Shown here: positions 1-36,783 of the stretch, one piece after another | Numbering within the stretch: the stretch's first letter is position 1 | Layout: the number at the start of each line of letters is the position of its first letter | Assembly (NCBI GenBank): GCA_016841905.1 | Contig: JAENYF010000032.1 | Coordinates: 1 to 36,783 of the forward strand | Source of the DNA: Desulfoscipio geothermicus | GTDB taxonomy: Bacteria; Bacillota; Desulfotomaculia; Desulfotomaculales; Desulfallaceae | Reading direction: 5' to 3' | DNA: 36,783 nt | The notes under the pieces: generated by a model | The model's input: the letters and a program-made list of their open reading frames with translations, nothing else | Databases searched by the model: none | What the model was told of the DNA's origin: nothing | Translations under genes and position numbers: made by a program

Positions 1-56
1 TATACTATAGGTGGGGATGCTTTTTGTGTTTTATATGGACTTTTTCAGTGGTCTCG
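1..56 (-). mobile_element. End of a further IS1182-like copy (truncated by window edge)
   Basis: Bases 1-56 resemble the promoter-side end of the IS1182-like copy at 1673-1741: the same run tgctttttgtgttttat followed by the terminal repeat actttttcagtggtctcg. This copy lacks about 13 bases present in the other. It therefore looks like the end of a second, related element whose body lies outside the window. Strand is assigned by analogy with the complete copy. Confidence 0.65.
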
Positions 57-81
57 GACGGTTCGAGACCACTGAAAAAGT
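39..81. repeat. 18-bp inverted repeat formed by two abutting IS ends
   Basis: actttttcagtggtctcg (39-56) and its perfect reverse complement (64-81) face each other across the 7-base spacer gacggtt. The left arm is the end of one IS1182-like copy and the right arm is the start of the next, so two copies lie head-to-tail almost in contact. Confidence 0.85.
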
Positions 82-1741
82 ACCCTTTTGAAGCCAGCTC
101 AGCCTCAGCCCTAACCCCATTTTGTCGGTTAATCAGCTTCCAACGGTAAAAAATCTTCAAAACAAGCCATTGCAACCATTTTAGGCGGATACCAACTTGG
201 CTATCCGCTTTAAATTTACCGCCAGGGCCGTTAGCTTAGCTTGAATGCGCACACTTTGTAGACCGTAGCCTTTGGCTCGGTCCAACCCATGGAATCTTTT
301 TAATTCGGCATGCTTGGGTTCGATTTTCGCTCGCTTGCGGTACTCATCAAGGAATTCCGGGGTTTTAGCTCTTTGACTGTACTCATATAACTCAGGAGTA
401 TTTACGCTGACTGTCAGTAGTTTAGCTATCCGCGTACTTTTGCGTACGCACTCAGCCCGGCGAGAACAATTGCGGCAGCGCTCACGCTCAAAGCTGTAGT
501 TCAACAACTTCTCTTTCTTGCCATTTCGTTCACGGTTTTTGGCCTTTACTTTTACCGTTTCATTGCCCATGACACAAAACCATTGGTCACTGTCTTTGTT
601 GTAGCTGAACAGTTCTTCGTCTATTTTGTATGTACTGGCACTTACCGGTATATAGGCTGCAGCTTCTTTTTCCTTGATCAGATTAAGGATGTCAGGCCGG
701 AAATAGGCTTTATCTCCATATACTCCGGTCACGGTCGTCCGGCTTGAATGGTTTCCTCAAGGTGGTCTTTAAAATTGCTGCCATCAACATAAGAGCCTGG
801 TTCTACAGTAACACTGGTTATTAAACTGCCGTCGGTAGTTTGGCATATTTCTGCCTTGTAGCCGTAAAACGAACGGGTCTTGCTTTTGTAACCTACTCGG
901 GCATCTTTGTCCACCAGTGAACGTATTCCTTTTTGTTCTATGAACAGGTCGCTTGCTAAGATTTCCTGCGCTTTCTCGGTTGCTTGGATTACTGCCTCGG
1001 ATGTATCTTCCTCAACTTGTTCGATCAGGTCTTCCAGATAGTCTTTCATAACTTGTTTCGCTTCAACGTGATCTTCTATTTGCGTGTAATCCGGTATTGC
1101 ATATTCTTCCTGCTCCATGGCTTTAAATATATTTTTAGCCAACTGCTTCATGATTCGTTCGGGTACTTTTTTGATGGTGTTTGCTTCTATATGGGTGGTG
1201 TCGATTGCAATGCCGCTGCTGCTGTTAATTATGCCTTTGGCTATACATTGGCGGATGATTTCGGTGATGATGGTATCCAGGCTAATGTCTTTTAAGCGCT
1301 GGGTCCGGAATTTGGCCAGTAAGCTGGTTTCGGGGAGGGGATCTTCAGGATTAAGCCCTATAAACCATTTGTATGCCAGGTTTACGGTTAGTTCTTGGAT
1401 CAGTTGTTCATCGGACAGGTTGTATAGGTATTTTATGATCTGGATCCTGAGCATCATTTCCGGTTCTTTAGCGGGTCTGCCGAAGTTTTTGCAGTATCTA
1501 TCTGTTAATAGTTCATTGATAAAGCTGAGGGATATTGCGGCGTTTATGCGCTTTAATATGTGATCCTTCGGTATTATATGGTATAATCCAGTGTAGAAGC
1601 TTCCTTGTTTATGGGTGGTTTCAACTAGCATAAAAGGCATGCCCTCCCGTATATTTGGTTGTGGTGACTTAATTATACTTTAGGTGGGTATGCTTTTTGT
1701 GTTTTATTTTGGATTGAATTTGGACTTTTTCAGTGGTCTCG
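64..1741 (-). mobile_element. IS1182-family insertion sequence, transposase frameshifted
   Basis: The element is bounded by perfect 18-bp terminal inverted repeats, cgagaccactgaaaaagt at 64-81 and its complement at 1724-1741. It encodes an IS1182/DUF772-type DDE transposase on the minus strand, split in two reading frames. About 1.68 kb is normal for the family. No clear target-site duplication is seen: the left flank is the end of another copy and the right flank is the direct repeat of the neighbouring IS4-like element. Confidence 0.85.
181..1640 (-). pseudogene. IS1182-family transposase, split by a frameshift
   Basis: The N-terminal part (1640 down to 729, 303 codons) has the IS1182 start region (TTHKQGSFY, then the DUF772 segment with RIQIIKYLYNLSDEQLI) and the first catalytic Asp in AIDTTHIEA. 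The C-terminal part (732 down to 181) carries the second Asp in YGDKAY, a Cys-rich insertion (CRNCSRRAEC) and the catalytic Glu in EPKHAELKR. The frames overlap at 729-732: the first ends in ...AGRP-stop and the second begins GTG-ACC-GGA. Restoring one G (CCG-GTG-ACC) would read GRPVTGVYGDKAY, so a single-base deletion explains the break. No typical slippery heptamer is visible, which argues against programmed frameshifting. Probably inactive unless the two halves complement. Confidence 0.8.
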
Positions 1742-1749
1742 GACAGTCC

Positions 1750-3426
1750 CAATGTCATCAAGTTATGCAACCATAAATAGGGATTAAAAATATTTCATAA
1801 ATACACCCAAAAAAATACAAAATGACTTGACTTTTTAAAAAGAGCCCCATAATCGAAATGAGTACCATTTTATGGTATACCTTGAAATTATAGGTGATTC
1901 TAATGACTGAAAAGGGCTTTTTAGAAGGAATGCGCATTACTCAAGAGCTGATCCATGATGTTGTATTCATGTGCGAATGCCGTACCAAACCAACCTATTT
2001 TACGCGAGCTTCTAACTGTAAAATGGATTTTCAAGACCTCATTATGTTTCATCTCAACTTTATCAAAAAAACCCTTCAACTGGAATTAGACCTGTTTTTT
2101 AAAAACATTAAAGGGGATGATAAAACGATTACTAAACAGGGATATTCTTAAGCTAGGCAGAAAATATCCCCCGCCGCCTTTATCAAAATGGCTGACGCCA
2201 TAATAACTTGGTACTACGACGATGATAGTTTTAAAAAATTTATGGGGTATAGGGTTTGCGCTATTGATGCCTCCATCTTGGAACTCAACAACTCCAAGCG
2301 TTTAAGGGATGCCTTTGGTTATAGTGAAGGTAATTCAATTACTCTGGCACGTGCAAAAGCATCCGGTATTTACGACATCGAAAATGATTTAATGCTTACC
2401 TCAAAAATTACAAAATATACTACCGGGGAACGGGAAATCGCCATTGACCTAATTGAGAAACTAAAAAAAATGGGTTTAAAAAATGACCTCAATCTTTTTG
2501 ACAGGGGATACCCTTCAAAAGATTTTATCACCTATCTTGAAGATAGCGGAATTAAGCATGTTATCCGCATTTCCAGTGAAAAGATCAGGCAAGTTCATCG
2601 GGCCCAGGAGTCTGATCAAATAATTGATCTATTGGTTGGCAATAAGAAAACAGTAAAAACCAGGGTTGTGCGATTTATGCTGGACTCGGATGTGGAAGAA
2701 GTGCTTCTTACCAATTTATTTGACGAAAACATAGGCGTCCATGACTTTAAGGTGCTATATTTTAAACGCTGGGGTATCGAAACTAAATTTAATGAGCTTA
2801 AAAACCGACTTCAAATTGAAAACTTCACTGGTGATACAGTTATTGCGATAGAGCAAGATTTTTACGCATCCATTTACTTATCAAATATGGCGGCCCTGGC
2901 AAAGAGTGAAGCTAATGAAAAGATAGCCCTTGGAAATAAGGATAAAGGCTTAATGTATGGCTATAGAGTAAATGTAAATATATTGATCGGCAAGTTGAAG
3001 GATTCCCTGGTGTTTATGTTGCTGGAAGATGATCCTCAGAAACGAACTGCGATGTATAGCCGGATAATGAACGAGTTGGTGAAAAATGTGATCCCTATCC
3101 GTCCCGGAAGAAAATATAACCGAAGGAAATCCCTAAACGCCAATAAGCATTCGGCTAACCTAAAAAACAGTTTGTAGGGCGCTTAGTTAAAATCTCGGGT
3201 TCAAGACCGAGACCATCCCCAGATATAACGGGCATGCTTATAGTTTTATCCGTATGCCCCGGGTATGTTGTTGCCTTTTTTCCTAAGGAATTTTTCAAAG
3301 TTATTTTTATTTTCCGCCCTGTGATGGAAACCGGTAAGGATAAAAAACGTTGAGCCAATTTTTATATTTAGTTCTATAAAATTAAGGGTTGCTGCTAGTT
3401 ATTGGTTGCATAGCTTGATGACATTG
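1750..3426 (+). mobile_element. IS4/IS231-like insertion sequence, transposase interrupted
   Basis: Terminal inverted repeats of about 23 bp with one mismatch lie at 1750-1772 (beginning caatgtcatcaag) and 3404-3426. Both ends are flanked by the direct repeat ggacagtcc (from 1741 on the left and from 3428 on the right). The element holds one rightward transposase gene (1894-3177) with an in-frame stop and a non-coding 3' tail. The exact boundary is uncertain by one or two bases because the flanking repeat is itself palindromic. Confidence 0.8.
1894..3177 (+). pseudogene. IS4-family transposase with premature in-frame TAA
   Basis: Reading 1894-3177 in one frame gives 427 codons interrupted once, by TAA at 2149-2151; both sides are in the same frame (GYS-stop-ARQKISPAAFIKMADA). 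A change from a lysine AAA codon is the simplest explanation. The downstream 329 residues hold the catalytic domain: Asp in CAIDAS, Asp in LFDRGYPS, and the IS4 signature Y-x2-R-x3-E-x6-K in YFKRWGIETKFNELK. The upstream 85 residues resemble the N-terminal region of such transposases. The stop removes the N-terminus from any catalytic product that starts at 2188, and no good ribosome site precedes that ATG. Probably a recent, single-mutation pseudogene. Confidence 0.85.
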
Positions 3427-3490
3427 GGGACAGTCCCTCGCTAAGTTAATATATTAATCAATTAAAGGAGTTAAGCGTTTAAGGAAACCC

Positions 3491-3520
3491 CTCCATATAC
3501 TCCGGTCACGGTCAGGCCGG
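3491..3520. repeat. Short orphan copy of an IS1182 transposase segment
   Basis: Bases 3491-3513 are identical to 714-736, which spans the frameshift site of the IS1182-like transposase. The following caggccgg (3513-3520) matches a second nearby piece of the same gene (693-700). The stretch sits outside both elements, just before the terminator of the dikinase-fusion gene. It may be a relic of an earlier insertion or deletion. Confidence 0.5.
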
Positions 3521-3539
3521 ATTACCTTTTCATAATATC

Positions 3540-3575
3540 AAAAACCCTTCCCCGGCAAACCAGGGAGGGGCTTTT
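3540..3575 (-). terminator. Rho-independent terminator after the dikinase-fusion gene
   Basis: An 11-bp stem with one mismatch and one wobble pair (cccttccccgg / ccagggagggg, loop caaa) is flanked by As at 3540-3544. Read leftward it becomes a GC-rich hairpin followed by TTTTT, 12 bases past the stop codon. It may also work in the other direction (cttttc). Confidence 0.75.
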
Positions 3576-3586
3576 CATTAACCAAT

Positions 3587-6500
3587 TCAATCCTCGCGCA
3601 AACGCAAGAGATGGGCAGGATCATAAATAGAATTGATTTTACTTGCAAACAAGGTTTGGTTCTTAATATCCTGGTCGGTTACATAATGAATGTCCAGAAG
3701 GCCATCTGTACGATAGCCTGTTCTCAAATAATTAATTTCCGATAAGGCCATGCTCCAGCCATTAAGCCATAAATCAAGCGTTTGTCTTTGCTCCGGCGTC
3801 CCCTCAAAATGAATAATTAAATCAATATCACTGTTAAGTCTTGCAGTACCGTAATTTGTGCTCCCAAACAGATAAATACCCTTTACACCGAATGCTTTAA
3901 GGTCCATCTTGGCTGAGATTTGCTCCGCCATATAATGACGCCACTTCCAACCTTGATTGTCTTTGGGATCTGTCTTATCTTCTATTTCAATCAGGTTAGC
4001 ATTGGAGTTTGCGTCGGGCTTAGCCGGATAGTCAAGATAGGCTACTGCCTTTTCTAAGTCTGCATTCATTAGAACAAATAGTTCCTGGCCATGGTAACTC
4101 TCTGCTACATTAATTACCTTGATGACATGCTCTAAATAAGCATATGCAGGCAAAATATTGACCAAAGCATTAGTACTTCGAGTGAAAAAGTAATTGGAAA
4201 ATAACACTTCGTTGTCTTCCGGATATAACGGCAAATACTTAATGTTTTCCTCAACTAAATCTTGGAAAAAATGTGTTCCAAAGGATAACTCCGGTTGGTA
4301 TTTCGATTCCTTCTTAGCGACTTCAATAAGCATCGAAGAGTTATTAATATCGGAATAGGTCACCCTTACACCTAGCTTGATATCTCCGCGGCTGCCCCAG
4401 CGGCCCGGGCCCATTAAAATAAAGCTTCGTCGCGGCAAGATGCGATTTAATTCGCCGATGGCACTTCCGACATTGACTAAGTCCTGGTGGTTTTCCAACT
4501 TACCGTATTCTTCAGGGTCAACATAAACAACCGTCTTAATGCCGGTGACCCTCCCATTAGAAACATACCGGTTGGCTGTAAAAATCATATTTTGAACAGC
4601 AATATTGGTGGGAATAGCTACAGGAACATTGCCTTGCGTTGTGCTTTGCGGACGACACTGCAGCAGATAAATATTCTCTCCATCACTTGCAAATTCAATA
4701 TCAACCGGGTAACCTAATTTTTCTTGTAAAAGTGACATTACAGAATGCAGTTGGGCAACAATTGGAGTCTTTTCAATTAATTCATCAAAGGTGATGATGA
4801 TATTATCTCTTTGAAAATCTGTAGCAAATTTATTAAGTTCAGTAATAAAATCATCTTTTAAGACTGAAGCAATATAATTGAGACGTGGGATATCATTTCC
4901 ATAATCTTTGATATATTGAGCTATTGAGATGGTCAAGAAACGGTTATTCTCTATATCCAGGACATCCATCTTCTGCGGCGAATATTTATGCATTTCCTGG
5001 GGTACCTGATTAACACGAATATTTGGTTGTCCGGGCGATATTAGCACTGGAAAATCATCGCCTACTCTATCAACCGCACGCGTTCCCAGCCCAACAACCA
5101 TACGCAGAAGGCCATCCTCACGCTTAATTCGCGGTGACCACCGAAACTCGTTATTACTAAAAGCGACGCCGGAAAAAATAGGAGCGTAATAGGGTCCTAT
5201 CCTGCAGCCAACAACTTCTTGAATCATAACTCCCATTTGGTCGGTATAATCAAGCAAATTATGTTCTATGCGATACTGGATCGAATCGGGACTAAACATC
5301 GAGGCATATACTTCAAGAATTCCATCCACCAAACTCTTAAGGCGTTCGGCTCTTGTCCCTTTATTGGTTAGGAACAAGCTTTTATATTTGCCGGAAAACG
5401 AAGAACCTAATTGATCCTCAAGCAAACTTGACGACCTTATAATTAAAGCCTTGTTCTCACTATATTCAAGAATTTGGTAGAGCTCATTCATTACATAAGG
5501 TGACAAGCGAGCATTTTTTAGAGTTTGAATAACTTTTGGATAAATAATACGTATTTCTAAAAGGTCTCTGTACTTATGTTCGTTCAGTTCATCAAGGCCA
5601 TTATCGTGGATCAGCTTGACTAATTCATCAGAAGCAATGTACCATGTTTTAGGAACCTTTATATTGGCAAATTCCGGATTATCTGCCCTGTAGTTCTTAA
5701 TGATTTGCTTAGCTAAAAATAGCCCCGCAGCCTTCCCCCCGATTTTTCCTGTACTTTTCGGAGAACAAATGAAGGTTTTCAGCAATTCACAAAAGTCTTC
5801 AACTAAAGCGTACTTTCTTGCGTTCTCAATTAACTTAGGATTATCAGTTAAAAATCTGCGTGCCAGTTCTACAATTAGCCATCTCTGCGTAGCCTTATTA
5901 TAAATGGCATTGGACTTTACAGTCTTTAAATACTTGCTCAACGCCTTTAAAACATCCTTCACGTCGGCATCCGCTTTATCAACAAGTTTTATTAAGTCAT
6001 AAGTTTTCCCCTGATATATCCATAAATTAATATAATGAAATATTTGTGAATCCTTTAAATATGTTTTAGCAACGCTAAAAACACTCTCGCTCAAACGCAG
6101 AACATCCACAGCCGGCATTTTTTCCAAAGGAAAATTGATTTCCCCCTGGTATTCATATTTGGTCCAGTTCATTTCCTGATAAATATCCCTGACTGAGTCC
6201 TGATTGTCTTTAGCCAAAAGGGCTAGTAGCTTTTCACAGACATAAAGCAGCATTTCATGGTCGGTAATCTGCAATAGTTTGACAATTGCTTCCCAATTAC
6301 TTCTTGACTCGCTTGTTTCCTGGATACTTTTTCGCTCGATCATTTGAGATATTTTTTTCGCTACGGTGTTCAGAAGCTTTTCTTCCTGCACTAAAAATAC
6401 ATTTTTATCTTCATCAACTTCATTATATGGATAGGCTGCTTGAAGGTAGCCACGAACTTCGTCCCTGACAATAATTGGGGATCGGATTTCACGATGAATT

Positions 6501-6721
6501 GCTATTTCAGGTTTGGCAGTATAAGTTTGATCATCTAAAACAATGTTTACCACACAGGCCTGTGGATTGCAGAACCCCTGCGGCAGAATACTTGAAATTT
6601 CCATCAATATCTCCGGAATTGAATTATTAGTCAAGGCATCGTCTACTAAATATAGACACTCAAGCTCCTTGGCACGCTCTATAAAGGCTTCAACCGGGAT
6701 ACCCTGTAGTTCATCAACCAT
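3587..6721 (-). CDS. PEP synthase-like (PPDK N-terminal) protein fused to a C-terminal nucleotidyltransferase
   Basis: 1044 residues. Residues 1-310 show no domain I recognise (mostly helical; a GAF-like start is possible). Residues 325-700 match the PEP/pyruvate-binding ATP-grasp half of pyruvate phosphate dikinase/PEP synthase: IGGKAAGLFLAK (327-338), IIRSSSLLEDQ (427-437) and DIEFASDGENIYLLQCRPQS (674-693). The phosphohistidine swivel and the TIM-barrel PEP domain of true PEP synthase are absent. Residues 760-830 have a conserved-looking block with GPGRWGSRGDIKLGV. Residues 945-1040 form a small nucleotidyltransferase fold: LFGSTNYG (951-958) and SDIDLI (964-969) give the GS...DxD signature. 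ATG is preceded by aaggggag at 6728-6735. Single-gene transcript with its own terminator. The substrate is unknown; ATP-dependent phosphoryl or nucleotidyl transfer is inference. Confidence 0.8.
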   Translation of the reverse strand: MVDELQGIPVEAFIERAKELECLYLVDDALTNNSIPEILMEISSILPQGFCNPQACVVNIVLDDQTYTAKPEIAIHREIRSPIIVRDEVRGYLQAAYPYNEVDEDKNVFLVQEEKLLNTVAKKISQMIERKSIQETSESRSNWEAIVKLLQITDHEMLLYVCEKLLALLAKDNQDSVRDIYQEMNWTKYEYQGEINFPLEKMPAVDVLRLSESVFSVAKTYLKDSQIFHYINLWIYQGKTYDLIKLVDKADADVKDVLKALSKYLKTVKSNAIYNKATQRWLIVELARRFLTDNPKLIENARKYALVEDFCELLKTFICSPKSTGKIGGKAAGLFLAKQIIKNYRADNPEFANIKVPKTWYIASDELVKLIHDNGLDELNEHKYRDLLEIRIIYPKVIQTLKNARLSPYVMNELYQILEYSENKALIIRSSSLLEDQLGSSFSGKYKSLFLTNKGTRAERLKSLVDGILEVYASMFSPDSIQYRIEHNLLDYTDQMGVMIQEVVGCRIGPYYAPIFSGVAFSNNEFRWSPRIKREDGLLRMVVGLGTRAVDRVGDDFPVLISPGQPNIRVNQVPQEMHKYSPQKMDVLDIENNRFLTISIAQYIKDYGNDIPRLNYIASVLKDDFITELNKFATDFQRDNIIITFDELIEKTPIVAQLHSVMSLLQEKLGYPVDIEFASDGENIYLLQCRPQSTTQGNVPVAIPTNIAVQNMIFTANRYVSNGRVTGIKTVVYVDPEEYGKLENHQDLVNVGSAIGELNRILPRRSFILMGPGRWGSRGDIKLGVRVTYSDINNSSMLIEVAKKESKYQPELSFGTHFFQDLVEENIKYLPLYPEDNEVLFSNYFFTRSTNALVNILPAYAYLEHVIKVINVAESYHGQELFVLMNADLEKAVAYLDYPAKPDANSNANLIEIEDKTDPKDNQGWKWRHYMAEQISAKMDLKAFGVKGIYLFGSTNYGTARLNSDIDLIIHFEGTPEQRQTLDLWLNGWSMALSEINYLRTGYRTDGLLDIHYVTDQDIKNQTLFASKINSIYDPAHLLRLRED

Positions 6722-6770
6722 CGATATCTCCCCTTATTGCCTTAATTAAATCATAATTGCTATAAAAACA

Positions 6771-6807
6771 TTTAGACTATACCTAAAAAGAAAAGGTATA
6801 GTCTAAA
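6771..6807 (-). terminator. Terminator of the glutamate dehydrogenase gene
   Basis: A perfect 14-bp inverted repeat (tttagactatacct / aggtatagtctaaa, 9-base A-rich loop) lies 19 bases past the dehydrogenase stop codon. On the leftward strand it is followed by tgttttta. Its A/T-rich outer stem lets it act in either direction. Confidence 0.7.
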
Positions 6808-6825
6808 TCAAAATAAATTAGAGAA

Positions 6826-8112
6826 CTAAACCCAGCCCCTGAGCTTCACAGCCTCCGCAACTCGGTTAATTGCAATAACATAAGCTGCATCACGCATATA
6901 CAAGTTTTTATCCTGGGCAAGCTTATGAACAGCCCAAAATGCCGCTGTCATTTTGTCATCAAGCTTCTCTAAAACTTCTTCCTTGGTCCAAAAATAATTC
7001 ATGTTGCACTGCACTTGCTCAAAGTAACTGCAGGTTACTCCTCCAGCATTACATAGAAAATCAGGAACAAGGTAAATATTTCTGGCTTTAATTAATTCAT
7101 CGCAATCTAACGTAGTAGGGCCGTTTGCACCCTCGCAGATTATTTTAACCTGCTGACTGACCATTGCACAGCACTCAGGCGTTATCTGGTTTTCCAATGC
7201 ACAGGGCAGGAGGATATCGACGTCCTGAGCAATCCATTCACCACCGTCTAATATCTCGCATCCTAATTCCTGCGCCTTGTATTTATCAATGGTACCAAAC
7301 GAATCTTTTATTGAAACCATCTGTTCTATATCAAGGCCGTTACTATTACGGAAAGTGTAAGCCTTACTATCTTGTTGATCCCAACAGGAGATGGCAATAA
7401 CCTTGCCGCCCATGTTCGTATATAAACGAGCAGCATATTCCGCAACATTGCCAAAACCTTGAATACTTGCTGTTGTAGAGGTAATATCCACATTTAGTGT
7501 TTTCAAGGCTTCACGCAAAGTATAAATAACACCATATCCTGTGGCCTCAGTTCGCCCGAGAGAGCCACCCATCCCAACAGGTTTTCCCGTAATAACACCC
7601 GGGTAGCGGCCTCCATAGATGGCCTCATATTCATCCATCATCCAGAGCATATGCTGACCATTGGTCATAACATCCGGCGCAGGAATATCAATAACAGGGC
7701 CCATATTCCTGCCGACCTGTCTTACAAAACCACGGCATAATCTTTCCTGCTCACCTTTAGATAGATTATGGGGGTCACAAATAACGCCACCTTTTCCTCC
7801 GCCCAGCGGAATATCTACAACCGCACATTTCCATGTCATCCACATAGACAAGGCTCTTATTGTATCGATTGTTTCATGGGGGTGAAAACGGATACCACCT
7901 TTAGCCGGTCCACGGGCATCATTATGCTGGATTCTATAACCATTAAATACCTTTGTAGTTCCATCATCCATTTTTACCGGGATAGTAAAGTGGTATTCAT
8001 GGCTTGGCTGGCGCAAAAATTCACGCACCGATTGATCTAAACCAATGATATCAGCCACGTTATCAAACTGTGTCTGAGCTGTTATGTAAGGATTATATCC
8101 TTTCTCGGTCAT
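6826..8112 (-). CDS. NAD(P)-dependent glutamate dehydrogenase
   Basis: Interconverts glutamate and 2-oxoglutarate plus ammonia in the cytoplasm. The 428-residue length fits hexameric Glu/Leu/Phe/Val dehydrogenases. The substrate-binding lysines are in KGGIRFHP (K71) and WKCAVVDIP (K95), the catalytic lysine in PLGGGKGG (K107) and the catalytic aspartate in PAPDVMTN (D147). The Rossmann dinucleotide-binding loop is GFGNVAE at 219-225. ATG is preceded by aggaggc at 8120-8126. The gene appears monocistronic: a good promoter lies at 8175-8203 and a terminator at 6771-6807. Cofactor preference and whether it is a gdhA or rocG type cannot be decided by eye; closely related family members use other amino acids, but the context and motifs favour glutamate. 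Confidence 0.92.
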   Translation of the reverse strand: MTEKGYNPYITAQTQFDNVADIIGLDQSVREFLRQPSHEYHFTIPVKMDDGTTKVFNGYRIQHNDARGPAKGGIRFHPHETIDTIRALSMWMTWKCAVVDIPLGGGKGGVICDPHNLSKGEQERLCRGFVRQVGRNMGPVIDIPAPDVMTNGQHMLWMMDEYEAIYGGRYPGVITGKPVGMGGSLGRTEATGYGVIYTLREALKTLNVDITSTTASIQGFGNVAEYAARLYTNMGGKVIAISCWDQQDSKAYTFRNSNGLDIEQMVSIKDSFGTIDKYKAQELGCEILDGGEWIAQDVDILLPCALENQITPECCAMVSQQVKIICEGANGPTTLDCDELIKARNIYLVPDFLCNAGGVTCSYFEQVQCNMNYFWTKEEVLEKLDDKMTAAFWAVHKLAQDKNLYMRDAAYVIAINRVAEAVKLRGWV

Positions 8113-8174
8113 TATAAAGCCTCCTACTTTTTCAACATTTGGTTGATTAATTTAGTAAAAAAATATCTACCTAT

Positions 8175-8203
8175 GTTATATATTATCATTAATCGTAGTG
8201 CAA
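8175..8203 (-). promoter_or_regulatory. Sigma-A-type promoter for glutamate dehydrogenase
   Basis: On the minus strand TTGCAC, a 17-base spacer and TATAAC lie about 60 bases upstream of the dehydrogenase start, the standard spacing for a housekeeping promoter. Confidence 0.55.
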
Positions 8204-8339
8204 TAAAATATTTAAATCACAAGCTTGCAATCAGTATTGCAAATTTTGCTCTTGTGGTATTTGCAAAGGAACAAAATGAGTATTACATGTATCGCTACTG
8301 GAACCTTCTATTCGTATGCTAATAGCAATGGAAAGGCTT

Positions 8340-9059
8340 TCAATATTTTGCTTTTATTTCAGCTAAAATAGCTATAACCGCAGCAACCTTATCTACGGCC
8401 TCAGTCACCGGACGGCCCACCACCAGGTGACTGGCACCTGCCTGAACGGCCTCTCCCGGTGTCATCACCCGTCTCTGGTCGTCCAACTGCGCTCCGGCCG
8501 GGCGGATGCCGGGGGTGATAATTTTAAAATCCGACCCACAGGCATCACGCACCAGCTTAATCTCCTGGGGTGAACAAACCACCCCGTCCAAACCCGATGC
8601 CCTGGTCAGCAGTGCCCAGGAGCGTACCCGCTCGGCGATCTCATCCGTGAAGCCCATTTCATGTTGATAAGCTTGCCGGTCAATGCTGGTAAGCACGGTT
8701 ACCGCGACCACCAGCGGGGCCGGAATACCCAGCCGGTGAGCTTCTTCCCGGGCGGCTGTCCCGGCAGCCCGCATCATGGCACTGCCCCCCGAGGCATGTA
8801 CATTGATGATCGAAGCCCCTGAACGCACCAGTACCCGGGCGGCCTTGCCGACGGTATTTGGTATATCGTGCAGTTTCAGATCCAGGAAAACTTGCGCACC
8901 CGCAGCCACTATCTCTTGGACGATTCCGATCCCGGTCGCGTAAAACAATTCCATGCCCACTTTGAAAAACCCCACGTGTCCGGCCAGTTCGCCCACCAGG
9001 TCCAATGCCTTTTCCCGGCTGTCCACGTCCAGAGCTATGATTAATTTATCCTTTGACAA
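8340..9059 (-). CDS. pyrF: Orotidine 5'-phosphate decarboxylase
   Basis: Converts OMP to UMP, the last step of de novo pyrimidine synthesis. The 239 residues form a complete TIM barrel: the N-terminal ALDVDS (9-14), the catalytic DLKLHDIPNT (D60, K62, D65) and the C-terminal phosphate-binding TPGIRP and VVGRPV segments are present. The start is TTG, with an AAGGAGTG ribosome site 8-9 bases upstream that lies around the end of pyrD; the gap to pyrD is only 7 bp, so the genes are cotranscribed. It is the last gene of the pyr cluster here; pyrE, which often follows, is absent and glutamate dehydrogenase comes next. Confidence 0.95.
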   Translation of the reverse strand: MSKDKLIIALDVDSREKALDLVGELAGHVGFFKVGMELFYATGIGIVQEIVAAGAQVFLDLKLHDIPNTVGKAARVLVRSGASIINVHASGGSAMMRAAGTAAREEAHRLGIPAPLVVAVTVLTSIDRQAYQHEMGFTDEIAERVRSWALLTRASGLDGVVCSPQEIKLVRDACGSDFKIITPGIRPAGAQLDDQRRVMTPGEAVQAGASHLVVGRPVTEAVDKVAAVIAILAEIKAKY

Positions 9060-9066
9060 CTATTCA

Positions 9067-9993
9067 TCACTCCTTGTTTATATCTCGCTGGGCCAGGCCA
9101 ACCAGTTCACTGATCTCATTAAAACTGTGTTCCTTCATATAGTGCTCAATACCCTCCACCACATCCAGGGTGGCCCTGGGATTGACGAAATTACCAGTGC
9201 CTACCGCCACCGCCGTAGCGCCGGCCAGGATAAACTCCAGGGCATCTCTGGCGGTCATAATTCCACCCATGCCCAGGATGGGTATAAGAGGCATTGCCCG
9301 GTGCACCTGCCAGACTGCCCGCACCGCCACCGGGCGTATAGCCGGGCCGCTTAACCCACCGGTAATGTTGCCCAGCACAGGCCTGCGCCGGTCCACATCT
9401 ATAGCTATGCCCACGAGAGTATTAATCATGGACAGCGCGTCTGCCCCGGCCCCGGCCACGGCTTCGGCCATAACTACTAAATCCGTAACATTGGGCGACA
9501 GTTTGACGATTACAGGCAGCTCGGTAGCCGACTTGACCGCTCTGGTTACCTCGGACGCAGTAAACGGATCACTGCCAAATTGAATGCCCCCTTTTTTTAC
9601 GTTGGGACAGGATATATTGACTTCTAAACCGGCCACACCGGTGACCCCGTCTAAACGGCGAGCCACCTGAGCATAATCCTCCAGCGTATCGCCGGCGATA
9701 TTTATAATCACCGGCACGCCCAGAGCAGCTAGCTGAGGCATGATTTCCTCAGCTACGCGCTCAACGCCGGGGTTCTGCAGTCCAATGGCATTGAGCATCC
9801 CTGAAGGTGTTTCAGCAATGCGCGGCGGGGGGTTGCCCAGCCGGGGTTTAAGCGTAGTACCCTTCACCGTAATGGCCCCTAGCCTCTGCAGGTTAACATA
9901 AGTTTGGTATTCCAAACCAAACCCGAAGGTACCGGAAGCTGTGGTCACAGGATTTTTCATGACTATGCCACCTAAATTCACTAAGGTATTCAT
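9067..9993 (-). CDS. pyrD: Dihydroorotate dehydrogenase, class 1B catalytic subunit
   Basis: Oxidises dihydroorotate to orotate with FMN, passing electrons to the PyrK subunit and on to NAD. 308 residues. The N-terminal [13 protein letters not shown] (14-26), [11 protein letters not shown] with catalytic Cys129, and the C-terminal phosphate-binding GMGGI and GTGNF loops are visible. A Cys as catalytic base and the partner pyrK mark class 1B. The open frame extends 30 codons further upstream, but ATG at 9991-9993 overlaps the pyrK stop by one base (taATG), typical of translational coupling, so this start is chosen. Confidence 0.95.
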
Positions 9994-10802
9994 TACCAGA
10001 CCACCTCCCCTGCCGCAAATACCGGCCCATCCACACAGGCGTGCCGGTAGGTTTCCATGCCGCCGGCGTCCTTCACCCGGCAAACGCAGGACAAGCAGGC
10101 GCCCACGCCGCAGGCCATTCTTTCTTCTACCGATACCTCACCCGGCACTCCGGCATATTGCAGCATACCACAAAGCGTCTTTAACATCGGCGCCGGCCCG
10201 CAGGCATAAACATAATCTAGTTTAAGCTGCAGTTCCTCCGCCAGCAAATCAGTAACCGGACCATGGTAACCGGCAGAACCATCATCCGTAGCTACGCCAA
10301 CGGAAAAACCCAGCAATTTAACAGCGTTATGAATCAGCAGGTGCTCAGCATTTCGTGCACCCAGCAGCACCTTTACCTGCTGAGCATTGCCTGCCCTGGC
10401 CAGCTCCTGCAATAAAAAATACAGCGGCGCAGCTCCAATGCCACCGCCTACCACCACCAGGCGCGGGACAGCAGCAGTACCGGTTTGCTCCCCGGTTAAT
10501 GTAGTAAATCCGCGCCCCAAGGGACCCATAACATCAAGCAAACCATCCCGGCGGCCGGCCAGCCAAGTTGTACCCTGACCCACTACTTGAAACATTATTT
10601 TTACCAGGCCGGATCGACGGTAAACCGCATGAATACTTATCGGCCGTCTCAGCAGCGGATCACTGTCCTCCCCGCAGCGAATATGAATAAATTGTCCGGG
10701 CACAGCCGCCTGGGCTAGAGATGGGGCCAATAATTCAGTAACCCATACACCTGGCCCAGTTTCCTGACAATCGGTAATTTCCGCCTTCAATAATTGAGAC
10801 AT
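9993..10802 (-). CDS. pyrK: Dihydroorotate dehydrogenase electron-transfer subunit (FAD, 2Fe-2S)
   Basis: Transfers electrons from PyrD to NAD. 269 residues, in order: a ferredoxin-reductase-like FAD domain with RRPIS (52-56), an NAD-binding region with [11 protein letters not shown] (117-127) and YACGPAPML, and a C-terminal [2Fe-2S] cluster site CGVGACLSC...C (C231, C236, C239, C256). The frame is open 10 codons further upstream, but ATG at 10800-10802 has a strong aggggg site at 10812-10819, so it is preferred. It is the first gene of a pyrK-pyrD-pyrF subcluster, about 600 bp from pyrC. Confidence 0.93.
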
Positions 10803-10881
10803 AAAACTATCACCCCCTGAATTCACTTCCATATTAATGATTGTATCTTAGAAACTATTAGCTGTAAATTTTTTACCTTAA

Positions 10882-10910
10882 CGTACAACAACAGCAAATT
10901 ATACTGTCAA
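10882..10910 (-). promoter_or_regulatory. Weak candidate promoter for pyrKDF
   Basis: A consensus -35 TTGACA (10905-10910 on the minus strand) is followed after 17 bases only by a poor -10 (TGTACG). It would allow pyrKDF to be transcribed separately from pyrRBC, which fits the long gap to pyrC. Confidence 0.25.
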
Positions 10911-10966
10911 GATAAGCGTTTTTTCCAGATTTTGCTCAAAATCATGAACATTGTACAACTTTACAG

Positions 10967-10972
10967 TATACT
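10967..10972 (+). promoter_or_regulatory. Candidate -10 box for the small gene at 10998
   Basis: TATACT lies 26 bases before the start codon. The hexamer 17 bases further up (ATGAAC, 10944-10949) is a weak -35 match, so this is only a candidate. Confidence 0.3.
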
Positions 10973-10997
10973 ATGTTAATAAAAGGGGGTATTACCT

Positions 10998-11150
10998 ATG
11001 TCGGATAAAGAGCTTGCCATTAATGCATTAACCCAAATGATTAAATCTAACAACGAAAAAGCCGAAAAGAACCAAGAGCTAAAAGATTGGTTTCACAACC
11101 TGAACCTAGACCTGATGCAAGCGGTAGAATCCCTCCGAAAAAACGCTTGA
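10998..11150 (+). CDS. Small acidic/amphipathic protein of unknown function (50 aa)
   Basis: A 50-codon frame begins with ATG behind a strong ribosome site (aaagggggt, 10982-10990, 7 bases away) and a TATACT box. The product starts MSDKELAINALTQMIKSN and is hydrophilic and probably helical, with many Lys, Glu and Asn and one Trp. It has no signal peptide, membrane segment or Cys. It runs opposite to the flanking pyr genes and ends shortly before a GC-rich hairpin. I do not recognise the family. Good ribosome site, normal codon use and a following hairpin make a real gene likely; its role is unknown. Confidence 0.6.
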   Translation: MSDKELAINALTQMIKSNNEKAEKNQELKDWFHNLNLDLMQAVESLRKNA

Positions 11151-11204
11151 AGCAGGTCTTCTTAATCCCCCTAAACTAAACCGGGTTAAGGCCCGTTTAT
11201 AATA

Positions 11205-11237
11205 AGCCCCGAACGGTATTTTTCTCCGTTCGGGGCT
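11205..11237. terminator. GC-rich hairpin between pyrC and the small gene
   Basis: A perfect 12-bp stem (agccccgaacgg / ccgttcggggct, loop tatttttct) lies between the convergent ends of pyrC and the 50-aa gene. Neither side has a good T-run, so it may be a weak bidirectional terminator or an RNA-stabilising hairpin. Confidence 0.5.
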
Positions 11238-11418
11238 AAGAATTTCAACGACCCGGCCGGCTAGTAAAACCGACCGGATTTAACACGGTTCTACACTCCT
11301 GTAACGGCACCAGTGAAAAATCAAAACCTGATAAAGCCATTCACAGGTGAATATCCACCTTGCGCAGCAGGTCAGCGATGTGAGGAGAACCTGCCGTGCC
11401 GGTGGAGATAGCAGCAGG

Positions 11419-12687
11419 CTATACCGTATAGCTACAATGGCCTGACCGAATCGTTATGACCGGCAGTCCTTGTAAGGTGCGGCCAGCAAAGGGAGTATTT
11501 TTACCCTTGCCGGCAAAGCGCTCGGGGTCCACTATTTCCGTAATACCAGGGTCGATGATGGTAATATCTGCTGCACTTCCCTCGGTCAACTTACCCCGGT
11601 CAATCCCCAGTATGCGGGCCGGGTGGTAGGCTAATTTAGCCACCGCCTGCAGCGGGGTAAGGATGCCGGTGTGCACCAGCTCTGTCCAAACCAGCCCCAC
11701 CGCGGTTTCCAGCCCCACCAGGCCAAAGGGGGCCAGGTCGAATTCCACGTTCTTTTCGTCAAAGGTATGGGGTGCATGATCAGTGGCGATTACATCAATA
11801 GTACCGTCGGCCAACCCTTCCCGCAGCGCCTGCACATCTTGGTCCCCGCGCAGCGGCGGGTTAACTTTGGCCGCAGTATTATACAGGGCCACTGCCCGGT
11901 CGGTTAAAGTGAAATGCTGGGGCGTGGCCTCCGCAGTCACCGGGTACCCACGTTTTTTGGCCTCCCGAACCAGGGCTACCGAACCGGCGGTGCTCAGGTG
12001 GGCGATGTGGAGCGGGCAGCCGGTTTCGGCAGCCAGAATAATATCCCTGGCCACCATCACCTCTTCAGCAGAGGCGGGAATCCCTTTCAGCCCCAAAATG
12101 GTTGATTGATAGCCCTCGTGCATTACCCCGCCCGCCGCCAGGCTTTTTTCCTCGCAATGGGAAATCACCGGTGCATCCAGCATTCGGCAGTATTGCATGG
12201 CCCGGCGCATCAGCCCGGCATCGGAAACCGGCCGGCCGTCGTCGGAAAAGGCCACTGCCCCGGCGTCACGCATATCACCCAGTTCAGCCAATTCCTCACC
12301 CCGGCTGCCCCGGGAAATCGCGCCAATGGGGTAGACATTAGCCTGGCCTGACTCGGCCGCTCGCCGGCGGATAAACTCTATAATAAAACGGTTGTCTGTC
12401 ACCGGGTTGGTGTTAGGCATACAAGCCACCCCGGTAAAACCGCCCCGGGCGGCCGCAGCAGTGCCCGTGGCAATAGTTTCCTTGTACTCATAGCCAGGCT
12501 CCCGCAGGTGCACATGCATGTCGATAAAACCTGGTGCCACTAGTTTGCCGGTAGCGTCAATTATTTCCGTGTTTTCATCTGGCGCAAACGGGCTGCTAAT
12601 GATGCCGGCCTGCACATATACATCAGCCGTCTCATCCCTGCCCGAAGCCGGGTCCAATAAACGGCCGCCCTTAATAATCAGCTTCAT
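11419..12687 (-). CDS. pyrC: Dihydroorotase
   Basis: Cyclises carbamoyl-aspartate to dihydroorotate. 422 residues, the size of class I dihydroorotases. Metal-binding motifs of the amidohydrolase barrel are seen in order: [10 protein letters not shown] (H58, H60), SHCEE, HIAHLST and ATDHAPHT. The substrate-binding MPNTNP motif follows the first block. The frame opens five codons upstream with GTG, but ATG at 12687 has GGAGGTG 6 bases before it and is chosen; it overlaps the pyrB 3' end by 17 bases, indicating cotranscription and coupling. Confidence 0.95.
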
Positions 12688-13609
12688 TATGAGCACCTCC
12701 ACCGGTAAGCAGGTATAGTAAAGCCATGCGCACCGCTACCCCATTGGTTACTTGCTCTTCAATTACAGACTCAGGTCCATCTGCAGTATCATGGCCCAGC
12801 TCCACTCCGCGGTTCACAGGACCGGGATGCATAACCAGCACATCCGGCTTAGCCAGAGACAGGCGCTCCCGGTTTAGCCCGTACAGCCTGGAGTATTCCC
12901 GCAAGCCTGGGAAGAGGCCCTGCTGCTGTCTTTCCGCCTGAATGCGCAGCATCATGACTACATCCGCGCCCTCCAGCGCCTCTTCAGTCCGGTAAAACAC
13001 CCGGGCACCGGTTTGGTTAAGTTCGGCGGGCATCAGCGTGGGCGGCCCGCAAACCCTTACCTCAGCCCCCAGGGTAGTAAATCCCCAGATATTCGAGCGT
13101 GCCACCCGGCTGTGCAATATATCCCCAATTATTGTCACTGTAAGACCGGCGATTTGCCCACGGTGCTCCCGTACCGTAAACAGATCCAGCAGCGCCTGGG
13201 TAGGATGTTCATGTGCCCCATCCCCGGCATTAATTACCGCCGCTTTGACCGCTTTAGCCAGCATGTGCGGTGCCCCGGACATGGGGTGGCGCAGCACAAT
13301 CACATCAGCGCCCTGCGCTTGGATAGTCCGGGCGGTGTCATATAAACTTTCCCCCTTGGCCACACTGCTGGAGGAACTGGATATATTGACACAGTCCGCA
13401 CTCAGGTACTTGGCCGCCAGCTCAAAGGAGCCGCGGGTACGGGTGCTGTTTTCGTAAAAAAGATTCATCACGGTACGCCCCCGCAGCGTAGGCACTTTCT
13501 TAATCGGTCGGGAAATAACTTCTTTCATGGGCCTGGCTGTGTCCAGCAAAAAGCTGAGCTCTTCAGCGGTCAGGTCTTTTAATCCCAACAGGTCCTTATG
13601 TTTATACAT
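12671..13609 (-). CDS. pyrB: Aspartate carbamoyltransferase, catalytic subunit
   Basis: Condenses carbamoyl phosphate with aspartate, the first committed pyrimidine step. 312 residues. The carbamoyl-phosphate loop STRTR is at 55-59 in [13 protein letters not shown], followed by the [12 protein letters not shown] loop, HPTQALLD and the aspartate-domain [10 protein letters not shown]. No pyrI regulatory subunit gene is near. ATG at 13607-13609 has a GGAGGGGG site about 9 bases upstream. A PyrR-type attenuator lies in the 157-bp gap after pyrR, so expression should fall when UMP is high. Confidence 0.95.
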
Positions 13610-13637
13610 TAAAGGGAACCCCCTCCCTAATAAATAA

Positions 13638-13668
13638 GCCTCCCCGGTGAATAAACCCCGGTGGAGGC
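13638..13668 (-). terminator. Attenuator terminator upstream of pyrB
   Basis: Leftward RNA would form a stem of gcctcc/ggaggc plus ccgg/ccgg with a one-base bulge, followed by a modest T-rich run (ttatttatt), 29 bases before the pyrB start. An alternative upstream stem at 13683-13711 (aacaggga / tccctgtt) and the PyrR site complete an attenuator. Confidence 0.6.
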
Positions 13669-13682
13669 CGACTGAGCTGTTG

Positions 13683-13750
13683 AACAGGGATATGCACGAC
13701 TAATCCCTGTTAGAGATTTAAGCTCTCCCTTGTCAGCCTCACAGGACCGC
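13683..13750 (-). promoter_or_regulatory. PyrR-binding leader element between pyrR and pyrB
   Basis: On the minus strand GCGGTCCTGTGAGGCTGA (13733-13750) followed by caaggga fits the PyrR RNA-binding consensus (AGUCCaGaGAGGCU). An 8-bp stem (13683-13690 with 13704-13711) and the terminator at 13638-13668 follow. By the known mechanism, UMP-bound PyrR stabilises the first hairpin and favours termination before pyrB. Confidence 0.85.
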
Positions 13751-13766
13751 TTAAAAGGAGCAAATT

Positions 13767-14385
<619 letters not shown>

Positions 14386-14418
14386 CGTACTAATCCCGTT
14401 TTACACTATGTATCCTTA

Positions 14419-14435
14419 CCGGCCTCACGGGACCG
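14419..14435 (-). promoter_or_regulatory. PyrR-binding site in the pyrR leader
   Basis: On the minus strand CGGTCCCGTGAGGCCGG followed by taagga matches the PyrR binding-loop consensus and closely resembles the second site at 13733-13750. It begins some 20 bases after the predicted transcription start. Confidence 0.85.
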
Positions 14436-14462
14436 ATTTATAAGGTGTTTTTTTCTTAACAC

Positions 14463-14491
14463 ATACTATCAAAAACAACAAGATGCGTCAA
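14463..14491 (-). promoter_or_regulatory. Promoter of the pyr cluster
   Basis: TTGACG (14486-14491), a 17-base spacer and TAGTAT (14463-14468) on the minus strand give a good sigma-A promoter just ahead of the PyrR leader and about 150 bases upstream of pyrR. Confidence 0.7.
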
Positions 14492-14516
14492 CATTTTTTA
14501 TGGCATATAAAGTATT

Positions 14517-14792
14517 TTAAAGCTTGTTAATACCTAGAAATATCAAGGTCACCCCCAGCATGATCGCAGCCATACCCGGGAAAGACACTTTGCCGGCCAG
14601 CCCCACCAGTCCAAGAGTGGTAACGATAATCAACACGGTGGGACCGACCATAGCCAGCACGGCATTAATTTTAAAGGCTGTCTCCACCTTATTAAAATGG
14701 AGCATTAATATAGCCGCTGTAAATTCAATGGTGGCTGATAAAAACCGCATGGCAGCCATAGAAAAGACAATTTTATCAAAGATAAAAAACAT
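14517..14792 (-). CDS. YqhV-family small membrane protein (DUF2619)
   Basis: 91 residues with three hydrophobic segments (roughly 10-33, 42-63 and 68-89). The pattern RFLSATIEFTAAILMLHFNKVETAFKINA-type N-half, then VGPTVLIIVTTLGLVGLA, resembles Bacillus YqhV, which lies beside sporulation genes in that genus; its function is unknown. ATG at 14790-14792 is preceded by GGGGGTGG, so the 20 codons of open frame further upstream are excluded. It sits just upstream of the pyr promoter on the same strand and is divergent from the MFS gene. Confidence 0.75.
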   Translation of the reverse strand: MFFIFDKIVFSMAAMRFLSATIEFTAAILMLHFNKVETAFKINAVLAMVGPTVLIIVTTLGLVGLAGKVSFPGMAAIMLGVTLIFLGINKL

Positions 14793-14881
14793 TATTATCC
14801 ACCCCCGATTATTTACTATCTTTTCTATGCTGGGACGGGCATTAAAATGCATAGCACTTAGCCGGAGGAGGTAAAATATCG

Positions 14882-14947
14882 ATGTTCAAGAAAGGATGTG
14901 TATTATTATGGGGGCGAAAGCCGGAGCAGCTGCACTGGGCGCCATAG
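14882..14947 (+). CDS. Possible 21-aa leader peptide overlapping the MFS gene start
   Basis: The strongest ribosome site in this region (ggaggaggt, 14864-14872) is placed 9 bases before ATG at 14882. That ATG opens a 21-codon frame ending TAG at 14945-14947, in a different frame from the transporter and overlapping its start. It could be a coupling leader peptide, or the mark of a frameshift at the transporter N-terminus. Confidence 0.35.
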   Translation: MFKKGCVLLWGRKPEQLHWAP

Positions 14948-16260
14948 CCGGCGTACCATTTATTATGGTGCTGGGCAATTCCATGCTCATACCGGTACTG
15001 CCGCAGCTGCAAGAAGCGCTTAAGCTCAGCGAGTTTAAAAGCAGCATGGTTATAACCGCATTTTCCATACCCGGTCTGCTCATTCCGTTGGCCGGCTTTA
15101 TATCCGACCGCATCGGCCGCAAAAAAGTTATTATTCCCAGTTTAATTTTATACGGCCTGGGTGGCATCATTGCCGGGCTGGCAGCAATGTTCCTCGACAG
15201 CAGGGCCTACGCTTGGATTATTGGCGGTCGTGTTATCCAGGGTATCGGTGCTGCGGGCACCACCTACATCGCTATGGCCTTGACCGGAGACTTGTTTACC
15301 GGTCACCAGCGCAGCAAAGCGCTGGGAGTAGTGGAAGCCGCCAATGGTTTTGGCAAAGTGCTCAGCCCGGTACTGGGCGCCGCCATTGGCTTAATTACCT
15401 GGTACGCCACATTTTTATTCTTCCCGGCCATTGTCATTCCCATTGTCCTGGGCGTCTGGTTTTTAATCAAGGAACCGGAAAGCAACCGCGCTACTAAAAG
15501 CATTGCCCAGTATAAAGAGTCCATTAGCAAAGTCTTTAAAGAAAAGTCTGTATTATTATCCACTATTTTCCTGACCGGTACAATAGCTTTGCTGCTTCTA
15601 TTCGGTATGTTATTCTTTCTCAGCGACTACTTAGAGGAAACAGTTGGTTTGCAGGGGATAGTTAAAGGAGCGGCCCTGGCTGTGCCTGTATTATTTATGT
15701 CGGCAACCTCATATATGACCGGCCTGTTTATTAAGCAAAACGTCAAGCTGATGAAGTGGCTGGTGGTAATTGGACTCGGGTTGGTGGCAGCCTCGCTGAT
15801 CGCATTAAACATTTACGAGAACATTTATTTTTTCTTCGCCGGTATATCCATTGCCGGGTTGGGTACGGGTTTGCTTTTACCTTGTTTAAATACTATGATT
15901 ACCAGCACCACCGCCACCGAGGAAAGGGGCCTCATTACCTCTATCTACGGTAGTGTGCGCTTTTTAGGCGTAGCCGCCGGTCCTCCCCTGTTCGGCTATC
16001 TAATGGAAATCAGCAAAGCGTACATGTACTGGGGCGGTGCCATACTGGCCGGAGCAACGGCAGTAATCGCCCTGTTTTTCATCAGAGTCAAGGATTTGGA
16101 TATGGCTGGCTCTAACAAACAAGGGCAGCAACCGCAACAAGCATATACTCCGCCCACGCAGGCTGTAAGAACAGAGTTCGTATTTGCGCCGGCCCGCAAA
16201 CCGCTGCCTGAACAAAAAGAAACCGAGGTGAATAACAAGCAGTCTAAATCTAAATCATAA
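14896..16260 (+). CDS. Major facilitator superfamily transporter
   Basis: About 454 residues with 12 predicted membrane segments. The MFS motif A GFISDRIGRKK lies in the loop after TM2 (about 67-77), and a motif-C-like GFGKVLSPVLGAAIG occurs in TM5, as in the DHA drug:proton antiporters. The last 50 residues are an unusual hydrophilic, Gln/Pro-rich tail (KQGQQPQQAYTPPTQ onward). The start could be ATG 14896 or ATG 14908; the latter has aaagga 11 bases upstream. It faces the DUF4870 gene tail-to-tail with only 2 bp between. The substrate cannot be told; multidrug or small-metabolite export is a guess. Confidence 0.85.
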   Translation: MCIIMGAKAGAAALGAIAGVPFIMVLGNSMLIPVLPQLQEALKLSEFKSSMVITAFSIPGLLIPLAGFISDRIGRKKVIIPSLILYGLGGIIAGLAAMFLDSRAYAWIIGGRVIQGIGAAGTTYIAMALTGDLFTGHQRSKALGVVEAANGFGKVLSPVLGAAIGLITWYATFLFFPAIVIPIVLGVWFLIKEPESNRATKSIAQYKESISKVFKEKSVLLSTIFLTGTIALLLLFGMLFFLSDYLEETVGLQGIVKGAALAVPVLFMSATSYMTGLFIKQNVKLMKWLVVIGLGLVAASLIALNIYENIYFFFAGISIAGLGTGLLLPCLNTMITSTTATEERGLITSIYGSVRFLGVAAGPPLFGYLMEISKAYMYWGGAILAGATAVIALFFIRVKDLDMAGSNKQGQQPQQAYTPPTQAVRTEFVFAPARKPLPEQKETEVNNKQSKSKS

Positions 16261-16262
16261 CG

Positions 16263-16610
16263 TCAGCCATTAAACCAGGTATTCGCGTATTTCGATGTTA
16301 TCGGATAGTAGTAATATTCGCCGGACAGACATTTAATAACCGCCACAATCGCTAAGATCGCGTAAACCAGTCCCAATATAGCCAGGGGAATAATCAGTAA
16401 AATACCGATGAGGATCAAAGATAGTACCCCCACTGCCATGCACAGAAGCATGGCTATAATGTGCATAGTCAGGGACTCCCGGGCATGGTGGTTAACAAAA
16501 TCGTCATCCTTCTTTAGCAAATAAACAATCAGAGGCACCAAAATAGGTAGGCCAAAGAATATAGAACCATGACAAATCGCACCCATCAGTTTGCTTTCAG
16601 GTGAAACCAT
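16263..16610 (-). CDS. DUF4870 (Tic20-like) membrane protein
   Basis: 115 residues with three hydrophobic segments. The sequence SPESKLMGAICHGSIFFGLPILVPLIVYL..., the charged KKDDDFVNHHARESL block and the second half with LGLVYAILAIVAVIKCLSGEYYYYP fit the DUF4870 family, small membrane proteins of unknown role. ATG at 16608-16610 has GGGAGGTG 6-7 bases upstream, so an upstream open-frame extension of 13 codons is rejected. It follows the metallopeptidase gene on the same strand after 60 bp. Confidence 0.8.
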   Translation of the reverse strand: MVSPESKLMGAICHGSIFFGLPILVPLIVYLLKKDDDFVNHHARESLTMHIIAMLLCMAVGVLSLILIGILLIIPLAILGLVYAILAIVAVIKCLSGEYYYYPITSKYANTWFNG

Positions 16611-16670
16611 AAATTCACCTCCCATACGCCTGCCTATAATGTATATCAAATATATTGTTCTTGTTAATGG

Positions 16671-17408
16671 TTAAAAAGTGAGCACCGGGCCGTACTTTTT
16701 CAACCAGCGGCGCCGATTTTTGTAATCCGGCATAAGTGCTTCCACCAGGCCCCAAAATACTGGACTATGGTCCATCCTTTTTAAATGACACAATTCGTGT
16801 ATGATCACGTAATCAATGACTTGTTCGGGAGCCATCACCAGGTGCCAGTTAAAGTTCAAATTACCTTTTTCCGAACAACTGCCCCAGCGATGCTTTTGTT
16901 CCTTGATCCTGATTTTTGCCAGTTCAATGCCAATCATACTTGCATAAAAATTAATTCGCTCGTTTATAACTAAATTAGCTTGTTTTTTATACCATTTAAC
17001 CAGAGCACTTCGAACCGCACCTGCCCCGCCCTCTAGATACACAGCCTGCGGCACCTTAACCAGCATTTGTCGTCCATTTATTATTACTGCCTGATGCTGC
17101 ACTTGCTCATTAGCCTGCACCTTGATCTCAAACCTGTTACCTAAGAAAAAGAATTGCTCCCCGTCCACAAATAATCTGGGCACGGGGCACCCGGCTAAGG
17201 CCGCTAAATAATCCATTTTTTCCAATATCCAAGTGCTTTTATCCTGCATAATGCTGCTAACCATCATAGTGTTATAGGTTAACGGGGCCGTCACCTGAAC
17301 CCCATCCTTTGCATCAACCATTATTTTCAATGAAGTTGCTATATGACTGTATTTGATTGTGTATTCAATCACTCGATCACTGAATACTAAGTGGGGCAAA
17401 GCAGGCAC
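16671..17408 (-). CDS. YgjP/WLM-type M48-like zinc metallopeptidase
   Basis: 245 residues of the YgjP (DUF45) family, cytoplasmic SprT-like zinc peptidases. The zinc site HELCH is at 204-208 with a third ligand H214 in RMDHSPVFW; the family hallmark QKHRWGSCSEKGNLNFNWHL precedes it (171-190). The start is GTG at 17406-17408 and has no good ribosome site, so the true start may be a little further in. Natural substrates are not established. No related gene is nearby. Confidence 0.82.
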   Translation of the reverse strand: MPALPHLVFSDRVIEYTIKYSHIATSLKIMVDAKDGVQVTAPLTYNTMMVSSIMQDKSTWILEKMDYLAALAGCPVPRLFVDGEQFFFLGNRFEIKVQANEQVQHQAVIINGRQMLVKVPQAVYLEGGAGAVRSALVKWYKKQANLVINERINFYASMIGIELAKIRIKEQKHRWGSCSEKGNLNFNWHLVMAPEQVIDYVIIHELCHLKRMDHSPVFWGLVEALMPDYKNRRRWLKKYGPVLTF

Positions 17409-17718
17409 CAGCTTTCAATACATGTCTATATTATTTTCTCATTAATTTTCCTGTTTAGCAACTCAACTATGCAGCAAATAGCGAGATGCCTGCCGCCAAG
17501 GCTCCTAAGATTTAAGCATTTGGATATAATTTACCGCCTCTCATGATATAAACAATAGCGCCTTTATTTGGTAGGCCAACCAGGTAACCAATTAGACAAA
17601 TATTGAATATTTTTTACCAAGTGCAAAGCAATCCCTAGCCCGGTTAATAACTCAAAGGGGGTGTGCGCCGCATGCGAAATTAGTACGCATGCAATTATCG
17701 GAGGGGGAGTTGATCACG
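17409..17718. other. Intergenic region upstream of the ComA-like gene
   Basis: This 310-bp stretch has no gene I can support. It contains a hairpin (ttggt...accaa, about 17568-17591) and a 7-bp inverted repeat gcatgcg / cgcatgc at 17672-17694 just before the ribosome site of the next gene, which might be an operator or mRNA hairpin. Confidence 0.4.
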
Positions 17719-18537
17719 ATGTCCGAAGATGCACTCAACAATATCTGGCAGGAAGTTATCGCTTATCCGCTTGGAGAACGGACAGCTAAACCCAGGAATA
17801 AAGGGCTGACCATGGTAATCGACAAAGGTATGGGCATAGGGGAAACTCGTGACTTGTTACAAATCAATTATCAACACATTGATTTTATCAAGCTGGGGTT
17901 TGGCACTTCAATGCTTTATGCTGCAGGCACTTTAGAGGAAAAGATACAGCTGGTGCGTTCTTATGACGTTGATATTTATCCTGGGGGTACCTTTTTAGAA
18001 GTTGCAATAATGCAAAATAAAGTTAGGGACTTCCTCGATACCTGCGGGTTTTTGGGTTTCACGACCATTGAAGTCAGTGATGGGACGATACCCTTAAGCT
18101 GGGAGGTGAGAGAAAAAACCATCCGCTCAGCTGCAGAAATGGGCTTCAGGGTATTAACTGAGGTGGGCAAAAAAATTAATGGCTCAGAAATTACTGCACA
18201 AACACTGGCGCAAATGGCCCTGCGCGATATGCAAAACGGTGCTTACAAGGTTATTCTGGAAGGCCGGGAAAGCGGTTTAAATGTAGGGCTTTACGATACC
18301 AAGGGCAAAATGATAGATGATGATTTGCAGGTATTTATGAATTATATTGGCGACCCATCGGCGATTATCTGGGAGGCACCTCTTAAAGCTCAGCAGCAGG
18401 ACCTGATAACCCGGTTCGGCTCAGATGTAAATCTGGGTAATATCCCAGCCCAGGAAGTTCTTGCCGTAGAAGCCCTGCGTGTCGGTCTGCGGGCCGATAC
18501 ATTTAAGTTGGCCATAGCCGATCTATTGGAAATTTGA
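17719..18537 (+). CDS. Phosphosulfolactate synthase-like protein (ComA/YitD family)
   Basis: Family members add sulfite to PEP to give (2R)-phospho-3-sulfolactate, used in coenzyme M synthesis by methanogens and in sulfolactate formation in Bacillus spores (YitD). 272 residues in a TIM barrel. Visible family segments: MVIDKGMG (32-39), FIKLGFGTS (56-64), YPGGTFLEVA (87-96), IEVSDGTI (117-124), LTEVGKK and ILEGRESG. The frame opens 10 codons earlier at 17689, but ATG at 17719 has ggaggggga about 10 bases upstream. No comB/comC or yitC-like partner lies in the window. In a sporulating anaerobe the spore sulfolactate role is the likelier one. Confidence 0.85.
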   Translation: MSEDALNNIWQEVIAYPLGERTAKPRNKGLTMVIDKGMGIGETRDLLQINYQHIDFIKLGFGTSMLYAAGTLEEKIQLVRSYDVDIYPGGTFLEVAIMQNKVRDFLDTCGFLGFTTIEVSDGTIPLSWEVREKTIRSAAEMGFRVLTEVGKKINGSEITAQTLAQMALRDMQNGAYKVILEGRESGLNVGLYDTKGKMIDDDLQVFMNYIGDPSAIIWEAPLKAQQQDLITRFGSDVNLGNIPAQEVLAVEALRVGLRADTFKLAIADLLEI

Positions 18538-18694
18538 AGTAACAAAATATCGGTAGTTCCATATTATGTTCTATATGCACTGATATTTTGCAAGCACAGT
18601 AAAAAACGTCAAAGAGCTAATTAGCTTAAGCTGGTAATACAATGGATAGTGGTGGCATATATCTTACTAATAATTGTCATTGTGAGGCGAGACT

Positions 18695-19147
18695 ATGCAT
18701 GGGGTACCGCTACTTGTGGCACTTCTCTTAGTGGGTATCATATCCCGTTCCAATTTAATTGCCACCGCTGCCTGCGTATTATTAATTATAAAATTATGTA
18801 ACCTGCATATTATATTCTCTATATTAGAGAGAAGAGGTCTGGAGGTAGGCCTGTTATTTTTATTACTGGCCATATTGGTGCCCGTGGCCAGTGGCAAAGT
18901 AACGGAAAAGGAATTATTAATTACCTTTACTTCGCTACCCGGCATACTGGCTATCGCTGGAGGTGCGCTAGCCACTCATTTAAACGGCGAAGGCTTGCGG
19001 TTATTACAAATCGACCCGGAAATGATCTTTGGTATATTGCTCGGTTCCATGATCGGTATTGTTTTTTTAGACGGTGTCCCGGTGGGGCCGCTGATGGCGG
19101 CTGGACTAACCGCGCTGTTTTTGGAAACCATTCGATTATTTCAATGA
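18695..19147 (+). CDS. UPF0756 (DUF441) membrane protein
   Basis: 150 residues, four to five membrane segments. The family pattern is clear: a hydrophobic N-terminus, LERRGLEVGLLFLLLAILVPVASGK in the middle, THLNGEGLRLLQ, then GSMIGIVFLDGVPVGPLMAAG near the C-terminus. It resembles Bacillus YtwI and E. coli YeaL; the function is unknown. The ribosome site (tgaggcga) is only fair. It converges on the pseudouridine synthase gene with 2 bp between. Confidence 0.87.
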   Translation: MHGVPLLVALLLVGIISRSNLIATAACVLLIIKLCNLHIIFSILERRGLEVGLLFLLLAILVPVASGKVTEKELLITFTSLPGILAIAGGALATHLNGEGLRLLQIDPEMIFGILLGSMIGIVFLDGVPVGPLMAAGLTALFLETIRLFQ

Positions 19148-19149
19148 TG

Positions 19150-20079
19150 TTAAGTTATGTTTTCGTTGATATCCAGTTTATGCAAAATAACGCCTAGCTC
19201 TGCCGGCAAGGGAGCCCTGAATTCTAGATAATCACCACTGCGGGGGTGGATGAACCCAAGCCGGTAAGCATGCAAGAACTGTCCTGCTAAACCCAAGTGG
19301 GGTTTGCTTGGCCCATACCTGGTGTCCCCCACTAGCGGGTGGCTAATATAGGCCATATGGACCCTGATTTGGTGAGTACGACCCGTTTCCAGGCGCAGCT
19401 TGAGGAATGTATAATTAACCGCCCGATCCAGCACCCAATAGTGAGTTACCGCCGGCTTACTGTTACGACTGGTTACAGCCATTTTCTGCCGGTCACGCGG
19501 ATCCCGGCCAATGGGTGCATCCACCACACCCCGTTCACTGGCCAGTATACCATGGGTCAGTGCCACATAACCGCGCCGCACAGTGTGCTGCTTCAACTGG
19601 CCGGCCAAGTGCTCGTGAGCCAGGTCATTTTTTGCCACCATTAATAAACCCGAGGTATCCTTGTCAATGCGGTGCACAATGCCCGGTCTTAGTACTCCGT
19701 TAATGCCGGACAGATCCCGGCAGTGCTCCAGCAAAGCATTGACCAGCGTACCCGTGTAATTGCCTTCTGCCGGGTGTACTACCATCCCCCTGGGCTTATT
19801 CACGACAATGACATCACTATCTTCATAAAATATGTCAAGAGGTATAGACTCCGGGCAAACTTGTAGCTCCACGGGCGGTAGTACAGACACTGCTACCGAA
19901 TCGCCTGCCTTTACACGATAATTGGCCTGGGCGGCCAGCTGATTCACCGTGATGGCACCGTCACCAATCAGTTTTTGCACAAATGAACGGCTCAGTTGCT
20001 CTTCTCTGGAGGTTACAAAAACATCCAGTCGCGTTCCAACATCCTCCGCCCCTACCTGGTATATTTCAGTTGTCGGCAC
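19150..20079 (-). CDS. RluA/RluD-family 23S rRNA pseudouridine synthase
   Basis: 309 residues. An S4 RNA-binding domain lies at about 15-65, followed by the catalytic domain with VHRIDKDTSGLL (catalytic D139 at 136-142 region) and the C-terminal RTHQIRVHM motif. It is the YlyB-type enzyme usually found next to lspA in Bacillota. GTG start, with AAAGGGTGG 6 bases upstream. The start lies inside the end of lspA (14-bp overlap), so the two are coupled. Confidence 0.93.
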   Translation of the reverse strand: MPTTEIYQVGAEDVGTRLDVFVTSREEQLSRSFVQKLIGDGAITVNQLAAQANYRVKAGDSVAVSVLPPVELQVCPESIPLDIFYEDSDVIVVNKPRGMVVHPAEGNYTGTLVNALLEHCRDLSGINGVLRPGIVHRIDKDTSGLLMVAKNDLAHEHLAGQLKQHTVRRGYVALTHGILASERGVVDAPIGRDPRDRQKMAVTSRNSKPAVTHYWVLDRAVNYTFLKLRLETGRTHQIRVHMAYISHPLVGDTRYGPSKPHLGLAGQFLHAYRLGFIHPRSGDYLEFRAPLPAELGVILHKLDINENIT

Positions 20080-20533
20080 CGGTATCCACCCTTTGTTCTA
20101 ATTTATCACTGCGCCAAAGGCCAATGGCTAAAAGCAACGCCCCAATCACGATAGCCGAGTCCGCCAGGTTGAAAATTGGCCAAATTTGAAAATCCAAAAA
20201 GTCAATGACCCGTCCCAGACGCACCCGGTCAATTAAATTGCCCAGCGCGCCACCCACCACCAATCCAGAAGCAAGACGCAGCATAATTCTTTCCTGGGGC
20301 AAATAACGCTGCCATACAAAAACAGCCATAATCACCAGCAGGGAGAGAATAATAAACAAAATAGTATGGTGGGCTAGTATTCCAAAGGCGGCACCCGGGT
20401 TTAAAATATAAGTAATATAAAACACCGGCGGCAATACAGGTATAGATTCTCCCGGCAGCAGGCGCGAAGTAATTAGAAACTTGGAAAACTGATCGAGGAG
20501 TAATGTGACCACCACAATATAAGTCAGGCGCAA
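20066..20533 (-). CDS. lspA: Lipoprotein signal peptidase (signal peptidase II)
   Basis: Membrane aspartyl protease that removes the signal peptide from prolipoproteins; lipoprotein candidates in this window are ZnuA and the protein at 34616. 155 residues with four membrane segments. Catalytic aspartates are D102 in GNLIDRV and D125 in FNLADSAI; LDQFSK near the N-terminus and LNPGAAFG (44-51) are family motifs. The start is TTG at 20531-20533 behind gagggaggt. Cotranscribed with the downstream pseudouridine synthase. Confidence 0.95.
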   Translation of the reverse strand: MRLTYIVVVTLLLDQFSKFLITSRLLPGESIPVLPPVFYITYILNPGAAFGILAHHTILFIILSLLVIMAVFVWQRYLPQERIMLRLASGLVVGGALGNLIDRVRLGRVIDFLDFQIWPIFNLADSAIVIGALLLAIGLWRSDKLEQRVDTGADN

Positions 20534-20612
20534 ATATAAACCTCCCTCAATAATACGCTATATATGATATAATACCACATAGTTGCGTATTAATAACTAG
20601 GAGTCAACAGCT

Positions 20613-20960
20613 ATGTACTGGATTCCCGCCATTCTTTGGATGGCCTTGATATTTTACCTGTCCGGTCGCACGGGCAGTGAACTGCACTCTTTATTTCCCC
20701 TTATAGACAACTTCAACCCTGGTCATGTAATCGCTTACTTTGTGCTGGGACCCTTATTTTACCTGGCCTTGCACAAGTACAACCACCGTCATCCTTATTG
20801 GCAAGCCCTTCTGTTCTGCATTTTATATGGTATCACTGATGAGATTCACCAGTATTTTGTCCCTACCCGCTACCCCGACATTTTTGACCTGGCTCGGGAT
20901 TTATTGGGTGCCGGACTGGGACTAACAATAGTTTACCTGATAAAAAAATTAAAGATGTAG
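20613..20960 (+). CDS. VanZ-like membrane protein
   Basis: 115 residues, about four hydrophobic segments. The VanZ-family pattern is present: LSGRTGSE after TM1, a conserved His in PGHVIAYFVLG, and TDEIHQYFVPTRYPDIFDLARDLLGAGLG. VanZ itself gives low-level teicoplanin resistance, but most stand-alone members have no known role. ATG is preceded by taggag, 9 bases upstream. Divergent from lspA, sharing an 80-bp intergenic region rich in AT that contains TATAAT-like boxes. Confidence 0.85.
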   Translation: MYWIPAILWMALIFYLSGRTGSELHSLFPLIDNFNPGHVIAYFVLGPLFYLALHKYNHRHPYWQALLFCILYGITDEIHQYFVPTRYPDIFDLARDLLGAGLGLTIVYLIKKLKM

Positions 20961-20992
20961 TTAAATATTTAAATCAAGGCCGCATACCCGCA

Positions 20993-21679
20993 CTATTTGT
21001 TAAACCGGTACCCCGTTCCCCAGAGAGTCTCAATAAATTCCGGGTTGGCCGGATCTTTTTCTATCTTTTTTCTTATTTTTTGTATATGCACAGCTACGGT
21101 TGACGTATCTCCATAGTAATCGTTACCCCAAATAGCGGTGAGAATATGTTCTTTTGAAAAAACAATTCCGGGGTTGGCAGCAAAAAATACCAACAGCTCA
21201 TATTCCCTGGCAGTAAGCTGCACTTCATGTCCGTTGACGTACACTTTGTGAGATGCCGTGTTAATTTCCAAACCTCTGTGGATGATTACCTCGAAAGGTA
21301 CCAGGTTGCCCTTGAGCCGCTCATATCTTCTGATATGAGACTTGATCCTGGCCACCAGTTCCCCGGGGCTGAACGGCTTGGTTAGATAATCGTCGGCTCC
21401 ATATTCCAGCCCCCTGATTTTATCAATTTCCTCATCTTTGGCTGAAACCACCATCACCAAAACATCCATTCTTGCTCTTAAACTTTTAATGATTTCAAAG
21501 CCGTCTATACCAGGCAGCATCAGATCCACAATAATAACGTCATAATTACCCGTAAAAGCTTGCTGCAGTCCCTGTGCTCCATCATGGATGATGTCTGCCT
21601 TAAACCCGTTCAATTGAAGATAATCCCTCTCCAGTTCGGCAATATGAAGATCATCTTCGATAATCAAGATACGTTTCAT
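20993..21679 (-). CDS. OmpR-family response regulator
   Basis: 228 residues: a receiver domain with acidic D9/D10, phospho-acceptor D52 in IIVDLMLPG, conserved Ser/Lys in VVSAKDEE and LTKPFSP, and a C-terminal winged helix with LTAREYELLVFFAANPG and VAVHIQKIRKKIEKDP. It is the DNA-binding partner of the histidine kinase encoded immediately upstream: the ATG overlaps the kinase stop by 4 bases. Likely regulated genes are not marked in the sequence; the neighbouring His/Cys-rich protein gene is an obvious candidate. Confidence 0.93.
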   Translation of the reverse strand: MKRILIIEDDLHIAELERDYLQLNGFKADIIHDGAQGLQQAFTGNYDVIIVDLMLPGIDGFEIIKSLRARMDVLVMVVSAKDEEIDKIRGLEYGADDYLTKPFSPGELVARIKSHIRRYERLKGNLVPFEVIIHRGLEINTASHKVYVNGHEVQLTAREYELLVFFAANPGIVFSKEHILTAIWGNDYYGDTSTVAVHIQKIRKKIEKDPANPEFIETLWGTGYRFNK

Positions 21680-22875
21680 ACATAAACACCTTCCCAGTCA
21701 TCAACAAACGGCAGTGTTATGGTGAAACACGCGCCTTGGCCTTCCTCACTGGAAACCGCAATGCATCCCCCGTGGGCTTCCACAAGTTCCCTGGCAATGG
21801 CCAAACCCAGCCCGGTGCTCATCATGTCTTTGGTGCGCTCTTTATCGATACGGTAAAACCTGTCAAAAATTTTGGGGAGCTTATCTGCAGGGATACCTGG
21901 TCCGTTATCGCTAAGTCTTATACAGGCAAAGTTGCTCTGCTTGGCTAGCTCGGTTTCTATGCTTAACCCCCTCTCCGGTCCGTATTTCAAAGCATTGCCT
22001 ACAATGTTCCGCAGTGCCTGGTACATTCTTTTTCCATCCAAACAAACCGGAAGATCCTGTTCCATTTTATCGGTATAGAGAAATTGCACCCGTCTTTCTT
22101 CAAGCTCAAGTCCGATCTCTTCCGCCAGATCACGCATAAAAGCTCTAATAGACACCTTTTCAAACTGAAAATTCAACTTTTGCATATCAAGCTGTGCAAA
22201 CAGGAAAAGATCATCTATGAGCTTGTTCATATAAATAATATTATGGTGAATAATCTGCAGGTACTTCTTTTTGTTTTCCGGTGGAATACCGTCTTCATCA
22301 AGGATAGCTTCAATATACCCCTGAATGGAAGTGATGGGTGTCTTCAAGTCGTGAGAGATATTAGTAACAAGAGCTTTTCTGTTTTCTTCATATTCAGCCT
22401 TTATTCTTTCGCTATGTTCTAATTTATGAGCCATTTCATTAAAAGCAACAACCAGTAAACCAATTTCGTTACGCATCTCACATTTTACTTTTATGTTATA
22501 ATTTCCTTTAGCGATTTCTTCCACACCGCTTTTCAGCGCTTCAATAGGCTGGAAGACTCTTTTTTCCACGCGCAAAAAAAACAATACCTGTGCAATTTCT
22601 TTGGCAATAAGAAGCACTGCAATAAAAACGGCAATGGACTTTATCCCGGCCAGCTTAAAAAGCAAAAATAGAATTAAAAAGTTGAAAAGTAATGCAAAGG
22701 GGCGAAAGTAGTGCATGGATCTACGCATTCGATGAAATTCTTGGTGATCTACCCGGCGTTGCTCAAAATTCTCAAAAAAGTGCCCGTAACCTTTATGCTT
22801 GCTGTGATGGCTATACCTTTTGTGGTAACTTATAAACTTCTGAAAGAACTTGTTTAATTGCTCTTTTTTAGCCAT
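21676..22875 (-). CDS. Sensor histidine kinase with His-rich cytoplasmic N-terminus
   Basis: 399 residues from ATG at 22875 (aggtga 6 bases upstream; a GTG three codons earlier is less well placed). Residues 1-55 are hydrophilic with eight histidines (18, 23, 24, 27, 32, 44, 48, 55). Two membrane segments (about 60-78 and 80-101) are joined by only a couple of residues, so there is no extracellular sensor. HAMP follows (about 103-155), then the H box TNISHDLKTPITS (H175), N box NIVGNALKYG, G1 DNGPGIPADK, F box FDRFYRID and G2 STGLGLAIA. This is the layout of intramembrane-sensing kinases; the His cluster suggests metal or pH sensing, which is inference. Paired with the response regulator downstream. 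Confidence 0.9.
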   Translation of the reverse strand: MAKKEQLNKFFQKFISYHKRYSHHSKHKGYGHFFENFEQRRVDHQEFHRMRRSMHYFRPFALLFNFLILFLLFKLAGIKSIAVFIAVLLIAKEIAQVLFFLRVEKRVFQPIEALKSGVEEIAKGNYNIKVKCEMRNEIGLLVVAFNEMAHKLEHSERIKAEYEENRKALVTNISHDLKTPITSIQGYIEAILDEDGIPPENKKKYLQIIHHNIIYMNKLIDDLFLFAQLDMQKLNFQFEKVSIRAFMRDLAEEIGLELEERRVQFLYTDKMEQDLPVCLDGKRMYQALRNIVGNALKYGPERGLSIETELAKQSNFACIRLSDNGPGIPADKLPKIFDRFYRIDKERTKDMMSTGLGLAIARELVEAHGGCIAVSSEEGQGACFTITLPFVDDWEGVYV

Positions 22876-22913
22876 ATCGCTCACCTGCCGCCCCGGTTTT
22901 GCCGTCTTTTATC

Positions 22914-22919
22914 ATTATA
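22914..22919 (-). promoter_or_regulatory. Candidate -10 box for the two-component operon
   Basis: A perfect TATAAT on the minus strand lies about 40 bases before the kinase start. No -35 hexamer has the right spacing (TTGCCC is 20 bases away), so the assignment is tentative. Confidence 0.3.
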
Positions 22920-22978
22920 ACCTTAACCATATGATAACCGGGCAAAATATTATATTATTTTATTTTAAGATTGGAAAG

Positions 22979-23003
22979 AAAAAAAACCGGCACCTGACCG
23001 GTT
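22979..23003 (-). terminator. Terminator after the His/Cys-rich protein gene
   Basis: aaccgg / ccggtt with a 7-base loop (22985-23003) is followed leftward by eight Ts. It separates the His/Cys-rich gene from the two-component operon on the same strand. Confidence 0.75.
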
Positions 23004-23116
23004 AATTAGTTATTGATAGCCCCGGGAAACTGCTCACAAACTTTTCAATATCCCAAACGATGTTTTAAAATCATGATGGCCCCTTCCGGGCACGTTTTAG
23101 CAATGAGACTGTCTTC

Positions 23117-23797
23117 TCACAACCATGCTTGCCAGACAAAATCTAATTCTACTTGGAAATTTAGGTGGTGAGGTGCTCCAGATTCATCTTTTGTTTTTCC
23201 TTTGATATATAACAAGGCTTTTTCTATTTCATTGTTTTCATTTATACGTATTGTCAACAGGGTATTTCCGACTTCCATACCGGAAAATTCTTTAAACGCT
23301 CCATGGGAGCAATGAGCATGATGGAGAAGGGTTTTCATATCCCCGGGCATGTCGTCTAAATCCAGTGATAGCAGCGTGCTTTTATCTTCCTGCGCTTCAA
23401 TCTTCATACTGTGTAACATACTAACTGCAAACGCAAGCTTGCTAAGCTTGGCCTTTATTCCGTAACATCTCGTACTATCCTGATAGCTATGGTGGGAATA
23501 ATGACTGTGCCAACAATCAAAAACACTTCGGCGCATCAAGCTGTGCCCTTCACAGTTATCGGAACCTGCATTGCCAAACTCTGTGCTGCTTTCATGCCTC
23601 ACCTTTTTCCCCGAACAATCCGCTTCCAGGGAGACCTTGGCCTTCGTTCTCCCTTCCGCCATGTTTTTTTCAAAGGCATTGTTCATGGTAAAAATTCTTA
23701 CCTCATCTATGCTGCCTTCAACTTTGATGTTTCCTTGTACAAATTCCTTGTCTTTCATGATCGTAATAACGTCATGTAGAAGCTTTACCTTACCCAT
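23117..23797 (-). CDS. His/Cys-rich protein of unknown family
   Basis: 226 residues from ATG at 23795-23797, which has aggggggtc about 9 bases upstream; the frame opens 14 codons earlier without a site. I do not recognise the family. There is no signal peptide or membrane segment. A segment at 82-111 is dense in Cys and His (C82, H85, C95, H97, H99, H102, H103, C111), and a second cluster lies at 159-165 (HHAHCSH). The flanking regions look like beta-rich repeats with alternating hydrophobic residues (GNIKVEGSIDEVRIFTM; NTLLTIRINENNEIEKALLYI). It may bind a transition metal (inference). It lies immediately upstream of the His-rich histidine kinase. The stop is TGA, and the same frame continues for 23 codons beyond it. 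Confidence 0.65.
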   Translation of the reverse strand: MGKVKLLHDVITIMKDKEFVQGNIKVEGSIDEVRIFTMNNAFEKNMAEGRTKAKVSLEADCSGKKVRHESSTEFGNAGSDNCEGHSLMRRSVFDCWHSHYSHHSYQDSTRCYGIKAKLSKLAFAVSMLHSMKIEAQEDKSTLLSLDLDDMPGDMKTLLHHAHCSHGAFKEFSGMEVGNTLLTIRINENNEIEKALLYIKGKTKDESGAPHHLNFQVELDFVWQAWL

Positions 23798-23979
23798 TGA
23801 TATGACCCCCCTGTTTTCGATGAGGTCATTGTAAAACAATTGTTTAAACTGGATATAAAAATTTTATAAAAAAATCAAACCCATCCATCGGCCGCAATGT
23901 GTATATTACGCAGGGGTTTTTCATAAGCCAACCGGCTGACGGGCAGGCTAATAAAAAAATCAGAAGGATGTTTTGCCTT

Positions 23980-24198
23980 ATGGATACTGCCTGTGCATTA
24001 TGCAATTCTATGGAAAGACTATTCCCCAAATGTTCCTGTGGACAAATTATGCTTGACTCCGGCCCGGTAGCCGATTATTCAGGCCCGTATAGTCCTTATT
24101 ATAACCTCAGCTTTGAGAATGACTGCTGCCATCATCTTTTTACCTGCCCGTCTTGTGGAGCAGACAAAGTAATTTCCGTGCCGTTGTGTAAAGTCTAA
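23980..24198 (+). CDS. Small Cys-rich zinc-ribbon-like protein (72 aa)
   Basis: 72 residues from ATG at 23980, preceded by agaagga about 10 bases upstream; the frame is open 27 codons earlier but without a ribosome site. Cysteines fall in pairs: CALC (5-8), CSC (18-20), CC (49-50) followed by HH, and CPSC (56-59), with a last Cys at 70. This suggests one or two small zinc sites. It has no membrane segment, and I do not recognise the family. It is divergent from the His/Cys-rich gene. Confidence 0.55.
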   Translation: MDTACALCNSMERLFPKCSCGQIMLDSGPVADYSGPYSPYYNLSFENDCCHHLFTCPSCGADKVISVPLCKV

Positions 24199-24282
24199 TG
24201 ATATAGAGATAATTTTACCTTTCACCATAATATCTCCGCGTCATATTATAAAGTATATGTTGGGTGAAAGGAGGCCACATGG

Positions 24283-24510
24283 TTGTCTAATAATAAAAAC
24301 CCCTTTTCGCTGTTTCTAATTCTTGTTTTACTAATCCTGAGCACCGATAACCAGGCAGACGTCAAGCTGGGATTCGTCAGAGGGCTCATCGACCAGACAT
24401 CACGATCTTTAAGTGCACTCAGGGAAGGAATTACGGCCATGAACAGCAGTTTTGAACAGGCTAGCGCCTTGTTCATGAACGCCAATAATAAGTCCGGTGA
24501 CGCCAAATAA
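24283..24510 (+). CDS. Small protein with N-terminal hydrophobic segment (75 aa)
   Basis: 75 residues starting at TTG 24283, which is 8 bases after a strong aaaggagg site; the ATG four bases earlier meets a stop after three codons. The N-terminus NPFSLFLILVLLILS is hydrophobic, similar to the SFILFLILILL core of the YjcZ-like microproteins later in this window. The remainder is an amphipathic helix (GLIDQTSRSLSALREGITAMNSSFEQA). Probably a small membrane-anchored protein, possibly of the spore or envelope; function unknown. It converges on the ferredoxin gene with a 3-bp gap. Confidence 0.65.
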   Translation: MSNNKNPFSLFLILVLLILSTDNQADVKLGFVRGLIDQTSRSLSALREGITAMNSSFEQASALFMNANNKSGDAK

Positions 24511-24513
24511 TAG

Positions 24514-24891
24514 TTAACCGTGAATCAACTCCGGCAGGCATTTGGTGCAAACCCAAAGACTCTGCCCCTTGTTCCGGCCGGGTAACAGGAAAACCTCTTC
24601 TTCTGTATTACCGCAGTTAAAGCAGACCTGGGGAATATAAGACCCCGGGTTTTGTTTTACATGCTCCTCCACCGCCTGCTCATTAAAAGCAACCGCTTCA
24701 CGGGTTTCCACGGTTAATGCGCCCCGAGGACAAACTCCGATGCAAAAACCGGCTCCGTCACATAACTCCTCTCTTTTAACCCTGGCCTTACCGTCTTCAA
24801 TGGTAATAGCACCTTCCACGCATGGGCTTACACATTGCCCGCAACCGTTACATTTCTCCTCGTCTATTTTAACAATTTGTCTTTTTGCCAT
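24514..24891 (-). CDS. 4Fe-4S ferredoxin with C-terminal zinc-ribbon-like tail
   Basis: 125 residues from ATG at 24889-24891 (gaggtg 7 bases upstream). The first cluster site is complete, CNGCGQCVSPC (C14, C17, C20, C24). The second has C44, C50 and C54 but Ala in place of the second Cys (CDGAGFCIGVCP). The C-terminal 40 residues carry two more Cys pairs (CFNC at 90-93, CTKC at 115-118), likely a zinc ribbon. Such proteins carry electrons in anaerobes, but partner enzymes are not encoded nearby. Divergent from the aminotransferase gene, with a CRP-like palindrome between them. Confidence 0.85.
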   Translation of the reverse strand: MAKRQIVKIDEEKCNGCGQCVSPCVEGAITIEDGKARVKREELCDGAGFCIGVCPRGALTVETREAVAFNEQAVEEHVKQNPGSYIPQVCFNCGNTEEEVFLLPGRNKGQSLWVCTKCLPELIHG

Positions 24892-25201
24892 GTTCAATCA
24901 CCTCGTTCTTTATTTTCATCATTAATATACCCCTAAAACCTGCTGTATAAAGTAATCTAGCTCGCACTATTGATGTGATATTACTCACACCTATGTGACC
25001 ACCATCTTCCGTATAGCCAGGCAGGAGAACGCTAAAACTAATTGGCAAAGAGCATAATATACCTTAGCCATCATTATTTTGTTTTTTCAGGCAGGTTTTT
25101 TTATTTTGAACCAGAAATAACCTAACAGGTTAATCATGTCTCAAGAAATATTAAGCTGAGCCTGGTATTCACCAGCACGCCATCATGGAAGGAGAGTTAT
25201 T
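24892..25201. other. Intergenic region between ferredoxin and aminotransferase
   Basis: This 310-bp divergent region has no gene I can support. It contains the perfect dyad TGTGA-N6-TCACA at 24974-24989, a further half site (tatgtgacc, about 24993) and the aminotransferase ribosome site (ggaaggagag). Confidence 0.5.
24974..24989. promoter_or_regulatory. CRP/FNR-family operator candidate
   Basis: TGTGATATTACTCACA is a perfect TGTGA-N6-TCACA dyad, the classic binding site of CRP-type regulators. It lies 85 bp from the ferredoxin start and 212 bp from the aminotransferase start, so the ferredoxin gene is the likelier target. Confidence 0.45.
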
Positions 25202-26386
25202 ATGCCTATAGCGCAAAAAATAGAAAGTTCTTTAGCCGGTTCCTCCTGGATCCGTAAAATGTTTGAAGAAGGCGAGAAATTACGTAAACTCTACGGAGCA
25301 AACAAGGTTTACGACTTTACTCTGGGCAACCCCGACGTAGAGCCTCCCGAGGAATTCCACCGGGAACTGCAAAGAATCGCTGCCAACCCCATTCCCGGCA
25401 TGCACAGGTATATGAGCAATGCCGGCTACGAAGAAACCAGGCAAGCTATTGCCGAGGTGCTGGCTGAGGAAAGCGGCCGGCCGGTAACAGCCGGTCATAT
25501 TGTCATGACCGTCGGGGCCGGCGGCGGGCTCAATGTGGTTTTAAAAACGCTGCTCAACTCGGATGAGGAAGTGATCGTCACAACCCCTTATTTCGTAGAA
25601 TATGGCTTTTATGTGGGCAACCACGGCGGTAAAATAAAGGAAGTGCCCACCGCGGCCGGTTTCCAACTAGACCTGACCGCATTATCTGACGCCATTGGGC
25701 CCCAGACTCGGGCCATCATTATCAATTCACCCAATAACCCCTCCGGGGTGGTTTACCCGGCGGAAACTCTTGCCAACCTGGGCCGGCTGCTGGAGGAAAA
25801 AGAAAAAGAACTGGGCACCACTGTATATGTAATTTCAGACGAACCCTACGCTAAAATCGTTTATGACGGCGTCACGGTACCCAATATGTTTAAATATATT
25901 AAAAACTCTTTAATCGTTACCTCGCACAGTAAGGATTTAGCGCTGCCCGGCGAGCGCATCGGCTACATCGCCATAAACCCGGACATTATCGACAGCGAGC
26001 TTATTTTCAACGGGTTAGTCTTCAGTAACCGTACACTCGGTTTTGTCAATGCCCCGGCCTTAATGCAGCGTTTAATCACGTCCTTGCAGCGGGTCAGAAT
26101 AAGTATTGATGACTACCAGGCTAAAAGAGATTTTTTATATGAACTCCTCACCAGGCTAGGCTTTGAGGTAACAAAGCCAATGGGCGCGTTTTATTTCTTC
26201 CCCCGCTGCCCCATTGAAGATGACGTGGAGTTTGTCAACCGGGCACAAAAGTATAATCTGCTGCTGGTTCCCGGCAGCGGGTTCGGACTGCCGGGTTATT
26301 TCAGAATTTCTTACTGCATGAACATGCAAATTATCCGCAACTCGGTGCCTGCGTTCACTGAACTAGCTAAGGAATTCAATTTATAG
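25202..26386 (+). CDS. Class I/II PLP-dependent aminotransferase
   Basis: 394 residues, fold type I. Motifs seen: NSPNNPSG (175-182), DEPYAK (213-218), the PLP-binding lysine in SHSKDLALPGERIGY (K244) and arginine R252, and a C-terminal FRISYC with the substrate-carboxylate Arg. Family members transfer amino groups between amino acids (aspartate, alanine, aromatic) and 2-oxo acids; the specificity cannot be told. ATG at 25202 follows ggaaggagag. Monocistronic, ending in a terminator hairpin. Confidence 0.9.
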   Translation: MPIAQKIESSLAGSSWIRKMFEEGEKLRKLYGANKVYDFTLGNPDVEPPEEFHRELQRIAANPIPGMHRYMSNAGYEETRQAIAEVLAEESGRPVTAGHIVMTVGAGGGLNVVLKTLLNSDEEVIVTTPYFVEYGFYVGNHGGKIKEVPTAAGFQLDLTALSDAIGPQTRAIIINSPNNPSGVVYPAETLANLGRLLEEKEKELGTTVYVISDEPYAKIVYDGVTVPNMFKYIKNSLIVTSHSKDLALPGERIGYIAINPDIIDSELIFNGLVFSNRTLGFVNAPALMQRLITSLQRVRISIDDYQAKRDFLYELLTRLGFEVTKPMGAFYFFPRCPIEDDVEFVNRAQKYNLLLVPGSGFGLPGYFRISYCMNMQIIRNSVPAFTELAKEFNL

Positions 26387-26425
26387 CCGCAGGGGTAACA
26401 AAAACATAATTGCCTGGGCCAAAAG

Positions 26426-26466
26426 AAAGGGTCTATCCTTTATGAATAATAAAAGATAGACCCTTT
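26426..26466. terminator. Bidirectional terminator
   Basis: A long stem aaagggtctatc / gatagaccctttg, extended inward by ctttta / taaaag with one bulge, lies between the convergent ends of the aminotransferase and the 109-aa gene. The A- and T-rich flanks allow use from either side. Confidence 0.75.
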
Positions 26467-26494
26467 GTGATTTATATTTAAAAACTCGTGATGT

Positions 26495-26824
26495 TTAATC
26501 TTCTTCAACTAATAAAATGACCTTTTCATGCATATGTAAATTTAATTGTTCCAATACTCTGTTCAAGGATTCGGCATCTTTAAGGTAAAAACCATTTTCC
26601 CAGCGGGCAACTAGATAGTCTATAAATTCAATATAACCGTTAACCATGGTTAACGTATATAAATCTTTAAAGCGGTTATTATCTGCCGGCTGGCAAATAT
26701 GTCCGGAGGAATTTTTATGCGTCAGCGTAAAATTGGATAGTGTGGCCTCATTCCTGGTCCAGGTCAGGATCCCTTCGTGAACGTCAATTTCTTCTCCGCA
26801 TATATCACAAACAAACCTGGACAT
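26495..26824 (-). CDS. Small zinc-finger-like protein of unknown function (109 aa)
   Basis: 109 residues behind a strong gaggagg site 10 bases upstream of ATG. It begins MSRFVCDICGEEIDVHEG, with a CxxC pair (6-9) and a later His/Cys pair (SSGHICQ, 40-45) that together could bind one zinc ion; the C-terminal half is helical and ends in EKVILLVEED. I do not recognise the family. Divergent from the PARP-like zinc-finger gene across an AT-rich palindrome. Confidence 0.65.
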   Translation of the reverse strand: MSRFVCDICGEEIDVHEGILTWTRNEATLSNFTLTHKNSSGHICQPADNNRFKDLYTLTMVNGYIEFIDYLVARWENGFYLKDAESLNRVLEQLNLHMHEKVILLVEED

Positions 26825-26870
26825 TTAATATACCTCCTCGATGAAAAAAGACATAAGGACCGGCACCCTA

Positions 26871-26890
26871 TGTTATAATATATCATAACA
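26871..26890. repeat. AT-rich 20-bp palindrome between divergent genes
   Basis: tgttat...ataaca arms with one internal mismatch contain TATAAT-like boxes on both strands. The position midway between two divergent zinc-finger genes makes a shared operator or promoter plausible. A second, GC-rich palindrome (cgcaccggtgcg) is at 26943-26954, just before the ribosome site of the rightward gene. Confidence 0.4.
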
Positions 26891-26975
26891 CCGGTAAGCT
26901 AACCATAACCTAAATACTGCAGGCATCAACCATGTATGTGCCCGCACCGGTGCGTATGGGAGGTCCAACTAAAAA

Positions 26976-27815
26976 ATGCTGCAATGGTACATTGAAGACG
27001 CAGGTGGCGGGTGCAGGTCATTTCCGGAAGTACTGGTGCTAGTCTGCGAAAACCCACAGCTGATTTATCAAAGCTTTCTACCGTTAACCTGGGACAGTAA
27101 ACTGAGCCTGGAAGAAATGGCCCGCCAGAAGGTACTGGAAATGATGCAACAAGCAGGTGTCACACGAGATGACTATTTGTACGTCTGTTCCGGAAACATT
27201 TTTTTTGGGCTACACAAATGGCTCACTGAAAACGGCTACCACTGGGAAACCGTCAAAATGGATGGCCTGGCCCACGAAGTAGCCGAGCAAACTTTTCAAC
27301 AGCAAATTATTTCAGCGGGCTTTCCTGAGGATATACGGCTTGAAGAACGCAACTACCGGGATTATTATCGGCAGGTTGATGCTTGGATTAAAGAAGACCC
27401 GGCCAGAATTAAGTATGTAAAAGATGCCAAAGTTAGGTGTAAACCGGAGCGCCTGCGCTATATACTAAAAGGCAATTCCGGCAGCGCCCGCACCTGCTGC
27501 AAGTGTCGTAAAAAAATATTGCCATACAGCCCCATCGTGCAGTATCGTTTTAGAGAAGCCGGCAAAAAAAAGAGTCATTATTATCACCCGGATTGTTCAC
27601 CGGTCAAACCGCACAAAAATAAACTTCAGCAAGCAAACATTGACTGGCAGGGTGAAGTGTTGCATGGGGTCATTTTATCTGCCAGGGAAACTCTCCCATG
27701 CCAAATTTGCCACCAGGAAGTCCCTACCGGTGCTAAAGCAGTGCATGCCCGCAGGAACAAGGACTTTATATTTGGTCACCCGGAATGTTTTAAATACGTT
27801 AACCAGGATGGTTAA
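26976..27815 (+). CDS. Unknown protein with two C-terminal PARP-like zinc fingers
   Basis: 279 residues; ATG follows gggaggt by 10 bases. Residues 1-165 form a mixed domain with no motif I know, containing WLTENGYHWETVKMDG. Residues 174-207 and 242-271 each show C-x2-C ... H-x2-C (C175/C177 region with H204 and C207; C242, C245, H268, C271), the ligand order and approximate spacing of PARP-type zinc fingers, which bind DNA breaks in eukaryotes. Basic stretches surround the fingers (KCRKKIL, REAGKKKSH, HARRNKD), compatible with nucleic-acid binding (inference). The last 4 bases overlap the convergent phosphoesterase gene. Confidence 0.7.
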   Translation: MLQWYIEDAGGGCRSFPEVLVLVCENPQLIYQSFLPLTWDSKLSLEEMARQKVLEMMQQAGVTRDDYLYVCSGNIFFGLHKWLTENGYHWETVKMDGLAHEVAEQTFQQQIISAGFPEDIRLEERNYRDYYRQVDAWIKEDPARIKYVKDAKVRCKPERLRYILKGNSGSARTCCKCRKKILPYSPIVQYRFREAGKKKSHYYHPDCSPVKPHKNKLQQANIDWQGEVLHGVILSARETLPCQICHQEVPTGAKAVHARRNKDFIFGHPECFKYVNQDG

Positions 27816-28534
27816 CATTCCATGATTAACCGGGGAGTAAAATTTAGATAATCAGCACTGGTTAAATAAAAGTTTATGCCCCACGCCCGATCGGGCAGCC
27901 TGTACCGGCAGGCATTGGCATGTATGTGACCATAGACGACCGTTTCCACCTCATATTTTTGCAGCAGCTCAATAAAACCGGAGTACTCATGTTTTTCGTT
28001 GGTGGGCATATAATGCATCATCACCAACCTGGGCCCTGTTTTGGCACTTTGCAGCGAGCTTTCCAACCGGATTAGTTCCCGGCGATAGATTTTTTCATCT
28101 TCTGGTTTAAAATAAGTGCCCTTAGGGCAGAGCCAGCCCCGGGTACCACAAATTTTAATACCATCTAGTGCCAAATGATCATTTTGAATTAATTCCACGT
28201 TGGGGGGCACCGCTTCTCTGGCTTTGGAGATACTCTGCCACCAATAATCGTGGTTGCCCTGGATACAAACCAACCGCCCCGGTAATGCTCCCAGGTAATC
28301 AAAGTCCGGACGGGCTTCATCAAGCCGCATAGCCCAGGATATGTCCCCCGGGACCAGCACTATATCCTGTTCTTGAACCAACCGGTGCCAATTTTCATAT
28401 ATCCTGCGGGCGTGATTATGCCAAGTATAGTCCAAATCCTCCATCGGCTTATACTCCCGGTTGGCCTGCCAATTTTGCACGTTAAATGCACCTAAAAAAG
28501 ACAAGTGCAAATCAGCTATGGCAAATATACTCAA
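27812..28534 (-). CDS. Calcineurin-like metallophosphoesterase
   Basis: 240 residues with all motifs of the family: ADLHLS (D8, H10), VPGDISW (G63-D64), QGNHDYWW (GNHD 93-96), MMHYMP (H174) and YGHIHA (GHIH 202-205), which hold two metal ions. Members hydrolyse phosphomonoesters or diesters; this subgroup is uncharacterised. The start is TTG at 28532-28534 with gggagg 9-10 bases upstream. No operon partner on its strand. Confidence 0.9.
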   Translation of the reverse strand: MSIFAIADLHLSFLGAFNVQNWQANREYKPMEDLDYTWHNHARRIYENWHRLVQEQDIVLVPGDISWAMRLDEARPDFDYLGALPGRLVCIQGNHDYWWQSISKAREAVPPNVELIQNDHLALDGIKICGTRGWLCPKGTYFKPEDEKIYRRELIRLESSLQSAKTGPRLVMMHYMPTNEKHEYSGFIELLQKYEVETVVYGHIHANACRYRLPDRAWGINFYLTSADYLNFTPRLIMEC

Positions 28535-28651
28535 TTAGTTTTTTCCTCCCGTTATTCCCAGCAAAAATATCATCTGATTGGGCGTAATTATTATTCTTTT
28601 CGCCTGTTAGGATATTTATTCCTGCCTCGATAAATGCTTATTAAACAAGGA

Positions 28652-28686
28652 AACCCCGTTCTGCTTAGGCAGAACGGGGTTTTTTC
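28652..28686 (+). terminator. Strong hairpin terminator
   Basis: A perfect 13-bp stem (aaccccgttctgc / gcagaacggggtt, loop ttag) is followed on the + strand by tttttcg. No rightward gene directly precedes it; leftward it would end the transcript of the 36-aa gene at 28693-28803, where its T-run is weaker. Confidence 0.75.
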
Positions 28687-28692
28687 GAGAGG

Positions 28693-28803
28693 TTATTTAT
28701 TACCGTACCCTACGAAGCCCATACCAAATACCAGCAGGATAAGGATCAGGAACAAAATAAAACTGCCGTCAAAATATGTTCCGCCGCTTGCACCATAACC
28801 CAT
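28693..28803 (-). CDS. YjcZ-like tiny membrane protein, copy 1 (36 aa)
   Basis: 36 codons beginning MGYGASGGTYFDGS, then one hydrophobic span FILFLILILLVFGMGF and a short Gly/Tyr tail. It resembles the YjcZ-type sporulation microproteins (Gly/Tyr-rich ends around a single membrane helix) and is clearly paralogous to the frames at 30087-30209 and 30255-30362. Unlike those, it has no recognisable ribosome site (upstream bases are gcgaatgtaacactt), so translation may be weak or leaderless. Function unknown. Confidence 0.65.
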   Translation of the reverse strand: MGYGASGGTYFDGSFILFLILILLVFGMGFVGYGNK

Positions 28804-28890
28804 TAAGTGTTACATTCGCAAAAAGCAACTAGTTAATTTTTTTATCACACCCTTGCTAACAGGACACTTACCAAACTTTTGCCCAAGTAT

Positions 28891-29937
28891 TTAACCCAGC
28901 TTTCGCTGATACACTCGGAAAAGCTTAATCAACTGCCCCCCAAATAACGGCATGATTATTTTCCTTTTAACGGTATCATTGCTTTCGGCTACCTGAGAAG
29001 CTTCTCCTTCAGTATAACCGTGGTTTTTACACCACGCGTAGAAACTCCTCAGAGCTTTCCAGTGAAGACCCTTGTGCCTGAATTCAGGCACTACACCGCC
29101 AATGGCCAGCCTAATAATCCCGCCACTGTTTTTCCAACCCGGGCTTTTATACGGAATGGACAAAAACATACCTGTCGGCTGGCCGCCTACCTCGATAATC
29201 ATAAACAAATCCGGCGGAACCTGACCAACCAGGCTCATTAAAAACCCCTGGGTGTCGGCCAGTGACATTGGTATGAAGCCCCAAATTCCTGACATGGCTT
29301 TATTGTTAATTTCCTGGACAATTCTAGCTTCACGGGCATCGGTGTAATTTATCTTTCGCATCACTACACCAGTTTGCTCCTCCGAACAGGTTAGTACCTC
29401 GGGTAGCTCATCGGGCAACCTCCATTTAAAGCATTCAAGATCATGTATCTTCTTATGCCCGGCATTCTCAACCAGCTGTTGATAGTAAGGAGGGTTATAT
29501 GGTATCTCCATTTGAGGTTCATATTCAAAGCCCTTGATCATTAACCCAACTTGCTGGTTAGTATTTAAAGTCGCGGGGCCGATCATCACTGTTTTACCTT
29601 GTTCTTTAAGCCAACCGGCTGCAGCGTCAAAAAGTGCCGCAACTGCTTCGTCATTATCTAAGCATTCAAAGCAGCCCCAGAAGCCTTCTTCAGGCCGGGG
29701 ATTTAATTGATCAATAGATGTAGTTATCCTCCCAACCGGCTGTCCATCCGCAAAAGCCACAAAATTAGCATAACTTAAATGCTGCAATAACGGATTAGCC
29801 AGGGGCACAAAACGCATACTGGTAGCATATTTATTCGCAGAAGGCGGCACAGCCTCTGCCCCGTAAACCAGGTCAGGCACAGCCAAAAAGGACCGCATGA
29901 GCAGATAATTATTTACTCTGGTCACTTGCAACCTCAT
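28891..29937 (-). CDS. GNAT-like N-acetyltransferase family protein (YghO-like)
   Basis: 348 residues. The pattern FVAFADGQPVGRI, then GFWGCFECLDNDEAVAALFDAAAGWLKEQGKTVMIGPATLNTNQQVGLMIKG-type middle, and the second-half VPEFRHKGLHWKALRSF (acyl-CoA loop-like) fits double-GNAT proteins related to YghO. No substrate is known. ATG at 29935-29937 is preceded by a gagggga/gaagg region. It lies between microprotein copies 1 and 2 on the same strand. Confidence 0.7.
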   Translation of the reverse strand: MRLQVTRVNNYLLMRSFLAVPDLVYGAEAVPPSANKYATSMRFVPLANPLLQHLSYANFVAFADGQPVGRITTSIDQLNPRPEEGFWGCFECLDNDEAVAALFDAAAGWLKEQGKTVMIGPATLNTNQQVGLMIKGFEYEPQMEIPYNPPYYQQLVENAGHKKIHDLECFKWRLPDELPEVLTCSEEQTGVVMRKINYTDAREARIVQEINNKAMSGIWGFIPMSLADTQGFLMSLVGQVPPDLFMIIEVGGQPTGMFLSIPYKSPGWKNSGGIIRLAIGGVVPEFRHKGLHWKALRSFYAWCKNHGYTEGEASQVAESNDTVKRKIIMPLFGGQLIKLFRVYQRKLG

Positions 29938-30086
29938 CCTTCATCTCCCCTCTCGCATAATGTTAAGGAATCATAACCAGCAGCAAACATGCATACCCGA
30001 GAGTATACTACTCCCGGGCATGTCATCATCACCATAGCTAGCCCAAAATAACAGGGTTGCTGTTATCCAGCAACCCTTACTTGTTA

Positions 30087-30209
30087 TTATTTAGGGCATC
30101 CGCCACCGCAGAACCCCATGCCAAAAACGAGGAGGATGAGGATCAAAAACAGGATAAAACTGCCATCAAAGTATGATCCGCCACCACCGCAACCACTACC
30201 AAAACCCAT
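30087..30209 (-). CDS. YjcZ-like tiny membrane protein, copy 2 (40 aa)
   Basis: 40 codons, MGFGSGCGGGGSYFDGS followed by the same FILFLILILLVFGMGF span and a CGGGCPK tail. A strong gggagga site lies about 6 bases before ATG. The Gly-rich N-terminus with three Cys in all sets it apart from copy 1. Probably a small membrane or spore-surface protein by analogy with YjcZ; not characterised. Confidence 0.75.
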   Translation of the reverse strand: MGFGSGCGGGGSYFDGSFILFLILILLVFGMGFCGGGCPK

Positions 30210-30254
30210 TACTATTCCTCCCTCAATATTAATAACGTTACTCAACTAATATTT

Positions 30255-30362
30255 TTATTCCTTGACATCAGCAACACCGTATCCACAAAAACCCATGCCA
30301 AATACTAGCAGAATAAGAATCAGAAACAGTATAAAACTACTACTAGTTCCGCCGTAAGCCAT
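30255..30362 (-). CDS. YjcZ-like tiny membrane protein, copy 3 (35 aa)
   Basis: 35 codons, MAYGGTSSS followed by FILFLILILLVFGMGF, then CGYGVADVKE. A strong aggggggt site precedes ATG. Its membrane core is identical at protein level to copies 1 and 2 but differs at many third codon positions, so selection, not recent duplication alone, has kept it. It lies 45 bp upstream of copy 2 and may be cotranscribed. Confidence 0.75.
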   Translation of the reverse strand: MAYGGTSSSFILFLILILLVFGMGFCGYGVADVKE

Positions 30363-30461
30363 CTATAACCCCCCTTTCCATCAGCTTTCAAACCATACTA
30401 TGCAACGAGCAGGTAAAGTGTTAACCTACGCACAAAATTTACCGTTAACGTTAACTGGAAC

Positions 30462-30495
30462 AAAAAAACCAGCCCCATCGAGGCCGGCTAGGTTA
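30462..30495 (-). terminator. Terminator of the zinc-uptake operon
   Basis: Leftward: aacc-agcc / ggct-ggtt stem with small bulges followed by seven Ts (30462-30468), 26 bases after the Nudix stop codon. Confidence 0.7.
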
Positions 30496-30520
30496 TACTA
30501 CGTTTAATAAATTTTACTGT

Positions 30521-31063
30521 TTACGTTCCGTTAGCGACGCGCAACTGCTCAATAACCACCTGGTCAGTGGGGAAAGCCAGTGGTGGCGGAGCTGATAAAT
30601 CAAACCAAGCCACTTGTTCCAAATCATCACCTGCTAGTGGCTCCCCACCGGTTACTTGCGCCCAGAACCAGATACCCACGCTGTGTTTTTCCGGGTCGTG
30701 AAAATTAGACTGCACCGTAAACACCCTGACCGGTTCAATATTCAGGTTGGTTTCCTCTTTAAATTCACGCCGTATCGCATCGTATACATCCTCATCATAT
30801 TCCACATAACCACAGGGAATGCACCACAAGCCAGGATATCTGCCCCCGTTGCGGCGTCCCAAAAGTATTTGCCTGCTTGCATTTAAAACAATGGCGGCTA
30901 CACCCACCACCGGATTTTCATACATTACATACTGACAATCTTCACATAACAACCGGGGCCGATCTTCGCCAATATGCTGATAGGCCAATTTTCCCCCACA
31001 TTTGGGACAGAAATAATATCTCTGTTTTTTGATAACCAATGTTATTTTCACGCTCCCATTCAT
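30521..31063 (-). CDS. Nudix hydrolase with N-terminal zinc ribbon
   Basis: 180 residues. A zinc ribbon (C19, C22, C40, C43) precedes the Nudix fold; the Nudix box is GYVEYDEDVYDAIRREFKEE (85-104), with the REFKEE core matching RExxEE. Zinc-ribbon Nudix enzymes include NADH pyrophosphatase NudC, but the NudC SQPWPFPxS motif is absent here, so the substrate is open. The ATG follows the znuB stop immediately (TGA-ATG), so it is cotranslated as the last gene of the zinc operon. Confidence 0.9.
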   Translation of the reverse strand: MNGSVKITLVIKKQRYYFCPKCGGKLAYQHIGEDRPRLLCEDCQYVMYENPVVGVAAIVLNASRQILLGRRNGGRYPGLWCIPCGYVEYDEDVYDAIRREFKEETNLNIEPVRVFTVQSNFHDPEKHSVGIWFWAQVTGGEPLAGDDLEQVAWFDLSAPPPLAFPTDQVVIEQLRVANGT

Positions 31064-31873
31064 TCATGCAGCTGTTGTCCAGCGTGAGGTTAGCACCAAC
31101 ACTAAAATCAACATCAACACCAGTGTCATAACAATGGCTCCTCCAGGCGATAGGTCAAGATAAAAAGAGCACATCAAGCCAATGAGCACAGCTACCACCC
31201 CGGTGGCAACTGCAGCCACCAGGGTACCCCGAAAACTTTTAGCCAGCTGCATAGCTACAGCCACAGGCAAAACCATAAGTGATGAAACCAGCAAAATACC
31301 TACAATACGCAATGATACCGCTATGGTTAGAGCTGTTAAGGCCATAAAGCAAACGTTAATTAGCTTTACCGGCAGTCCGCTGACCAGGGCGGTTTCCTCA
31401 TCAAAGGTAATGGCAAATAACTCCTTGATAAAAACCATAGTCAGCAGCAGCACAGGGATGCCAATCAACGCTATGACATAAATATCCTCCACCGTGATCA
31501 GCACTATACTCCCAAACAGATAACTCATAATCCCACCGTTAAAGCCATTGCCTAAACCGATTATAATGGCTGCCACAGCCACCCCGGCAGATAAAACGAT
31601 CGCTATTGACAGCTCGGAATAATTTTTATATTTTTCCCGAAGTCCTTCGATCAAAAAAGAGCCGCCCAGGGCAAAGGCCGCTGCCGCCAGTACGGGCTGC
31701 GCCCCCATTAACAGACCTGCTGCTACACCAGATAGACAAACATGAGACAGGGCATCCGCAATCATGGACATCCGGCGCAGAGTAACAAACAAACCGATGA
31801 TCGGGCAAATTACACCCACCAGCAGGCCGCCCACAAGGGCACGCAGCATAAAATCGTATTGAAATATATCCAC
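31064..31873 (-). CDS. znuB: Zinc ABC transporter permease
   Basis: 269 residues with eight or so membrane segments of the ABC-3 metal permease family. Family features: ALVGGLLVGVICPIIGLFVTLRR at the N-terminus, MIADALSHVCLSGVAAG (35-51), and later SLRIVGILLVSSLMVLPVAVA. It forms the channel of a zinc (or manganese) importer with the ATPase encoded 6 bp upstream and the binding protein ZnuA. The preceding Zur-like regulator points to zinc. Confidence 0.92.
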   Translation of the reverse strand: MDIFQYDFMLRALVGGLLVGVICPIIGLFVTLRRMSMIADALSHVCLSGVAAGLLMGAQPVLAAAAFALGGSFLIEGLREKYKNYSELSIAIVLSAGVAVAAIIIGLGNGFNGGIMSYLFGSIVLITVEDIYVIALIGIPVLLLTMVFIKELFAITFDEETALVSGLPVKLINVCFMALTALTIAVSLRIVGILLVSSLMVLPVAVAMQLAKSFRGTLVAAVATGVVAVLIGLMCSFYLDLSPGGAIVMTLVLMLILVLVLTSRWTTAA

Positions 31874-31879
31874 TCGCCC

Positions 31880-32632
31880 TTACCCCCTGACCAGGCTATC
31901 GGCACAGTCCAGGCTAATTTTTTCTTGCCGGCTGTTCATGCAATCCCGCCAGCGTATTTCGCCAGGATAATAGTGGCAGCTACAAGAGCAAATCTTACGA
32001 TCCAAGCATACTCTCTTACTGGCAAAAGAGGATAGCCATTCCGATTCATGAGAGACAAGTATCATGGTAACCCCATCATTATGTAAATTTTTGATCAGCC
32101 GAGCCAAACCGGCTAAGTTAGCGGCATCTACACCATTAGTAGGCTCATCCATGATTAAAACCCGAGGCTGTACCGCCAGAGCGCGGGCAATCATTACCCT
32201 TTGCTGCTGCCCCCCGGATAACTCGCACATTGCGGCGTTACGTTGAGACAGCATATTCACCCGCTCTAGCGCCTCCTCCGCACAACGTTTATCCTCCCGC
32301 CCCAAAAAGCGGAACAAGCCGCGCATTGCCGCCCGACCCGATAGCACCACTTCTAACACCGTAGCCGGATAGCTGCGATTGATTAGAGTAGCTTTTTGAG
32401 AAACATACCCAATCTTGTGTCGGTCTTTAAATTTATTCACCGGCACCCCAAAAATTTTCACTTCCCCGGACTGAGGTTTAATTAACCCCATAATTACGTA
32501 AAGCAGCGTGCTTTTACCAGCGCCATTGGGACCGGTGATACCTACCACCTCACCCTCTTGCACATGCAGGGAAATGCCATCCAGCACCGGATGGCAACCG
32601 TAAGTAAAATGTACATCAGTTAATTCAATCAT
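31880..32632 (-). CDS. znuC: Zinc ABC transporter ATP-binding protein
   Basis: 250 residues. Walker A GPNGAGKST (34-42), Q-loop VSQK, ABC signature LSGGQQQR, Walker B VLIMDEPTN and H-loop VSHES are all present. The C-terminal 40 residues are Cys-rich (CLDRKICSCSCHYY), as in several ZnuC proteins, and could sense or bind zinc. It powers uptake through ZnuB; it lies 5 bp after znuA. Confidence 0.93.
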   Translation of the reverse strand: MIELTDVHFTYGCHPVLDGISLHVQEGEVVGITGPNGAGKSTLLYVIMGLIKPQSGEVKIFGVPVNKFKDRHKIGYVSQKATLINRSYPATVLEVVLSGRAAMRGLFRFLGREDKRCAEEALERVNMLSQRNAAMCELSGGQQQRVMIARALAVQPRVLIMDEPTNGVDAANLAGLARLIKNLHNDGVTMILVSHESEWLSSFASKRVCLDRKICSCSCHYYPGEIRWRDCMNSRQEKISLDCADSLVRG

Positions 32633-32637
32633 CGTAA

Positions 32638-33597
32638 TTATTTCACCCCCAGGGCCAAGGCAAGATTCCGTAGATTTTCCTCCATCACTGTTAAGTAATC
32701 TTTGCCCTCCTGTCTCTCCTCGGGAGTAACACCACCCAAGGGGTTCAACACCAGTGTTTCGGTACCTGCTTCCCGGGCAATCACTTCCGATACCCGCGGA
32801 CTGACCAGGGCTTCAAAAAAGACATACTTGATACCGGTCTGACGGGCAATTTGAATTATTTCCGTCATGCGGGCCGGGCTGGGATCCGCATCCGGAGAAA
32901 GCCCCCGGATAGCCACCTGTTCCAAATTATACCGGTGGGCCAGGTAACCAAAGGCGGCATGGGAAACTATAAATTTACGTATAGCAGCCCCGTTCAAAGT
33001 TGCTGCATATTTTTTATCCAAAGCTTTTAACTGTTCCTGATACTGCCGGGCATGGTCATTATAGTAAACAGCATTATCCGGATCTGCCTTTTGGAGACCT
33101 AAGAGTATGTTATCCACCATCAAACAGGCGTTATGGGGATCCAGCCAAATATGCGGGTCCAGGTTCGAATTCAGCGCTTCTTTGTCATTGTGGGAATCAC
33201 CGTCTGCATGACCATCCCCGGACAGCAGTTCAACACCCGCGCTGCAGTCCACCAGTACCGGTCCATCCTCTTTAAGTGTGCCCAGTAGCTTTTGCAGCCA
33301 TGTTTCCATACCCACTCCGTTATAAATGATCACATCGGCCTTCTGTATATTAACCATATCCCGGGGTGACGGCTCCCAATCATGGGGTTCCGCTCCATCA
33401 GGCACCAGCTGCACCACCCGAGCTTTATCACCGCATACTTGCGTGCCAAAATCATAAACCGGATAGATAGTTGCGTAAACCAGCAAATCATCCCCTACCG
33501 AGCCTGTTACTTCCTGCTCGGAGGTACCCGAACAGCCAGTGAGCGAAAGACTAACTAATAACCAAATTAATCCCCATAACACAGTTGCTTTGCGCAA
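32638..33597 (-). CDS. znuA: Zinc-binding lipoprotein of the ABC importer
   Basis: 319 residues. A lipoprotein signal with lipobox LTGC (Cys22) anchors it to the outside of the membrane. Metal ligands of the cluster A-I family are His in EPHDWEPSPRD, His in DPHIWLDPHNA, His in FIVSHAAFGY and a C-terminal Asp/Glu. Before the second site there is an His/Asp-rich loop (GDGHADGDSHNDK) typical of zinc-specific binding proteins. The start is TTG at 33595-33597 with aaaggagg upstream, 4 bp after the zur stop. Confidence 0.94.
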   Translation of the reverse strand: MRKATVLWGLIWLLVSLSLTGCSGTSEQEVTGSVGDDLLVYATIYPVYDFGTQVCGDKARVVQLVPDGAEPHDWEPSPRDMVNIQKADVIIYNGVGMETWLQKLLGTLKEDGPVLVDCSAGVELLSGDGHADGDSHNDKEALNSNLDPHIWLDPHNACLMVDNILLGLQKADPDNAVYYNDHARQYQEQLKALDKKYAATLNGAAIRKFIVSHAAFGYLAHRYNLEQVAIRGLSPDADPSPARMTEIIQIARQTGIKYVFFEALVSPRVSEVIAREAGTETLVLNPLGGVTPEERQEGKDYLTVMEENLRNLALALGVK

Positions 33598-33601
33598 TTA
33601 C

Positions 33602-34033
33602 CTAATCCTCCTTTTTTGAGCACCGGGCACAGTAGCCAAAGATTTCAAAGTTATGCCTGGTAATAGCAAAATTTTTATCCTTGATTTGTTGTTGATCAAG
33701 ATAATCCAAGGGGCAAAAATCTACCTCCTCGGAACTGCCGCAATTTAGGCAAATTAAATGATGCCGGTGACCGACCTTTTCCACCAGTTTATATCTGCCT
33801 TTGCCATCGCCAAAATCCGTCTTATCCAGCATCTCCAGCTGCTCCAACACACCTACATTACGATAAACGGTATCCACACTCAGGTTCGGGAATCGCGCTG
33901 ATATCTTGCCGTGAATATCCTCAACCGTCATATGCCTGTTCTCCTGTACCATCACATTGATAATTTCCTGGCGCTGGGGGGTTATTTTATAACCATGCTC
34001 TTTAAACTTAACTAAAATATCCTGTATGATCAA
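33602..34033 (-). CDS. zur: Fur-family metal regulator, probably Zur
   Basis: 143 residues: N-terminal winged helix (TPQRQEIINVMVQ ... TVYRNVGVLEQLEML) and C-terminal dimer domain with the regulatory HRHHLICLNCG (H89, H91, H92, C95, C98) and a second Cys pair CARC (135-138) for structural zinc. As first gene of the znu operon it is expected to repress the operon when zinc is plentiful. Fur or PerR identity cannot be excluded from sequence alone, but the operon supports Zur. TTG start, with taggag about 10 bases upstream. Confidence 0.88.
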   Translation of the reverse strand: MIIQDILVKFKEHGYKITPQRQEIINVMVQENRHMTVEDIHGKISARFPNLSVDTVYRNVGVLEQLEMLDKTDFGDGKGRYKLVEKVGHRHHLICLNCGSSEEVDFCPLDYLDQQQIKDKNFAITRHNFEIFGYCARCSKKED

Positions 34034-34070
34034 AACGGTATCACTCCTAAACAGGAATCTTTCTTAAATA

Positions 34071-34099
34071 ATAATAGAATACACACTCTTATTTGTCAA
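34071..34099 (-). promoter_or_regulatory. Promoter of the zinc-uptake operon
   Basis: TTGACA (34094-34099), exactly 17 bases, then TATTAT (34071-34076) on the minus strand, about 38 bases before the zur start: a near-consensus sigma-A promoter. Confidence 0.8.
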
Positions 34100-34122
34100 G
34101 TTAAGAACGGCTATCCATAAAT

Positions 34123-34138
34123 AATAGTATTTACTATT
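34123..34138. promoter_or_regulatory. Inverted repeat, candidate Zur operator
   Basis: AATAGTA-TT-TACTATT is a perfect 7-2-7 inverted repeat about 25 bp upstream of the -35 box. Fur-family boxes are AT-rich dyads of this size, though the spacer here is 2 rather than 1. A second AT-rich run (taaataataatag) overlaps the -10 region and is an alternative. Confidence 0.35.
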
Positions 34139-34163
34139 TAACCTAAATAGAAGTTAACAAAAC

Positions 34164-34202
34164 AAAAAAAAAGATAACCACAACTTTTATTGGGGTTATC
34201 TT
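34164..34202 (-). terminator. Terminator after the 110-aa gene
   Basis: Leftward: aagataacc(cc)a / tgtggttatctt, a 12-bp stem with one mismatch, followed by nine Ts (34164-34172), 23 bases past the stop codon at 34225. Confidence 0.8.
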
Positions 34203-34224
34203 GGCGGTAAATATTAAATTATGA

Positions 34225-34557
34225 TTAGGAAAGCATAAACTGCTGGTTATCAATGAGTTTCAAAACGTGCGCCGCGGCAATCATTTTGGCATTTAGTACA
34301 TCCGGAGTTTGGATTCTGGCCAGTTCCACCTGTTCCTTCACTGTAACTCCTTCGTTGACACTTTTATTTATCTCATCACTTAAGGTAAACCGGGACTCAT
34401 CATACTGCGCAAAACTAATCGCTGAAGAAAATACATCCCGCAATAAAGTATTTTCCATTTGAGGGTCAAAATCCGGCAGAAAAACGCTGTTACCCCGGTA
34501 AATTTCGATTAATGCGGCCAGTAAATAACGTGCATCTTGATTTTTTTCTTCAACCAT
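34225..34557 (-). CDS. Hypothetical protein (110 aa)
   Basis: 110 residues behind a good aaggaga site (about 8-9 bases before ATG). Predominantly helical, acidic and soluble, with no Cys, signal peptide or membrane segment. It starts MVEEKNQDARYLLAALIEIYRG and ends with KMIAAAHVLKLIDNQQFML. I do not recognise the family. It follows the lipoprotein gene on the same strand after 59 bp and ends in its own terminator, so the two may be cotranscribed. Confidence 0.6.
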   Translation of the reverse strand: MVEEKNQDARYLLAALIEIYRGNSVFLPDFDPQMENTLLRDVFSSAISFAQYDESRFTLSDEINKSVNEGVTVKEQVELARIQTPDVLNAKMIAAAHVLKLIDNQQFMLS

Positions 34558-34615
34558 TCACTCATCTCCTTTTTGCCTAATCAATGTTAACTTTATTATA
34601 CACAATAACCACACG

Positions 34616-35572
34616 CTATACTTTATTAATTCCTAACTCCTCAAAACAATTGTTTCTATAATTCTCCACGGACGTAGTCAAATGATCGTTATTTTGTTCC
34701 GCTATGTCAAGCAAGCCATGCATTATTTCCGTTAGTTTACTCGATTTGCTCTCTGCCAATACCTTGACGTAGCCTGCCCTGGCTGCAGTTGACATTTTCT
34801 TATCTTCATAACTAAAGAGGGGAGTGTTGTTGGCGCCCAGTAAACAAAATTGAACATAACGCCCATAGAGCTTTTGCACGTCAGCCAGTTTAACCGAAGA
34901 AGAGAACGAATTGATGAACTGTTCCTGGTTTAATGCCCTGGTGAGCACTTCATACCAGCTGATCACCAGTGCAGCATCCTTAGCGGGCGGGTTATTCGAT
35001 TCTACTGCCATAAGATCTATATAGGCTTTGATATCAGGCTTCACCAAAGTATTATAGTCTTGATACTGCTGATAGTCAATAATTGGGTAAAACATGCCTT
35101 CGGCGGTATCCACTTTATAACCGGCGGCTTTAGTTTGGGCCAACAGCTGTTTTAACTCCTCGTCTTGAACGGCTTGCATATTGTTTATATCAGTACCGGC
35201 TATATAAGCCTCAACAAACTTTTGCGTTACAGAGTCACTATAAAACTTTGTTTCAAACTCAGGTAAAAAGTCTTGCTGGGCCTTTTCCAGCAGGATAACT
35301 ATTTGCGAAGCGTTCTCCGGAGAAAGCTTCGCTATATTGCTAGCCACAAATTTATTTATTGCTGCCGGATCACCACTGTCGTTTGCCGCTAGCGCATTGA
35401 ATTCATTCAACAAAGCTTGCTGCTCTGCTTGATTAATTTTCCCGTTGTCGGCCTGGTTTTGTCCAGGCCTATCACCGTTTATATCTGGTTGCTTGGTTGC
35501 CGAACAACCAATTAGGGCCAAAGCAACACACACAATTAATGCTGCTGTTAACAAGACTTTTCTAAACAACAT
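34616..35572 (-). CDS. Lipoprotein of unknown function (318 aa)
   Basis: 318 residues from ATG at 35570-35572, which has gggggga about 10 bases upstream; an eight-codon extension upstream is rejected. The N-terminus MLFRKVLLTAALIVCVALALIGC is a lipoprotein signal with lipobox LIGC. A Gln/Asn/Asp-rich linker follows (to about 55), then a helical domain with no motif I recognise; Tyr- and Gln-rich stretches (YPIIDYQQYQDYNTL) stand out. It would be processed by LspA and anchored on the outer face of the membrane. Function unknown. Confidence 0.75.
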   Translation of the reverse strand: MLFRKVLLTAALIVCVALALIGCSATKQPDINGDRPGQNQADNGKINQAEQQALLNEFNALAANDSGDPAAINKFVASNIAKLSPENASQIVILLEKAQQDFLPEFETKFYSDSVTQKFVEAYIAGTDINNMQAVQDEELKQLLAQTKAAGYKVDTAEGMFYPIIDYQQYQDYNTLVKPDIKAYIDLMAVESNNPPAKDAALVISWYEVLTRALNQEQFINSFSSSVKLADVQKLYGRYVQFCLLGANNTPLFSYEDKKMSTAARAGYVKVLAESKSSKLTEIMHGLLDIAEQNNDHLTTSVENYRNNCFEELGINKV

Positions 35573-35721
35573 AATTAAATTCCCCCCGTTATCCATAGCT
35601 TAGCTTTAAAACATCAGACATGAATTTGGAGAAGATTGTTCCTTCAAAAGTTCATAATCTATTTCCATTATCTTCACAGCCCGGTTAGCGCTAAGTGTTT
35701 AATCTCGTGGTGACAAAACAG

Positions 35722-36403
35722 CTAATGTAAACCGGCCCTGGCAGCCATGTGCCGCACGAAAGCTTCCGCCCCCACCCTGGTCCGGATCTTACCCTCCACC
35801 TGGGCATCGGCCAGCAGCTCCAGCACCCGGCGTACCTGGGGAGAGGGTTTCCACCCACCAGTACAGCCAGGACATCTTTTTCTCGGACGCTCATCTTCAG
35901 CCTTTCCGCCACTGCCTGTACCACAGGCACACCAGCCTGATGATGCTCGCTATGACATCCGGACCGCAGGCCCTGATTAACCCTGCCCGCAGATTAGCCA
36001 AGCCGCCCAGGGGATCAACCACCTGCCCTTCGTTAAGCTCCCCGCCCAGACCGGCAGATAAGGGCAAGGCCAGCGCATTAATGGTAAAGTCCCTTCTTTT
36101 TAAATTCGCGCACAAAGTACCCCCGGCCACCACATCGAAATCCACCTGTAGTTTACCGTCACCTGCAGGCAGCACCAGCCGGTACAGCCCGCGCTGCTCG
36201 TCTAAAACCACCAGGGTACCGTTTAATACTTGCGCCACTTCCGGCCATTCAGGCTCTGGCACATCCGCCGCCACTTCCACAACCAGGTCCACATCCCCGG
36301 GTGACCGGCCCAGCAGCTTATCCCGCAGCCAGCCACCTACAATATACCCCCGGCTGCCGGCAGCACTGATCATTTCATTAATTGATTTTAGTTTGTTATT
36401 CAC
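35722..36403 (-). pseudogene. Decayed CCA-adding enzyme / poly(A) polymerase family gene
   Basis: The head domain is intact from GTG at 36403 (gggag at 36411-36415): GYIVGGWLRDKLLGRSPGDVDLVV has the GG...RD and DxD catalytic motifs, and RRDFTINALA and VDPLGGLANL follow. After IRACGPDVIAS the expected RFRDDPLRxLRA/RNA-binding region is missing; the frame runs into nonsense. A second frame (35930 to about 35830) supplies VPVVQAVAERLKMSVREKDVLAVLVGG, and a third (about 35860 to 35722) reads PSPQVRRVLELLADAQVEGK... to RAGLH-stop. So the C-terminal domain survives in two frames after a large internal deletion and at least one frameshift. Full-length enzymes have 400-500 residues; this spans about 230 codons. 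Confidence 0.75.
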
Positions 36404-36461
36404 TACCGGTCTCCCTACCAAGTTATTACTATAAGAAATTTAACTATTAATTCTTTTAACC

Positions 36462-36489
36462 CAAAAGCAAAACCTCCCTTATGGGAGGC
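36462..36489 (-). terminator. Terminator after the RRM protein gene
   Basis: cctccc / gggagg with loop ttat (36473-36488), followed leftward by ttttgctttt, 18 bases past the stop codon at 36507. Confidence 0.75.
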
Positions 36490-36506
36490 TCACTATATAG
36501 ACTCTG

Positions 36507-36755
36507 TTATTCTTTAGCCCGTGCTTCGTTGACGGTGATAACCCGTCCTTCCAAATCGGTACCGTTTAATGCTGCAATCATCCCTTCAGCGTCCTCGTCT
36601 TTTACCTCCACGAAACCAAAACCGCGTGAACGTCCGGTTTCCCTGTCGGTAATAATACGGCTGCCCAAAACTTCTCCGTATCTTGAAAAGGCCTCACCTA
36701 AATCTTCGGCTTTAGTACCCCATGGTAGATTACCCACATATAATGTGCGCGCCAT
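36507..36755 (-). CDS. RRM-domain RNA-binding protein
   Basis: 82 residues, a single RNA-recognition motif: RNP2 LYVGNL (5-10), RNP1 RGFGFVEV (44-51), then the final strand GRVITVNEARAKE. Such stand-alone RRM proteins are known in cyanobacteria and scattered anaerobic Bacillota and Thermodesulfobacteria; roles in mRNA handling or cold response are suggested but not established for this group. ATG at 36753-36755 has agaggtgat 5-8 bases upstream. Monocistronic, with its own terminator. Confidence 0.92.
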   Translation of the reverse strand: MARTLYVGNLPWGTKAEDLGEAFSRYGEVLGSRIITDRETGRSRGFGFVEVKDEDAEGMIAALNGTDLEGRVITVNEARAKE

Positions 36756-36783
36756 CAGATCACCTCTTTTCCATTGCTGCTTT

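Follow-up and report, generated by a model that had tools for sequence, protein, structure and literature searches.

Three neighbouring genes of Desulfoscipio geothermicus, encoding a protein without a recognized family (hereafter the orphan), a histidine kinase and a response regulator, are, as judged by comparing genomes, a real module. This comparison revealed the co-inheritance and joint decay of its parts, a conserved array of repeats upstream of it and a conserved His composition of two of its products. We tentatively propose that the module is an autoregulated operon whose kinase would sense metal or redox conditions on the cytoplasmic side and whose main output would be the orphan; autoregulation, cytoplasmic sensing, metal binding and the output role of the orphan are what we infer. 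The original prediction of a metal- or redox-responsive system stood as far as the co-conservation of the genes is concerned, and the ferredoxin and Fur-type genes found in some relatives fit its theme.

The window, that is, the whole stretch of 36,783 nucleotides that was analysed, carries the three genes on its minus strand, in the transcription order orphan (23797-23117), kinase (22875-21676) and regulator (21679-20993); the coordinates first assigned to the kinase and the orphan were correct. The kinase starts with the ATG at 22875, and a GTG at 22884 is a possible alternative. Pfam assigned to the regulator a receiver domain and a DNA-binding Trans_reg_C domain, as in the OmpR/PhoB type.

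The kinase comprises HAMP, HisKA and HATPase_c domains, and Pfam found no sensor domain in it. Its hydrophobic stretch corresponds to one hairpin centred on residues 63-94 (membrane hairpin at about residues 59-97, positions 22585-22701, minus strand). In the predicted structure (mean pLDDT 74), a helix spanning residues 31-75 is followed by a turn at 76-77 and a second helix at 78-122. Since the model breaks the hairpin only at residues 76-77, the kinase is predicted to have almost no outside loop, which bears out the original description. The hairpin is preceded by a His-rich segment (residues 1-57, positions 22705-22875, minus strand) in which eight of the first 55 residues, counted from the ATG, are His (18, 23, 24, 27, 32, 44, 48 and 55), the number first reported. 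By the positive-inside argument, these residues would lie on the cytoplasmic side. The family motif in this segment is H44-x2-F47-x3-H51-x6-R58-P59, and H44, F47, the His at 51, R58 and P59 each recur in 90% or more of the 21 kinases compared.

Intramembrane-sensing kinases are described in PMC4388633 as having two transmembrane helices, a linker of less than 25 residues and no extracytoplasmic domain, and the window kinase has this architecture. It resembles LiaS, BceS and SaeS, intramembrane-sensing kinases of Firmicutes, in its two helices, its very short linker and its lack of an outside sensor domain, and also in the presence of an accessory gene in the operon. Unlike them, it has a HAMP domain, and its family has a His-rich extension before the first helix (3-13 His within 26-102 residues in 22 aligned members). 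Moreover, the accessory orphan is soluble and rich in His and Cys, and is neither a LiaF nor a transporter of the Bce type. Lacking a sensor domain, intramembrane-sensing kinases are presumed to depend on partner proteins.

The CzcRS, CusRS and SilRS systems (TIGR01386, TIGR01387) share with the window pair a HisKA-HATPase kinase, an OmpR-type regulator and a metal signal, the latter being a proposal in the present case. The window kinase scored 140.3 bits against TIGR01386 (CzcS/SilS/CopS) and did not reach the cut-off of 292.55; the regulator scored 183 bits, against a cut-off of 279. The kinases CzcS, SilS and CopS have a periplasmic metal-binding sensor domain. In contrast, the window kinase has no periplasmic domain and almost no loop between its helices. 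All two-component metal sensors that we know of sense outside the membrane. A loop-less kinase paired with a regulator is nothing new in itself; the novelty lies in the His-rich cytoplasmic end of the kinase, in the family of the orphan and in the compact putative operator described below. We found no description of such a kinase-orphan pair in the open-access literature. A loop-less kinase with a His-rich cytoplasmic end, one partner and a compact operator would make cytoplasmic sensing directly testable.

The His-richness of the kinase and of the orphan is not due to chance. We used as background 391 ORFs of at least 150 residues from the window and 37 loci, a set taken from the family's own loci and not from a whole proteome, which includes some nearly duplicate loci and from which an overlap filter removed a few family genes masked by antisense frames. 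At least seven His in the first 55 residues were present in 14 of these ORFs, all of which were the orphan-linked kinase in different genomes. At least seven His in some 35-residue stretch were present in 39 ORFs, 37 of which were the kinase or the orphan.

The orphan (23117-23797, minus strand) has 226 residues, including 14 His and 5 Cys. The two dense His/Cys clusters noticed at the outset were confirmed at residues 78-111 (positions 23465-23566; 5 His, 3 Cys) and 159-166 (positions 23300-23323; 4 His, 1 Cys), both on the minus strand. Its description as a protein outside known families also held: no Pfam family matched at E 1, and the single NCBIfam match was far under its cut-off. A Pfam and NCBIfam scan of 22 members gave only weak, inconsistent matches, and a profile search against solved structures found nothing (best E 0.63). 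The model built from 22 sequences (mean pLDDT 78) has an ordered core, made of a helix, four long strands, a helix, short elements and three long strands, and two disordered loops, which coincide with the two His/Cys clusters. Foldseek ranked LprG (3mh9) first and second (E 8e-6, probability 1.00, TM-scores of only 0.37-0.43), followed by a hypothetical protein of Staphylococcus; a protein named LolA superfamily came at rank 23, and many of the remaining matches were unrelated barrels. The predicted core resembles the LprG/LolA half-barrel, with modest scores. Unlike LolA, LprG and VioE, the orphan combines two long His/Cys loops with the lack of a signal peptide, none having been seen in the 21 aligned orphans with a preserved N-terminus (by reading). 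Most members of this superfamily have an export signal, VioE, a cytoplasmic enzyme, being an exception.

The two loops contain most of the His in 21 full-length aligned orphans, the core (156-187 residues) having only 1-5. The window orphan is at the His-poor end of its family, with at most 5 His per 35 residues. As loop lengths and His positions drift, it is the His composition of the orphan and the kinase that is kept, not the position. The original prediction had staked itself on the co-conservation of the genes and of their His/Cys residues. It was not refuted, because homologues keep both the association of the three genes and the richness in His and Cys, though mostly not the individual His/Cys positions.

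The orphan family, which has no Pfam or NCBIfam model, is scattered across Bacillota genomes, including that of the cultured Desulfotruncus arcticus, which belongs to the same family as the window and whose strain DSM 17038 has a ferredoxin gene in addition to those of the orphan, kinase and regulator. The orphan was detected in 10 of the 60 relatives, in 18 of the 113 genomes of the same order and in 13 of the 398 genomes of the phylum; these sets overlap, and the total is 28 distinct genomes. The three genes stand together on one strand in 20 of the 28, a co-occurrence that answers the check first proposed. One genome has a split module and seven have a decayed one. In the split case (G048), the orphan locus is far from the kinase-regulator locus, and the repeat array is upstream of both. 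Two decayed copies (G036 and its near copy G097) have a deletion that spans from the orphan into the kinase. Two others (G046, G191) are broken beside transposase-like genes (by reading), and no kinase of the orphan-linked family was found anywhere in these two genomes. Both orphan and kinase are truncated in G100; fragments remain in G102, with no kinase in the part that was read; in G104, the N-terminal half of the orphan is gone, whereas the ferredoxin, the kinase and the regulator are kept. In one further genome, G026, which is not among the 28, the array and the first orphan codons are fused into the DNA-binding half of the regulator, and nothing else of the module is kept. The decayed genomes and the G026 remnant show that the orphan, kinase and regulator mostly decay together.

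Among the 60 relatives, nine had both orphan and kinase (two of them not as intact neighbours, G048 being split and G036 broken), one had only the orphan (G046) and none had only the kinase. The corresponding numbers among the 398 phylum genomes were 12, 1 and 3, with the kinase cut-off placed where the scores drop from 140 to 66 bits. Fisher tests, which treat genomes as independent and ignore kinship, gave 7e-10 and 2e-19, respectively. The identities of orphan and kinase correlated at 0.89 over 20 genomes, which mostly reflects shared descent, kinship being again ignored. We also considered that the module might be cargo of mobile elements. This was not supported, as the orphan was unmatched in 72,556 plasmid and 50,697 phage records.

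The search for a shared motif upstream of 23797, also proposed at the outset, disclosed an array of TTTAWA units repeated every 11 bp and ending about 10 bp before a -10 element resembling TATAATGACC. The window array (23824-23879, minus strand) consists of three TTTATA/TTTAAA units and a degenerate fourth, followed by the -10-like TACAATGACC. Such an array precedes the orphan in each of 25 aligned loci, and G048 also has one before its stand-alone kinase. Together with G102 (51.9 bits) and G097 (45.3 bits), it precedes the orphan in 27 of the 28 orphan genomes; the operator model gave no match in G104, where the orphan start is lost. TTTA pairs spaced by 11 bp were counted 59 times, as compared to 2.8 after shuffling, and spacings of 22 and 33 also gave peaks; this excess is inflated because the sequences are related.

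The operator model was trained on 26 sequences, which it matches by construction. We scored 84 to 150 candidates per genome (84 in the search of the relatives, 150 of 2,282 first-look candidates in the window genome), so that weaker or missed sites are possible. The site upstream of the orphan was the best match in 23 of the 24 carrier genomes searched. G048 had three strong sites, and the best of them precedes a TetR gene and an RND operon. In the 60 relatives, 12 matches of at least 39.9 bits were obtained, most of them training sequences, and all were in the 10 orphan genomes. Independent matches outside the training set were those of G102, G097, the third site of G048 and G026 (32.2 bits). 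Also independent were the matches before the orphan-less kinases of G419 (28.0 bits), G446 (24.8 bits) and, more weakly, G218 (18.8 bits). In G046, G036 and G002, a related weaker array has a paralogous kinase on one side and an RND operon on the other. Within the window, the site had an E of 1.4e-11 and the next match one of 0.03. A wide regulon was not supported, no convincing second site being found among the candidates scored in the window genome (next E 0.54 and above). Few other strong sites came up in the genomes covered. The simplest reading is that the array is the putative operator of the regulator, with the operon as its chief target; this recalls LiaRS, which has a narrow, self-directed operator.

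Other matches were weak. A site of 26.7 bits in G035 is located between a FeoB-like gene and a DtxR-like ORF, and was unmatched at E 0.02 in G053, the one congener searched. Another, of 20.2 bits in G455, is about 170 bp before a DtxR-like ORF and faces away from it. Further matches of 16.9 to 22.3 bits were observed in G014, G019, G022, G027, G032, G042, G043, G056 and G057. Those of G044 and G296, which fall inside ORFs or at their ends, and that of G025, which has no clear target, are probably due to chance.

According to the reading that we tentatively prefer, the phosphorylated regulator would bind the 11-bp array and turn on its own operon, which would make the orphan the main output. 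The His-rich segment before the hairpin would bind a divalent metal, possibly iron, or respond to redox damage, and this signal would tilt the hairpin and the HAMP domain and thereby change the activity of the kinase. The orphan would be a cytoplasmic half-barrel with His/Cys loops that buffer the metal of the kinase; alternatively, it may hand the metal over and so damp the kinase. Iron is favoured on account of the Fur-type gene and the 4Fe-4S ferredoxin that occur in the operons of some relatives, although both are optional. The Fur-type gene is intact in 4 of the 28 orphan genomes, within the operon (G101, G064), after the orphan and ferredoxin (G048) or after the regulator (G413); it is a fragment in G034 and is absent from the window operon. 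The operon Fur of G064 is closest to true Fur, not to PerR or Zur. The operon Fur that was tested scored 112 bits with Pfam FUR and, among solved structures, came closest to a Fur (9ire); it scored 148 bits against an NCBIfam Fur cut-off of 220. Only some relatives have such an operon member.

A more specific form of the proposal, that of a two-component system reading cytoplasmic metal, in which the His-rich juxtamembrane segment drives the loop-less hairpin and the orphan is a LolA-like metallochaperone or buffer closing a feedback on the kinase, with the Fe-S protein and Fur as optional parts, is possible but somewhat doubtful. Against the preferred reading speak the patchy presence of Fur and ferredoxin, the drift of the His positions, the residue at position 51 of the window kinase, and the exporters near several loci and related operators. 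Moreover, only 5 of the 11 operon ferredoxins have at least three His before the first cluster motif, and reading of the neighbourhoods showed no metal transporter as a consistent neighbour of the locus. The orphan is also missing from 3 of the 15 genomes of the phylum in which the kinase was clearly matched (G419, G446 and G218).

The chief rival is a response to envelope stress, lipophilic compounds or drugs, where the kinase would sense a disturbance of the membrane or an exporter, the orphan half-barrel would bind a cytoplasmic amphiphile and the His clusters would be secondary. The kinase hairpin with almost no loop fits this possibility, as does the match of the orphan to LprG: members of the LolA superfamily, to which LprG belongs, bind hydrophobic ligands according to PMC6363788. 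Exporter-like genes are found near the locus in G039, G034, G038, G078 and G074 (raw occurrences, noted by reading). Moreover, the RND operon that lies with a TetR gene behind a strong operator copy in G048 was confirmed by Pfam, and two orphan-less kinases adjoin ABC-2 exporters (G419, by Pfam; G218, by reading). An envelope or drug signal keeps some likelihood because of these exporters near copies of the module and related operators, and because LolA-like folds bind hydrophobic ligands. Yet, no exporters were seen near other intact loci, such as those of G044 and G296 (by reading), and the His-richness of both proteins is left unexplained. We regard this explanation as unlikely, though worth serious consideration.

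Alternatively, the module might sense redox or Fe-S damage, with the ferredoxin as a sensing or output partner (for oxygen, NO or peroxide) and the His/Cys loops protecting or rebuilding metal sites. A 2[4Fe-4S] ferredoxin is the commonest extra member of the operon in the order, being present after the orphan in 11 of 18 orphan genomes, with a fragment in G102. G446 and G218 have different, weakly similar ferredoxins, located after the regulator and before the ABC-2 genes, respectively. Hybrid-cluster-protein-like genes (by reading) were seen near the loci of G100, G102 and G101, which belong to one family, and also close to the third G048 operator site. However, a ferredoxin next to the orphan was found in none of the 10 orphan genomes from outside the order. 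Furthermore, directly after the orphan stop, positions 23060-23101 (minus strand) of the window encode 12 of 13 residues identical to the C-terminal end of a relative's ferredoxin, which indicates that this gene was deleted except for its tail, while the orphan, kinase and regulator remain open. We regard a redox sensor built on the ferredoxin as improbable. Strong ferredoxin matches were also observed in two genomes without orphan (G009, G022). Pyrrolysine in the ferredoxins of G038, G078 and G074 was considered and rejected, the in-frame TAG being an ordinary stop after the last residues.

A pH sensor, in which the His-rich juxtamembrane segment would titrate near neutral pH, could account for a His composition that is kept despite drifting positions, but leaves the Cys, the ferredoxin and Fur unexplained, and we find it very unlikely. 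That His-rich proteins without any functional link became adjacent by chance is contradicted by the co-occurrence, the shared operator and the joint decay, and is barely credible.

Within the family, the window copy may be a weakened member, because its ferredoxin is lost, one of its repeats is degenerate and its kinase carries Arg at position 51 (R51), where at least 90% of its relatives carry His. None of the residues that all of 22 kinases share, the phospho-acceptor His among them, is altered in the window kinase.

A gene upstream of the orphan in the window encodes a second, different 4Fe-4S ferredoxin (24514-24897, minus strand), which by reading resembles ferredoxins from loci L060 and L062 that adjoin genes read as hybrid-cluster-protein-like. 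Divergent from the orphan lies a 99-aa ORF containing Cys and His (23899-24198, plus strand), a possible gene, which matched no Pfam or NCBIfam family. A relative of the operon ferredoxin, carrying a His-rich tail, is present in G022, a genome without the orphan (locus L145, 5937-6362); by reading, its neighbors are MerR-regulator-like, membrane-protein-like and molybdoenzyme-like genes.

Roughly 7 kb separate the orphan operon from a further operon in the window (31064-34033, minus strand), which comprises zinc-uptake-like ABC transporter genes, named by reading, and a gene for a Fur-family regulator. The left end of the window holds two ORFs read as transposase-like, one apparently split in two (181-1640, minus strand) and the other at 2188-3177 (plus strand).

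An RND efflux operon is divergent from a paralogous kinase-regulator pair in loci L114, L115 and L149. A weaker form of the orphan-operon repeat array was found between this pair and the RND operon in genomes G046, G036 and G002. Weak operator-like sites were also observed near DtxR-like ORFs in two genomes. The site in G035 (locus L148, about 4803-4849; 26.7 bits), a genome without the orphan, is also adjoined by a FeoB-like gene, and that in G455 (locus L111, 1501-1547; 20.2 bits) is oriented away from the DtxR-like ORF.
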